Assembly: GCF_900111255.1 (NCBI RefSeq)
Contig: NZ_FOGP01000003.1
Location: forward strand, 186,001 to 250,000
From: Parafannyhessea umbonata
Lineage (GTDB): Bacteria; Actinomycetota; Coriobacteriia; Coriobacteriales; Atopobiaceae
Direction: 5' to 3'
Length of the DNA: 64,000 nt
The notes beneath the pieces are model-generated. The model made no database searches and was not told the DNA's origin. It was given only the letters and a program-made list of their open reading frames with translations. A program made the translations under genes and the position numbers. This document shows positions 1-64,000 of this stretch, piece by piece. Each line of letters opens with the position of its first letter. The first letter of the stretch is position 1.

Positions 1-456
1 GAGCTGCCCGTCGCCTCCGATGAAGGTCTGGACGGCCATGCAGTCGGCGTTCAGGCGGATCGCGTCCTCGATGTCGACGGCAACGACCTCGTGGGAGAGA
101 TCCTCCTGCAGCATCGAGGAGCCCGAGGTGGTGCGCAGGGCGACGGACTTCACAATCTCGGGCGGCACGCAGTCGCGCAGGGCGCCGCGCGTCCCCATGA
201 AGACGTCGATGTAGGGCGCGAGCCTGGGGAGCAGCAGGTCAAGGCGCTCGAGACCGGCCGTGGACCCCATGAAGTAGCCATGGTCGAAGGCGAACATGAC
301 CGTGTTGCCGCTCTTGGGACTGAAGATGTTAGACAGGTGCTTCTTCATGCCCCAATCGAGGCTGTTCGCGCCCTTGACGTAGAAGCCCCTGTCGTTGGCG
401 AACGGGATGTCAACGTGGTAGTCCTTTGCCACCTTGACCCCATCGAGATCTGCCAT
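1..456 (-). CDS. lsrF: LsrF-like phospho-AI-2 thiolase, 3' end outside window
   Basis: The 152 visible N-terminal residues match the LsrF aldolase family: an LDWGM stretch, then FAFDHGYF and GLERLD, and a segment with ALR and VPP that follows the E. coli protein closely. LsrF transfers the acetyl group of the phospho-AI-2 breakdown product (3-hydroxy-5-phosphonooxypentane-2,4-dione) to CoA in the cytosol. The ATG at 456 follows an AAAGGA ribosome site. It is the fifth gene of the leftward lsr operon, 84 bp after lsrB. The gene runs off the left edge, so its catalytic lysine and its length cannot be checked. Confidence 0.9.
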   Translation of the reverse strand, partial: MADLDGVKVAKDYHVDIPFANDRGFYVKGANSLDWGMKKHLSNIFSPKSGNTVMFAFDHGYFMGSTAGLERLDLLLPRLAPYIDVFMGTRGALRDCVPPEIVKSVALRTTSGSSMLQEDLSHEVVAVDIEDAIRLNADCMAVQTFIGGDGQL

Positions 457-486
457 GGTGCGTTCCTTTCTGCGTTTCCCGCAAGA

Positions 487-518
487 GGAGGGCCGGCGGG
501 CGAGCCCGTCGACCCTCC
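487..518 (-). other. Stem-loop between lsrB and lsrF
   Basis: A 15-bp stem (487-501 pairing with 504-518) with one G-U pair and one mismatch lies in the 84-bp lsrB-lsrF gap. No T-tract follows it on the minus strand, so it is more likely an mRNA stabiliser or processing site for the lsrB 3' end than a terminator. Confidence 0.6.
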
Positions 519-540
519 GCGTTACAGATCCGAGAAGTAA

Positions 541-1671
541 TTAGAAGTCGTAGTCGCCGACGTTCTTGGAGGTAAAGACGAGGCGCTCGGGGAGCAGGAT
601 TACGCCGTTGTTCTCGTCTGCAGTCTTGGCGCCCTCAGAGATCGAGTCATTGGCCAGAACCTCGCACTCGCCGATGTCGGGAATGTCGATCTTGTCACCG
701 ACCTTGACCTTGTTGCCCGCCGCAAGGAACGCCGAGACGTAGCACCCCATGGCACCCTGCAGGCCGCAGTCCCAAAGGCCCCAGTTGTAGATCGTGCCGT
801 GGTCGCAGAAGTCCTTGATGGACATGGGCGACGCGAAGCCGGTAATCGTGATCTTCTGGGCATCGTAGCCCTTGTTCTCGGCGGCCTGGCACTGGCCAGG
901 CAGGGCCGTGGAGTCGTTGCAGATGATCAGGTCGATGTCCGAGTAGGCGTCCAGGATGGACTCGCCGATGGAGATGGCCTTCTCGGCGTCCTGCTCGGAG
1001 TAGTAGTTGTCCTCGTGGACGTTGGTCCAGTTGGGATACTTCTCCTTAATGACCTTCTCTGCCGCGACGTGCCAGGAGTTCTGGTCGGTAACGGTCGCCT
1101 GCGAGTAGTGCCAGACGTACTTGATGGGGTCCTTCTCGGGATCCTTGCCGCGCTGCTTGAGACCGTCGACGGACATGTCAATGAGCATCTGGCCCAGGAT
1201 CTCGGGCGTGCCCTGGGAGACCATGAGCGCGCGATCTTCCGGGTTGGCGTCGGAGTCCCAGGCGCAGACGGTCACGCCCGCGTCAGCTGCGGCCTTCAGC
1301 GCGTCGGAGACGCCTGCCGCGTCGACCGTCGAGATGCACAGCGCGTCCACGCCCGCAGCGACGACGTTGTTGATGACGGAGACCTGCGCGGAGACGGACG
1401 CCGTCGCGTCTCCCTGGTAGTCAACGGTGAAGCCCCAGTCCTTGGCGTGCTTCTGGGCACCGTTGTTGGCGGACTCGAAGAAGGCGTTTCCGGTCACCTT
1501 CGGGATGAAGGCAACGGTCTTACCCTTGATGTCGCCGCCCTCGGACGCGCCGGAGCCAGAGGAGCCACCGTCTGCGGGGGCCTGGCCGCCGCAGCCCATG
1601 AGCCCAAGACCCAGGAGCGCAACCGTGGAACCACTTGCCTTGACAAAGCTACGACGTGAAAGCTGACTCAT
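541..1671 (-). CDS. lsrB: AI-2-binding lipoprotein LsrB
   Basis: 376-residue periplasmic-binding-type protein that captures AI-2 outside the cell for the LsrACD transporter. It aligns along its whole length with enterobacterial LsrB and shares the IPK, WDSD and TVTDQN motifs, which carry the Lys, Asp, and Asp-Gln ligand contacts known from Salmonella LsrB, and ends in YDF like it. The N-terminus has a twin-arginine motif (SRRSFVK, residues 5-11) directly before a lipobox with Cys27, so it should be a Tat-exported lipoprotein. A strong ribosome site (TTTGGAGG) precedes the ATG. The related family of rhamnose-type binding proteins is the alternative, but the neighbours favour LsrB. Confidence 0.92.
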   Translation of the reverse strand: MSQLSRRSFVKASGSTVALLGLGLMGCGGQAPADGGSSGSGASEGGDIKGKTVAFIPKVTGNAFFESANNGAQKHAKDWGFTVDYQGDATASVSAQVSVINNVVAAGVDALCISTVDAAGVSDALKAAADAGVTVCAWDSDANPEDRALMVSQGTPEILGQMLIDMSVDGLKQRGKDPEKDPIKYVWHYSQATVTDQNSWHVAAEKVIKEKYPNWTNVHEDNYYSEQDAEKAISIGESILDAYSDIDLIICNDSTALPGQCQAAENKGYDAQKITITGFASPMSIKDFCDHGTIYNWGLWDCGLQGAMGCYVSAFLAAGNKVKVGDKIDIPDIGECEVLANDSISEGAKTADENNGVILLPERLVFTSKNVGDYDF

Positions 1672-1701
1672 AAAACTACCTCCAAATGCTGTAACCCCGC
1701 C

Positions 1702-2754
1702 CTATACCTTCGCTACTTCCTTCTTGCCGAGCAGCGACTTCAGCCAGGGAAGGACCCCCATGCTTCCGGCTGCCGAACGGCCAAGAATGATCACCATCAG
1801 CAGGACGCCGATGGGGATATCCAGATACTGCGTACCGACCTTGAAGCAGAGCGGCATGCCAAAGCGCACGAGGCCGATCGCGAACGATGCGAGCGCCACG
1901 CCGATGACGGAGCCCTTCCCGCCGGTGACCAGCGTGCCGCCCAGAACGACTGCAGTAATGATGTCCATGGTGAGGTCGGCGCCGAGGTCGGACTTCGCGG
2001 TGCCGAGATACGAGGTGAGAAGGACGCCAGCGATTGCCGCGAAGAGTGCGCTGAGCATGTAGGTGCTCATGACCGTGCGGCGCGTATTGATGCCGGAGTA
2101 CTCCGCGGCGCGTGGGTTGGTGCCCGAGAGGATGACCCTGCGGCCATACTTGGTCTTGTTGAGCAGGACGAACGAGAGCGCCAGAAGGAGCAGGAAGACG
2201 AGCATCTGGAGCGGCACCATCCCGAAGAGCTTGTAGGTGCCCAGGAACTTGAAGTCGCTCGGGAAGCCGCTGATTCCCTGGTAGCTCTCCGTACTCGAGA
2301 AGGTCGAGATGATCAGCGCGAGGCCGGAATACAGGAAGCTGCCGCCGAGCGTGACGACCATCGCCTGGACCCCGCAGTACGCAATCAGGAACCCCGAGAA
2401 CGCCCCGCACAGGACGCAGACCACGATGGCCAAGGCCACCGCCCCCCAGATGGAGAGACCCCAGTCCTGCCACGCGACGCCGACGATGATCGAGGTTAGG
2501 CCCACCAGGGAGGCGACCTGGATGTCGATTCCGCCGGTGATCATGACGAACGTGACGGCCGTGGAGATGATGAAGACGGGCAGCGAGTCGTTCAGGCTCG
2601 TAAAGAGGAGCGTGGGCCTCAGGAACTTGGGGTTCGCCGCGCCGAACACGATGAACTCGGCGATGATGAGCCCGATAAGCAGGAGATTCCAGCTGCCCTG
2701 CCCCGCGCACAGGCGGGACCAGACCCCTCTTGCGCCGCCAGAGACCTTAGCCAT
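1702..2754 (-). CDS. lsrD: AI-2 ABC transporter permease LsrD
   Basis: 350-residue integral membrane permease of the BPD_transp_2 (ribose/AI-2 type) family. It has about ten hydrophobic helices and the family's cytoplasmic loop SGTNPRAAEYSGIN near residue 220, which contacts the ATPase. It should pair with LsrC to form the AI-2 channel. It starts 2 bp after the lsrC stop, with a GGGAGG ribosome site inside the lsrC end, so the two are probably translated together. LsrC and LsrD are told apart here by operon order only. Confidence 0.88.
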   Translation of the reverse strand: MAKVSGGARGVWSRLCAGQGSWNLLLIGLIIAEFIVFGAANPKFLRPTLLFTSLNDSLPVFIISTAVTFVMITGGIDIQVASLVGLTSIIVGVAWQDWGLSIWGAVALAIVVCVLCGAFSGFLIAYCGVQAMVVTLGGSFLYSGLALIISTFSSTESYQGISGFPSDFKFLGTYKLFGMVPLQMLVFLLLLALSFVLLNKTKYGRRVILSGTNPRAAEYSGINTRRTVMSTYMLSALFAAIAGVLLTSYLGTAKSDLGADLTMDIITAVVLGGTLVTGGKGSVIGVALASFAIGLVRFGMPLCFKVGTQYLDIPIGVLLMVIILGRSAAGSMGVLPWLKSLLGKKEVAKV

Positions 2755-2756
2755 GG

Positions 2757-3773
2757 CTACTCGCCTCCCTTCAGGCCCTCGTCGTCTGATCCGACGCGCG
2801 CCGCCAGACGAGCATGACGGTTCTTCCGGGCGCTGCGCACCTGAATGAGCGCATCCACGACGACGATGACGATCAGGATGATTCCCGTAATCGCGTTGTC
2901 GTAGTTCGACGAGAAGCCCATGAATACCAGCAGGTAACTGATGGATGCCATGATGACCGCTCCCACGGCCGATCCGATGACCGAACCCACGCCACCAGCC
3001 AGGCTGATGCCGCCGAGCACGCAGGCGGCAACCGCCTTCATCTCGTAGCCACTGCCGGAGGTCGAGGTCACGAATCCGATGCGGCTGCAGAAGATGATGC
3101 CCGCGATTGCCGAGAGCACTCCGCAGATCACGTAGGCCAAAAGCATCGTGCGCGTCGAGTTGATTCCGACCAGGTTCGCACCGTCCCTGTTGTCACCGAC
3201 CGCCTTGAAGTTGTGGCCTCCTTTGGTCTTTTTCAGCAGGAGGTGGATCGCAATGGTCACGAGGACGACGCCGCAGTAGTAGACCGTGAGGTCGCCCACG
3301 GCGGTGACGGCCGAGAAGTCCTTGAAGGCCTTGGGGAGGTTCTCGACCCACGCGCCACCGGCTATGAGGTACATGAGGCCGCGCAGCACGCCGTTGGTCC
3401 CCAAGGTGAAGATGAGGGAGGGTGCCTTCATGACAGCGACGCCCCAGCCGTTGATAAAACCTATGAGCGCGCCAATCGCGATGCCTACCAGGACGGCGAC
3501 GGCGACGCCCTGCCCATCGCGAAGCATCATGCCGACGACCGTCGCGACCAGGCCGAGGTTGGAACCAACCGAAACGTCAATCTCGCCGATGAAGAGCGTG
3601 AACGCCATGCCGACGGCGACGAGCGTGTAGACGACGGCTGTGTTGAAGCACGCGGAGACATTGGACCCGTTTAGAAACGCAGGGTTGATGGCCCCTACGA
3701 CAAGGAACAGCGCGATCAGAAACAGGATCGAGCTTATCTCCCTCGCCTTGAGCGCCTTCTTGATGACTTCCAT
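2757..3773 (-). CDS. lsrC: AI-2 ABC transporter permease LsrC
   Basis: 338-residue membrane permease, close to the usual LsrC length. It is strongly hydrophobic, with a VGDNRDGANLVGIN loop typical of the sugar/AI-2 permease family and a GGISLAGGVGS segment near residue 250. The ATG at 3773 was chosen because GGAGG lies 7 bases upstream; a longer reading frame back to 3845 would overlap lsrA and has no ribosome site. The gene sits 43 bp after lsrA and directly abuts lsrD. It is expected to form the transmembrane pore with LsrD. Confidence 0.88.
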   Translation of the reverse strand: MEVIKKALKAREISSILFLIALFLVVGAINPAFLNGSNVSACFNTAVVYTLVAVGMAFTLFIGEIDVSVGSNLGLVATVVGMMLRDGQGVAVAVLVGIAIGALIGFINGWGVAVMKAPSLIFTLGTNGVLRGLMYLIAGGAWVENLPKAFKDFSAVTAVGDLTVYYCGVVLVTIAIHLLLKKTKGGHNFKAVGDNRDGANLVGINSTRTMLLAYVICGVLSAIAGIIFCSRIGFVTSTSGSGYEMKAVAACVLGGISLAGGVGSVIGSAVGAVIMASISYLLVFMGFSSNYDNAITGIILIVIVVVDALIQVRSARKNRHARLAARVGSDDEGLKGGE

Positions 3774-3816
3774 AACCGTGCCTCCACCTACTTCCACAGA
3801 CTGGGGTGCCTCTCGT

Positions 3817-5355
3817 CTAAATGGCTTTTGCCGACTCGCGGTCAAGAGCGCCGAACGAAGCGGCCATGAGGTTGTCCTGGGTTATCTCGTCCTTCGAGAA
3901 CTCGCAGTTGATGCGCCCGCGATACATGGTCACCGCACGGTCGGCAAGCTCGACGATCTCTTCCATGTCAGACGAGATGAGGAGGATGGAGACGCCGGTC
4001 TTGCGCAACTCCTGGAGGACGGCGTACACGTCGCCTCGCGCAGCCGCGTCGATTCCGCGCGTGGGCTCGTCAAGGATGACGAGCTTGGGGCCAGTGGCGA
4101 ACGCGCGCCCGATGACAATCTTCTGCTGGTTGCCACCAGAGAGGCTTCCGACCTCCTGCGCGAGCCCCGTGACCTTCGTGCGGAAGTCGTCGACATAGGA
4201 CTGGGCGACGGCGTCCTCCTTGCCCTTGCTCAGCAGGAACGAACCTATGCGCCCACCGCCAAGAAGTGCGGAGGTCGTGTTCTCGGCAACGTCCCTCAGG
4301 CCAAAGATTCCGTAGTTGAAGCGGTCCTCCGACACATAGTTAAGGCCCGACGCGATGACCTGCTTGGTCGACTTGCCCGTGATGTCCCTCCCGTTGAGGA
4401 ACACCTTTCCGCCCAGGACCTTGTCGCGCCCGAAGATGGTGGTCGCCATCTCCGTGCGCCCCGCGCCCACAACGCCGGCAAGGCCGAGCATCTCGCCTGG
4501 ATAGACCTTGAGGTTCACGTGCTTGAAGCCGAAGCCCGAGAAGTCCCTCAGATCAAGGACCGGCTCGGCGTCGTAGTCGATTACGTTGGGACATGCGCCG
4601 CTCTTGCGGCGGATCTTCGCCGCATTGGGAGGCAGAAGCCCTTTCACCAGGTCGTCCTTGGTGAAGTCGCGCACATCGCCGGCCGTCGCGATGATGCCGT
4701 CGCGCATGATGCAGACGCGGGTGGCAATCTCGAAGACCTCGCTGAGGCGATGCGTGATGTAGATGATGCCGATGCCCTTCTCCCTCAGGCCTGTGACGAC
4801 CGAGAAGAGCGCCTTCACCTCGTCGAAGGCAAGGGCAGAGGTGGGCTCGTCCAGAATAAGGACCTTGGACTTACGCATGATGCCTCGCAGGATCTCGACC
4901 ATCTCCTGCTCGGCGATGGAGAGCGTCGAGGCCTTGCGCGTGAGTTCGAGGTGCCAACCGACCTCGTCCATCGCCTCGGCGAGCTCGCGGTCGAGCTCGG
5001 CCTGCGGACGGTCGAAGCCGATGGTGATGTTCTCGGCCACGGTCATGTTGGGAAATAGCAGCGGCTCCTGGGGAACCATGTAGACGCTGCGCGACAGCGC
5101 CTCTTTAGTGCTGTTGTGCTCGACCTTGACGTTTTCGACGAAGATCTCTCCGGCGTCATGTCCGTAGATGCCCATGACGATCTTCATGAGCGTCGACTTG
5201 CCCGCCCCGTTGCCACCAATGAGGGCTAGCACCTCGCCGGGCTCCAGGTCGATGCTCACGCCCTTGAGGACCGCATTGCTGCCAAAGGACTTGTAGATGT
5301 CGCGGACCGACAGGAGCGTGCTTTCTGGAGTGTATGGCTCTGGAGTCCTAAGCAT
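3817..5355 (-). CDS. lsrA: AI-2 ABC transporter ATPase LsrA
   Basis: 512-residue tandem-ATPase protein that powers AI-2 import. The first half has a full Walker A (GGNGAGKST) and LILDEPTSA Walker B. The second half has the usual degenerate Walker A (GVVGAGRTE), the signature LSGGNQQK and LVILDEPTRG. This two-domain layout and length fit LsrA/RbsA-type ATPases. The ATG at 5355 follows GGGAGATG; the reading frame stays open about 50 codons further upstream, but that part has no ribosome site and does not resemble the family. First gene of the leftward lsr operon. Confidence 0.9.
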   Translation of the reverse strand: MLRTPEPYTPESTLLSVRDIYKSFGSNAVLKGVSIDLEPGEVLALIGGNGAGKSTLMKIVMGIYGHDAGEIFVENVKVEHNSTKEALSRSVYMVPQEPLLFPNMTVAENITIGFDRPQAELDRELAEAMDEVGWHLELTRKASTLSIAEQEMVEILRGIMRKSKVLILDEPTSALAFDEVKALFSVVTGLREKGIGIIYITHRLSEVFEIATRVCIMRDGIIATAGDVRDFTKDDLVKGLLPPNAAKIRRKSGACPNVIDYDAEPVLDLRDFSGFGFKHVNLKVYPGEMLGLAGVVGAGRTEMATTIFGRDKVLGGKVFLNGRDITGKSTKQVIASGLNYVSEDRFNYGIFGLRDVAENTTSALLGGGRIGSFLLSKGKEDAVAQSYVDDFRTKVTGLAQEVGSLSGGNQQKIVIGRAFATGPKLVILDEPTRGIDAAARGDVYAVLQELRKTGVSILLISSDMEEIVELADRAVTMYRGRINCEFSKDEITQDNLMAASFGALDRESAKAI

Positions 5356-5780
5356 CCCGTCACATCTCCCTTGCGTACATATCGCGTTACGCCTGGACAT
5401 ATGTTTTCCGTTGCTATTGTTTACGACAAAGGTAGCCACTTGTTTCATTTGTCGGACATACGGTAGTGATTTGCGGGTGCGCGGCAAGCGGGTATTTTGC
5501 GGCGGCAAACGGTGCCAGAAGAGCCGCCCAAAGTGGCCCCTTTTCTCATAATCACGTTATTTACCTCGTACTTTATTGCAACATCTTGTAGTAAGAAGAA
5601 CATTGCGACACCTACCGCCAAAGCCTCCCATCCGCTGGCCGAGACTTGAGGTGCGTTCAAAGTAACTAGCGCAAAAGTTCGGTTGACGCACATTCGTCTA
5701 ATGTCGTAGTACTGCATTGGCTATACTTTTCAGAGACACGTTCGTCTGACGAGTGAACATTAGCCATGATTGGAGACCCC
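5356..5780. promoter_or_regulatory. lsrA/lsrR divergent control region
   Basis: 425 bp without a convincing gene; the short reading frames here lack ribosome sites. It is AT-richer than its surroundings. Near lsrR it holds TTGACG (5683-5688), a TATACT hexamer (5722-5727), and two copies of TTCGTCT at 5693-5699 and 5741-5747. The second copy lies in a perfect 11-bp palindrome, TCGTCTGACGA (5742-5752). TTGACG and TATACT are too far apart (33 bp) to be one promoter, so the lsrR promoter is not settled. No convincing lsrA promoter could be picked out. Confidence 0.6.
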
Positions 5781-6689
5781 ATGGTCGACTTCGAGTACCA
5801 ACAGATGGTGCGCGCTGCCTGGAACTATTACCTCCAGGAGCACACCCAGCAAGAAGTTGCCAACTACCTCGGCGTATCGAGGGCGAAGGTGATTCGCCTG
5901 CTCAACGATGCGCGCGAGCAGGGCGTCATCCAGTTTGTCTTCCGTCCCGAGGACGACAAGCGCATGTCGGTCGAGCAGGACCTCATCAGCCGCTACGGCC
6001 TCAAGGACGCCTACGTTGTCCCGAGGGAGGACTCGGATTCCATCAAGGAGAGCGTCGCCCGTGCGGCCGCCCAGTACATCTCGCAGCACCTTGGCGACGG
6101 CGGCTTCCTCAACGTCGGCTACGGCGACACCATGGGAGCCATCCTCAAGCACCTCGCCAACGGCGGCAAGCGCGACCTCAACGTGATCAGCCTCACCGGC
6201 GGGGTCAACTACTACCTTCCCATGGTCGGCGCAAGCGCCTTCAACCTGAGGCTGTTCCTCATCCCCGCCCCCCTGGTCGTGTCGAGCGTAGAGGTGCGAG
6301 ACGCCCTCATGCAGGAGCCCGGCGTTCAGGAGGTGCTGCGCATGAGCTCCCACTCGAACATGAGCGTCGTCGGCATCGGCGCCATGACGTCCGACGCCAC
6401 GGTCATGCGCAACGGGATCATCTCTCAGAGCGAGTTCACGATGCTCAGCATGCAGAATGCGGTCGGCGACGTTCTTGACCACTTCGTCGACGCCGACTGC
6501 AACCTCATAGCGACCGACATCGAGGACCGTCTGGTGGGCACGAGCCTCGAGGACCTCAAGCAGATGGACAACGTCGTCGGAGTTGCCGGCGGACCCGACA
6601 AGGCCGACGCGATACGCGCGGTCCTCAAGGGCGGCTGCCTCGACATCCTGATTACCGACGAAGGCACGGCACGGGCAATTCTCGCCTGA
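5781..6689 (+). CDS. lsrR: LsrR-like SorC/DeoR-family regulator
   Basis: 302-residue transcription factor. Residues 21-45 form a helix-turn-helix (QQEVANYLGVSRAKVIRLL), followed by the SorC sugar-binding domain with a GYGDTMGAI phosphate-binding loop and the late ITDEGTA segment. By family, it represses lsr genes until it binds phospho-AI-2. The ATG at 5781 is preferred over the one at 5766 because GGAG lies 5 bases before it and the earlier one has no ribosome site. It is divergent from lsrA and 33 bp ahead of lsrK, the arrangement expected for local control of AI-2 uptake. Confidence 0.85.
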   Translation: MVDFEYQQMVRAAWNYYLQEHTQQEVANYLGVSRAKVIRLLNDAREQGVIQFVFRPEDDKRMSVEQDLISRYGLKDAYVVPREDSDSIKESVARAAAQYISQHLGDGGFLNVGYGDTMGAILKHLANGGKRDLNVISLTGGVNYYLPMVGASAFNLRLFLIPAPLVVSSVEVRDALMQEPGVQEVLRMSSHSNMSVVGIGAMTSDATVMRNGIISQSEFTMLSMQNAVGDVLDHFVDADCNLIATDIEDRLVGTSLEDLKQMDNVVGVAGGPDKADAIRAVLKGGCLDILITDEGTARAILA

Positions 6690-6690
6690 C

Positions 6691-6705
6691 GGCCCCGGAG
6701 GGGCC
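6691..6705 (+). other. Small GC hairpin between lsrR and lsrK
   Basis: A perfect 6-bp stem (GGCCCC, loop GGA, GGGGCC) sits 2 bases after the lsrR stop. No T-run follows. It may slow readthrough or protect the lsrR message end; a terminator is unlikely. Confidence 0.45.
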
Positions 6706-6722
6706 AGGAATGGGGGATGGTT

Positions 6723-8285
6723 ATGAGCAAGTACCTGATGGCCATCGACGCAGGCACGGGCAGCGTACGTGCGGTCCTCTTCGATACTGACGGCAACCAG
6801 ATAGGTGTCGCGCAGACCGAGTGGACGCATCGGGAAGACCCCCGCTGGCCCGGGTCCATGGACTTCGACTGGAAGCACAACTGGGACCTCGCGAGCGGCT
6901 GCGTGAGAGAGGTTCTCGCCAAGACCGGCGTGGACGCCCGTGACGTGCGCGCCGTCTCGACCACCTGCATGCGAGAGGGAATCCTGCTGTACGACGTCCA
7001 AGGCGAGGTCATTTGGGCCTGCGCGAACGTCGACGCGCGCTCCAACGACGAGGTAGCCGAGCTCATCCAAATGAACCCCGAGCTCGAGCGCGAGATCTAC
7101 CTCGAGAGCGGACAGACCTACGCCCTAGGGGCGCTTCCCAGGCTCCTGTGGGTCAAGAACAAGATGCCCGAGATATACGAGAAGTGCGCGCGCGTCGGAA
7201 TGTTCAACGACTGGCTCATCTATAAGCTCACTGGGGTCCTGGCAGTCGAGCCGTCGAACGGGTCAACGACCGGCATCATGAACCTCTCTAATCGCGATTG
7301 GGATCCGAGCATCGCCGAGCGCTGCGGAATTAAGAGCGACATCTTCCCCGAGGTCCGAGAGTGTGGCGAACAAATCGGCGTCGTCAACGCACGGGGCGCC
7401 GAGCAGACCGGCCTCGCCGAGGGGACGCCCGTCATCGTCGGTGGCGGGGACTGCCAGCTCGGCATGATAGGCATCGGCGCCTGCGAGCCGGGTCAGGCCG
7501 GCGTCTTCGGCGGCAGCTTCTGGCAGTATGAATTCAACACCGACAACGGCAGCACCGACCCCAAGTGCCGCGTCCGCGTAAACTGCCATGCCGTGCCCGG
7601 CGTTTGGCAGTACGAGGCGCTCGCATTCAAGCCTGGCCTCGTGATGCGCTGGTTCCGCGACGGCTTCTGCCAGGCCGAGAAGGAGATCGCCCGACAAGAG
7701 GGCCGCGACGTGTACGACGTCATGAACGAGCGGGCACGCGAGATTCCCGCTGGCTCCCATGGAATGCTCTGCTGCTTCTCGGACGTCATGAACTTCATCC
7801 ACTGGACACACGCGGCACCGACCTTCACCAACTTCGAGCTCGACCCGGAGCGCTTCAACAAGTACACCTTTTTCCGCGCGATCCTCGAGAACACGGCAAT
7901 GCTTGTCCTAGGCCACATCGACCTTGTGCGCGAGGCGACGGGCAACGAGCCGCAAGAGCTCGTCTTTGCAGGAGGCGCCTCGAAGAGCCCGCTCTGGGCC
8001 CAGATTCTTGCCGACGTCACGGGAAAACCAGTCAAGGTCCCTGTCGTAAAGGAAGCCACCGCTCTGGGCGCCGCCATCCTGGCCGGCGTTGGCATCGGCG
8101 TCTACGCAAGCGTCGCAGACGGGGCGGCGAAGGTGGTCAAGTGGGACAAGACCTTCGTGCCCAATGCGGACAACCACGAGACCTACCGCCTGCTGTACCA
8201 GCAGTGGCGCACGGTATACCAGGCACAGCTCTCCCTTGCCGAGGGCAAGGCGACCAAAGCCATGTGGAGCGCCCCTGGAATATAG
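6723..8285 (+). CDS. lsrK: AI-2 kinase LsrK
   Basis: 520-residue FGGY-family sugar kinase that phosphorylates AI-2 in the cytosol, trapping it and making the LsrR inducer. The N-terminal phosphate loop reads DAGTGSVRAVLFD, the catalytic-aspartate segment is VGGGDCQLG near residue 240, and the adenosine-binding part contains FAGGASKSPLWAQIL. It stays collinear with E. coli LsrK through to the final SAPG motif, which separates it from xylulose and glycerol kinases. The start could be the ATG at 6717 or at 6723; the second fits the family better. It is followed by a cupin gene in the same direction. Confidence 0.9.
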   Translation: MSKYLMAIDAGTGSVRAVLFDTDGNQIGVAQTEWTHREDPRWPGSMDFDWKHNWDLASGCVREVLAKTGVDARDVRAVSTTCMREGILLYDVQGEVIWACANVDARSNDEVAELIQMNPELEREIYLESGQTYALGALPRLLWVKNKMPEIYEKCARVGMFNDWLIYKLTGVLAVEPSNGSTTGIMNLSNRDWDPSIAERCGIKSDIFPEVRECGEQIGVVNARGAEQTGLAEGTPVIVGGGDCQLGMIGIGACEPGQAGVFGGSFWQYEFNTDNGSTDPKCRVRVNCHAVPGVWQYEALAFKPGLVMRWFRDGFCQAEKEIARQEGRDVYDVMNERAREIPAGSHGMLCCFSDVMNFIHWTHAAPTFTNFELDPERFNKYTFFRAILENTAMLVLGHIDLVREATGNEPQELVFAGGASKSPLWAQILADVTGKPVKVPVVKEATALGAAILAGVGIGVYASVADGAAKVVKWDKTFVPNADNHETYRLLYQQWRTVYQAQLSLAEGKATKAMWSAPGI

Positions 8286-8351
8286 GTCGAAAAGAAGACG
8301 CGCGAGAAACGATTCCGCATCCAGCCGGTGGCCACCAAGAAAAGAGGCTCC

Positions 8352-8702
8352 ATGTTCGTCGTAAACGAGAATGACTTCGAGTATCGCTACAAGACCTATG
8401 GTCCCAAGTACCTGATGAAAGGGCCGCGTATGAACTACGCGCTCGTCGCCTTCCAGCCCGGCGACGACTTCCAGGCCCACTATCACAACGTGATGGAAGA
8501 GAACTTCTTCATCCTAGAAGGAAAGATAGACATTGTGGTAGACGGCGTGGTTAACACCCTTACGACCGGCGACTTCATCCACATCGAGCCAGGCGAGGAG
8601 CACTACGTCAACAACGCCTACGACCAGCCAGTCAAGATGGTCTCGACCCTTGCACCCTATCAGGAGGTCGACAAGGTCAACGTCGACAATCCCGAGTACT
8701 AG
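8352..8702 (+). CDS. Small cupin, last gene of the lsrRK unit
   Basis: 116-residue single-domain cupin. It shows the two cupin motifs: HYHNVMEENFFILEG with metal-ligand histidines near residue 40, and GDFIHIEPGEEHYVNN near residue 75. The ATG at 8352 follows AAAGAGG; a GTG at 8328 in frame is less likely. It lies 66 bp after lsrK and ends just before a strong terminator, so it belongs to the lsrRK transcript. Its function is not known. A role in binding or isomerising AI-2 or phospho-AI-2 is inferred from position only. Confidence 0.8.
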   Translation: MFVVNENDFEYRYKTYGPKYLMKGPRMNYALVAFQPGDDFQAHYHNVMEENFFILEGKIDIVVDGVVNTLTTGDFIHIEPGEEHYVNNAYDQPVKMVSTLAPYQEVDKVNVDNPEY

Positions 8703-8763
8703 CGCGAGCCATACAAGCCCGGCGCTCCGCCCAAGGCCTCTGCCCCCCCGGGCCTCCCTTCCA

Positions 8764-8803
8764 CGACGCGCGGCGTCCCAGACACCGCGCGTCGCCCTTT
8801 TTT
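8764..8803 (+). terminator. Terminator of lsrR-lsrK-cupin
   Basis: A perfect 10-bp stem (CGACGCGCGG pairing with CCGCGCGTCG) is followed by CCC and six T. It lies 61 bp after the cupin stop and 40 bp before the convergent truA end. Confidence 0.93.
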
Positions 8804-8843
8804 GGGGACACTGCGGGACCAGACCAAGGAGGCCGGGGGGCAG

Positions 8844-9692
8844 CTAGACCCAAGGGACCAAGGCACCCTCGTCATACTCCACACTCTGGAACGTAAGCCC
8901 CTTCGCAGGCGCAGTGGGGCCCGCCGCCCTACGGTCCCGGGCGAGAAGCGCGGACGCGACCCACTCGGAATCTCGATGTCCCCTGCCGACCTCGACCAGG
9001 GTTCCCGTGATCGAGCGAACCATGTTGTGCAGGAAAGCATTGCCCACGACGTCAATCGCCACGATCTTCTCGCCCCCCTCGATATCATCCGTCACTCGCA
9101 CCGCTTCGAGGAATCGAGAGGTCGAGCGACCGTCCGACTCGATGAGCTCCGCCGAAGACGCCTTGCAGAAGCTCTTGAAGTCGTGCTCCCCCACAAGATG
9201 CGACGCGGCCTCGTCCATCGCCGCGACATCTAGCGAACCGACGCCCCTGAGCCACCAGGCATGGTCCCACGCCAGCACCGGACGCGCGGGCCCACAGCAG
9301 ATGCGATAGCGATAGCTGCGTCGACGGGCGTCAAAGCGGGCCGAAAAGCCCGCGCGAGCGCGAAAGAGCCCCAAGACCGAGATGTCATCGGGCGTGAGAG
9401 CCACAAGCGAGGCATGAAGCCTTCTGCCGACGCGCTCAAGCTCCTCAGACGTCACGGGCACGCTCACGTACTGCGCAAGCGCATGTACGCCCGAGTCGGT
9501 CCTTCCGGCGCACTCCATGTCCACGGGGCGCCTGAGGGCGGTCTCAAGCGCCTGACGGAGCTCGCCCTGGACGGTCCTCTGGCCCGGTTGCTCGGCGTAG
9601 CCCGAGAACTCCGCTCCGCGATAGCCAATTCGTGCGACGAGGGTTCCAGCCACGTCCTCCCGCGGCAGGCAACCGCACTCGAGCTCCGACAT
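8844..9692 (-). CDS. truA: tRNA pseudouridine(38-40) synthase TruA
   Basis: 282 residues. It carries the TruA catalytic motif AGRTDSGVHA near residue 60, whose Asp performs the isomerisation of uridines 38-40 in the tRNA anticodon arm. Further family segments are FSARFDARRRSYRYRI and FLHNMVRSI near the C-terminus. The ATG follows AGGAGA. It is the first gene after the rplQ terminator, in the same direction, an order common in Gram-positive ribosomal clusters. The C-terminus (about 25 residues past the last motif) is not distinctive. Confidence 0.95.
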   Translation of the reverse strand: MSELECGCLPREDVAGTLVARIGYRGAEFSGYAEQPGQRTVQGELRQALETALRRPVDMECAGRTDSGVHALAQYVSVPVTSEELERVGRRLHASLVALTPDDISVLGLFRARAGFSARFDARRRSYRYRICCGPARPVLAWDHAWWLRGVGSLDVAAMDEAASHLVGEHDFKSFCKASSAELIESDGRSTSRFLEAVRVTDDIEGGEKIVAIDVVGNAFLHNMVRSITGTLVEVGRGHRDSEWVASALLARDRRAAGPTAPAKGLTFQSVEYDEGALVPWV

Positions 9693-9830
9693 CGAGTCTC
9701 TCCTAACCTGATCGGGGCGCGACGCATGCTCGGAATGGAATCAGCCCGCCGCAGCACCTCTTGCTTCCATCATCAATCATATGACACAAGCAAGCCCTCC
9801 CGACTTCGGCAACCCCTTGGAACCACAACT

Positions 9831-9857
9831 AAAAAAGGAGGCCCCAAAGGGACCTCC
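9831..9857 (-). terminator. Terminator of the alpha operon after rplQ
   Basis: A 9-bp stem (9837-9845 with 9849-9857), loop of three, followed on the minus strand by six T. It separates rplQ from truA. Confidence 0.9.
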
Positions 9858-9882
9858 TCAAACGTTCTTGTGTGAACAAAGC

Positions 9883-10329
9883 CTACTCGGCGCTCTCCTC
9901 AGCCTCGGCAGGTGCGGCCTCGACCTTCTCGACCTTCTTGACGGAGGTCTTGGCGGCCTTGGCGACCGGCTCGGTCACGATCTCGATGATGACAACCTCT
10001 GCGTTGTCACCCTTGCGGGGACCAAGCTTCATGATGCGGGTATAACCACCGTTGCGGTCAGCCCACATGCCCTGAGCGGCCTTTTCAAAGACCTCGCGGA
10101 CGAGCTCCTTGTCGCCAACCTTGGCGATGGCGAGGCGGCGAGAGTGAAGGTCACCCTTCTTGGCCCAGGTGATGATTCTATCAACGTCGCCACGAATGGC
10201 CTTGGCACGAACGTCAAGGGTCTTGATGCGATCGTTGGCAAGAAGAGAAGCGACGAGGCTCTTCTTCATGGCCTTGGTATGGCTGGCATCAGTGCCGAGC
10301 TTCATACCCTTCTTCTTGTTGTGTCTCAT
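9883..10329 (-). CDS. rplQ: 50S ribosomal protein bL17
   Basis: 148 residues. The N-terminus MRHNKKKGMKLG and the core HTKAMKKSLV and NGGYTRI are typical of bL17, which binds 23S rRNA near the tunnel exit. A lysine/alanine/glutamate-rich tail of about 25 residues extends the usual 120-residue protein, a common trait in actinobacteria. Last gene of the alpha operon, 36 bp after rpoA and just before a terminator. Confidence 0.97.
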   Translation of the reverse strand: MRHNKKKGMKLGTDASHTKAMKKSLVASLLANDRIKTLDVRAKAIRGDVDRIITWAKKGDLHSRRLAIAKVGDKELVREVFEKAAQGMWADRNGGYTRIMKLGPRKGDNAEVVIIEIVTEPVAKAAKTSVKKVEKVEAAPAEAEESAE

Positions 10330-10365
10330 GGTCTAGCTACTCCTCAGTAAAACGTGCGACTTGTC

Positions 10366-11307
10366 CTAGGCCTTGAGGCCAAGACCCATGGTCTCGAGCT
10401 TGTCCTTGACTTCCTCGATGGACTTGACGCCAAAGTTGCGGATGTTGAGCAGGTCGTTCTCAGAGAACTCAACCAGCTGACGAACGGAGTGGATTCCAGC
10501 GCGCTTGAGGCAGTTGTAGGAGCGGACGGAGAGGTCCAGATCCTCAATCTGCTTGTCAAGCTCGGTGTTGTCCTCCTCGACGCCAGTGGCAAAGATGGAG
10601 ACGTCCTCATCGGGCTCCTCCTCATCAGCCAGGCTCATGAAGGCGTTCATGTGCTGGTTGATGATATTGGCCGCATCGACGACCGCGTCACGCGGGGCGA
10701 TGGAGCCGTTCGTCTCGACCTCAAGGACGAGGCGGTCATAGTTGGTGTGCTGGCCAACACGGCAAGGCTCGACGGTCTTTGCGCAGCGGCGCACGGGCGA
10801 GAAGAGCGAGTCGACGTGGATGACGCCAATGGGGTCACCGTCGCGCTCGTTGTCGTCGCCAGAGACGTAGCCACGACCGGTACCGATGGTCATCTGCATG
10901 GTGAGGTGCGCACCCTCGGCCAGCGTGCAAATCACGTGGTCGGGATTCACGAGCTCAAACTCAGCGGGGACACGGAAGTCGCCGCCAGTGACCGTGCAGG
11001 GGCCGTCGATGGACAGCGTTGCCGTTGCCTCGTCGCCAGTGCCCATGGAGCTGAACACGAGCCCCTTGACGTTCAGGACGATATCGGTAACGTCCTCGCG
11101 GACGCCCTCAACCGTCGTGAACTCGTGCTGGACGCCGTCGATCTGGATGGACTCGACAGCAGCTCCCTCAAGAGAGGAAAGCAGAACGCGGCGAAGAGAG
11201 TTGCCGAGGGTGTCGCCATAGCCACGCTCGAGCGGCTCCGCGATGACGCGGGCGAGGTTGTCGGAAATCTCTTCCACCGACACCTGCGGTCGGATGAATT
11301 CGGACAT
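10366..11307 (-). CDS. rpoA: RNA polymerase alpha subunit
   Basis: 313 residues with the N-terminal assembly domain (PLERGYGDTLGNSLRRVLLSS near residue 35) and a complete C-terminal DNA-binding domain at about 257-313. The latter contains LSVRSYNCLKRAGI and NFGVKSIEEV, which include the Arg, Asn-Cys, Gly, Lys-Ser residues that contact UP elements in E. coli. It nucleates polymerase assembly. It lies between rpsD and rplQ, the standard alpha-operon order. A similar CTD-like module occurs on RpoC in this genome (see 44769-44930). Confidence 0.98.
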   Translation of the reverse strand: MSEFIRPQVSVEEISDNLARVIAEPLERGYGDTLGNSLRRVLLSSLEGAAVESIQIDGVQHEFTTVEGVREDVTDIVLNVKGLVFSSMGTGDEATATLSIDGPCTVTGGDFRVPAEFELVNPDHVICTLAEGAHLTMQMTIGTGRGYVSGDDNERDGDPIGVIHVDSLFSPVRRCAKTVEPCRVGQHTNYDRLVLEVETNGSIAPRDAVVDAANIINQHMNAFMSLADEEEPDEDVSIFATGVEEDNTELDKQIEDLDLSVRSYNCLKRAGIHSVRQLVEFSENDLLNIRNFGVKSIEEVKDKLETMGLGLKA

Positions 11308-11330
11308 GAATACCTCCTACCGTTCCAGGC

Positions 11331-11924
11331 TTACTTGGAGTAGAGCTCGACGATGAGCTGTGCGTCAATCTCAAGATCGATCTGATCGCGAGCGGGAGTC
11401 TGGAGGACGGAGCCCTGCAGCTTCTCGATGTCAACCTCGAGCCAAGCGGGAACCGCCATGTGCTCAGAGGAGATCAGAGCCTCCTTGATGGGGAGAAGGT
11501 CCTTCGCCTTGTTGGCGACGGCGACGACGTCGCCAGTCTTCACCTGATAGGAGGGAATGTCGACGCGCTTGCCGTTCACGGTAATGTGGCCGTGGCGGAC
11601 GGTCTGACGGGCCTCCTTGCGAGTGCGGGCGAAGCCGAGGCGGAAGACGACGTTGTCAAGACGGGTCTCGAGGAGAGCCATCAGGTTGTCACCAGTGACA
11701 CCCTCGATCTTCTTAGCCCTGTCATAGTAGCTGCGGAACTGCTTCTCGAGAACGCCGTAAATAAACTTGGCCTTCTGCTTCTCACGCAGCTGCATGCCGT
11801 ACTCGCTCTCCTGGCGACGACGACGCTTGGGCTGACGGTTAGACTTCTTGTTGAGGCCCATGACGATCGGATCGATGTCAAGCTGGCGGCACCTCTTAAG
11901 GACAGGGGTCCTATCAATTGCCAT
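11331..11924 (-). CDS. rpsD: 30S ribosomal protein uS4
   Basis: 197 residues, close to the usual 200. It has the S4 RNA-binding motif near residues 90-150 (MALLETRLDNVVFRLGFA, VRHGHITVNGK). The N-terminal part lacks the four-cysteine zinc knuckle seen in some uS4 proteins and reads LKRCRQLDID, the C-minus form. uS4 is a primary 16S rRNA binder and helps set decoding accuracy. It lies between rpsK and rpoA. Confidence 0.97.
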   Translation of the reverse strand: MAIDRTPVLKRCRQLDIDPIVMGLNKKSNRQPKRRRRQESEYGMQLREKQKAKFIYGVLEKQFRSYYDRAKKIEGVTGDNLMALLETRLDNVVFRLGFARTRKEARQTVRHGHITVNGKRVDIPSYQVKTGDVVAVANKAKDLLPIKEALISSEHMAVPAWLEVDIEKLQGSVLQTPARDQIDLEIDAQLIVELYSK

Positions 11925-11941
11925 TATGCTGTCCTTCCCTA

Positions 11942-12343
11942 CTAGTTACGACGACGCTTCTTGGGGCGGCAGCCGTTGTGTGCGATGGGGGTCTTGTCCT
12001 GAATGCCAGAGACCTCGAGGCCAGCGGCCTGGAGGGAGCGGACTGCGGTCTCGCGACCGGAACCCGGGCCCTTGACGTACACGACGACCTTGTGCAGACC
12101 GTGCTCCATTGCTGCCTTGGCGCAAGCCTCGGCTGCGACCTGAGCCGCAAACGGAGTGGACTTACGAGAGCCCTTGAAGCCGGCGGTACCACCAGACTGC
12201 CAGGCGATGACGTTGCCCTGGGGGTCGGTGATGGAGATGATCGTGTTGTTGAACGTGCTCTTGATGTGAGCCTGGCCCACAGCAATGTTCTTGCGCTCAG
12301 CGCGACGGACGTGCGTGGTGCGCTGGTTCTTCTTCTGTGCCAT
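11942..12343 (-). CDS. rpsK: 30S ribosomal protein uS11
   Basis: 133 residues. Typical segments are [30 protein letters not shown] and the C-terminal [14 protein letters not shown]. uS11 sits on the 30S platform next to the mRNA exit. It is 10 bp downstream of rpsM in the alpha operon. Confidence 0.98.
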
Positions 12344-12353
12344 TGTTTACTCC

Positions 12354-12725
12354 CTAACCGCGCTTCTTTGCACCGATCTGACGCTTCTTGCCCTTGCGGG
12401 TGCGAGCGTTGGTGTGGGTGCGCTGGCCGTGGACAGGAAGACCCTTGCGGTGACGGAGACCGCGGTAGCAGCCAATCTCCATCAGGCGAGAGATGTTGGT
12501 GCGAACCTCGCGGCGGAGGTCACCCTCGGTGGTGAAATTCGCGTCGATGTAATCGCGAATCTTGGTCACCTCGTCCTCGGTGAGATCCTTGACGCGGGTA
12601 TCGGGGTTAACGCCGGCCTCCGCGCAGATCTTGGTCGCGCTGGTCTGACCGATGCCGTAAAGATACGTAAGACCGACCTCGACGCGCTTGTCACGCGGCA
12701 GGTCGACACCATTAATACGTGCCAA
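12354..12725 (-). CDS. rpsM: 30S ribosomal protein uS13
   Basis: 123 residues. It starts [17 protein letters not shown] and contains the helix-two-turn-helix region YLYGIG and the tail [13 protein letters not shown]. uS13 contacts P-site tRNA and the 50S at the head of the small subunit. It follows rpmJ by 15 bp. Confidence 0.98.
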
Positions 12726-12740
12726 CTTCGAACTCCTCTC

Positions 12741-12854
12741 TTAGCCCTGACGCTGCTTGTGGCGAGGGTTCTCGCAAATCACGTAAACCTTGCCATGGCG
12801 ACGAATGACCTTGCACTTGTCGCACATCTTCTTGACCGAAGGACGTACCTTCAT
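12741..12854 (-). CDS. rpmJ: 50S ribosomal protein bL36, zinc-binding form
   Basis: 37 codons, read directly from the sequence. The protein begins [14 protein letters not shown] and ends HKQRQG. Three cysteines (residues 11, 14, 27) and a histidine (residue 32) form the C-x2-C-x12-C-x4-H zinc ribbon of the C-plus type. A ribosome site AAGGAATTGAGC precedes the ATG. It lies between infA and rpsM as usual. Confidence 0.96.
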
Positions 12855-13000
12855 GCTCAATTCCTTCCGGTAGTGCGGATACGAACTGGTGGTGCTTCTG
12901 GCGCCCAGGTGGAGCTGAAACGCCTCTATCTACTCGCCCAGCCGCAGGCGTGAATATCCAAAGGCTGGATGCGTCCGAGGACGCGAGCTGTATTGCCCGG

Positions 13001-13219
13001 TTACTTATAGCGATAGGTGATGCGCCCGCGAGTCAGGTCATACGGGGAAATCTCGACGACAACCTTATCGCCCGGAAGGATGCGAATGTAGTTCATTCGA
13101 ATCTTGCCGGAAATGGTGCAAAGGATGACCTTGCCGTTTTCAAGCTCGACGTTGAACATCGCGTTGGGAAGGGGCTCCAGTACAGTGCCCTCCAGCTCGA
13201 TTCCTGCTTGTTTGCTCAC
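13001..13219 (-). CDS. infA: Translation initiation factor IF-1
   Basis: The GTG at 13219 gives 72 residues, exactly the normal IF-1 length, beginning (M)[12 protein letters not shown]. An in-frame ATG at 13246 would add nine unrelated residues and lacks a ribosome site. The OB-fold segments [28 protein letters not shown] and the end [13 protein letters not shown] are standard. IF-1 occupies the A site during initiation. A promoter lies about 40 bp upstream. Confidence 0.95.
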
Positions 13220-13257
13220 CCTACCTACTTTCTCCCTGCTAATCACAGCGACTGAAT

Positions 13258-13286
13258 ATCATACATAAGTATGAAAGGCACGTCCA
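13258..13286 (-). promoter_or_regulatory. Candidate infA promoter
   Basis: On the minus strand, TGGACG (13281-13286), a 17-bp spacer, and TATGAT (13258-13263). A small palindrome CATAC-TTAT-GTATG overlaps the spacer and -10. Confidence 0.6.
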
Positions 13287-13365
13287 TACTGGCACGCACC
13301 GTCCACATCAACTGCGCAAACAGAGCCCGATTATGCTCAGAGCAAAGCCAAATAATCGCAGCGAG

Positions 13366-14166
13366 TTAGCCCGCGTCCTTCTCCCCGCCCTGCATCGAAC
13401 ACCACGGGCCGTGATCGTCCTGCGTGAGAACGACCGGACCGTCTTCAGTGATGCCGATCGTGTTCTCATAGTGAGCGGCGGGAAGCCCATCTTTGGTAAC
13501 GACGGTCCAGCCGTTGTCGAGTACTCGATTGCGATACGACCCGAGCGTGATCATAGGCTCGATGGCAATGACCATGCCGACCTGCAGACGGACGCCGCGT
13601 CCCCTCTTCCCGTAATTAGGAACATTGGGGTCCTCGTGCATGCTGTGACCAACTCCGTGGCCAACATACTCACGCACGACGCCGTAGCCGTTGCCCTCTG
13701 CGAGACTCTGGATCGCGTAGCCGACATCACCCAGCGTGTTGCCCGGAACGGCCTGCTCGATGCCGGCCTTCAGGCAATCTCGCGTACATTCGCACAGACC
13801 CCGAACCTCATCGGACACGTTGCCAACGTAGAATGTCCAGGCATTGTCTCCCGCCCAGCCGGCTTTGTTGGCACCCACATCGATTGATAGGATGTCTCCG
13901 TCCTTGAGGATGGCCCCCATAGAGGGGATGCCGTGAACGATCTGTTCGTTGACCGAGGCACAGAGGCTTCCCGGAAAGCCACCATAGCCCTTGAAGCCCG
14001 GCTTGGCATCATGAAGCCTAATGAACCTCTCTACGGCCGCATCAATCTCTGCGGTAGAGACTCCCGGCCTGGCCATCGACCCAGCAAGGCGGAGAGCACG
14101 CTTGGACAGGTCGCCCGCAGTCAGGCGATAGTCCTCCATCTCCGCCAGGGACTTAATGAAAATCAT
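13366..14166 (-). CDS. map: Methionine aminopeptidase, type I
   Basis: 266 residues. It removes the initiator methionine from new proteins. The dinuclear metal site is visible: IDVGANKAGWAGDNAW supplies two aspartates, YVGHGVGHSMHEDP a histidine, and IEPM the first glutamate. Its ATG overlaps the adk stop (ATGA), so translation is probably coupled. The C-terminal 20 residues beyond VLTQ are an unremarkable extension. Confidence 0.96.
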   Translation of the reverse strand: MIFIKSLAEMEDYRLTAGDLSKRALRLAGSMARPGVSTAEIDAAVERFIRLHDAKPGFKGYGGFPGSLCASVNEQIVHGIPSMGAILKDGDILSIDVGANKAGWAGDNAWTFYVGNVSDEVRGLCECTRDCLKAGIEQAVPGNTLGDVGYAIQSLAEGNGYGVVREYVGHGVGHSMHEDPNVPNYGKRGRGVRLQVGMVIAIEPMITLGSYRNRVLDNGWTVVTKDGLPAAHYENTIGITEDGPVVLTQDDHGPWCSMQGGEKDAG

Positions 14167-14789
14167 AGTCCGAGGAGGGTCTTGACATCGGCGTAGACCT
14201 CGTCGACGGGACGGTCGCCGTCGACGGTCTTCAGGATGCCGTGACCGCCGTAGTACTCGACCAGGGGCTCAGTCTGGTTCTTATACGTGTCGAGGCGACG
14301 TGCGATGGTCTCAGGCTTGTCATCGTCGCGCTGATACACCTCGCCGCCGCAGCGGGGGCAGGTGTCAACGCCGGCGGGAGCGGTGTAGCCGCAGTCCTTG
14401 CAAGTGCGGCGCGAGGAAAGGCGGCTGATGATGACCTCAGAGGCGACGTCGACGAGAAGAGCGGCGTCCAGGTTCACCCCCATGGCCTCGAGCTCGCCGT
14501 CAAGAGCGACGGCCTGGTCGGTGTTGCGGGGGAACCCATCAAGGATGAAGCCCTTCTTGGCATCGTCCTCCTCGAGACGCTCCTTGACGAGGTCGATGAC
14601 GAGCTGGTCGGGAACGAGCTGGCCTGCGTCCATGTAGCCCTTGGCTTCCTTGCCAAGCTTGCTCTGGGCCTTAACGGCAGCGCGAAGAAGGTCGCCCGTG
14701 GAGATGTGGGCAACGCCGTAGTCCGCGACGAGCTTCTGAGCCTGTGTGCCCTTACCTGCGCCAGGAGCACCAAGGAGAACGATGTTCAT
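14163..14789 (-). CDS. adk: Adenylate kinase with zinc lid
   Basis: 208 residues from the ATG at 14789, beginning MNIVLLGAPGAGKGTQAQ, the P-loop. It interconverts ATP, ADP and AMP. The lid carries a four-cysteine zinc site (CKDC and CPRC, around residues 127-147), the long Gram-positive form. The open frame reaches further upstream but only this start fits the family. It heads a unit with map after the secY terminator. Confidence 0.97.
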   Translation of the reverse strand: MNIVLLGAPGAGKGTQAQKLVADYGVAHISTGDLLRAAVKAQSKLGKEAKGYMDAGQLVPDQLVIDLVKERLEEDDAKKGFILDGFPRNTDQAVALDGELEAMGVNLDAALLVDVASEVIISRLSSRRTCKDCGYTAPAGVDTCPRCGGEVYQRDDDKPETIARRLDTYKNQTEPLVEYYGGHGILKTVDGDRPVDEVYADVKTLLGL

Positions 14790-14854
14790 GCGGTAGACCG
14801 CCTTTCGAAAACGACATGCGAACAGTAATTGGGCGCAAACGCCCATCATCCACC

Positions 14855-14883
14855 AGTCTAGCCACGTGCAGGGCTTTCGTGAA
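14855..14883 (-). promoter_or_regulatory. Candidate adk-map promoter
   Basis: On the minus strand, TTCACG (14878-14883), 17 bp, TAGACT (14855-14860). It lies between the secY terminator and adk. Confidence 0.6.
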
Positions 14884-14910
14884 TGTGCTAATTAAAAATC
14901 CCACGCGCAG

Positions 14911-14950
14911 AAAAAGAAGAGCCAGGTCTCCAAAGGAAGACCTGGCTCTT
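14911..14950 (-). terminator. Terminator after secY
   Basis: A perfect 13-bp stem (AAGAGCCAGGTCT at 14917-14929 with its complement at 14938-14950), followed on the minus strand by CTTTTTC. It divides the spc operon from adk-map-alpha. Confidence 0.93.
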
Positions 14951-14975
14951 TTTGAAATACGCACCGCGTTTGAGC

Positions 14976-16256
14976 TTACTTAAAGAAGCCCTCGTAGTTG
15001 TGCATCTTCAGCTGGGACTCCAGCTGAGCGATGGTATCCATCGCAACGCCAACCAGAATCAGCACCGAAGTTCCGCCAAACGACTGCATCAGCGTGTTGC
15101 CGGTGATGCTGAAAAGAATAGACGGCACGACGGCAAGAACCGCCATGAAGAGCGCGCCCGGAAGCGTAATGTGATCGAGAACGCTCTTGATGTAGCCTGC
15201 CGTAGCGCCACCAGGTCGAACGCCCGGAATAAAACCGCCGGCCTTGCGAAGCTGATCGGCCGTCTCCTCGGGATTGAACACCATGGAAGTGTAGAAATAT
15301 GCGAAGAAGACGATGAGCAGAACAGAGAGGGCCCAGTTAATCCAACCAGAGGCGAGTGCATTCGCGAACGCCTGGATCCAACCGACGCTCGGGAAGAACA
15401 CAGCCAGCTGAGCAGGAAGGTACAGCAGCGCGGAGGCGAAGATTATGGGTACGACGCCTGCGGTGTTGACCTTGATCGGCAGATACGTGGACTGGCCACC
15501 CATGATCCTGCGACCAACGACCCTCTTGGCATACTGCACCGGGATGCGGCGCTGGCCACGCTCGATGTAAATAATCACCGGAATGATGGCGATGACGACG
15601 AGCAGGGTAATGATCGTAATGATCATGCCCATGGAGTCGCTATTAATCGAAGAGATTAGGGCAGTAGGCAGACCGGCGATGATGTTCGCAAAGATGATGA
15701 GAGACATGCCGTTGCCGATGCCGCGCTGCGTGATAACCTCACCCAGCCACATAATGATGATAGCACCCGTCAGAAGGACGCCCACGATGACGAAGTCCTC
15801 GATGACCTCAGGGAAGCCCATCTGGGAGAAATCAATGCCGTAGCTCTTAAAGAGGAAGAGGTAGCCAATCGCGTTGATGAGCGCAAGGACAATCGTCAGA
15901 TAACGAGTGTACTGCGTAATCTTGCGCTGGCCGGACTCGCCCTCCTTGGCAAGCTCGCCCAGAGAGGGAATCACTGCCTGGAACATCTGCAGAATAATCT
16001 GCGCGGTGATGTAGGGCATGATTCCCAGACTGAACACGGAGACGCGAGAAAGTGCGCCGCCGGAGAACAGATTCAGAACCGCAATGGCTCCGCTGCCAGC
16101 GGACGCGGCAGAGAACGCGTCGAGCATGCCCTTGAAGGGCACGCCCGGCGCGGGAAGATAGGCGCCAAAGCGATAGAGGAGCAGGATTCCGACCGTAACC
16201 AGAATCTTGTTCCTAAGCTCAGGAACTCGGAATGCGTTTGCAATTCCCTTTAGCAC
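14976..16256 (-). CDS. secY: Preprotein translocase subunit SecY
   Basis: 426 residues, ten transmembrane helices, the usual SecY length. Recognisable parts are the first plug region [28 protein letters not shown], and the cytoplasmic loop [15 protein letters not shown]. It forms the membrane protein channel with SecE (56103-56498). It starts at a GTG at 16256 that overlaps the end of rplO by 7 bases. Confidence 0.98.
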
Positions 16257-16699
16257 GCCTGCTCGACCTTTCCTCCGGCCGCCTCGATCTTGGCCTTAGC
16301 AGAGGCGGAGACCTTATCAACCTTCACCGTAAGCTTCTTGGTGAGCTCGCCGTCGCCCAGGACCTTAACAGGGATGTAGTCGTGCTTGATAACACCCTTG
16401 GCCATCAGGGACTCAGCATCGACGGTGTCGCCGTCGGCGAAAAGGCCCTCGAGGCGAGCGACGTTCACAGGAGCGTACTCGACACGGTTGTGATTGGTGA
16501 AGCCGGGGAGCTTAGGAAGACGCATGGCGAGCGGCTGCTGGCCACCCTCGAATCCTGCGCCCTTGCCACCGCCGGAGCGGGAAAGCTGGCCCTTGGTGCC
16601 GCGGCCGGCAGTGGTGCCGTGACCAGAAGAGTTACCGCGGCCGATGCGCTTGCGGTTCTTCTTGGCGCCCTCCGCGGGACGAAGATCATTGAGCTGCAT
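16250..16699 (-). CDS. rplO: 50S ribosomal protein uL15
   Basis: 149 residues from the ATG at 16699, which follows TAGGAG. It begins [22 protein letters not shown], and has GQKSRSGG-like basic N-terminus, [14 protein letters not shown] and the C-terminal globular domain. uL15 is a late-assembling 23S rRNA binder. It overlaps secY. Confidence 0.97.
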
Positions 16700-16709
16700 T
16701 GGATAACTC

Positions 16710-16898
16710 CTAGTTCTCTTCAACCTCAACAAGGTGCTTGACCTTGAAGATCATTCCACGAACGCTCGGGTTGTCGGGCAGCACGGAGACGTCGCCGATC
16801 TTGCGGAGACCCATTGCACGACAAGTGCGAGTCTGGTCCTCCTTGACGGACGCAACGGCGCTGCGGACGAGCTTAACGGTGAGCTTCTTCTCTGCCAT
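16710..16898 (-). CDS. rpmD: 50S ribosomal protein uL30
   Basis: 62 residues with the uL30 core [22 protein letters not shown] and [12 protein letters not shown]. Small 23S rRNA-binding protein, 2 bp from the rpsE stop and 10 bp before rplO. Confidence 0.97.
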
Positions 16899-16900
16899 CG

Positions 16901-17422
16901 TTATGCCTCCTTACCGTTGAACATCTCGCTGACGGTGATGCCGCGACGTGCTGCGGCCTCCTCGGGGCTGTTGAGCTCCTTGAGAGCCTCGGCGGCAGCC
17001 TTGATCGCGTTAAGAGCGTTGTTGGTGCCGAGAGACTTGGAGATGACGTTGCGGATACCCGCGAGCTCGAAGAGAGGACGGACGGGGCCGCCGGCGATAA
17101 CACCGGTACCCTCGACAGCCGGCCTCATGATGATGTGGCCCGCACCGTAGTGGCCCTCGACGGGGTGAGGAATGGAACCGCCCTCGGTGACAGGCACCTT
17201 GAACATGTTCTTCTTAGCATCCTCGACGCCCTTCTGGATGGCCTGGGGGACCTCAGCGGACTTGCCCATGCCAAGGCCGACGTTGCCCTTGCCGTCGCCG
17301 ACGACGACGAGAGCGACGAGCGACATGCGGCTGCCGCCCTTGACGGTCTTAGAGACACGGTGGATGTAGACTACGCGCTCCTGAAGATCGGAGTCATTCT
17401 GGCGCTTACGATCACGTGGCAT
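16901..17422 (-). CDS. rpsE: 30S ribosomal protein uS5
   Basis: 173 residues. The double-stranded-RNA-binding domain (ERVVYIHRVSKTVKGG, FSALVVVGDGKG-like stretch) and the C-terminal GTGVIAGGPVRPLFELAGI are typical. uS5 lines the mRNA entry channel and affects fidelity. Confidence 0.98.
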   Translation of the reverse strand: MPRDRKRQNDSDLQERVVYIHRVSKTVKGGSRMSLVALVVVGDGKGNVGLGMGKSAEVPQAIQKGVEDAKKNMFKVPVTEGGSIPHPVEGHYGAGHIIMRPAVEGTGVIAGGPVRPLFELAGIRNVISKSLGTNNALNAIKAAAEALKELNSPEEAAARRGITVSEMFNGKEA

Positions 17423-17433
17423 TCAAATTCCTC

Positions 17434-17802
17434 CTAGAACTTCAGGCCCGCAGCGCGAGCGGCGTCGGCCAGGGCCTTTACGCGGCCGTGATAGATGTGG
17501 CCACCGCGGTCAAAGGTAACCTCGGTGACGCCCTTCTCGAGAGCACGCTCTGCAACGAGCTTGCCGACGAACTCCGCGGCCTCCTTGTTGGAGCCGATCT
17601 TGTTCTCAGCCTTGAACTCAGCACTGAGCGTAGAAGCGGAGCAAAGGGTCCTGCCTGCGACATCGTCGATGACGGAGGCATAGATGTTGGCGTTGGTACG
17701 ACGAACGCTCAGACGAGGGCGCTCGGCGGTGCCGGAAACCTTGGCGCGAATGCGGCGCTGGCGGCGCTTGAGGCCGGCGCGCTTTGCCTGGTTCTTGTTC
17801 AT
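17434..17802 (-). CDS. rplR: 50S ribosomal protein uL18
   Basis: 122 residues ending AAGLKF, with [18 protein letters not shown] and [16 protein letters not shown]. uL18 binds 5S rRNA with uL5. It follows rplF after a 62-bp gap that contains a stem-loop. Confidence 0.97.
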
Positions 17803-17820
17803 TCCTTCTCCTTAACCACG

Positions 17821-17842
17821 CCATCACCTGACGGGGTGATGG
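17821..17842 (-). other. Hairpin between rplF and rplR
   Basis: A perfect 8-bp stem (CCATCACC with GGTGATGG) and six-base loop, without a T-run. It may be a processing or regulatory stem within the spc message. Confidence 0.55.
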
Positions 17843-17864
17843 TCTTTCCTTATCGTCAGCGAGA

Positions 17865-18401
17865 CTACTTAGCAGCCTTGCCGAGCTTCCTACGAATGTG
17901 CTCGCCCTCGTAGTGAATGCCCTTGCCCTTGTACGGCTCGGGAGCACGCTTGGAACGGATCTCGGCGGCAACCTGGCCGACCTGCTCCTTGGAGATGCCC
18001 TTCACGGTGATGTGGGTGTTGTCGGGGACGTCGAAAGAGATGCCCTCGGGAGCAACGTAGACAACGGGGTGAGAGTAGCCAAGGGAGAGGTCGAGATCCT
18101 TGCCCTTGAGAGCGACACGGTAGCCGACGCCCGTAAGCTCGAGCTTCTTCTCGTAGCCCTCGGAGACGCCAACAACCATGTTGTTGATGAGGGTGCGGGT
18201 GAGGCCCTGCTGAGCGTTGGACTCAGTGGTGTCGTCGTTGCGGGTGACGAGAATCTCCTCGCCCTCCTGTGCGATGGTCAGAAGGTCGGAGAAGGTGCGA
18301 GTGAGCTCGCCCTTGCCGCCCTTGACCGTAACGGTGGTGCCCTCGATGGTCACAGTAACTCCAGCCGGAACCGTGACAGGCTTCTTACCAATACGAGACA
18401 T
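17865..18401 (-). CDS. rplF: 50S ribosomal protein uL6
   Basis: 178 residues, beginning MSRIGKKPVTVPAGVTV, with the duplicated domain and C-terminal EPYKGKGIHYEGEHIRRK. uL6 sits near the factor-binding site of the 50S. Normal length. Confidence 0.98.
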   Translation of the reverse strand: MSRIGKKPVTVPAGVTVTIEGTTVTVKGGKGELTRTFSDLLTIAQEGEEILVTRNDDTTESNAQQGLTRTLINNMVVGVSEGYEKKLELTGVGYRVALKGKDLDLSLGYSHPVVYVAPEGISFDVPDNTHITVKGISKEQVGQVAAEIRSKRAPEPYKGKGIHYEGEHIRRKLGKAAK

Positions 18402-18429
18402 TGTCTCCTCCTATCGTGATTCTGACGAG

Positions 18430-18828
18430 TTACCAGACGAAGCAGATGACCTCGCCGCCGATGCCGAGCTTGCGAGCATCGCGGTCGCACATCATGCCCT
18501 TGGAAGTGGAGATAACGGCCGTGCCGAGACCACCCATGACGCGGGGCAGCTCGTCCTTGGTCGCGTAGATGCGGAGGCCAAGCTTGGAGATGCGACGGAT
18601 GCCGCGGATGACCTTCGCGTTACGGGCGCCATACTTGAGCGTGATGTGGAGGGTCTTCTGAGGCTTGGTGTCCTCGACCTCGTAGCTCTCGATGTAGCCC
18701 TCTTCGCAGATGACGCGCGCGATCTCGACGAGCACCTTGCTGGAGGGCATGGAGACCTCCTGCTTGCCCGCGCTGTTAGCGTTGCGGATGCGCGTGAGCA
18801 TGTCTGCGATGGGATCAGTAACCTTCAT
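18430..18828 (-). CDS. rpsH: 30S ribosomal protein uS8
   Basis: 132 residues. [17 protein letters not shown] at the start and the C-terminal [11 protein letters not shown] match uS8, a primary 16S rRNA binder. In E. coli uS8 also represses the spc operon at rplE; whether that holds here is not known. Confidence 0.98.
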
Positions 18829-18915
18829 TGATTCCTTCTCCTTTGTTAGTGATGAAACTGCGCATGCGGTTCACTCGAGCCCATGGCCCCAGCGCCTGCA
18901 CGCGAGAGCTCCTTC

Positions 18916-19101
18916 TTACCAGCTTGCCTTGCGGACGCCAGGGAGCTCGCCCTTGCTAGCCAGCTCGCGGAAGCAGACACGGCAGAGACCAAACTTGCGG
19001 TAAACGGAGTGGGGACGCCCACAGCGCTGGCAACGGTTCTGCTTGCGCGTCGAGAACTTCGGCTCGCGGTTCGCCTTGACGATCATCGATGTCTTAGCCA
19101 C
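18916..19101 (-). CDS. rpsN: 30S ribosomal protein uS14, zinc type
   Basis: 61 residues, the short zinc-binding form. Four cysteines in CQRC and CRVC bind one zinc. It ends PGVRKASW as usual. It lies between rplE and rpsH. Confidence 0.98.
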
Positions 19102-19157
19102 AAATCCTCCTTCAGGAAGAGGCCCCAGACTCCCTGGGGCGACTTACAAACTATTGA

Positions 19158-19715
19158 CTAGGCCTTCTTGAACGGGAAGTTGAAGGCAGCGATGAGTGCC
19201 TTGCCCTCCTCGTCAGTCTGGGCGGTGGTCACGATGGTGATGTCCATACCACGAGTGCGGTCAATGGAGTCGAAGTCGATCTCGGGGAAGATCAGCTGCT
19301 CGGTGACGCCCATGGAGAAGTTGCCGTGGCCGTCAAAGCTGTTGGCCTTGATGCCTCGGAAGTCGCGGATGCGCGGGATGGCGATGGCGATCAGGCGATC
19401 CAGGAACTCGTACATGCGGTCGCCGCGGAGGGTAACCTTGGCGCCGATAGCCTGGCCCTGACGCAGGTGGAAGGTTGCGATCGACTTGCGAGCGTGCGTG
19501 ACCATCGGCTGCTGGCCGGTGATGGCGCGAAGGTCGCGGACGGCGCCCTCGATGGCCTTGGAGTCGGTAGCGGCCTCGCCGACGCCCATGTTAACGACGA
19601 TCTTCTCGATCTTCGGGATCATGTTGACGTTCTTGTAGTTGAACTGCTTCTGCAGCTCGCCGCGAATCTCGGAGCGGTACTTCTCCTTGAGGCGCGGGGT
19701 GATGCTCTCTGCCAT
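19158..19715 (-). CDS. rplE: 50S ribosomal protein uL5
   Basis: 185 residues from the ATG at 19715, which follows AAGGAGTG. The core [24 protein letters not shown] and the C-terminal [10 protein letters not shown] are typical of uL5, which binds 5S rRNA. In most bacteria rplX lies directly upstream; here rplX is 8.2 kb away, behind three surface-protein genes. rplE therefore begins its own transcript, with a long leader and a candidate promoter at 19807-19835. Confidence 0.98.
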
Positions 19716-19806
19716 TTGACACTCCTTACTATGGGGTTTTAAGTGCGGGGTCGGTCCTCGCACCTCCTGGATGGCTCCAGGAGCCGGTTGCGCCAGATGA
19801 GTTCGA
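19716..19806 (-). other. rplE leader with two hairpins
   Basis: The 5' leader of rplE can form a 7-bp stem (CTCCTGG with CCAGGAG, loop of six) and a shorter GC stem (GTGCG with CGCAC) before the ribosome site. A regulatory role, for example autogenous control by a ribosomal protein, is possible but not shown by sequence alone. Confidence 0.4.
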
Positions 19807-19835
19807 GACATAGCTCTCCCTATCTAGAGACGCAA
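19807..19835 (-). promoter_or_regulatory. Candidate rplE promoter
   Basis: On the minus strand, TTGCGT (19830-19835), 17 bp, TATGTC (19807-19812). It is a moderate match. A promoter is needed somewhere here because the surface-gene block separates rplE from rplX. Confidence 0.45.
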
Positions 19836-19916
19836 GTTGCAATAATACGCCCTTAGGAGCCGAAAGGGGCCGATAGCTGGAATATCCACAATTCTCCGCA
19901 GCTTGTTCACGTACGC

Positions 19917-19953
19917 GAGAAGGGCTTGGCGTCCGAGTCGTCAAGCCCTTCTC
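19917..19953 (-). other. Long stem-loop after the surface-gene block
   Basis: A perfect 12-bp stem (GAGAAGGGCTTG with CAAGCCCTTCTC) and 13-base loop, 32 bp past the last surface gene. No T-run follows on either strand. It probably ends or processes the surface-gene message, but is not a textbook terminator. Confidence 0.55.
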
Positions 19954-19985
19954 CCCTGTTTCTACACATATACCCAAATGCGGTG

Positions 19986-20789
19986 TTAGTCGCCCTGATG
20001 CTCCTTGTCCGCCGTATCGTCGTGGTTGGTCGCGCCGTGGCCGGACTTCTTATGGCGGGCCACAAGGCCAAGGCCGATCGCCACAAGCCCGAGCGCGAGC
20101 GCCGGGGCGATTGGCGCAACGAGGTCGCCGGTCTGGGCCAGACGCTCGAAGAGTGACGCCTGCTTGGGTGTCTGCCCCTCCCCCTCGCGCGCGACGGCCT
20201 CGTCCTCGCCGCGCTTGGTGACGGTCACGGTGCGCTCGTCCGGCAGCGCGTCGTCATAGAGGGCAAAGCTGAACTTGTCGGTCAGAACGCAGTTCTGGGA
20301 GCCGTCCGCCTTCTCGGCGCCGGCCAAAATGACCACCGTGGTCTCGAAGTTGGAGTCCGAGAGCAGATAGAAGCTGACGGGGTCCGCCTTCTGGTAGCCG
20401 TCCGGGGCGGCAAGCTCCACGAGGACGTAGCGTGTGGCATCGGCCGCATTGGCCGACGCGTTGAGGCGCGCGTTCTTGGCGATATGGTGCACCTCGCTTG
20501 CCGTCCACCAGCTGTCGACGGGGTCCGAGAGGTCGCCTGCGTCGTAGTCCTCCTGGGTGAAGATGGCCATGTGGGCGCCCACGACGTACTCCCCGCCGTC
20601 GGAGCCGACCTTGGCGACGTTGAGCTTGGTGGTCTCGTCGCTCACGCCGGCGCCGTCGTGCTTGTACTCGAGCGTCACGTCGGCAGCGACCGCCGGCGCC
20701 GCAAGCGCGCACGAGAGCGCCGCGCAAATCGTCACCACGAGCAGAAGAGGCGCGGCGCAGCGGGCCGCCCCATTGTCGATGCGATTCAT
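19986..20789 (-). CDS. Cell-wall-anchored SpaA-like surface protein
   Basis: 267 residues. A signal peptide (residues 1-36, ending near APAVAA) leads to one Cna-B/SpaA-like beta domain: GGEYVVGAHMAIFT near residue 65 and VLVELAAPDGYQKAD near 125, the usual lysine-to-glutamate isopeptide layout. The C-terminus is a sorting signal: LAQTG at about 217-221, a hydrophobic stretch and RHKK, then an unusually long hydrophilic tail of about 20 residues. A sortase would cut LAQTG and link the protein to the wall. Its ATG overlaps the stop of the giant upstream gene (TAATG), so the two are translationally coupled. No sortase gene is in the window. Confidence 0.8.
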   Translation of the reverse strand: MNRIDNGAARCAAPLLLVVTICAALSCALAAPAVAADVTLEYKHDGAGVSDETTKLNVAKVGSDGGEYVVGAHMAIFTQEDYDAGDLSDPVDSWWTASEVHHIAKNARLNASANAADATRYVLVELAAPDGYQKADPVSFYLLSDSNFETTVVILAGAEKADGSQNCVLTDKFSFALYDDALPDERTVTVTKRGEDEAVAREGEGQTPKQASLFERLAQTGDLVAPIAPALALGLVAIGLGLVARHKKSGHGATNHDDTADKEHQGD

Positions 20790-23700
20790 TATTTCAGTCC
20801 CTTGACGAGTTGAGAGAACGTCGGATCGTCCTCGTAGACGAGGTGGTACGTGCCACCCTCGGCGCTCACCGTGAAGTACGCGGAGCGATACGGGTCGACC
20901 AGGTGGCCGGCAGGGGCGGTCTCCTCCTTGAAGTAGTAGGCGACACCCTCGGTGAGGGGCACGTCGAAGGTCATGTAGCCGTCGTCGCCCGAAACCTGGT
21001 TGCCCATGTAGACATCGTTGCCGTTGGCGTCTATCATCCACAACCCGTAGCGGGCGTCGGCAAGCGGCTCGTACGGCGCGTCCTTCGAACGCTTCTGGAC
21101 GCGGACCGCAAGCGTCTTGACGGAGTTCACGAATGTCGGGTCGTCGGTCGGGGCCCCGTCCTTAGCGTAGCTTCCGCGCGCGACCAGCCTGCCGCCCTTG
21201 CCCTCGGTCACCGACACGTGATAGACGATGGTCGAGCCATCGTAGTTGATGGTCTGGTCGGAGCCGTCAGCCTGCTCGACGATGCGGAATTCATACTCGC
21301 CGGGCTGTGTGAACGTAAGTCCGCCGATCAGCTGCCCGGAACCGTCCTGCTGGCTGGACGCATCGAACCTAACGGCGCCCGTCGCGCCGTTGGTCGCCGT
21401 GGCCAACAGATTGCCCTGGGCGTCCAGAAGGGCGAAGCGGAACTGCCCCGCGCTCATCGTGGCACCCTTGAGCTCCTTCCTCACTTCGGGGACGACGCTC
21501 ACCTTGCGGACCCTCTGGGCCTTGCCCGCAAGCGAGACGCCCCTGAAGGAAAGCCTCACGTTGGCGTTGTTGTAAAAGGCAATTGCGCGGTCGCTCGAAA
21601 GGCTCGCATCCACCCCCATAAGCTGCTGGCAGACCGAGGTGGTCTGGTCAGGGGCGACGTGGACCCTGATCAGATACTCGCTGAGGTCGTTGGCGTCAGG
21701 CTGGTCCTGCAGCTCGCGCAGGACATAGTAATAGTCGCCCGGCTTGCGGTAGCCGATCTGGGGAAGGTCGACCCCGGCGACGCCGTTCGCGAACTTCTGG
21801 TTGTGAACGGTCACGCTGAACTGCTGGCCGTCATCGACCACGTCCTGCCCCCCGGCATACGCAACGCCTGCCCCGGAGCGCGAATTGCCCTGGGCATCGG
21901 CCGCCTTGAGCTCATACGAGAAGGACGCGGCGCCATCGGGCCCGAAGTAGTGCTTCTCCGCACGGATGGACGCGGTCGCGTCGAAGCGCGTGTTGACGAA
22001 GGTCGCTGGATCGCCGCTCGCCGCATCGCCGTCGTAGCTGACGGCGGTCTGCAGGGTTCCGCTGCCGTCGTCGGTGACGTGAACCGTCACCTTGGCCTCG
22101 TGAGCATCATAGGTGACGCCGTCAAGCGTCCGGGTCCCGTCGCCGTTGTCGGTGGCCCCGGAGGGAATGTCCTCGCGCACGGAGTATGCGAAGTCCTTCT
22201 CGTAAACGCGCTTGCCGCCCTCAACCATCTGCGAGGAGTCAAAGGCGAGCGGCTGGAACCTCACCGTGCCGTCGGATCCGTTGGTCGCCTGCCCCACAAC
22301 GTTGCCGTCGGCGTCGGAGAGCGTGAAGCTGAACTGGCCCTCCGCAAGGGGAAGTGCCTGCCCCGCGGCGGATCTGAAGGCCTTGCGGACCTCGACCGCA
22401 GCCGAACCCTGGGCCTCGTAGCTGTTGGTAAAGGCAATGCCGCCGTTGTCGTAGGAGGCGGTCGCCTCCAGCTGGCCCCGGCCGTTGTCGGCAACATTGA
22501 TCGTGACGGGCTGCGCGCTGTCGTCGTAGGTGACTCCCCCGCGCGCGGCATCGTCCTGGGGCGCAAGCTCCCTCACCACGTAGTGGTAGCTGCCCGCCTT
22601 AGTAAACTGGTTTGCAGGAGTGCTAAGCGAGAACGTGCCGTCCGCACGGTTGGTGGCGGTGACCAGCGGCTCGGTCGCGTCGGAGCTCTCGTACAAGCCG
22701 AAGGCGAACTCCCCGGCCTTGAGGTCGCGGCCCTTGAGGACCTTCGTGCCCTCTACGGTCACGCCCGTGGGATCGGTTTGGTACGTGTTGACGAAGTCAA
22801 GCGCGCGTGCGCTATCTGAGGCCGTCACGCCAAGGGTGCCGTCGCCGTTGTCGGCGACATTTGCCGTCACCGTATAGGTTGCGGAAGAGTACGTGACACC
22901 GTCCCCCGTCTGCCCGGCGCCATCCTCGCTCACGGTGTAGCTGTGGCTTCCGACGTCCTTGCAGGTGTACTCGATGGGAGCGAAGATGATTTTCCCGCTC
23001 GCATCGTTAGTGCCCGTCGCCACAACGTCCTGCCCCTCGCGAACGGTGAAGTGATAGGCACCCGCCTCGAGCGTCTTGCCAGTGAGGGTCTTGGTCCCCT
23101 CGAGCGTCAGGGAGCCCTTCGCCTCGTAGCTGTTGCGGAAGACGGGGACCTCCGCCCGACCGTCGTCATAGCTCACGCTCGCGACGAGGCTGTCGCCCTC
23201 CTTGCGGACGTCGACCACGGCCTTGTGCGCCGACGTGTCATAGACGACGCCGTCCTTGGTCGCGTGCTGGGCATCCACGCCCTGGGGCAGCTGCTCCGCA
23301 ATCTGATATTCGTAGCGGCCAGGCGCGTCAAACTCGATTTCGCCGAAGGAAGGCGCCTTGTTGTCGCTCGTCGCGGTGATGGCGTCGGAATCGGGCATAG
23401 GGGCGCCCTGGGTCAGCGGGCTCAGCCTGAAGCCGAATGCAGTGCCCTTCTCCCACTTGTTGTAGTCCTTGGACACGCCGAGCGTTGCCGTGGCGCGCGC
23501 CATGGTGGTCTTCGCGTTGTTGAAGCAAGGCTTACCCTCTACGGGCTGCGTGCATGCCTCGTCGTAGTAGTACTCGGGGTCGGACGCAACATACTGGTAC
23601 GCCGTCGTACCATTCTGGGTGGAGACCACGCGGGCGACCCTCACCTTGGCGTAGTAGACGGTCGCGTCCGACTTGTAGGAGTTGCCGTCTGCGTCGGTCG

Positions 23701-25645
23701 CGCCCTGCGACTCCCTGATGCGGTACAGGTAGTCCTGTCCGTCGGTCGAGGAACTGTAGTTGTCTTGGTTGTACTCGATCGCGTCGAACGTGACGTCCTT
23801 GCCGTCGTTCTGCTTGGTCTGGATCGTCTTCCACCGGTCGCCATCCTTGTAGTCGAGGTCGAAGGAGAAGCCCGAGGCCGTCGAGTCGCTGCCGTCTACC
23901 AGCTTGTTCGCACCGAGCGTTGCCGACGACCCCTCGTGAAGGACCTTCTCCTTGTCGTAGACGTTATGCCACTCGCCGCTGCCGATGACGACCTTGTCGG
24001 CCACGAGCCAGCCGCTCGACGTCCCGTCAACCTTAACGCAGGCCTTGGGCGCAAGTACGACGCCAGTGATGGAGCCGCAGATGTCGAGGTCCGTGGCGTT
24101 CATGAAGTTCCAGACGATGCTGGTGGGCACTCCGGCCTTCGCTGCCTGGTCACCCAGGAAGCTGTCGGCGCCCTGGCCATTGACGTCGTACTTCTGGATT
24201 CTGGACACGTTGCCCGTGACGTTGAACACGATGGCCTGGTTGTCGTCCTTGTAAATCTGCAGCCTGGACGCCTCCGAGAGCGCCTTGCCGTAGAGGTCGT
24301 CGTCAAGCGTCACATAGTAGGCGCCCGCACCGCGACCCCTCGTGTCAAGCTCGTACTTCTGGCTGTTCTTGTTGTAGGACAGTGCGGCGTTGGCCTGATG
24401 AGCGCCGAGTGTGGCCGACTGGGAGCGACCCTGGTCCAGAAGGGCATTTACCTCGGCCTCGAGTTGCTCCGCGGACTCGCTGTCGTCAATCTTGAGGTAG
24501 CTTGCCCCGACGCTCGCGACCTTGCCCTTGTCCTCGGGGTTGGTCTTGACGTACGCGCCGTCGCCCTTGATCTTGAACTCGGTGTCGACGTGAGCCAAGA
24601 TGAACGTCTGCTCGACGGGATTGGTTTTGTCGTTTCCCGTTTGCGTGCTACACCTGCCCGTGATGGCCGCGACGTTGGTCTCCGCGTCCCCTCCCATGAG
24701 GGTGAAGTCTCGCGCGATGACGCCGTAGTACACGCCTCCCTTCAGGATGGAGTTGTACGTGTCGCTTCCGGGAGCCGAGAAGCCCTTGGCCTCGATCTTG
24801 TACTCCTGCCCCGCCTTCGCGTCTCCCTGGGGCAGCGTCAGGACGTACCTGTTGCTCAGCACGTCTCCCGTAGAGTACCTGGCCTCGTTTTGGTCGTACT
24901 TGTGCTCCGCCCTCAGGTCGCTTCCCGTGAAGAGCGTGACCTTGTACGAGACGTTCGGGTCAATCGAGCCGCCTCCGCCGCCGATCTTGTTGCCGTTCTG
25001 GTCGCGCAGCTCGTCAACGTTTGCACCATACAGGCCGTTTCCGCGATACTCGAGCGGCGCCGTCACGCGGGCGTTGTTCGGACCCTCGATGTAGACGGCA
25101 AGCCTCTCGCCAATCTGGTCGTTAGCGGGCTTGCCGTCGGAGTCGGTCAGCTGAAGCGAGAAGTCCAGCTGCCTGCCGTTCGCCGCAGAAAGGTTGTTCG
25201 CGCTTGTGGCGAGCGACGTCGCCTCGACGCCGTCCTGCACCCGCTCGGCCTCGTGCGTGCTCACGCCGATGCCCATACCGCCCTGAATCTGGCTGGCGCG
25301 AACGGTATACACGCCGTCCGCGTCAGGGGCGAGCACCTGCTTGCCGCCATTGACCGAGACCGAGACCTCGTCAAGCTCGCGCCCCTCGTCGGGCGAGACT
25401 CTGAACCTGAAGTCTGCGCCAGCGGGAAGCGTCACCTTAGTCGCAGGCGCGCTGATGGTCTGTCCGTTGTAGCTGATGTACGCTCCCTCGAGGCCCAGGG
25501 CCACGTCCACGGGTTGGGCTGGCGCCGCAACCGCAACGGGCGCCTCCTCCCTCCCCTCCTCGACAGCGCCAGCCGTCACCGGCATCTGGGTCACCACCAT
25601 GGCGAATGCAAGAAATGCGGAAAGGGCCCTGCGCCCCATGCTCAT
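20789..25645 (-). CDS. Giant secreted fibre protein with pilin-type isopeptide repeats
   Basis: 1618 residues from the ATG at 25645, which follows AAGGACAGC; the frame is open further upstream but this start gives a clean signal peptide (cleavage near residue 27). Residues about 300-560 look like a choice-of-anchor A domain (GVIARDFTLMGGDAETNVAA, later SIVWNFMNA and GSGEWHN). From about 575 follow seven or so Spy0128/FctA-type pilin isopeptide repeats, starting near 575, 714, 840, 958, 1078, 1218 and 1378. Each has the pattern K-x-L-x-G-x-x-L and a closing YxVxE. A Cna-B domain fills 1508-1600. It ends FSQLVKGLK without LPXTG or membrane helix, so it needs a partner for retention; the coupled downstream protein is the obvious candidate. 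Likely a surface stalk or pilus-like adhesin. Confidence 0.82.
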   Translation of the reverse strand: MSMGRRALSAFLAFAMVVTQMPVTAGAVEEGREEAPVAVAAPAQPVDVALGLEGAYISYNGQTISAPATKVTLPAGADFRFRVSPDEGRELDEVSVSVNGGKQVLAPDADGVYTVRASQIQGGMGIGVSTHEAERVQDGVEATSLATSANNLSAANGRQLDFSLQLTDSDGKPANDQIGERLAVYIEGPNNARVTAPLEYRGNGLYGANVDELRDQNGNKIGGGGGSIDPNVSYKVTLFTGSDLRAEHKYDQNEARYSTGDVLSNRYVLTLPQGDAKAGQEYKIEAKGFSAPGSDTYNSILKGGVYYGVIARDFTLMGGDAETNVAAITGRCSTQTGNDKTNPVEQTFILAHVDTEFKIKGDGAYVKTNPEDKGKVASVGASYLKIDDSESAEQLEAEVNALLDQGRSQSATLGAHQANAALSYNKNSQKYELDTRGRGAGAYYVTLDDDLYGKALSEASRLQIYKDDNQAIVFNVTGNVSRIQKYDVNGQGADSFLGDQAAKAGVPTSIVWNFMNATDLDICGSITGVVLAPKACVKVDGTSSGWLVADKVVIGSGEWHNVYDKEKVLHEGSSATLGANKLVDGSDSTASGFSFDLDYKDGDRWKTIQTKQNDGKDVTFDAIEYNQDNYSSSTDGQDYLYRIRESQGATDADGNSYKSDATVYYAKVRVARVVSTQNGTTAYQYVASDPEYYYDEACTQPVEGKPCFNNAKTTMARATATLGVSKDYNKWEKGTAFGFRLSPLTQGAPMPDSDAITATSDNKAPSFGEIEFDAPGRYEYQIAEQLPQGVDAQHATKDGVVYDTSAHKAVVDVRKEGDSLVASVSYDDGRAEVPVFRNSYEAKGSLTLEGTKTLTGKTLEAGAYHFTVREGQDVVATGTNDASGKIIFAPIEYTCKDVGSHSYTVSEDGAGQTGDGVTYSSATYTVTANVADNGDGTLGVTASDSARALDFVNTYQTDPTGVTVEGTKVLKGRDLKAGEFAFGLYESSDATEPLVTATNRADGTFSLSTPANQFTKAGSYHYVVRELAPQDDAARGGVTYDDSAQPVTINVADNGRGQLEATASYDNGGIAFTNSYEAQGSAAVEVRKAFRSAAGQALPLAEGQFSFTLSDADGNVVGQATNGSDGTVRFQPLAFDSSQMVEGGKRVYEKDFAYSVREDIPSGATDNGDGTRTLDGVTYDAHEAKVTVHVTDDGSGTLQTAVSYDGDAASGDPATFVNTRFDATASIRAEKHYFGPDGAASFSYELKAADAQGNSRSGAGVAYAGGQDVVDDGQQFSVTVHNQKFANGVAGVDLPQIGYRKPGDYYYVLRELQDQPDANDLSEYLIRVHVAPDQTTSVCQQLMGVDASLSSDRAIAFYNNANVRLSFRGVSLAGKAQRVRKVSVVPEVRKELKGATMSAGQFRFALLDAQGNLLATATNGATGAVRFDASSQQDGSGQLIGGLTFTQPGEYEFRIVEQADGSDQTINYDGSTIVYHVSVTEGKGGRLVARGSYAKDGAPTDDPTFVNSVKTLAVRVQKRSKDAPYEPLADARYGLWMIDANGNDVYMGNQVSGDDGYMTFDVPLTEGVAYYFKEETAPAGHLVDPYRSAYFTVSAEGGTYHLVYEDDPTFSQLVKGLK

Positions 25646-25686
25646 GCTGTCCTTCACGTTCGTTCTCTCGATTCGAGCTCTCATAC

Positions 25687-27705
25687 CTAGCGGACCTCGC
25701 GTCCGTCTGCGCCATCGTCCTCCGCGCGCCTCCTGCGTCTGCGGAGCACGGCCACAATCACCAGCGCAAGCGCGGCCGCGCCCGCGATGGCGGCCAGGCA
25801 CTTCTCCCAAAGGGGCGTCTCTGCTGCCCACGTGCCCGCACCACCCGAGGCGAGCGGCGTCTCGTTGTCGTCAATGCGCACGGTGTTAAGGTCGTCGCCC
25901 TCGCCGTTCACGATTGTCGCGTCACCAAACCCGTTGTCCACCGTCGACAGCTGCTGCCCCGCCGGAGCGCCCGTCGTGACCGCATCACGCGGCGACGCGG
26001 AACGCTGGTCAGACGTGTCCTCGCGTGTTCCGTCGCGTTCGGTTCCCAGGTCGACGTAGGTCGTCCTCCCCGGAACGAAGTCGAATAGCACATTGGTGAT
26101 GACGGTGCGCTGGCTTGCACTGTCGTTCACGTCGCGGTAGTAGACGGTGTACGTGGAGCCGGGCGTGTAGTAGCCGGTCCTGACGCCACCCTCCTGCCCG
26201 TCGAGTCGGACGTAGCTCTTCGGCCCGACGGTCAGGCTTGCTGGCGTATCGATGACGACGTCCTCGCGCATGTCGGCGCTCAGCGTGCGGTTGTCCTCGC
26301 CAATCTGCTCCCCCGTCGCAACGTCGACGTACCTGACCGTAACGGCGCGGTCCGAACGGTCGACCTTGGTCCCCCTTGGGGCGTAGTAGACATATGTGAC
26401 GGGGCCGCTCTGGCCCCACACGTAGCTGAAGTCGCTACCGTTGACGGGAGACCAAGTCTTGCCGTCAACGTCCATGTTGCCAGCGTAGTAGCTCGCCGGA
26501 CAAGAAGCCCCGTTGGACGGGCCAACCTCGACGCGCTCCATGCCGAGCACCCTGCCCGACCCCTCCTGGGTGGCATCGATCTTGACGATCTGCCAGTAGG
26601 TCTTGCCCTGCACGCGGCGATAGCGCACGTCAAAGGTGCGCTGCCCGTCTTGCACGCCCTCGTCACCGGGGGCAAGCGAAAGCGTCGCGTCGCCGTCAAG
26701 CTCGTACGCCTCGATCACGCCGTCGCGGTCGGCATCCTTGTAGAGCGCGGGCGGATTGGCGTAGATGACGTCGCCAGCAACCGAGACGCTGTCGCAGGCA
26801 AGCACGTTGCCCCGTTCGTCGACCATGCGAATCTTCGCAGTATAGAACCCCTGCTTCCCGGCAAGGCCGTCACTCACCTTCTTGCAGCGCACCGTAAAGT
26901 CGCGCTGCCCAGGGTTCGCGGCGTCGAGCGTCTTGTTAAAGAAGACCGTGCGGTAATAGCCGCCATTGTCGGCCTTGATGATCTGAGGCACCTCGACCGA
27001 GCGATGCTCGCCCCAGGCGACGTCACCTATGCCCTGGACAAGAAGCCTTTCTCCGCTGTCATCCACATACGTAATCGAGCCAGACTCCACCTCGTGACCA
27101 TCGTTTTGCGCCTTGTATCGATACGCAGAAGAGGCCGTGCAGCCTCCGTCGAGTTCGTAGGTGTCGCTGCCATACGAGATCGTCTTGGGCGCCGCAAACG
27201 CGCGCTGCTCGGATCCGATGGTCCTCCAGGCAATGAGACGCTTCCCAGCAACGCCATCCAGCTCCGCATAGACCGGCTCCACCCTTCCGCGGTAGAGAAG
27301 GGCGTGCTCGTCAAAGTCGGAATAGGCGCTTATCTCGTAGCTTGCCGAGGGGTCGATTGCGCCGAAGTCCGCAGACACGATTCCGGTGACCCCTCCGTCG
27401 GAAGACGCAAGCCCGTCGTTCGAGAGAGTGTACGCAAGATGGTCGGCGAAGAGCTTGCCGTCTTTGGTAACCGAGCAGTACACCGTATCGCCGACGCTTC
27501 CGTCCACCGAGAGGACATCGATCGAGGTGCCGCTCTGTACAAGCGCATAGCAGTCGTTGCCCGTGACGCTCAGCGCCAGGGCGCTCGTCGGGACGCACAG
27601 GAGCCCCAGTCCCAGGGAAGCCGCACATGCACCTGTCAGCGCAACGCCCCTAAACCGCATTCCGCGTAGTTGCATTCGATTAATTTCTGCATTGCGCACG
27701 TTCAC
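25687..27705 (-). CDS. Membrane-anchored MucBP-like surface protein
   Basis: About 672 residues if it starts at the GTG at 27705, which has GAGG 7 bases upstream; ATGs at 27675 and 27660 lack ribosome sites. A signal peptide ends near residue 44 (PTSALA). The middle has several beta-rich repeats; residues 452-526 (AVTVRYVDVATGEQI to YTVYYRDV) resemble a MucBP mucin-binding domain. Near the C-terminus, ETPLAS (615-620) precedes a transmembrane helix (about 636-654) and six arginines. There is no LPXTG, so it is probably held by the helix. It is the first gene of the surface block, 41 bp before the giant fibre gene. Confidence 0.75.
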   Translation of the reverse strand: MNVRNAEINRMQLRGMRFRGVALTGACAASLGLGLLCVPTSALALSVTGNDCYALVQSGTSIDVLSVDGSVGDTVYCSVTKDGKLFADHLAYTLSNDGLASSDGGVTGIVSADFGAIDPSASYEISAYSDFDEHALLYRGRVEPVYAELDGVAGKRLIAWRTIGSEQRAFAAPKTISYGSDTYELDGGCTASSAYRYKAQNDGHEVESGSITYVDDSGERLLVQGIGDVAWGEHRSVEVPQIIKADNGGYYRTVFFNKTLDAANPGQRDFTVRCKKVSDGLAGKQGFYTAKIRMVDERGNVLACDSVSVAGDVIYANPPALYKDADRDGVIEAYELDGDATLSLAPGDEGVQDGQRTFDVRYRRVQGKTYWQIVKIDATQEGSGRVLGMERVEVGPSNGASCPASYYAGNMDVDGKTWSPVNGSDFSYVWGQSGPVTYVYYAPRGTKVDRSDRAVTVRYVDVATGEQIGEDNRTLSADMREDVVIDTPASLTVGPKSYVRLDGQEGGVRTGYYTPGSTYTVYYRDVNDSASQRTVITNVLFDFVPGRTTYVDLGTERDGTREDTSDQRSASPRDAVTTGAPAGQQLSTVDNGFGDATIVNGEGDDLNTVRIDDNETPLASGGAGTWAAETPLWEKCLAAIAGAAALALVIVAVLRRRRRRAEDDGADGREVR

Positions 27706-27724
27706 TGCGCCGCCTCGCTTACCG

Positions 27725-27778
27725 AATATATATTGACAGTTTTGACCATAAATGACCTTTGTCAGTCTATCCCAGTCA
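27725..27778 (-). promoter_or_regulatory. Candidate promoter with phased GTCA repeats
   Basis: Upstream of the surface block, the minus strand has TATATATT (27725-27732) as a good -10. Instead of a -35 there are three direct GTCA repeats (27753-27756, 27743-27746, 27734-27737), 10 and 9 bp apart, and two TGAC copies further up (27775-27778, 27761-27764). About one turn of DNA between copies suggests an activator or repressor site. Confidence 0.5.
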
Positions 27779-27853
27779 ACGCCTGGACCGTAACGTCTAC
27801 CGGAGTCAAAACGTTTTTTCGCGCAAGCATCAAATTGACAGCCTCGCGACATG

Positions 27854-27890
27854 AAAAAAGAGGCCCATCCCCTTACGGGAACGAGCCTCT
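27854..27890 (-). terminator. Terminator after rplX
   Basis: Stem AGAGGC with GCCTCT, a small internal loop, then TTCCC with GGGGA and loop GTAA, followed on the minus strand by six T. It lies 20 bp after the rplX stop, so the first half of the spc operon ends here. Confidence 0.88.
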
Positions 27891-27910
27891 GAAAGTCGTC
27901 TAAGCAAAAC

Positions 27911-28225
27911 TTAGAACTTGGCGCCGCACTTCTTGCAGACGCGGACCTTCTTGCCGTCCTCGACGTCGTGGCCGACACGAGTGGCCTTGCCGCAGCTGGG
28001 GCAGACGAGAGCAACGTTGGAGACGTCGATTGCAGCCTCCTTCTCGACAATGCCGCCCTGCTGGCTGGCCTGGGTCGGGCGCTGGGCCTTCTTCACGACT
28101 GCAACGCCGCGAACGATGACCTTACCCTCAGCGGGAAGGGCAGCAATGACCTCGGACTGAGTGCCCTTGTCCTTGCCGGACAGGACCTCGACCTGGTCTC
28201 CCTTCTTAACATTCATCTTTGCCAT
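27911..28225 (-). CDS. rplX: 50S ribosomal protein uL24
   Basis: 104 residues. The KOW motif region [20 protein letters not shown] is at the N-terminus. The C-terminus has two CxxC pairs (CPSC and CKKC), a likely zinc site found in many Gram-positive uL24 proteins. uL24 initiates 50S assembly. It is the last gene before the terminator and the surface-gene block. Confidence 0.97.
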
Positions 28226-28239
28226 GAGTGTCTCTCTCC

Positions 28240-28608
28240 CTACAGCGTCTCGGGTGCGAGCGAGACGATCTTCATGTACTTGTGGTCGCGCAGCTCGCGA
28301 GCGACGGGCCCGAAAATACGGGTGCCCTTGGGCTCGCCTTCCTTGTCGACCAGAACGCAGGCGTTCTGGTCGAACTTGATGTAGCTGCCGTCCTTACGAC
28401 GGGACTCCTTGACCGTGCGAACGACAACGCAGCGAACGACGTCGCCCTTCTTCACGGAGCCGCCCGGCGTAGCCTCCTGCACGGCGCACATGATGACGTC
28501 GCCGAGGCCCGCGTAACGGCGCTTGGAGCCACCCATGACCTTGATGCACTTCACGCGCTTCGCGCCGCTGTTGTCAGCGACGTTGAGCATGGTCTCCATC
28601 TGAATCAT
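28240..28608 (-). CDS. rplN: 50S ribosomal protein uL14
   Basis: 122 residues beginning [17 protein letters not shown], with the standard C-terminal [16 protein letters not shown]. It contributes to inter-subunit bridges. Placed 14 bp before rplX and 80 bp after rpsQ. Confidence 0.98.
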
Positions 28609-28627
28609 TACAGTTCCTCCGAACGGG

Positions 28628-28671
28628 TTCCCCTAAGAGGTGCGGTCACACGAGCGCCGCACGTTAGGGAA
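28628..28671 (-). other. Stem-loop between rpsQ and rplN
   Basis: A nested stem (GTGCGG with CCGCAC inside TTCCCCTAA with TTAGGGAA) occupies most of the 80-bp gap. No T-run follows it. It could be a message-processing or translation-control element. Confidence 0.5.
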
Positions 28672-28688
28672 TGGGGTGAATACGATCG

Positions 28689-28955
28689 TTACTTGGCCTT
28701 CTCCACGATCTCCACGACGCGCCAACGCTTGGTCTTGGACATCGGACGGGTCTCCATGACGCGAACGGTGTCACCAAGACCGCACTCGTTCTTCTCGTCG
28801 TGGCAGTGGAGCTTCTTGTGGATGGTCATCATCTTGCCGTACTTGGGGTGGTGCTTACGGTAAGTGATCTGAACGGTGATGGTCTTGTCGCCGGAGAGGG
28901 AGATGACCTCACCGGTGCGGACCTTACGCGCGTTCCTGCTTTCGGTATCTGCCAT
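28689..28955 (-). CDS. rpsQ: 30S ribosomal protein uS17
   Basis: 88 residues with the OB-fold core [18 protein letters not shown] and the segment [17 protein letters not shown] primary 16S rRNA binder. Confidence 0.98.
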
Positions 28956-28972
28956 TTCTTATCTCCTGCGAA

Positions 28973-29188
28973 CTAGTTCTGCGCAGCGGCGTTGTCCGCT
29001 GCATTCTTACGAGCGCGCATCTCGGTCTGGATGCGAGCGATGTCGCGCTTGACGAGGGTCACGCGGGCCGTGTTGTCGAGCTGGCTGGTAGCCATCTGGA
29101 AGCGGAGGTTGAAGAGCTCCGCGCGGCCGTCCTCGAGCTTCTGGGCAAGCTCCTCGTCGGAAAGCTCACGAATGTCCTGGTACTTCAT
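28973..29188 (-). CDS. rpmC: 50S ribosomal protein uL29
   Basis: 71 residues of two helices: ELSDEELAQKLEDGRAELFNLRFQ and NTARVTLVKRDIARIQTEM. It sits at the exit tunnel where trigger factor and SRP dock. Confidence 0.97.
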   Translation of the reverse strand: MKYQDIRELSDEELAQKLEDGRAELFNLRFQMATSQLDNTARVTLVKRDIARIQTEMRARKNAADNAAAQN

Positions 29189-29194
29189 AGTTGG

Positions 29195-29619
29195 TTACTC
29201 CTCCACGTCCGACTTGGCGCGGGTCACGATCTTGGTCTTGATCGGGAGCTTGTGCTGAGCAAGGCGCAAGGCCTCCTTGGCAACGGACTCCTCGACACCA
29301 CCAAGCTCGAACATGATGCGGCCGGGCTTGACGACAGCCACCCACTCCTCGGGATTACCCTTACCGGAACCCATGCGGGTCTCAGCGGGCTTCTTGGTGA
29401 TGGGCTTGTCCGGGAAGATGGTGATCCAGACCTTGCCGCCACGCTTCATCTCACGAGTCATGGCGATACGAGCGGCCTCGATCTGACGGTTGGTGATCCA
29501 GTGAGCCTCAAGGGCGACGAGACCGTACTCACCGAAGTGGAGCTCGGTGTTGCCCTTTGCGTGGCCCTTCATGGAGCCACGCTGGACCTTGCGGTGAAGA
29601 ACGCGCTTAGGTGCGAGCA

Positions 29620-29620
<1 letters not shown>
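29195..29620 (-). CDS. rplP: 50S ribosomal protein uL16
   Basis: 141 residues. It begins [15 protein letters not shown] and has [14 protein letters not shown] and [21 protein letters not shown], all standard. uL16 positions A-site tRNA. Its ATG overlaps the rpsC stop by one base (TAATG). Confidence 0.98.
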
Positions 29621-30333
<713 letters not shown>

Positions 30334-30340
30334 TCTTCCC

Positions 30341-30694
30341 CTACGCCTCCTTTCCAGGTGCAACGACGACAGTGATGTGGCTCGTGCGCTTGTTGATGCG
30401 CGAAGCGGAGCCCTTGGCGCGAGGACGGATGCGCTTGAGCGTGGGACCCTCGTCGACGTAGGCGTACTTCACCACAAGGTTGTCAGCGCGGAGGTTGTTG
30501 TTGTTCTCGGCGTTGGCAACGGCAGAGCGCAGGACCTTGGCGACCGGCTCAGCGGCAGCGCGGGTGGAGAACTGAAGAACCTCGAGCGCCTTATCAACGG
30601 ACTTGTTACGAATCTGGTCGACGACCATGCGGACCTTACGCGGCGCCATGCGCACGTACTTCGCGGTGGCCTTGACCTCAGTGTTGTTAGCCAT
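30341..30694 (-). CDS. rplV: 50S ribosomal protein uL22
   Basis: 117 residues with [21 protein letters not shown] and the tunnel hairpin [18 protein letters not shown]. The long loop lines the exit tunnel and includes macrolide-contact positions; no deletion is visible. Confidence 0.98.
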
Positions 30695-30711
30695 TTACTC
30701 CATACCCCCTG

Positions 30712-30972
30712 TTATGCCTGCTTGTGGCCGCGGAAGGTGCGCGTGGGAGAGAACTCGCCAAGCTTGTGACCAACCATGGACTCAGTGACGTATACGGGGA
30801 CGTGCTTGCGGCCGTCGTGGACAGCGATCGTGTGACCGACCATCTCGGGGAAGATGGTGGAAGAACGCGACCAAGTCTTGATGACGTCCTTGGTACCAGC
30901 CTCGTTCTGAGCGGCGACACGCGCAAGGAGGCGAGTCTCCACAAACGGGCCCTTCTTGAGACTTCTGCTCAT
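30712..30972 (-). CDS. rpsS: 30S ribosomal protein uS19
   Basis: 86 residues beginning [12 protein letters not shown], with [12 protein letters not shown]-type core and the tail [12 protein letters not shown]. It lies in the head of the 30S subunit. Between rplB and rplV. Confidence 0.98.
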
Positions 30973-30999
30973 TCTTGGAATCTCCTATTCGTGTTCCGA

Positions 31000-31836
<837 letters not shown>

Positions 31837-31939
31837 TACTTCATTCCCTTTCTGTTCCGTTGGCCATCTCGCTCAGGGAGTGGCGAGACGACACCGGATT
31901 ACCACGGTACCGCGCGTATCCATCACGTGCGGCATAACA

Positions 31940-31966
31940 GCCCGGCCTCCCAAAGGAGGCTCGGGC
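31940..31966 (-). other. Hairpin between rplW and rplB
   Basis: An 11-bp stem (GCCCG plus GCCTCC) with one bulged base and loop TTTG lies just after the rplW stop. The bases that follow (TGTTATG) are not a T-run, so full termination is unlikely. Confidence 0.55.
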
Positions 31967-31973
31967 GGCTTAA

Positions 31974-32279
31974 CTACTCCTCAGCAGCTGCCTGCTGGTT
32001 GGAGAAGACCTCGATCTGCTCACCCTCAGCGAGAGTGACGACGGCCTTCTTCCAGGTGCGAGTCTTGCCGGTGACATAGCGCACGCGCTTGTTCTTGGGC
32101 TTGACCCACATGGTGTTGACCTTCTTGACGTGCACGTTGAAGAGCTTCTCAACGGCGGAGGCAATCTCCTCCTTGGGGGCCTTAGCGGAAACCTCGAAGG
32201 TGTACTTGCCCTCAGCCATAAGGTCGAAGGAACGCTCGGAGACGACCGGGCGGATGATGACTTCGTAGGCGGAGTTCAT
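31974..32279 (-). CDS. rplW: 50S ribosomal protein uL23
   Basis: 101 residues with IIRPVVSERSFDLMAEGKYTF and KVNTMWVKPKNKRVRYV. uL23 is the docking site for trigger factor at the exit. Its ATG overlaps the rplD stop by one base. Confidence 0.98.
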   Translation of the reverse strand: MNSAYEVIIRPVVSERSFDLMAEGKYTFEVSAKAPKEEIASAVEKLFNVHVKKVNTMWVKPKNKRVRYVTGKTRTWKKAVVTLAEGEQIEVFSNQQAAAEE

Positions 32280-32905
32280 TATGCGAGCACCTCCTCGAGC
32301 TGCTTGGCAACCGCAGCGGACATGACGAGAGCGCTGTTGTCGATGAGGTTGCGGGTGTTGGCCTCGGAAACGCCAATGACGTTGACCTTCGGGAGGTTCC
32401 TGAAGGCAAGGTAGGTCTGGACGTCGTCGTCGGCAACGACAACGGTGACACGCTTGTCAGCGACGCCCAGGGCAACGAGGACAGCCTTGGCCTGCTTGGT
32501 CTTGCCCTCCTCGAGCTTCAGCTCATCCAGGAGGAAGAGCTGGGAGTCAGCGAGCTTGCCGGAGAGGACGGAGCGCATAGCGAGCTTCTTCTCCTTGTTG
32601 TTGCTGCGCTTGGCGTGGCTGTGGGGGTTGGGGCCAAAGACAACGCCGCCGCCAGCCCACTGAGGCGCACGGATGGTGCCCTGACGAGCACGGCCGGTAC
32701 CCTTCTGGCGGAATGGCTTGACGCCGCCGCCGGAGACCGCAGAGCGGTTCTTGGTGGAGTGCGTGCCCTGGCGCATGCATGCCTCATAGGCAACAACGAC
32801 CTGGTGCACGACCGGGATGTTCGGCTCGATGCCGAAGACGTCAGAGGAGAGCTCGACCGTACCGGCCGCCTTTCCCTCAACGTTCTTAAGATCGATCTTG
32901 GACAT
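32279..32905 (-). CDS. rplD: 50S ribosomal protein uL4
   Basis: 208 residues. The tunnel loop KPFRQKGTGRARQGTIRAPQW is intact, with positions linked to macrolide resistance unaltered as far as can be judged. In E. coli uL4 also regulates the S10 operon; no matching leader was identified here. Confidence 0.98.
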   Translation of the reverse strand: MSKIDLKNVEGKAAGTVELSSDVFGIEPNIPVVHQVVVAYEACMRQGTHSTKNRSAVSGGGVKPFRQKGTGRARQGTIRAPQWAGGGVVFGPNPHSHAKRSNNKEKKLAMRSVLSGKLADSQLFLLDELKLEEGKTKQAKAVLVALGVADKRVTVVVADDDVQTYLAFRNLPKVNVIGVSEANTRNLIDNSALVMSAAVAKQLEEVLA

Positions 32906-32948
32906 TAGTCCTCCTTATAGACCTAAAGGATTGTTTTCCAACGGGCCC

Positions 32949-33569
32949 TTAGGCCATGCGGATGGAGACGAGGGCGTTCTTGCCGCCGGGGATTGCACCC
33001 TTGATGAGCATGAGGTTCTGCTCAGCATCGACGCGAACGAGCTTGAGGTTCTTGACGGTGACGCGCTCATCGCCCATGTGGCCTGCCATGTGGAGGCCCT
33101 TGCGGACGCGAGCGGGGTACGCGCACTGGCCGATGGAGCCCGGGCGACGCTGGTTGCGAGAGCCGTGGGTCATGGGGCCACGCGAGAAGTTCCAGCGCTT
33201 GATGGTGCCCTGGAAGCCCTTGCCCTTGGAGGTGCCGGTGACGTCGACGGTCGTGACGTCGGCGAAGTCGGCAACAGTGACGACGTCGCCAGTGTTGTGC
33301 TCCTCGCCCTCAGCAACGCGGACCTCGCGAAGGTAGCGCATGGGCTCGACGCCAGCCTTGGCAAAGTGACCCGCCATGGGCTTGTTGACGTGCTTGGACG
33401 TGATGTCTCCGAAGCCAAGCTGAACGGCGTCGTAGCCGTCGGTTGCCTTCGTCTTGACCTGCGAGACGGTGCAGGGGCCGGCCTGGACGACGGTGACGGG
33501 GACGACGTTGTCGTTCTCATCCCACACCTGCGTCATCCCGATCTTACGGCCGAGAATCATGCTGACCAT
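32949..33569 (-). CDS. rplC: 50S ribosomal protein uL3
   Basis: 206 residues from the ATG at 33569, which follows AGGACCAGGA. It begins MVSMILGRKIGMTQVW and has the loop FSRGPMTHGSRNQRRPGSIG that reaches the peptidyl-transferase centre. It is the first gene of the transcript here because a terminator lies between it and rpsJ. Confidence 0.97.
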   Translation of the reverse strand: MVSMILGRKIGMTQVWDENDNVVPVTVVQAGPCTVSQVKTKATDGYDAVQLGFGDITSKHVNKPMAGHFAKAGVEPMRYLREVRVAEGEEHNTGDVVTVADFADVTTVDVTGTSKGKGFQGTIKRWNFSRGPMTHGSRNQRRPGSIGQCAYPARVRKGLHMAGHMGDERVTVKNLKLVRVDAEQNLMLIKGAIPGGKNALVSIRMA

Positions 33570-33824
33570 TCCTGGTCCTTTCCTTAGGTGGTCATGGGAC
33601 CAAAGGAGCGCGTCCTGCGCTCTCCCCCAGCGGACCACATCTGACGTGTGCCTCACCCTCATGCTTCTTGCCGGCATCCACGGGCAGGTACCGACTCACA
33701 GGTGTCGGCAAGTGGATAGACGCAGCAATCCCCATAAAAGTGCAGCCTGAATAGTGTACACGCACGGCACCGTGGCTTGGCTCACTAGTTTTCATCTCAC
33801 AATCCCTGCAAATTCGGCAAACGT
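33570..33824 (-). promoter_or_regulatory. Leader and presumed promoter of rplC operon
   Basis: 255 bp between the rpsJ terminator and rplC without a gene. A TACACT hexamer (minus strand, near 33755-33760) is the best -10 candidate but has no good -35. A promoter must be present if the upstream terminator is efficient. A short CCGAC/GTCGG stem is also visible near 33690-33707. Confidence 0.4.
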
Positions 33825-33853
33825 AAAAAGGACCCCTCCGAGCGGAGGGGTCC
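33825..33853 (-). terminator. Terminator after rpsJ
   Basis: A perfect 10-bp stem (GGACCCCTCC with GGAGGGGTCC), loop GCTC, followed on the minus strand by TTTTT. It lies 23 bp after the rpsJ stop. Confidence 0.95.
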
Positions 33854-33876
33854 AAATATACGCTGCTGAGAAGAGC

Positions 33877-34185
33877 TTAGAGCTTGATCTCGATGTCAAC
33901 GCCCGCGGGAAGGTCGAGACGCATGAGCGAGTCGACGGTCGAGGAGCTGGGGTCGAGGATGTCGATCAGACGCTTGTGGGTGCGCATCTCGAACTCCTCA
34001 CGGCTGTCCTTGTCCTTGTGCGGCGAGCGAATGACCGTGTAGAGGTTGCGCTCGGTAGGCAGAGGAATAGGGCCGGAGACGCGGGCACCGGTCTTCTGAG
34101 CGGTGTCGACGATGAGCTTCGCGGACTGGTCGATGACCTCGTGATCGTAGCCCTTGAGGCGGATCCTGATCTTCTGGCTTGACAC
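33877..34185 (-). CDS. rpsJ: 30S ribosomal protein uS10
   Basis: 102 residues from the GTG at 34185. The ATG at 34200 is part of the ribosome site (ATGGAGG, 8 bases before the GTG), so it is not the start. The protein has [16 protein letters not shown] and [14 protein letters not shown]. uS10 also acts as NusE in antitermination. It follows fusA and is cut off from rplC by a terminator. Confidence 0.96.
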
Positions 34186-34233
34186 TTGAAATACCTCCAT
34201 TGAATGGCAGTTGGCTGCCGATGACCACTTTAC

Positions 34234-36330
34234 TTACGAGGCGCTGCCGCCGTTCTTGCTGACAATCTCGTCCTTGATGTTCTTGGGGACGGCCTCATAG
34301 GAGTCGAACTGCATCGTGTAGGATGCGCGACCCTGAGTCTGGGAGCGAAGATCGGTTGCGTAACCGAACATCTCGCCCAGGGGGACCTTGGCACGGATGA
34401 CCTTGGTGTTGGCACGATCCTCCATGCCCTCGATCTTGCCACGGCGACCAGAGAGGTTGCCCATGACGTCGCCCATGTACTGCTCGGGCGTCTCGACCTC
34501 GACGAGCTCGATCGGCTCGAGAAGGACGGGATCAGACTGCTTCAGGGCCTCCTTGATGGCCATGGAACCTGCGACCTTAAATGCGGCCTCAGAGGAGTCG
34601 ACCTCGTGGTAGGAGCCGTCGACCAGGGTGACCTTGATGTCCTGGACGGGGTAGCCGGCGATGACGCCGCACTCGAGCGCCTCCTTGATACCCTTGTCTA
34701 CAGAGGGGATGTACTCCTTGGGGACGGAGCCACCGACGGTGGCGTCAACGAACTCGTAGCCAAAGCCGGGCTCCATGGGCTCGAGGTCAATGATGGCGTC
34801 GCCGTACTGACCACGACCGCCGGACTGGCGGACAAACTTGCCCTGGCAGTGCTTGACCTCGTGACCAGCGGTCTCGCGGTACGCGACCTGGGGCTTGCCG
34901 ACGTTGCAGTCGACGTGGAACTCACGACGCAGGCGGTCGACGATGATCTCGAGGTGAAGCTCGCCCATGCCGGCGATGATGGTCTGGCCGGTCTCGTGAT
35001 CGGTGTGGACCTGGAAGGTCGGGTCCTCCTCGGCGAGCTTGGCGAGGCCAACGGACATCTTGTCCTGCTCGGCCTTGGTCTTGGGCTCGACGGCGACGTC
35101 GATGACGGGGTCAGCGAAGTCGATGGACTCAAGGATGATCGGGTTCTTCTCGTCGCAGAGGGTGTCACCGGTCTGGGTGTTCTTGAGGCCGACGCAAGCG
35201 ACGATGTCACCGGCGGCGCAGTTGTCACGGTCGACACGGTCGTTGGCGTTCATCTCGAGGATGCGGCCGAGGCGCTCACGCGAGTCCTTGACGGAGTTGT
35301 AAACGTAGGAACCGGAGTCGGCCATGCCGGAGTAGACGCGGATGTAGGTCAGCTTGCCGACGAAGGGATCGGTCATGATCTTGAAGGCCAGAGCAGAGAA
35401 GGGCTCCTTGGGATCCGCGTGACGGATCTCCTCCTCACCCTTGTCGTTCTTGCCGTCGATCTCGGCGACGTCGAGGGGGCTCGGGAGGTAGTCGATGACT
35501 GCGTCGAGGAGCTCCTGGATGCCCTTGTTCTTGTAGGCGGAACCAACGAAGACGGGATTGAGCTCACCGGCGAGGACGCCCTTTCGAATGGCGGCCTTGA
35601 ACATGTCGACGGGAATCTCCTCCTCCATGAGGACGGCCTCCATGAGCTCGTCGGAGAAGTTGGCAGCCGCTTCAAGCAGCTCCTCGCGCTTCTCGGCAGC
35701 AAGCTCGGCGAACTCCTCGGGGATGGCATCCATCTTCTCGGGGAAGATCATGCCCTTAGCATCCTCCTTGAAGTCCCAGGCCTCGTTGGTGACGAGGTCG
35801 ACGAGGCCCCAGAAGTTGGCCTCGGCACCCATCGGGATCTGAGCCGCGACTGCGTTGGCGCCCAGGCGGTCCTTCATGGTCTCGATGGCGTGGAAGAAGT
35901 CAGAGCCGACACGGTCGAACTTGTTGATGAAGGCGATGCGAGGAACGCCGTAGTTCGCAGCCTGACGCCAGACGGTCTCGGACTGGGGCTGAACGCCTGC
36001 AACAGCGTCGAAGACGGCAACGGCGCCGTCGAGGACGCGAAGGCAGCGCTCGACCTCAGCGGTGAAGTCGACGTGGCCCGGGGTGTCGATGATCTGGATG
36101 ACGTGATCCTTCCAGAAGCAGGTGGTAGCTGCGGAGGTAATGGTTACGCCGCGCTCCTGCTCCTGAACCATCCAGTCCATCGTGGCTGCGCCGTCGTGGA
36201 CCTCACCGATCTTGTGGGTCTTGCCGGTGTAGTAAAGAATACGCTCGGTCGTGGTCGTCTTACCGGCGTCGATGTGGGCCATGATGCCGATGTTACGAAG
36301 GTCTTCGAGCTTGTACTTAACTTTTGCCAT
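34234..36330 (-). CDS. fusA: Elongation factor G
   Basis: 698 residues. The GTPase domain has [15 protein letters not shown] (G1, residue 17 on), DTPGHVDF (G3) and NKFDRVG (G4), followed by domains II-V ([21 protein letters not shown]). EF-G moves tRNA and mRNA after peptide bond formation. Standard place between rpsG and rpsJ. Confidence 0.98.
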
Positions 36331-36357
36331 AAGTCTCTACTCCTCGGATTCCCTAAC

Positions 36358-36828
36358 TTAGAAACGGTAGTGAGAGAACGCGCGGTTGGCCTCTGCCATC
36401 TTGAAGAGGTCCTCACGCTTCTTGACAGAAGCGCCGACGCCGTTGGCGGCATCGAGAATCTCGTTGGCAAGGCGCTCGGCCATGGTCTTCTCCTTGCGAG
36501 CACGGCTGAAGTTAACAATCCAACGGATGGCGAGGGTGGTAGCGCGGCGGGAGTTGACCTCCATAGGAACCTGGTAGGTAGCGCCACCGACACGCTTGGG
36601 CTTGACCTCGAGGGTCGGGCGGACGTTGTCCATGGCCTTCTTGAAGGTGGCCAGGGCGTCGCCGTCGGTCTTCTCCTTGACGATGTCAAAGGCACCGTAG
36701 ACGATGCGCTCGGCGGTGGCCTTCTTGCCATCGAGGAGGACCTTGTTGATGAGCTGGGTCACGAGACGGTTGTTGTAAACGGCGTCCGGCATAACCTCAC
36801 GACGGACTGCTGCTGCACGACGCGGCAT
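36358..36828 (-). CDS. rpsG: 30S ribosomal protein uS7
   Basis: 156 residues, [15 protein letters not shown] at the start and the C-terminal NRAFSHYRF. It organises the head of the 30S subunit and contacts the E-site tRNA. Downstream of rpsL by 49 bp. Confidence 0.98.
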
Positions 36829-36877
36829 GATATATCTCCTAATAACTCGTAGCTAATTCAGACTAAGGTGCGGAGTC

Positions 36878-37252
36878 CTACTCCTTGGGGCGCTTAGCGC
36901 CGTAGCGGGAGCGACCCTGCTTACGGTCCTGAACTGCTGCGCAGTCATAGGCACCGCGGACGATCTTGTAACGGACACCAGGGAGGTCGCGAACACGGCC
37001 GCCACGGATCAGGACGATGGAGTGCTCCTGAAGGTTGTGGCCCTCGCCGGGAATGTAAGCGGTGACCTCGATGCCGTTGACGAGACGGACACGGGCGACC
37101 TTACGAAGAGCCGAATTCGGCTTCTTGGGGGTCGTGGTGAAGACGCGCGTGCAGACGCCACGCTTCTGGGGGTTGTGCTGGAGTGCTGCGTTCTTCGACT
37201 TGGCCTTGTGAGAGACGCGGCCCTGGCGAACAAGCTGGTTGATGGTAGGCAA
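36878..37252 (-). CDS. rpsL: 30S ribosomal protein uS12
   Basis: 124 residues. The decoding-centre loops [12 protein letters not shown] and [10 protein letters not shown] are intact, with wild-type lysines at the positions that give streptomycin resistance when changed. First gene of the str operon; a good promoter lies 125 bp upstream. Confidence 0.98.
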
Positions 37253-37376
37253 AGCTCTTCTCCTTATTCGTTCAAACAGAGTGTGTGGTGCGCGAGCACC
37301 TATGTATCAGAAGCACCTCAGCACCGATGCCTCGGATTGTCGGACAGATATGATGCGCACAAATGCGCAAGCGTGT

Positions 37377-37406
37377 ACTTTACGCGCTTGCATGCAGGGT
37401 TGTCAA
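37377..37406 (-). promoter_or_regulatory. str operon promoter
   Basis: On the minus strand, consensus TTGACA (37401-37406), 18 bp, TAAAGT (37377-37382), about 125 bp ahead of rpsL. Confidence 0.75.
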
Positions 37407-37472
37407 AACACCACGGACCCGGGCGTATCCCTTTTCCACGTTCTGCCCACAAGCGGGGTAAGAAGCGCGTGT

Positions 37473-37862
37473 CTACTCGCTCGTCTCCACGTCTTCCGAC
37501 GCGTGCTGGAGACCGACGCGCATGAGCTCGGCCACGTGGGCGTCGGCAAGGCTGTAGATCATGCGCTGGCCGTCGCGTCTGGCGTTCACCAGGCCACGAT
37601 CGCGCAGGAGCCTGAGCTGATGGGAGATGGCAGACTGCGAGACGTGACAGACTTCCTGAAGGTCGGACACGCTCCTCTCACCCTCGACGAGGACTCCCAG
37701 AATCTGGAAGCGCGTGAAGTCGGACAGGGCGTCGAATATCTGCGTAGCGCTATACACAACGTCGTCGTTTGCCAGGAGCTCGCGCAGCTGGTGGCCGTCA
37801 ACCTCCTTCGCGTCAACGCCCCCAAAGTCCAAACTCGCCTCGTGCTCGCGCTGATCCGACAT
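37473..37862 (-). CDS. ArsR/SmtB-family metal sensor, likely zinc
   Basis: 129 residues from the ATG at 37862 (ribosome site GAGGGGG). A winged helix is centred on VSQSAISHQLRLLRDRG. The last helix carries Asp107, His109, His120 and Glu123, the same spacing (0, 2, 13, 16) as the SmtB alpha-5 zinc site, whereas the ELCxC arsenic site of ArsR is absent. It should repress its targets until zinc binds. It is divergent from the ATPase-ferredoxin-oxidoreductase operon across a 157-bp gap, which may be its operator region; no SmtB-type palindrome was spotted there. Confidence 0.85.
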   Translation of the reverse strand: MSDQREHEASLDFGGVDAKEVDGHQLRELLANDDVVYSATQIFDALSDFTRFQILGVLVEGERSVSDLQEVCHVSQSAISHQLRLLRDRGLVNARRDGQRMIYSLADAHVAELMRVGLQHASEDVETSE

Positions 37863-37938
37863 GCCCGCCCCCTCTATTTCTGCGTTACGTTTCCAGTGTA
37901 CCCCGCGCCCGGCCAACGTGACGATTGGGGCACGGCTT

Positions 37939-37967
37939 TTGGGACGCGCCCACATCGCAGGTAGACT
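37939..37967 (+). promoter_or_regulatory. Candidate promoter of the 2-oxoacid oxidoreductase operon
   Basis: TTGGGA (37939-37944), 17 bp, TAGACT (37962-37967), about 53 bp before the P-loop ATPase start. Confidence 0.55.
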
Positions 37968-38019
37968 GGAGCGGACAAGACACGAGGCCAAACCACCGAC
38001 GAAGATGCAGGTGAGCAGC

Positions 38020-38871
38020 ATGAGCACAACGGACAGCACCCGTCAGATCGACCCTCTGGACCTTCCCGCCATCACGGTCCTGGTGGGACACGCCGGCGTC
38101 GGCAAGACGAACACCGCCCTCGGCCTGGCGCTCGCCCATGCTGCGCGAGGCCTTCGCGTGGCCCTCTGTGACCTGGACGTCGTCAACCCCTACTTCCGCT
38201 CGAGCGACTACGCGCGAGAGCTTGAGGAGAAGGGCATCGAGCTCATCGCCCCGGTGTTTGCCGGAACAACGCTCGACACGCCCAGCCTGAGCGGCCGCCT
38301 GGACGCGGTGGTCGAGCGCGTCACGCAGGCCCAGGCGCAGGCGGGCCGCGCCCCCTCCCCCGAGAGGCTGATCATAGACGTGGGCGGAGACGACGACGGA
38401 GCCACCACGCTGGGACGCTATGCAACGCAACTCAGGCAGGCGGGCGTGCGTGTCCTGTACGTCGCAAGCGCATACCGCAGCCTGACGCAGACGCCAGAGG
38501 AGGCCGCGGCGATGCTTCCCGACATCGAGTGGCACGCCCGCCTGAAGGCCGACGCGCTCTTGAACACCAGCAACCTCTCCGACCAAACCACGCCCGAAGA
38601 CGTTCGCCGCGGGCGCGCCTTCGCCTCCAGGCTCTCGAGCCTGACGGGCCTGCCTTTTGCCGGGAGCGTGGTGCCGCGCGCGACGATAGCGGCCCTTGCC
38701 TCGGAAGGTCCGTGCCAAGGGGAGGCGCGGGCACTTCTCGCCAGCGGCGGAGCGTGCGAAATCTGCGGCTCGTCGGCACCTGAAATTGCCGCGTTGTTAA
38801 CAGACGCCGATTCGCCGTCAGAAAAACTCATCATGGTGCCTAGATTTGTCTCTATGCCCTGGGAGATGTAG
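38020..38871 (+). CDS. P-loop ATPase with C-terminal CxxC
   Basis: 283 residues from the ATG at 38020, which follows AGGTGA. The N-terminus has a Walker A motif GHAGVGKTN and DLDVVNPYFRSSDYA, as in MinD/NifH-type or related small ATPases. A Walker-B-like segment LIIDVGGDDDGA follows near 110. Near the C-terminus a CEICG pair may bind metal. Exact family not recognised. It is the first gene of the operon ahead of the ferredoxin; a role in maturation or energising of the oxidoreductase is inference. Confidence 0.75.
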   Translation: MSTTDSTRQIDPLDLPAITVLVGHAGVGKTNTALGLALAHAARGLRVALCDLDVVNPYFRSSDYARELEEKGIELIAPVFAGTTLDTPSLSGRLDAVVERVTQAQAQAGRAPSPERLIIDVGGDDDGATTLGRYATQLRQAGVRVLYVASAYRSLTQTPEEAAAMLPDIEWHARLKADALLNTSNLSDQTTPEDVRRGRAFASRLSSLTGLPFAGSVVPRATIAALASEGPCQGEARALLASGGACEICGSSAPEIAALLTDADSPSEKLIMVPRFVSMPWEM

Positions 38872-38947
38872 AGGGGTCCCCGGGGCAGCATAGCGGCCAG
38901 AACGACCGCATGACCAACGCTTATGCCCCCAGAGAGGGAGGGATCGC

Positions 38948-39154
38948 ATGGCTCGCATCATTGTTGACGATGTGCACTGTAAGGGCTGTGGCCTGTGCGT
39001 CGCGGCCTGTCCCAAGGGCGTGCTCGCGCTAGACAGCGAGCGCATCACGCCAAAGGGCTACCACCCCGCCAAGCTCGTTGACCCCGATGGATGCATTGGA
39101 TGCTCTTCGTGCTACATGACCTGCCCCGACGTTGCTATTACGGTGGTGAGATAA
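38948..39154 (+). CDS. 2[4Fe-4S] ferredoxin (delta subunit)
   Basis: 68 residues with two cluster motifs, CKGCGLCVAACP and CIGCSSCYMTCP. A compact bacterial ferredoxin, here most likely the electron-accepting delta subunit or partner of the oxidoreductase. The stop codon is directly followed by the ATG of the alpha subunit, and GGGAGG lies before its own start. Confidence 0.92.
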   Translation: MARIIVDDVHCKGCGLCVAACPKGVLALDSERITPKGYHPAKLVDPDGCIGCSSCYMTCPDVAITVVR

Positions 39155-40276
39155 ATGGCAGATCAGCAGATTTCAGCCGCCTCGGAGGACCGCGTCCTCA
39201 TGAAGGGCAACGAGGTCCTGGCAGAGGCCGCCATGCGCGCCGGCTGCCGGTTCTTCTTTGGCTACCCCATCACGCCGCAGACCGAGCTCGCCGCCTACAT
39301 GGCCAAGAAGCTCCCCAAGATCGGCGGCACGTTCCTGCAGGCCGAGTCCGAGATCGCCGCGATCAACATGGTCTACGGCGCGGGTGCCGCTGGCGCGCGC
39401 GCAATGACCTCGAGCTCGAGTCCCGGCGTCTCGCTCAAGGGCGAGGGGATCTCGTACATGGCGGGCGCCGACGTCCCCGGCGTCATCATCAACGTCGAGC
39501 GTGGAGGTCCCGGCCTGGGTGGCATTCAGCCCTCGCAGTCCGACTACTTCCAGGCGACGCGCGCCATGGGCCACGGCGACTTCTTCATGCCGGTCCTCGC
39601 GCCCAGCACCGTGCAGGAGATGGCTGACCTCATCTACCTGGCCTTCGACCTGGCGGACGAGTACCGCACCCCCGCCATGATCCTGGCGGACGGCATGATC
39701 GGCCAGATGATGGAGCCCGTCACGCTGCCTCCCGCACGCGACCCCAAGGACCTCCCCAAGAAGCCCTGGGCAACCACCGGCACACACATGGAGCGAGAGC
39801 ACAACGTGATCAACTCGCTCTTCCTGACGCCGCAGAAGCTTGAGGACACCAACCGCGAGCGCTTCGAGCGCTACAAGAAGATCGAGGCGACCCAGCAGCG
39901 CCAGGAGCTCTTCATGTGCGACGACGCCGACATCGTCCTGGTTGCATTCGGAGCCGCGTCGCGCATTGCCCGCACGGCCGTTCGCGCCGCACGCAACAAG
40001 GGCATCAAGGCAGGCCTCCTGAGACCCATCACCCTGTGGCCCTTCCCGACCAAGGCAATCGACGGCATCGTCGAGGGCGGCGCGAAGGCATTCATGTCCG
40101 TCGAGCTCAACATGGGCCAGATGGTCCAGGACGTCGAGCTGGCCACACGCGGCCGCGTGCCCGTGTCTTTCTACGGCCGCACCGGTGGCGTTCTTCCCAC
40201 GCCCGAGGAGATCCTCGAGCAGATCGAGCTCCGCGCAAGCGAGCTCGGCATCAATCCCGCAAAGGCAGGTGAGTAA
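39155..40276 (+). CDS. 2-oxoacid:ferredoxin oxidoreductase alpha subunit (VorB/KorA type)
   Basis: 373 residues. The conserved FFGYPITPQTELA near residue 30, SEIAAINMVYGA and MTSSSSPGVSLKGEG are typical of VorB/KorA proteins, which bind the keto acid and contribute to the thiamine-diphosphate site. Together with the beta and gamma subunits it oxidatively decarboxylates a 2-keto acid to acyl-CoA and reduces ferredoxin. Substrate (2-oxoglutarate, branched-chain or aromatic keto acid) cannot be decided from sequence. Confidence 0.92.
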   Translation: MADQQISAASEDRVLMKGNEVLAEAAMRAGCRFFFGYPITPQTELAAYMAKKLPKIGGTFLQAESEIAAINMVYGAGAAGARAMTSSSSPGVSLKGEGISYMAGADVPGVIINVERGGPGLGGIQPSQSDYFQATRAMGHGDFFMPVLAPSTVQEMADLIYLAFDLADEYRTPAMILADGMIGQMMEPVTLPPARDPKDLPKKPWATTGTHMEREHNVINSLFLTPQKLEDTNRERFERYKKIEATQQRQELFMCDDADIVLVAFGAASRIARTAVRAARNKGIKAGLLRPITLWPFPTKAIDGIVEGGAKAFMSVELNMGQMVQDVELATRGRVPVSFYGRTGGVLPTPEEILEQIELRASELGINPAKAGE

Positions 40277-40278
40277 CC

Positions 40279-41163
40279 ATGGCAACCGCCCCCAAGACCC
40301 TTCCCGACTACCAGGAGGAGCGCATCGGCTCGCAGATTGCGGCAGACGAGAAGATCGTCTCTGCCCGACCCCACGCGCTCGCGGACAAGGTGTTCAACTT
40401 CTGCCCGGGCTGCACGCACGGCATCGTCCACCGCCTCGTAGCCGAGGCCATCGACGAGCTCGGCATCGAGGGCAAGACTGTGGGCATCTCGCCCGTCGGC
40501 TGCTCCGTCATGAACTACGACTTCTTCAACTGTGACATGATCGAGGCGTCGCACGGTCGCGCTCCCGCGGTCGCCACCGCGGTCAAGCGCGTCCACCCCG
40601 AGAACGTCGTCTTCGCCTACCAAGGCGACGGCGACCTTGCCTCCATCGGCACCGCCGAGACCGTGCACGCGGCAACGCGCGGCGAGCACATCACGGTGAT
40701 TTTCATCAACAACGCCATCTACGGCATGACCGGAGGCCAGATGGCCCCGACGTCGCTGCCCAACCAGGTCACTCAGACCAGCCCGTATGGTCGCGACGTC
40801 ACCAAGGTCGGCTTCCCCATCCGCATGAGCGAGATGCTCGCCACCCTGGACGGCCCGGCTTACATCGAGCGCGTCGCCTGCGATTCGACGGCACACATCC
40901 GGCAGGCCAAGAAAGCCATCAAGAAGGCCTTCGAGAACCAGGTAAACGGTGTCGGCTACTCCTTCGTCGAGGTCGTCGCCACGTGCCCGACCAACTGGGG
41001 CATGACCCCGCAGGCCGCCTTCGACTGGCTTCGCGAGAACATGCTTCCCTACTATCCGCTCGGCGTCTACAAGGACGTTTCCGCAGAGGGCTACTCGAAC
41101 GCATACGAGGCTGCCGCGGAGCGCGCCAAGGACTGCCCCATCGCCCAAAAGAAGGAGGGCTAG
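40279..41163 (+). CDS. 2-oxoacid:ferredoxin oxidoreductase beta subunit
   Basis: 294 residues. The thiamine-diphosphate motif is GDGDLASIG to INNAIYGMTGGQ (about residues 115-155). Cysteines at FCPGCTHG near residue 38, SPVGCS near 75 and VATCPTNWG near 235 are placed to hold a [4Fe-4S] cluster. It is the catalytic subunit that binds cofactor and passes electrons on. 2 bp after the alpha stop. Confidence 0.93.
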   Translation: MATAPKTLPDYQEERIGSQIAADEKIVSARPHALADKVFNFCPGCTHGIVHRLVAEAIDELGIEGKTVGISPVGCSVMNYDFFNCDMIEASHGRAPAVATAVKRVHPENVVFAYQGDGDLASIGTAETVHAATRGEHITVIFINNAIYGMTGGQMAPTSLPNQVTQTSPYGRDVTKVGFPIRMSEMLATLDGPAYIERVACDSTAHIRQAKKAIKKAFENQVNGVGYSFVEVVATCPTNWGMTPQAAFDWLRENMLPYYPLGVYKDVSAEGYSNAYEAAAERAKDCPIAQKKEG

Positions 41164-41164
41164 C

Positions 41165-41737
41165 ATGGCAATGCCAACGGACACCTCCATGAAGACCAAC
41201 GAGATGCTCTGCGTCCTCTCCGGCTTTGGCGGCCAGGGCGTTCTGTTTGCCGGCAAGGTCATGGCCAACGCAGGCCTACTGGACGGTCGCAACGTCTCGT
41301 GGATGCCATCCTACGGCCCCGAGATGCGTGGCGGCACCGCAAACTGCAACGTCTCGCTCTCCGACGAGGCGATCGGCTCCCCGTTTATCACGAAGCCGAC
41401 CGCCCTCATCGCGCTGAACCAGCCTTCCGTCGAAAAGTTCGGCCCCACCCTGGTCGAGGGCGGCATCGCGATCATCGACACGACACTCGCGATGAACGCT
41501 GATGCCGTCGAGCTTCCCGCGGGGGTCAGGCGCTTCTCGTTCAAGGCGACGCAACTCGCCGAGGACAAGGGCCTCAAGGGTCTCGCCAACATCGTCTGCC
41601 TCGGCAAGCTGTGGGCCGAGACCCAGTTCGCCGACCTGGACGTGCTCGAGGCCGCCCTCAGGAAGTGCGTGCCCCCCAAGCACGCCAACCTGCTGGAACC
41701 CAACCTCAAGGCCCTTCACATGGGCATCGAGCTTTAG
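41165..41737 (+). CDS. 2-oxoacid:ferredoxin oxidoreductase gamma subunit
   Basis: 190 residues. SGFGGQGVLFAGKVMANAG near residue 20 and YGPEMRGGTANCNV near 50 mark the gamma (POR_C/KorC) domain, which completes the CoA-binding site. It starts one base after the beta stop. Length fits the family. Confidence 0.93.
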   Translation: MAMPTDTSMKTNEMLCVLSGFGGQGVLFAGKVMANAGLLDGRNVSWMPSYGPEMRGGTANCNVSLSDEAIGSPFITKPTALIALNQPSVEKFGPTLVEGGIAIIDTTLAMNADAVELPAGVRRFSFKATQLAEDKGLKGLANIVCLGKLWAETQFADLDVLEAALRKCVPPKHANLLEPNLKALHMGIEL

Positions 41738-41756
41738 TCAACGGGAGGAGACACAC

Positions 41757-42398
41757 ATGGAGTTCAGCGGCGACGAGCTCGCCGAGCGTGAGCAGCGCCA
41801 GGAGATCGCGAACCGCATTCGCAGCCTGCGTGAGGACAACGAGCTCTCCATTCAGGAGATGGCCTGGGCGACCGGCCGCTCCCCCGAAGAGTATGAAGCT
41901 CGCGAGTCCGGCGAGGCCGACCTTACGTTCACCTTCCTCTTCAAGTGCGCGCGCAAGCTTGGCGTCGACATCACCGAGCTCATGACCGGAGAGAGCCCCC
42001 ACATCAAGTGGTACTCGATCGTGCGTGCCCACGAGGGCATGCAGATCAAGCGTCACAGCCAGTTCGAGTACCTTCACAAGGCACCCTTCTTCAAGGGACG
42101 CATGTGCGAGCCCTTCCTCGTCGACGTGCCGTACGACGAGAAGCTCCAGCACGAGCCCATTCACTTGTCCTACCACGCGGGCCAAGAGCTCGATCTGGTC
42201 ATCAAGGGACACCTGCGCTTCCAGTTCGAGGACCACGCCGAGGACGTCGGCCCTGGCGACACCCTGCTTTACGATTCGGGCCGCGGACACGGCATCATCG
42301 CCATCGACGGTGAGGACGCGCAGATCTTTGCGGTAGTGCTTCCCACCGAAGAGCGGGACATGGATCCCGACAACAAGCCGATTGAGGGCATTAGGTAG
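41757..42398 (+). CDS. XRE-cupin regulator
   Basis: 213 residues from the ATG at 41757 (ribosome site GGGAGGAG). Residues 12-72 form an XRE helix-turn-helix (RIRSLREDNELSIQEMAW), and residues about 120-205 a cupin with HLSYHAGQELDLVIKGH and GDTLLYDSGRGHGI. Such proteins bind DNA and sense a small molecule. Its place inside the operon suggests that it senses a keto acid, acyl-CoA or related metabolite of the pathway. Confidence 0.88.
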   Translation: MEFSGDELAEREQRQEIANRIRSLREDNELSIQEMAWATGRSPEEYEARESGEADLTFTFLFKCARKLGVDITELMTGESPHIKWYSIVRAHEGMQIKRHSQFEYLHKAPFFKGRMCEPFLVDVPYDEKLQHEPIHLSYHAGQELDLVIKGHLRFQFEDHAEDVGPGDTLLYDSGRGHGIIAIDGEDAQIFAVVLPTEERDMDPDNKPIEGIR

Positions 42399-42510
42399 GC
42401 ATCGCCTGCTCACGCGGACGGTGCCCTATGACGGCCAAGCGCAAGCGAGGCTCGGTTTGCCATACCCAACGGCCGGCATTCGCCGGCATGTGCCCAAAAG
42501 GATCGAAACA

Positions 42511-44304
42511 ATGAGATACATCAGCGAGAAGTACCTGTCCGAGTCGCGAAATCGCAAGGGCGAGGTGGCGCACCTTTCCCTGCACTACCCAGAGGACTTC
42601 AACTGGGCCTACGACGTTGTCGACGACATCGCCGATCATGAGCCCCATCGCCTTGCCATGACCTGGACCAACCCCGAGGGAGAAGAGCATTTCTTCTCGT
42701 TCGGAGACATGAAGTACTGGTCCGACAAGACCGCCAACTTCCTGGCCGACCAGGGCATCCGTAAGGGTGACAACGTTCTGGTGATTCTGCGTCGCCACTA
42801 CCAGTTCTGGTTCACGGCCGTCGCCCTGCACAAGATCGGCGCGGTTCTTGTTCCCGCCACGTTCATGCTGCGCGACCGCGACATGGAGTACCGCCTGCAG
42901 GCCGGAAACATCAAGGCCGTCATCTGCACTGACAAGGGCGGCGTTCCCGACGTCGTCGACCACGTCGCCAAGCGTTGCCCCGATCTTGAGCTCAAGATAG
43001 TCGTAAACGGCGGCGGCGCCGGCATGAGCAACGGCGTCACCGAAGGTCCCTGCGACCGCGACGCCTACCTGTCTGGCCCTGACCACGTCTGCGAGCTGCC
43101 CTGCGAGCGCAGAGGCTGGGTTGACTTCAACACCGGAGTGCGCGCCGCACGCGAGTTCTGGGTGCGCGTCCCCACCTCCGTGTCCGAGCCGTTCATCATG
43201 TACTTCTCTTCCGGAACCACTGGTGAGCCCAAGATGGTCCTTCACAACGGGACCTACGCGCTCGCCCACACGGTGACGGCCAAGCTCTGGCACAACGTCA
43301 CCGGCGATGGCGGCCTGCATCTTACCATCGCAGACACCGGCTGGGCAAAGGCCGTCTGGGGCAAGCTCTACGGCGCCTGGACCATGGAGACCGCAGTCAT
43401 GGTGTACGACTTCGACCGCTTCCACGCCAACGAGATTCTTGACCTGGTGTCCAAATACAACGTCACCACGCTGTGCTGCCCGCCGACCATGTATCGACTC
43501 ATGAAGAACGAGGGTGTCAGGGGCCACGACCTCTCGCCGCTCAAGTACTGCACCACCGCCGGCGAGTCGCTCAACCCTGACCTTCTGGAGTACTGGCGCG
43601 AGCAGACCGGCCTCACCATCTACGAGGGCTTCGGCCAAACCGAGACGCCCCTGACCATCGCGAACCTCAACAACTCGAAGCCCCTCAGCGGCTCCATGGG
43701 CAAGGTCGTGCCCCTCTACGACATCCAGATCCTCCACGACGACGGCACCCCCTGCGACTACGGCGAGACGGGCGAGATCTGCATTCGCTACGACCGCGAG
43801 AATCCACCCGAGGGCATCCTGATGTGCTACTACCACAACGAGGAGAAGACCAACGAGGCCATCCACGACGGCTGGTACCACACCGGCGACACCGCGTGGA
43901 AGGATGAGGACGAGTACCTGCACTACGTTGGTCGCAATGACGACGTCATCAAGTCCTCCGGCTACCGCATTGGGCCGACCGAGATCGAGAGCGTCCTTCT
44001 GCAGCGCCCCGAGGTTCGAGAGTGCGCCGTCACCGGCGTACCAGACCCCGTGCGCGGCAAGGCCGTCAAGGCGTCCATCGTGCTCAACAAGGGCTACGAG
44101 GGCTCCGACGAGCTTACGCGAGACCTCCAGCGCTACGTCAAGACCGAGACGGCCCCCTACAAGTACCCGCGTATCATCGACTATGTCGACGAGCTTCCCA
44201 AGACCGTGAACGGAAAGATTCGCCGCGCGGCCATTCGCGACCACGACGACGAGGCGGCAGGCAAGAAGCCCACGCACTCCGCGAAGATCGACGGACTCGT
44301 CTAG
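42511..44304 (+). CDS. AMP-forming acyl-CoA ligase
   Basis: 597 residues from the ATG at 42511 (AAGGAT 7 bases before). ANL-superfamily core: YFSSGTTGEPKMVLHN (P-loop, about residue 235), GFGQTET near 375, YHTGD near 465, the hinge GRNDDVIKSSGYRIGPTE near 480-495, and the catalytic-lysine motif TVNGKIRRA near 568. Its N-terminal WAYDVVDDIA is seen in the medium-chain/benzoate-type acyl-CoA synthetases. It could activate, or run in reverse to release with ATP gain, the acyl group formed by the oxidoreductase. Confidence 0.88.
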   Translation: MRYISEKYLSESRNRKGEVAHLSLHYPEDFNWAYDVVDDIADHEPHRLAMTWTNPEGEEHFFSFGDMKYWSDKTANFLADQGIRKGDNVLVILRRHYQFWFTAVALHKIGAVLVPATFMLRDRDMEYRLQAGNIKAVICTDKGGVPDVVDHVAKRCPDLELKIVVNGGGAGMSNGVTEGPCDRDAYLSGPDHVCELPCERRGWVDFNTGVRAAREFWVRVPTSVSEPFIMYFSSGTTGEPKMVLHNGTYALAHTVTAKLWHNVTGDGGLHLTIADTGWAKAVWGKLYGAWTMETAVMVYDFDRFHANEILDLVSKYNVTTLCCPPTMYRLMKNEGVRGHDLSPLKYCTTAGESLNPDLLEYWREQTGLTIYEGFGQTETPLTIANLNNSKPLSGSMGKVVPLYDIQILHDDGTPCDYGETGEICIRYDRENPPEGILMCYYHNEEKTNEAIHDGWYHTGDTAWKDEDEYLHYVGRNDDVIKSSGYRIGPTEIESVLLQRPEVRECAVTGVPDPVRGKAVKASIVLNKGYEGSDELTRDLQRYVKTETAPYKYPRIIDYVDELPKTVNGKIRRAAIRDHDDEAAGKKPTHSAKIDGLV

Positions 44305-44336
44305 CAGCTTCGCCCAGCGGGCAAGTCATAGCCCAT

Positions 44337-44379
44337 AGAGGGGCAAGGGGCCACTGGCCCCTTGCCCCTCTTCCCTTTC
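44337..44379 (+). terminator. Terminator of the oxidoreductase operon
   Basis: A perfect 16-bp stem (44337-44352 with 44356-44371), loop ACT, followed by TTCCCTTTC. 32 bp after the acyl-CoA ligase stop. Confidence 0.92.
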
Positions 44380-44439
44380 TCACGCGCCCAGCAGTTATTG
44401 GCAGTCAGACACGCCGACACCGCACAAGCATATGCATGC

Positions 44440-44473
44440 AAAAAGGGTCCGGCCTCAAGAGGTCGGACCCTTT
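44440..44473 (-). terminator. Terminator of rpoBC
   Basis: A 15-bp stem with one mismatch (44442-44456 with 44459-44473), followed on the minus strand by TTTTT. It is 28 bp beyond the rpoC stop and faces the previous terminator. Confidence 0.93.
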
Positions 44474-44501
44474 GCTAGCGACTCAGATGAACCCCCAGGA
44501 G

Positions 44502-48941
<4,440 letters not shown>

Positions 48942-48946
48942 GTTCG

Positions 48947-52462
<3,516 letters not shown>

Positions 52463-52515
52463 CAGGCACTTCCTCCTTCGACTTGATAAAAAAGCGGCAG
52501 TTGTCGCAATCTAAT

Positions 52516-52544
52516 AACTTAACGAAGTTGCACATCTAGGTCAA
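52516..52544 (-). promoter_or_regulatory. Candidate rpoB promoter
   Basis: On the minus strand, TTGACC (52539-52544), 17 bp, TAAGTT (52516-52521), about 55 bp ahead of rpoB. The rest of the 376-bp rplL-rpoB gap (52463-52838) holds the rplL terminator, a stem-loop and a run of nine G. Confidence 0.6.
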
Positions 52545-52672
52545 TAATATAGTCTTGACATCTGGACCACTATTTATTAGCCGGGAACTTTAGGCCATTT
52601 ACCTGCGATGATAATTCTTCATTTATGGATTCGGTGTGTTGCTTCACAAGTCCGATATTTGCCATTCAGCCG

Positions 52673-52702
52673 GCGGGCCGAAGCGAAACGGCTACGGCCC
52701 GC
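52673..52702 (-). other. Stem-loop in the rplL-rpoB gap
   Basis: An 8-bp stem (GCGGGCCG with CGGCCCGC), 14-base loop with a further AGC/GCT pairing, no T-run. Readthrough messages from rplL would carry it; a processing site like the one in E. coli rplL-rpoB is possible. Confidence 0.45.
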
Positions 52703-52771
52703 ATAAAATTGTTGATGGGGGGGGGACTTAGGCGTTCCACATCAAGTCACCCCCCCTGCCCTCGAGCTAAC

Positions 52772-52801
52772 AAAAAAGGGTCGAACCTTGCGGTTCGACC
52801 C
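52772..52801 (-). terminator. Terminator after rplL
   Basis: A perfect 10-bp stem (GGGTCGAACC with GGTTCGACCC), loop GCAA, followed on the minus strand by six T. 37 bp after the rplL stop. Confidence 0.94.
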
Positions 52802-52838
52802 CAGGTGCGACAAGTCGCGGAGTTATCGTTAGCTGAAT

Positions 52839-53216
52839 TTACTTCAGGGTAACGGTAGCGCCGGCCTCCTCGAGCTGAGCCTTGGCAGCCTCGGCGTCCT
52901 CCTTCTTGGCACCCTCGATGAGGACCTTGGGAGCGCCCTCGACGGCCTCCTTGGCCTCCTTGAGACCAAGGGAGGTGAGGGAACGGACGACCTTGATGAC
53001 GGCGATCTTGTTGTCGCCGAAAGCGGTCAGCTCGACGTCGAAGTTGGTCTTCTCCTCGGCAGCAGCAGCGCCAGCAGCAGGAGCAGCAGCGGCAACGGCA
53101 ACGGGAGCAGCAGCGGAGACGCCGAAGACGTCCTCCAGCTCGTGAACGAGCTCGGAAAGCTCGAGGGCGGGCATCTCCTTGAGGGCCTCGATGATCTCAT
53201 CCTTGGTGCAAGCCAT
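52839..53216 (-). CDS. rplL: 50S ribosomal protein bL12 (L7/L12)
   Basis: 125 residues from the ATG at 53216 (AAGGAG upstream). N-terminal dimer domain, an alanine-rich hinge (residues 35-53) and the C-terminal domain with [21 protein letters not shown] that recruits translation GTPases. Confidence 0.98.
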
Positions 53217-53317
53217 GTGATTTCTCCTTTTGTAGTGGGCGCATCGTGCGCCCAACAGCTTTTAACTTAGGTGCCGCTCACGCGGCAGGTAAAACAACGT
53301 GCGACGAAGTACGCGTC

Positions 53318-53833
53318 TTACGCGGCCTTCTGGTCTGCGACCGCCTGAAGGGCAGTAGCGAGGCCCCTTGCAGGACCAGCGAGAACCTGAGCGATACCGG
53401 ACAGCGGGCTGCCGATAACGTACACGAGCTTGGCCATGAGCTCCTCGCGGCTGGGCAGGTCGGCGTAAGCCTTCGCGTCCTCAGCAGTGAGAGCCTTGCC
53501 ATCAGCGATAGCACCGATCCACTCGATCTTCTCGAATGCCTCGGCCTTCTCCTTGATGACCTTAGCGGCCTCGACGGGATCGTTCTCGTAGAAGACGTAA
53601 GCCACGGTGCCGTTGAGGCCATCAACCTCAGGCATCTCTGCGTTCTTGAGGGCGATCTTCACAATGTTGTTCTTGTAAACCTTCATGTGAGCGCCAGCCT
53701 CACGCAGACCGCGACGAAGCTCCTGAGTCTCCTTAACGGAGAGGCCGCGATAGTCGATGAAGAAGACACCCTTGGAGTTCTCCAGGGACTCAGCGACCTT
53801 TGCGAGCATGTCGACATTCTTGGAATTGGGCAT
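53318..53833 (-). CDS. rplJ: 50S ribosomal protein uL10
   Basis: 171 residues from the ATG at 53833 (MPNSKNVDMLAKV), with GVFFIDYRGLSVKETQELR. uL10 anchors the bL12 dimers and, by family, binds its own leader RNA to limit synthesis. Such a leader is visible just upstream. Confidence 0.98.
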   Translation of the reverse strand: MPNSKNVDMLAKVAESLENSKGVFFIDYRGLSVKETQELRRGLREAGAHMKVYKNNIVKIALKNAEMPEVDGLNGTVAYVFYENDPVEAAKVIKEKAEAFEKIEWIGAIADGKALTAEDAKAYADLPSREELMAKLVYVIGSPLSGIAQVLAGPARGLATALQAVADQKAA

Positions 53834-53896
53834 GTAGTACACCTCCTTGCTATTTATGACTCGGGCACGAGCCGCCGACGCGGCGGGCCTTCGCAT

Positions 53897-53934
53897 AAAA
53901 ACGGACCCCGCTTGGCGCAGCCAAAGCAGGGTCC
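53897..53934 (-). terminator. Attenuator in the rplJ leader
   Basis: GC stem (GGACCC and GCTT arms, one bulge, one G-U pair) followed on the minus strand by GTTTTT. It lies between the L10-binding region and rplJ, the usual place of the L10-controlled terminator. Confidence 0.85.
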
Positions 53935-54012
53935 AAGAAAATCAATTCCAAGACCACCTCGGCAGGCGGATTTCTCCTTTAAGCCACATGGGCACCGGCT
54001 GTCTTTGGCAGC
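53935..54012 (-). promoter_or_regulatory. Ribosomal protein L10 leader
   Basis: The minus strand reads AAGACAGCCGGTGCCC, then GGCTTAAAGGAG and CTGCCGAGGTGGTCTT, the conserved elements of the bacterial L10 leader. Binding of L10-(L12)4 would favour the downstream attenuator. Confidence 0.85.
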
Positions 54013-54029
54013 GGACGTGCGTTTTGCAC

Positions 54030-54055
54030 TTGCTGCATGCGTAAACATGCAGCAA
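54030..54055 (-). other. Palindrome at the rplJ transcription start
   Basis: A perfect 10-bp inverted repeat (TTGCTGCATG and CATGCAGCAA, six bases apart) begins 3 bp after the -10 box. It could be an operator or a hairpin at the 5' end of the message. Confidence 0.6.
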
Positions 54056-54057
54056 GA

Positions 54058-54086
54058 ATTATTGACCGACCAGGTTTCTGCGTCAA
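54058..54086 (-). promoter_or_regulatory. rplJL promoter
   Basis: On the minus strand, TTGACG (54081-54086), 17 bp, AATAAT (54058-54063). Near-consensus. The 379-bp rplA-rplJ gap (53834-54212) is filled by this promoter, the palindrome, the L10 leader, the attenuator and the rplA terminator. Confidence 0.75.
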
Positions 54087-54157
54087 GCGAGAAGGACGCT
54101 CTTCTCTCCTTGCACACAAACCCGTGCCGTACAACATCACCTGAGCTGACCGCAGAC

Positions 54158-54188
54158 AAAAAACCGGGCCGGCTGATGCCGACCCGGT
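54158..54188 (-). terminator. Terminator after rplA
   Basis: An 11-bp stem with one G-U pair (54178-54188 with 54163-54173), loop ATCA, followed on the minus strand by six T. Confidence 0.93.
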
Positions 54189-54212
54189 AGAACGAACTAC
54201 AGCGTCCTTGGC

Positions 54213-54917
54213 TTACGCCAGGAAGTCGCGGGTGATTGCAGAGTCAACCTTGACGCCGGGGCCCATCGTGGAGGACAGGCAGATGGACTTGACGTAGCGA
54301 CCCTTAGCAGAAGAGGGCTTGACGCGCAGGATCTCAGTGTAAAGAGCCGCGTAGTTCTCGACGAGCTGCTCGGTGCTGAAGGAGACGCGACCCATGGGAA
54401 CGTGGCAGATGCCATAGCGGTCGGCGCGATACTCGACACGGCCGGCCTTGAGCTCCTTGACCATCTTCTCGACGTCCATGGTGACGGTGCCGAGCTTGGG
54501 GTTCGGCATCAGGCCACGGGGGCCGAGAACGCGACCGAGGCGGCCAACCTTGCCCATCATGTTCGGGGTAGCGATGACAGCGTCGAAGTTGATGTTGCCA
54601 GCCTGGATGTCAGCCAGAAGGTCGTCGGAGCCAACGATGTCGGCGCCAGCGGCCTCAGCCTCGCGAGCCTTGTCGCCCTCGGCGAAGACGGCGACGCGCA
54701 CCTCCTTACCGGTGCCGTTGGGCAGCGAGATGGAGCCGCGGACGTTCTGGTCGGCCTTGCGGGTGTCGACACCAAGGCGAATGGAGACCTCAACGGTCTC
54801 GTCGAACTTAGCGGAGGAGAGCTCCTTGACGAGAGCCATGGCCTCCTTCGGCGTGTATGCCTTGGTCTTGTCGTACTTGGCAACAGAGTTGTTGTAGTTC
54901 TTTCCGTGCTTCGCCAT
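54213..54917 (-). CDS. rplA: 50S ribosomal protein uL1
   Basis: 234 residues from the ATG at 54917 (CAGGAGG upstream). [17 protein letters not shown] and [14 protein letters not shown] are typical. uL1 forms the mobile L1 stalk and usually represses its own message; a matching RNA element is at 54931-54959. Confidence 0.98.
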
Positions 54918-54930
54918 TATGATACCTCCT

Positions 54931-54959
54931 GTGGTAAGCGGGCGGCGTGGCCCTCCCAC
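54931..54959 (-). promoter_or_regulatory. Probable L1-binding site in rplK-rplA gap
   Basis: The minus-strand RNA folds as GTGG, GA, GGGC, six-base loop, GCCC, GCTTA, CCAC. The two stems with an asymmetric internal loop resemble known L1 mRNA sites. It ends a few bases before the rplA ribosome site. Confidence 0.65.
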
Positions 54960-55028
54960 GTAGTTGGCGGATCCCTCCGCCGGTTAGCAAACCAGCGCAG
55001 CGGTTGCCCGCTGCGCATGAAACTATAG

Positions 55029-55457
55029 TTACTCGGCGATGGTGACGCCCATGGAGCGAGCGGTGCCCGCAACGATCTTCTTGGCAGCCTCGATGTCGTT
55101 GGCGTTGAGGTCCGGCATCTTGATCTCGGCGATCTTGGTGAGCTGCTCGTCGGTCAGCTGTCCGACCTTGTCGCGCTGGGGAACGCCAGAGCCACTCTTG
55201 ATGCCAAGCTCCTTGAGGATCAGACGAGCCGCGGGAGGGGTCTTGGTGACAAAGTCGAAGGAGCGGTCCTCGTAGACGCTGATCTCGACAGGAATGATGT
55301 CGCCAGCCTTGTCCTGCGTGGCAGCATTGAATGCCTGGCAGAACTGCATGATGTTGACCTGAGCGGCACCGAGGGCGGGGCCGACGGGAGGAGCGGGGTT
55401 TGCCTGACCGGCAGGAATCTGGAGCTTAATGAAATGAACAACGTTCTTTGCGGCCAT
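55029..55457 (-). CDS. rplK: 50S ribosomal protein uL11
   Basis: 142 residues. [20 protein letters not shown] in the N-terminal domain and [10 protein letters not shown] at the end are standard. uL11 is part of the GTPase-associated centre and target of thiostrepton-type antibiotics. Confidence 0.98.
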
Positions 55458-55550
55458 GTTGTGCCTCCTGTTGTTAGTTCTCGTAGATGCTATCTAGTAC
55501 CGAGCTCCGAGAAGCAATCCTCACCGATAACGGATGCCCGGCCGTAGTGT

Positions 55551-56099
55551 TTAGACGATGACGGTCACCTGGTCGAGAGTGAGCTCGACCGGAGTCTCAC
55601 GACCGAAGATCGTGAGCATGACCTTGACCTTGCCAGCCTCCGCATTGACCTCGGATACGGTGCCGTCGAAGTCAGCCAAAGGACCAGAGACGACCTTGAT
55701 GGTCTGGCCGACCTCAAGATCAGTGGTGGTCGTGGTGTGCTTGTGAGCCTCAGCTCCCCTACCGTTCGTGCGACGCATGATCTTGTTGAACTCAGAGCGA
55801 CGAAGCGGCGACGGGGTGCCGTCGACGCCCACGAAACCCGTAACGCCGGCGGTGTTGCGGACAACGGTCCAAGTGTCGTCGTTGAGCTCCATGCGAACCA
55901 GGACGTAGCCCGGGAAGACCTTGCTCTCCTTGGTCTCGCGCTTGCCGCCATCCTTGATCTCGGTGACCTCCTCGGTCGGAATCTGGATGTCGACGATCTT
56001 GTCGGCCATGCCAAATGTCTCGATGCGGTGCTCGAGGTCGGTCTTGACCTTGTTCTCGTAACCCGAGTAGGTGTGTACAACGTACCAACGCTTGGCCAT
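55551..56099 (-). CDS. nusG: Transcription elongation factor NusG
   Basis: 182 residues. The NGN domain (KRWYVVHTYSGYENKVK, FPGYVLVRME) and a C-terminal KOW motif (GPLADFDGTVSEVN) are present. It binds the polymerase clamp and couples to ribosomes or Rho. It starts 3 bp after secE. Confidence 0.98.
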   Translation of the reverse strand: MAKRWYVVHTYSGYENKVKTDLEHRIETFGMADKIVDIQIPTEEVTEIKDGGKRETKESKVFPGYVLVRMELNDDTWTVVRNTAGVTGFVGVDGTPSPLRRSEFNKIMRRTNGRGAEAHKHTTTTTDLEVGQTIKVVSGPLADFDGTVSEVNAEAGKVKVMLTIFGRETPVELTLDQVTVIV

Positions 56100-56102
56100 G
56101 AC

Positions 56103-56498
56103 TTATCCCCTCAGACCGGTGAAGCCCACGAGAAGGGCGACGAATCCGGTGTCGACAAGCCACACCGCGATGCCGCAGACGATCAGCATGGCGATGACGG
56201 CTACCGAATAGTTCTTGAGCTCGGGCTTGCTAGGCCAAACGACGCGGTGCATCTCACCGCGAACATCGCCCAAATACGCACCGAGGCGCCCGAAGAGACC
56301 GCCCTTGCCTTCCTTCTTGGCCTTGGAGGCCTTGTTGGCCTTCGCGGCGGGCTGGGCAACGGACTCGCTCTTCTGGGCCTTCTTGGGCTTGGAAGAGTCA
56401 GTCGTGGCGTTAGAGGTTGCCTGCTTTGCCTCAAGCTCGGCACGCTCGGCGGCACGCGCCTGGCGCGCGCTCCTCTTCTGTCGCTCCCTCTTTGCCAT
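56103..56498 (-). CDS. secE: Preprotein translocase subunit SecE
   Basis: 131 residues from the ATG at 56498 (AGGAGG 9 bases upstream; a longer frame begins inside the ribosome site). The conserved VRGEMHRVVWPSKPEL precedes one transmembrane helix. A hydrophilic lysine/alanine-rich N-terminal extension of about 70 residues is typical of actinobacteria. It clamps SecY. Confidence 0.95.
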   Translation of the reverse strand: MAKRERQKRSARQARAAERAELEAKQATSNATTDSSKPKKAQKSESVAQPAAKANKASKAKKEGKGGLFGRLGAYLGDVRGEMHRVVWPSKPELKNYSVAVIAMLIVCGIAVWLVDTGFVALLVGFTGLRG

Positions 56499-56536
56499 CT
56501 GCTCGTACCTCCTGGACAATGTCCCTCTTCATAGAA

Positions 56537-56565
56537 ACCGGCTAACCCCCGAGGGGATAGCCGGT
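56537..56565 (-). other. Stem-loop between tRNA-Trp and secE
   Basis: An 8-bp stem (ACCGGCTA with TAGCCGGT), one mismatch, then 4 more pairs. Only three T follow, so it is at best a weak terminator; it may separate the tRNA from the secE message. Confidence 0.5.
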
Positions 56566-56574
56566 GGTGTAATC

Positions 56575-56650
56575 TGGCACGCCAGGTAGGACTTGAACCC
56601 ACAACAGCCGGTTTTGGAGACCGGTGCTCTACCAATTGAACTACTGGCGT
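56575..56650 (-). tRNA. tRNA-Trp (CCA)
   Basis: Full cloverleaf on the minus strand: acceptor ACGCCAG with CTGGCGT, anticodon loop CTCCAAA (anticodon CCA), TTCAAGT T-loop. The 3' CCA is encoded. It lies between rpmG and secE, a common arrangement. Confidence 0.95.
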
Positions 56651-56665
56651 GTAATGACTCCTATT

Positions 56666-56815
56666 TTAGCGAGTCTCCCTGTGAAGGGTGTGCTTGTGGC
56701 ACCACGGGCAGTACTTCTTGAGCTCCATGCGGTCGGGCGTGTTGCTCTTGTTCTTATCCGTGGTGTAATTGCGACGCTTGCACTCGGTGCATGCGAGGGT
56801 AACCTGTGTACGCAT
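56666..56815 (-). CDS. rpmG: 50S ribosomal protein bL33, zinc-binding form
   Basis: 49 codons read from the sequence: [12 protein letters not shown] at the start, RETR at the end. Two CxxC pairs (CTEC, CPWC) make it the zinc-binding C-plus type. It lies just upstream of tRNA-Trp and secE. Confidence 0.96.
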
Positions 56816-56873
56816 TGATCCTCCTGTTGATAGTCGCCGCCGATAGGATTCTTCGATGGCGACGCGAAGAGAT

Positions 56874-56903
56874 ACGCTATCAGTTCGCGCTTATCCCTGT
56901 CAA
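56874..56903 (-). promoter_or_regulatory. Candidate rpmG-secE-nusG promoter
   Basis: On the minus strand, consensus TTGACA (56898-56903), 18 bp, TAGCGT (56874-56879). The -10 is weak. Confidence 0.55.
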
Positions 56904-56978
56904 CTATAACGCGGCTTTCCCGGCCACCTCGACAAAACCACCAAATGTGACAGACCGAGCAGCGGGAAGCATACTCAC

Positions 56979-57014
56979 AAAAATAGCCCGGTGCCCTCTT
57001 TGAAGGCACCGGGC
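56979..57014 (-). terminator. Terminator after tuf
   Basis: A perfect 10-bp stem (GCCCGGTGCC with GGCACCGGGC), followed on the minus strand by TATTTTTG. 30 bp after the tuf stop. Confidence 0.94.
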
Positions 57015-57044
57015 CTAACAAGCAAACCTAGCTAGGAAGCTATT

Positions 57045-58250
57045 TTACTCGACGATCGTGGAAACACGGCCATCGCCGACGGTGTGGCCACCCTCGCGGA
57101 TTGCGAACTTGAGGCCCTGCTCCATAGCGATGGGATGGATGAGCTCGCAGGTAACGGTGATGTGGTCACCAGGCATAGCCATCTCGACCTTGCCGCCGTT
57201 GGCATCGGTGAGCTCCTGGATGTCGCCAGTCACGTCAGTGGTGCGGAAGTAGAACTGGGGACGGTAGCCAGAGAAGAACGGCGTGTGACGGCCACCCTCC
57301 TCCTTGGTGAGGACGTAAATCTCGCCGGTGAACTTCTTGTGCGGCGTGACCGAGCCGGGCTTGCAGAGAACCTGGCCGCGCTGGATGTCCTCGCGCTTGA
57401 TGCCACGGAGGAGGATACCGACGTTATCGCCAGCCTCGCAGAAGTCCATGGTCTTGCGGAACATCTCGATGCCGGTAGCAACGGTGGACTGGGTGTCCTT
57501 GATGCCGACGATCTCGACGGTGTCGTTGAGGTTGAGCTGGCCACGCTCGACACGGCCGGTAGCAACGGTACCACGGCCAGAGATGGTCATGACGTCCTCG
57601 ATAGCCATCAGGAACGGCTTCTCGTTGTCACGGGCAGGCGTGGGGATGTAGGAGTCGACGGTCTTCATGAGCTCGAGGACGGAGTCAACCCACTTCTGCT
57701 CGCCGTTGAGGGCGCCGAGAGCGGAACCACGGACGATGGGAAGGTCGTCGCCGGGGAAATCGTACTCGGAGAGGAGGTCACGGGTCTCCATCTCGACGAG
57801 GTCGATGAGCTCGTCGTCGTCAACCATGTCGCACTTGTTCAGGAAGACGATGATGTAGGGGACGCCGACCTGACGTGCGAGGAGGATGTGCTCACGAGTC
57901 TGAGCCATCGGGCCGTCGGTAGCAGCGATAACGAGGATTGCGCCATCCATCTGAGCAGCGCCAGAAATCATGTTCTTGACGTAGTCAGCGTGGCCGGGGC
58001 AGTCGACGTGAGCGTAGTGACGCTCCCAGGTCTCGTACTCGACGTGAGCGACAGAAATGGTAATACCACGCTGACGCTCCTCGGGAGCCTTGTCGATGTT
58101 CTCGAATGCGGTGAAGTCTGCCTTGCAGCCCTCAGCCTCAGAGAGAACCTTGGTGATTGCAGCGGTAAGGGTGGTCTTGCCGTGGTCGACGTGACCAATC
58201 GTACCGATGTTTACGTGCGGCTTGCTACGATCGAATTTCTCCTTGGCCAT
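57045..58250 (-). CDS. tuf: Elongation factor Tu
   Basis: 401 residues. The GTPase motifs [18 protein letters not shown] and NKCDMVDD and the switch region RGITI are intact. It delivers aminoacyl-tRNA to the ribosome. Here it is not in the str operon but follows three tRNA genes whose promoter it shares. Confidence 0.98.
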
Positions 58251-58328
58251 GCCGTCCTCCTTTTGAAAACAACCTTTTGGGCCATTGCCTTAACTATGCC
58301 AAACGGGGCCGAAGCCCCGTAAGTACTC

Positions 58329-58405
58329 TGGTACCGGTGACTGGATTCGAACCAGTGACATCGCGGGTATGAGCCGCGTGCTCTAACCAGCTGAGCTACA
58401 CCGGC
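58329..58405 (-). tRNA. tRNA-Met (CAT)
   Basis: Cloverleaf on the minus strand: acceptor GCCGGTG with CACCGGT, anticodon loop CTCATAC, CCA encoded. The anticodon stem lacks the GGG/CCC pairs of initiator tRNA, so it is elongator Met or, if modified, Ile. Between tRNA-Thr and tuf. Confidence 0.93.
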
Positions 58406-58423
58406 ATGTATGCCAGCTTGAAA

Positions 58424-58499
58424 TGGAGCCCGCGACCAGATTCGAACTGGTGACCTCTTCGTTACCAACGAAGTGCTCTACCGACTGAGCTACACGGGC
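58424..58499 (-). tRNA. tRNA-Thr (GGT)
   Basis: Cloverleaf on the minus strand: acceptor GCCCGTG with CGCGGGC (one G-U pair), anticodon loop TTGGTAA, CCA encoded. Confidence 0.95.
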
Positions 58500-58500
58500 A

Positions 58501-58584
58501 TGGTGGGGATGATTGGACTCGAACCAATGAACCCAGAGGGAGCGGATTTACAGTCCGCCGCAGTTGCCGCTGTGCCACATCCCC
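58501..58584 (-). tRNA. tRNA-Tyr (GTA)
   Basis: Class II tRNA on the minus strand with a long variable arm: acceptor GGGGATG with CATCCCC, anticodon loop CTGTAAA, CCA encoded. First of the tRNA-tuf unit. Confidence 0.95.
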
Positions 58585-58636
58585 ATGCTGTTTTCAAGCT
58601 GCTCGCAGCGGGCTTTGTCCCCTGCAAGCGGAAAGT

Positions 58637-58665
58637 ATATTACGACCCGTTAAACCCTCTGTCAA
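58637..58665 (-). promoter_or_regulatory. tRNA-Tyr-Thr-Met-tuf promoter
   Basis: On the minus strand, consensus TTGACA (58660-58665), 17 bp, TAATAT (58637-58642). Among the best promoters of the window. Confidence 0.85.
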
Positions 58666-58759
58666 CGTGTTCCACCCACCCGGGCGTATCTATCCCACTT
58701 TTCCTACACAAATGCAGGTCAGAGCACATGCTTTTTGCGCAGTGGCGTTGCCGCGATAA

Positions 58760-58794
58760 GAAAAAACGCCAAATCCCGCAAAAGAATTTGGCGT
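58760..58794 (-). terminator. Terminator after tRNA-Thr (TGT)
   Basis: A 9-bp stem (ACGCCAAAT with ATTTGGCGT), followed on the minus strand by six T. It isolates this tRNA from the tRNA-tuf unit. Confidence 0.9.
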
Positions 58795-58803
58795 AATAAT
58801 TTC

Positions 58804-58879
58804 TGGAGCCAGCTACCGGACTCGAACCGATGACAACCTGTTTACAAGACAGGGGCTCTACCAACTGAGCTAAGCTGGC
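58804..58879 (-). tRNA. tRNA-Thr (TGT)
   Basis: Cloverleaf on the minus strand: acceptor GCCAGCT with AGCTGGC, anticodon loop CTTGTAA, CCA encoded. A TATGAT box (58890-58895) just upstream may be its -10. Confidence 0.95.
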
Positions 58880-59002
58880 GCGTTACTGCATCATACCCTC
58901 TTGCGTCGCAGCGCGCCACAACGAGTTTGGGGTCATGCTCTTTCCCCCGCTCAAAGGTCAGGCGGACCTCACTCGGTCGGACGGATGAGCGGGCGAGAAG
59001 GG

Positions 59003-59539
59003 CTAGCGCCGTCCCAGGAGCGCGTCGAGCTTAGCGCGCGTCTTGGGGTCGAGGCGGTCCTCGAGGGTGAAGCGCACGTGGTTGCGCTCGTCATTTGCGC
59101 GCTCGACGTCCTGCACGATGTCCCCCACGTCTGACACGAGCACGTCGCTCGAGATGCGCGTCACGGGGATGCCGCCGACGGTCGCGCGAATGGTGTTGTC
59201 CGACGTGACTACGGTGACGTCGCGGTTCTCGCGGCGGGCATCGCTCACCAGGCGCTCAATCACGGCGTCGGCGGTCTCGCCGGTCTGCGAGAAGATCGTC
59301 TTAACGCCAGCCCGCGTCAAGTTGGGACGATCCGGGGAGACGTTGCCTGCGGCGTCGAACACGACGATCGGGGCGTAGCGTCCCTGCGCGTAGGCCGCGA
59401 CGTCGCCTATAAGCATCTCTCGCGCACGCATGAAGGGGTCGTGCCCATCCGACTCGTCCATCACGCTCGTGTAGCGCGGGGACTTGTAGATTACGTTGTA
59501 GCCGTCGACGACGAGCAGGGGAGGTCGTTGCTTTGCCAT
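59003..59539 (-). CDS. YacP-type NYN-domain ribonuclease
   Basis: 178 residues of a single NYN (PIN-like) domain: VVDGYNVIY near residue 10, IVVFDAAGN near 60 and VTVVTSDNTIR near 110 supply acidic residues for metal-dependent RNA cleavage. B. subtilis YacP (Rae1) cuts mRNA on the ribosome. It starts 3 bp after rlmB, the same pairing as in Firmicutes, which supports the assignment. Confidence 0.88.
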   Translation of the reverse strand: MAKQRPPLLVVDGYNVIYKSPRYTSVMDESDGHDPFMRAREMLIGDVAAYAQGRYAPIVVFDAAGNVSPDRPNLTRAGVKTIFSQTGETADAVIERLVSDARRENRDVTVVTSDNTIRATVGGIPVTRISSDVLVSDVGDIVQDVERANDERNHVRFTLEDRLDPKTRAKLDALLGRR

Positions 59540-59542
59540 GGT

Positions 59543-60496
59543 CTACGCTCCCCCCTGCGCCTCGGTGGACCTGCGAAGCCACTCGTAGCACATGACGGTC
59601 GTCGCCTGTGCCACGTTGAGGGACTCGATGGTGCCTCGCTGGGGCAGCTTGCACTCGAAGTCGCACTTCTCGCGCACGAGGCGCGAAATGCCGTTGCCCT
59701 CTGAGCCCATCACGAGGCAGAGGCGCCCGCCCATGGGCGCCTGCCAGACGTCCTGCCGGGCATGCTCGGTCGAGCCCGCCACCCAGAAGCCCGCATCCTT
59801 GAGCCGGTCGATGGCCGTGGCAAGGTTGGAGACCTGTGCGATGGGAACGTGCAGGACGGCGCCAGCCGAGGTCTTGTAGGCGGCGGTGCCGACGCCAGCG
59901 GAGCGCGCCTTCGCGATGACGACGCCGGCCGCGCCGACGACTTCGGCAGAGCGGACGATCGCCCCGAAGTTGCCCTCGTCGGTCACGTGGTCGAGCAGCA
60001 CGACGAGCGCGTCGCCCTCGCCGGATCTCCTGATGATGTCGGAGAGGTCGGCGTATGCGAACGGGCGCGACTGCACCATGATTCCCTGATGGGCGCCATG
60101 CGAGCTCATTGAGTCCAAGCGCGCTTTCGAGACGAACTCGACGGGCACATCGGCCGCCTCGAGACGTCGGACGATGCTCGCCAGGGTCTGGTCCTGGGCC
60201 CCCTCGCCCGCGGCGACGAGCGCGCGCCTCAGGGGCACACCCGTCTCGAGGGCCTCGGCGCAGGCACGACGCCCCTCGACCATGTCGGACATGGGCCTCG
60301 AGAAGCGCTGTCCATCGGGCCTCGATCCCTTTCGGCCCTGCGGCCCCCTGTCTGCGGCGAACTTGCCCGAGGGCCTAGGCGAGAACTTGCCCTTACCCCC
60401 CTTGACCGCACCGCCAGACCTTCCGGCCGGTTTGGCGCCGCGCCCCTTGCCGCCGCGCACGTCGCGACCGGGGGTCCTGCTCTGGTTCTTGCCCAT
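59543..60496 (-). CDS. rlmB: 23S rRNA 2'-O-methyltransferase RlmB
   Basis: 317 residues. The SpoU/TrmH knot has LDHVTDEGNFGAIVRSAE near residue 170, VMGSEGNGIS near 260 and LNVAQATTVMCYE near 290. It methylates G2251 in the peptidyl-transferase loop. The first 70 residues are a lysine/glycine/arginine-rich extension, probably disordered and RNA-binding. Between cysS and the NYN nuclease. Confidence 0.93.
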   Translation of the reverse strand: MGKNQSRTPGRDVRGGKGRGAKPAGRSGGAVKGGKGKFSPRPSGKFAADRGPQGRKGSRPDGQRFSRPMSDMVEGRRACAEALETGVPLRRALVAAGEGAQDQTLASIVRRLEAADVPVEFVSKARLDSMSSHGAHQGIMVQSRPFAYADLSDIIRRSGEGDALVVLLDHVTDEGNFGAIVRSAEVVGAAGVVIAKARSAGVGTAAYKTSAGAVLHVPIAQVSNLATAIDRLKDAGFWVAGSTEHARQDVWQAPMGGRLCLVMGSEGNGISRLVREKCDFECKLPQRGTIESLNVAQATTVMCYEWLRRSTEAQGGA

Positions 60497-60503
60497 GAGG
60501 TCC

Positions 60504-61988
60504 CTACGCTTTCTCGTTCACGTGCAGACGGGCGCCAGCAGCGGTGTCCTCAAGCACAAGCCCCAGACCGGTGATGCCGTCGCGAATGGCATCGGCGGTG
60601 CCCCAGTCCTTGGCAGCACGGGCCTCCTGGCGCGCGGCCAACAGTGCGTCGGCAGCCGCGTTGACGTCGTCGCCGTCGTAGGAGGCGTAGCGCTTGGCTA
60701 GGTCGACGAGCTCGGTGGGAAGCTGCTCGCCCTTGCCGACCTTCGAGAAGTCGATGCCCAGCACGTCGCAGAGCTCGACGATCATGTCTGCGGCTCTCAG
60801 CGTCGGAGCGGTCGCGACGTCGCCTGCCGCGTCGGCCAGGTACTTGTTGGCGGAGTTCGCCAGCGAGAAGATCGCGGCAAGGCCACCGGAGGTGTTGAAG
60901 TCGTCGTCCATCTGCTTTACGAACTCGGCGTGGGCCGCGTCCACCGCGGCGCCCAGGCTGCGGTCGAGCTCGGTGAGCTCGCCGTCCTGCGGGGCGTTCT
61001 TGGCGGCCCAGCGCAGGTTCTTGACGCAGGTGCGCAGGTGGTCAAGGGTGCCCACGGCACTCTGGAGCAGGTCGGTCTGGAAGTCGAGGGCAGAGCGGTA
61101 GTGGGTCTGCAGCATCAACAGGCGGACGGCGTCAGCCGGGTACTTGTCGAGCGTCTCCTTGAGCGTGAGGAAGTTGCCCAGGGACTTGGACATCTTTTCG
61201 CCGTTGACGCGCAGCATGCCCGTGTGCATCCAGGTGTTGGCAAGCGCCGCATCCCACGCGCACATGGCCTGCGCGGTCTCGTTCTCGTGGTGGGGGAAGA
61301 TGAGGTCCTGGCCGCCGCCGTGGATATCGATGGGCGTGCCCAGGTAGCGGTGAATCATCGCGCAGCACTCGGTGTGCCAGCCAGGACGACCGTCGCCCCA
61401 GGGGCTGGGCCAGCTGGGCTCGCCGGGCTTCGCGGCCTTCCACAGCGCAAAGTCGAACGGGTCGCGCTTGTCCTCGTTCACCTCGACGCGCTCGCCCGCG
61501 CGAAGCTGGTCGAGCTCGCGTCCGGAGAGGATGCCGTAGTTGTGGTCGGAGCGGACCGAGAAGTACACGTCACCATTGTCGGCGACGTAGGCGTGGTCCT
61601 TCTCGATGAGGAGCTGAATCATCTCCTGCATGGCCTCGATCTCGCGCGTCGCGCGCGGGCGGATGTCGGGATCAAGGATACCGAAACGATGCATCTGCTC
61701 GATGAAGGCGGCAGAGTACTCCTCCGCGACCTCCGCAGCGGTGCGGCCCTCGTCGTTAGCGCGGTTGATGATCTTGTCGTCGACGTCGGTCAGGTTCTGC
61801 GCGAAGGTGACCTGATAGCCCTTGTACGTAAGGTAGCGGCGGATGACGTCGAACGAGAGGAAGGTGCGGGCGTTGCCGATGTGGATCTGGTCGTAGACGG
61901 TAGGGCCGCACACGTACATGCGAATCTTGCCCTCTTCGATTGGCTTGAGCTCTTCTTTCCTGTGGTTCTGGCTGTTATAGACGAGCAT
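60504..61988 (-). CDS. cysS: Cysteinyl-tRNA synthetase
   Basis: 494 residues. Class I synthetase: the HIGH motif appears as HIGN within QIHIGNARTFLSFD near residue 35, and KMSKSLGN near 270. Cysteine and histidine zinc ligands are in place (YVCGPTVYD, WHTECCAMI, HHENE). The ATG follows GAGGAG. The C-terminus matches CysS. Confidence 0.98.
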   Translation of the reverse strand: MLVYNSQNHRKEELKPIEEGKIRMYVCGPTVYDQIHIGNARTFLSFDVIRRYLTYKGYQVTFAQNLTDVDDKIINRANDEGRTAAEVAEEYSAAFIEQMHRFGILDPDIRPRATREIEAMQEMIQLLIEKDHAYVADNGDVYFSVRSDHNYGILSGRELDQLRAGERVEVNEDKRDPFDFALWKAAKPGEPSWPSPWGDGRPGWHTECCAMIHRYLGTPIDIHGGGQDLIFPHHENETAQAMCAWDAALANTWMHTGMLRVNGEKMSKSLGNFLTLKETLDKYPADAVRLLMLQTHYRSALDFQTDLLQSAVGTLDHLRTCVKNLRWAAKNAPQDGELTELDRSLGAAVDAAHAEFVKQMDDDFNTSGGLAAIFSLANSANKYLADAAGDVATAPTLRAADMIVELCDVLGIDFSKVGKGEQLPTELVDLAKRYASYDGDDVNAAADALLAARQEARAAKDWGTADAIRDGITGLGLVLEDTAAGARLHVNEKA

Positions 61989-62083
61989 TGGTTCTCCTCA
62001 GTGTCGCGGGCGTTCGCCGCGCTTGTCGTAGTTCGGCATTGTAAATGGTAACGGGGGGGCGGCTGCAGAACGGAGTCTCGGGC

Positions 62084-62581
62084 CTAGCCTTCGCCGGCCC
62101 GCCCGCTACAGTCCGTGTTCAAAAGGACGACGGCCCAGGCGGCGATGCCCTCCTCGCGCCCGACGAAGCCGAGTCGCTCCGTCGTCGTGGCCTTGACCCC
62201 TACACTCGAGACGTCGACGCCCATGGCGCGCGCGAGGTTTTCGCGCATCTGCTCGCGATACGGGGCAAGCTTGGGGGCTTGCGCCGCCACGGTGCAATCA
62301 CAGTCGAGGAGCTTGGCGCCCCTCCGACGAACAACCTCCATCACGCGCCGCAGGAGCACGAGGGAGTCGGCACCCTCATAGGCGGGATCGTCGTCAGGAA
62401 AGAGCTGCCCGATATCGCCCTCCTTCAGCGCGCCCAGGATCGCGTCCATAAGAGCATGGGTCAGCACGTCGGCGTCGGAATGGCCCATGAGACCGCGACC
62501 CGACGGAACGTCAACGCCGCCCAGGATGCACCTTCTTCCCTCCGCAAACGCATGCACGTCAAAGCCGTGCCCAATGTGCAT
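62084..62581 (-). CDS. ispF: MECDP synthase IspF
   Basis: 165 residues. It makes 2-C-methyl-D-erythritol 2,4-cyclodiphosphate in the MEP isoprenoid pathway. GHGFDVHAF near residue 5 and LMGHSDADVLTHA near 35 carry the zinc ligands. TTERLGF near 133 is typical. The start is the ATG at 62581 or a GTG one codon earlier; it overlaps the ispD stop. Confidence 0.96.
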   Translation of the reverse strand: MHIGHGFDVHAFAEGRRCILGGVDVPSGRGLMGHSDADVLTHALMDAILGALKEGDIGQLFPDDDPAYEGADSLVLLRRVMEVVRRRGAKLLDCDCTVAAQAPKLAPYREQMRENLARAMGVDVSSVGVKATTTERLGFVGREEGIAAWAVVLLNTDCSGRAGEG

Positions 62582-63393
62582 CACAGGGAATCACCTTCGT
62601 TCAAGTCGAGAAGGTCGAGGCCGCAGCCATCGACGGCGAGACGGCTCTGAAGAAGAGCGCGCGCAATGAGAAGGTCCTCGGGAAGCGTCACCTTCAGGTT
62701 GTCACGCGGCGTCTCGACGCACACGACGCGCGCGCCGGAGCGCTCAATGAGGGAGGCGTCATCCGTCCCTAAGTACTTGTCGCGCGCGGCCGCCTTGTGG
62801 GCCGCCACGATCTGGGCCGTGCGGAACACCTGCGGCGTCTGGGCCGACCAGTAGAAGCTGCGGTCGGGCGTCGCGACGATGCTCGCGTCCTCGACGAGCT
62901 TGAGGGTGTCGGTCACGCGGGCGGCGCAGATGGCGCCCCCCGCGCCGGCGTCGTCGCGAACGCACGCGATAGCGCGCTCAACCGAAACCGGCTGGATGAG
63001 GGGGCGCGCCGCGTCGTGAATCGCAACCAGGCCAAAGTCCTCGGGAACGGCCGCGAGCCCCGACCTGACGGAATCCTGTCGCGTGGCGCCGCCCTCGGCT
63101 ATGGTGACCTCGCACCTCAGGCGCAGGCGCGAGATGACATCCTCACGCATCTCTCGCCTGTGATCGGCCGCGCACACAACGACGATGTGGCCGATAGACG
63201 GAGAGCGGTCGAGCGCAATGAGCGACCAGCAGGCTAGCGGGAGACCGCAGAGGTCGACGTACTGCTTCCCGCGCGGGTCACCGAAGCGCTCCCCTGACCC
63301 GCCCGCCACCACGACGGCGCAGGTGTCTCGACGAGTGCCCGAGACCCCCACGCGCTCCGGGCAGGCTTCCGCGCAGGGACCAAGACCGCTCAT
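62581..63393 (-). CDS. ispD: MEP cytidylyltransferase IspD
   Basis: 270 residues from the ATG at 63393, which overlaps the disA stop (ATGA). The nucleotide-binding motif is VVVAGGSGERFG near residue 30, then KQYVDLCG, and IHDAARPLI near 130. It makes CDP-methylerythritol, two steps ahead of IspF. A 25-residue N-terminal extension precedes the motif; a GTG at 63408 is an alternative start. Confidence 0.95.
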   Translation of the reverse strand: MSGLGPCAEACPERVGVSGTRRDTCAVVVAGGSGERFGDPRGKQYVDLCGLPLACWSLIALDRSPSIGHIVVVCAADHRREMREDVISRLRLRCEVTIAEGGATRQDSVRSGLAAVPEDFGLVAIHDAARPLIQPVSVERAIACVRDDAGAGGAICAARVTDTLKLVEDASIVATPDRSFYWSAQTPQVFRTAQIVAAHKAAARDKYLGTDDASLIERSGARVVCVETPRDNLKVTLPEDLLIARALLQSRLAVDGCGLDLLDLNEGDSL

Positions 63394-64000
63394 GCGCGCT
63401 TGCCCCACATGCGGTACAGGCTGTCCGCAAGGATACTGGGGTTCTCGACGCCCACGCGGTCGAGGCGAGCGGGGTTCTGCTCGATGTCATCGAGGAGCTG
63501 CTGGAGCGAGCCGTACTCGTCGACGATCTTGTCGGCCATGCCCTTGCGGACGACCGAGACGTTGGAGAGCGTGCGCAGGCCCAGCGAGTGCATGATCGAG
63601 TCCTCGTTGTGCTCGTCGAATCCCAGCAGGGCGCCGACGCGCTTCGAGGAGCGCAGCTTGTCGTTGGCGGTCTCGTGAAGCGTCGCGCGGATGGCGAGCG
63701 CGTTCTCCTCGGAGGAGTCGTTGGCATAGTCGCGGATGAGCAGCGTGTACACGTCGGACATGTCGCCGATGAACTCCTCGCGCTGCATGGCGATGGTCTT
63801 GCCCTTGGTGCCCAACTCAAGAATGAGGTTGTCCAGCTCGTCCGCCGCGGTCATCAGGACCTCGAAGAGATAGATGGTCTCGGTGATGTCGGAGAGCGTG
63901 ACGTAGTTGTCGAGCTCGAGCGTCGTGAGCCTCAGCAGCGCGCGGTCTAGCTGAGTGCGCGTGCTCTGGAGAGAGACGAGCAGCTGGTTGACCGAGCTCA
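63390..64000 (-). CDS. disA: DNA integrity scanning protein DisA, 5' end outside window
   Basis: The visible 203 C-terminal residues match the linker and helix-hairpin-helix region of DisA: VNQLLVSLQSTRTQLDRALL at the edge, LILELGTKGK, and the helix-hairpin-helix HSLGLRTLSNVSVVRKGMADKIVDEYG. DisA makes c-di-AMP while scanning DNA; the diadenylate cyclase domain is beyond the right edge. Its stop overlaps ispD. Confidence 0.92.
   Translation of the reverse strand, partial: SSVNQLLVSLQSTRTQLDRALLRLTTLELDNYVTLSDITETIYLFEVLMTAADELDNLILELGTKGKTIAMQREEFIGDMSDVYTLLIRDYANDSSEENALAIRATLHETANDKLRSSKRVGALLGFDEHNEDSIMHSLGLRTLSNVSVVRKGMADKIVDEYGSLQQLLDDIEQNPARLDRVGVENPSILADSLYRMWGKRA

Follow-up and report, generated by a model that had tools for sequence, protein, structure and literature searches.

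We analysed a 64,000-nt stretch of the genome of the gut bacterium Parafannyhessea umbonata (the window, in whose positions all coordinates are given). Within it, three co-directional genes, all on the minus strand, form a cassette encoding first a membrane protein, then a giant protein (P0001) and then a small protein (P0002). The cassette is placed between the ribosomal-protein genes rplX and rplE, i.e. inside the ribosomal-protein operon, and it is likely to be transcribed separately because a terminator-like hairpin follows rplX (Table 1). The original prediction had missed both the gene for the membrane protein and the rplX/rplE setting, which are found in the sequence.

Table 1 Features of the cassette and its flanks, in order of reading on the minus strand.
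Feature	Window positions	Strand	Remarks
rplX (ribosomal protein L24)	27911..28225	-	upstream flank
Terminator-like hairpin with T run	27859..27890	-	just 3' of rplX, ahead of the cassette; consensus scan only
Upstream cassette gene	25687..~27675	-	start codon uncertain; directly upstream of the giant
P0001, giant anchorless adhesin, 1618 aa	20789..25645	-	ATG 25645, TAA 20791-20789
Adhesive domain PF20597 (pAdhesive_15), P0001 residues 308-561	23963..24724	-	E 8.7e-16, sub-region scan
Stalk of FctA (Spy0128-like) domains	21119..23914	-	PF12892, six placed matches in the ORF
Domain A, terminal SpaA/CnaB domain, P0001 residues 1507-1618	20792..21127	-	PF17802, E 1.8e-7
TAATG, one base shared by the giant's stop and the small gene's start	20787..20791	-
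P0002, small sortase substrate, 267 aa	19986..20789	-	proposed wall base; ATG 20789
N-terminal segment of mature P0002	20634..20681	-	candidate docking element only; alignable across split and fused forms
Domain B, CnaB2-like, with Lys60, Glu125 and Asp179	20250..20651	-	profile match to structures of CnaB2 of FbaB (SpyCatcher), E ~1e-9
Sorting signal: LAQTG, hydrophobic stretch, basic residues	20055..20141	-
rplE (ribosomal protein L5)	19158..19716	-	downstream flank

Cassettes with domain A also adjoin rplE in related genomes (G001, G024, G028, G093, G094, G096 and G100, by our labels), both flanks being visible in G024; in G014 the cassette is located elsewhere and rplX and rplE lie ~270 nt apart. 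The gap between the two genes is 8.2 kb here (window 19717-27910), ~32 kb in G001 and 1.0-1.4 kb in G010 and G015. It exceeds 1.5 kb and holds unrelated genes in other genomes of the family, and elsewhere measures 80-500 nt. The rplX-rplE junction looks like an insertion hot spot within the ribosomal-protein operon. Near the cassette of G100 and G028 (loci L204 and L205) are a sortase gene, a pilin-like protein of the LPSTGG type, small secreted proteins and a SipW-like signal peptidase, which together make up a larger surface locus.

The prediction of a long repeat protein with a signal peptide and no anchor of its own agrees with what we find, down to the exact coordinates. The repeats of P0001 are FctA domains, for which the whole-protein scan returned PF12892 over seven stretches with an E value of 1.1e-98; the adhesive domain was not listed by that scan and came from a scan of sub-regions. 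The signal peptide is the only strongly hydrophobic stretch of the protein, and no sorting motif or membrane helix was found outside it by inspection of the sequence and a hydropathy scan. Over its last 300 residues the 19-residue hydropathy peaks at 0.53, compared with 2.16 in the sorting signal of P0002, and a hydrophobic C-terminus is present in none of the 16 other giants examined. P0001 ends instead in domain A, characterised in the alignment by the motif GHLVDPY together with Lys1518 and Glu1574, and related to BcpA in the PDB (E 4.5e-7). FctA domains are restricted to P0001 in this genome. A second large surface protein (L038, G000:C2:4893-7545) has an N-terminal domain in common with the giant and runs off the end of its contig. 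As a control we looked at G014, where two further FctA proteins, both lacking domain A, bring anchors of their own: one ends in TPSTGD followed by a helix and a tail, the other in a helix with a basic tail. Another FctA protein of G014 was left out of this comparison of anchors as its frame breaks.

The predicted overlap of the giant's stop with the start of a SpaA-like protein bearing LAQTG was likewise exact in its coordinates and its single shared base. A sequence resembling a ribosome-binding site, AAGGGA, lies 5' of the ATG of P0002, and the encoded protein consists of a signal peptide, a SpaA-like domain, LAQTG at residues 217-221, a hydrophobic stretch and a basic tail. The SpaA-like match has an E value of 1.1e-4 with a bit score slightly below the Pfam cut-off. 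An internal bond in domain B is likely, since its lysine, glutamate and aspartate are kept as in CnaB2 of FbaB. AlphaFold gave a plausible domain for mature P0002, though with a mean pLDDT of only 62.5 and with residues 1-16 at low confidence.

A single sortase match was found in this genome, on another contig, and a single one in G001. The sortase of this genome scores as class B at 146.5 bits, just under the curated cut-off of 153.75, and other predicted substrates encoded in the genome have the same xTGD motif as P0002. We infer that this class B-like enzyme would fix the small protein to the wall. A dedicated pilin sortase is absent from the locus as contained in the window; class B sortase genes do occur inside related cassettes at L200 (G269) and L202 (G384).

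The product of the upstream gene has a signal peptide, a repeat region, a C-terminal membrane helix (hydropathy 2.81) and an Arg-rich tail. The motif RIDDxxTPLASG ahead of the helix is invariant in the three sequences compared. The protein matches no Pfam or NCBIfam family above cut-off, its repeat region included. Orthologues are present at L031, L032 and L035, and two families have them in loci of both the split and the fused kind.

The original prediction had proposed checking whether homologous pairs co-occur in other genomes, and they do, in 18 genomes from three families. We searched 140 genomes of the family using one profile for domain A and one for the small protein (B), and then surveyed the class (398 genomes); genome-wide counts rest on searches across the genomes. 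Among the 140 family genomes, each of the 18 strong B matches (E below 1e-20) lies either next to domain A or in one chain with it, and 18 of the 21 strong A matches (E below 1e-15) have B. The remaining three are second copies in G093 and G081, where the locus holds a complete pair, and a degenerate fragment in G077. The class survey added split pairs in family f2 (G332, G312, G351, G384 and G360) and family f6 (G426, in which the small frame begins just 3' of the giant's stop). The small partners in other genomes have a signal peptide and an LPXTG-type signal, and the relatives that carry names are for the most part animal-gut MAGs of Atopobiaceae and Coriobacteriaceae, along with Olsenella and a single Adlercreutzia MAG. 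Giants that have no immediate partner are found only in loci that also hold a small gene: to the second copies of G093 and G081 is added G269, in which the small gene lies in the same locus between an upstream-type gene and the class B sortase gene preceding the giant. At the tandem loci L103 (G093) and L104 and L129 (G081), two giants with domain A and one small protein were detected, as if one base served two fibres.

The 19 split junctions, from 18 genomes of three Coriobacteriales families, range from -14 to +58 nt, and the one-base overlap of the TAATG type occurs in just 3 of the 18 measured pairs (G000, G351 and G384). The claim that coupled translation implies matched amounts of the two proteins gains no support from this comparison, and a universal start-stop overlap is ruled out. 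So is a fusion product made by frameshifting, as both the distance and the frame at the junction vary among relatives.

At about ten loci, A, B and an LPXTG-type end are encoded in a single chain: G025 (Olsenella sp. KGMB02461), G073, a second locus of G094, L130 (the Adlercreutzia MAG, possibly conspecific with one of the G-labelled genomes), G393, G190, G347, G407, G324 and G171. In a FastTree phylogeny of A plus B, the fusions form one clade (support 0.999), apart from the G094 copy, which groups with the split pair of G001 (0.966). The two separate positions imply at least two conversions between the one-chain and two-chain forms, in a direction that the midpoint-rooted tree does not show. 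The divergence of A is correlated with that of B over 19 pairs (r 0.785; 0 of 5000 permutations as high), as expected given that shared descent alone would produce such a correlation. The fusions are the strongest evidence for B as the putative anchor partner of A. Adjacency and fusion together indicate a functional linkage of the two proteins, and do not by themselves identify the surface through which they would bind.

Several observations bear on how such binding might occur. An AlphaFold model of a natural fusion contains two complete domains, one with seven strands and one with eight, and a linker of low confidence connecting them, with no defined interface between A and B; the alignment behind it comprised rows of the fusion and of domain A only, small halves being excluded because they misaligned onto domain A. 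A fold search with this model returned tandem CnaB pilins with poor superposition. Docking by donation of a strand to an incomplete CnaB domain of the giant is unsupported, as seven strands are predicted for domain A by itself. A conserved C-terminal tail of the giant was also considered as a docking peptide; many Atopobiaceae pairs have it, and G014, G081 and G351 lack it. Lysine and glutamate are conserved in the alignment of domain A, the lysine invariantly so; in the alignments of A and of the small protein, the latter shows, outside its own domain, no fully conserved residue that could act as acceptor in an intermolecular isopeptide bond, and a non-covalent dock is the default for this reason. 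It is doubtful that the two are a natural covalent docking pair, with lysine and glutamate on one chain and the acceptor on the other. Were they such a pair, the fibre would lock onto its wall base after secretion without a sortase, as a counterpart of SpyTag/SpyCatcher that would convert between one-chain and two-chain forms in evolution.

The most reasonable explanation of these data is that P0001 is a fibrillar adhesin anchored to the wall through a distinct subunit, the small protein serving as its sortase-anchored base. We consider this probable: the small protein is probably the base of the fibre because the pair recurs in relatives and is fused in some of them. Of the original proposal, the role of P0002 as base thus gains support from the conserved pairing and the natural fusions, whereas the intermolecular isopeptide bond suggested there does not. 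The giant would be exported by means of its signal peptide and arranged with the adhesive domain distal, the FctA stalk in between and domain A nearest the cell; the small protein would be exported separately, whereupon sortase would cleave it at LAQT|G and attach it to peptidoglycan. Domain B, perhaps together with the N-terminal segment, would then hold domain A, most simply by non-covalent contact, and the resulting order A-B-wall would be the same as that which some relatives encode in one chain. The contact between A and B, the attachment of the small protein to the wall and the location of the giant at the surface are all what we infer from sequence.

The upstream gene could be given the anchoring role instead: its membrane protein (or another factor) would hold the giant, and the small protein would be a wall protein that is encoded in the same operon and serves some other function. 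Its product is membrane-anchored, the gene is as well conserved in the cassette as the small gene, and it accompanies the giant in nearly all loci examined. We nonetheless think this unlikely, as the gene persists beside fused giants that own an LPXTG-type anchor (L130, L131 and L203) and the partner to which the giant has been fused is the small protein, not the upstream protein. There is also only a slight chance that sortase joins the threonine of the small protein to a lysine of the giant as in a pilus, which would make the small protein a cross-link or cap rather than a wall base. FctA pilins of group A Streptococcus are indeed polymerised by a class B sortase (PMC7900414, PMC3019223), and the class B sortase genes in two related cassettes and the invariant lysine in domain A would fit; however, that lysine is equally compatible with an internal CnaB bond, and the single sortase in this genome and in G001 must serve wall proteins too; the xTGD motif is common to other predicted substrates. 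Furthermore, in the fusions the sorting signal lies at the end nearest the cell, a position from which it would need to anchor the chain.

Release of the giant, which would then act in the medium or matrix and be no more than co-expressed with the small protein, would accord with its lack of an anchor of its own, yet the fused forms are wall-anchored by sequence, and splitting would have to reverse their location; we regard release as very improbable. The possibility to which we attach almost no weight is that the split is a sequencing error or a pseudogene of a single anchored adhesin. Fused forms do exist and some MAG copies are frameshifted (G024 and G077), but the small gene comes with a start, a sequence like a ribosome-binding site and a signal peptide of its own, and 18 genomes of three families show the split. 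An arrangement seen again in so many genomes can be put down neither to chance nor to a sequencing error. A C-terminal sorting signal hidden in the giant by such an error, one of the two outcomes that the original prediction had named as refuting it, is excluded.

If a separate-subunit anchor is the right reading, the pair and its fusions provide a concrete, testable case of an adhesin anchor encoded by a separate gene. One wall base could then serve several fibres, as is suggested by the tandem loci in which a single small protein was detected beside two giants, and some of the adhesins that appear anchorless could be annotated through the neighbouring gene. The A-B pair may also offer a starting point for a natural protein-docking tool.

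Among open-licence papers we found no published description of the giant/small pair, which resembles several known systems in part. P0001 is like Gram-positive fibrillar adhesins (PMC9210967, PMC8286594) in being very long, with an N-terminal adhesive domain, a repeated stalk and a signal peptide. Of the three features of such adhesins it has two, an adhesive domain that is distal and adhesive by its family name, and a repetitive stalk, and lacks the anchor in cis; it is the next gene, not the same chain, that supplies the proposed anchor. The excerpted text of one survey (PMC9210967) gives a known anchor for only about half of its training/reference set and puts forward binding to other surface proteins as a possibility for stalks that extend to the C-terminus, with no partner named in that excerpt. 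The FctA/FctB T pili of group A Streptococcus (PMC7900414) also combine FctA-type domains, a class B sortase and a small LPXTG protein as base, the putative role of P0002. Here, in contrast, the FctA units are repeated within one gene, no pilin sortase lies beside the cassette in the window, and the giant, unlike a T-pilus subunit, cannot be a sortase donor because it has no sorting signal. Two hallmarks of a sortase-assembled pilus, a sorting signal on the major subunit and a dedicated sortase in the locus, are thus absent, whereas the anatomy of P0002 would suit a small wall-anchored base. In the cellulosome of Ruminococcus flavefaciens, the sortase-anchored ScaE holds a large protein without LPXTG (PMC5301203), as P0002 would here, although neither protein here contains a cohesin or dockerin (Pfam at E 1). 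The csc/WxL clusters (PMC1534035) similarly unite in one operon the genes for a protein anchored in the membrane, a large protein lacking an anchor and a small LPXTG protein; WxL and DUF916 domains were not found here (Pfam at E 1), and CscD proteins have 90-140 residues and no conserved domain (PMC1534035), whereas P0002 has a CnaB2-like domain. That domain is a sequence relative of CnaB2 of FbaB, the parent of SpyCatcher/SpyTag, with lysine, glutamate and aspartate in corresponding places, and differs from it in being the body of a separate anchor protein rather than being itself split.
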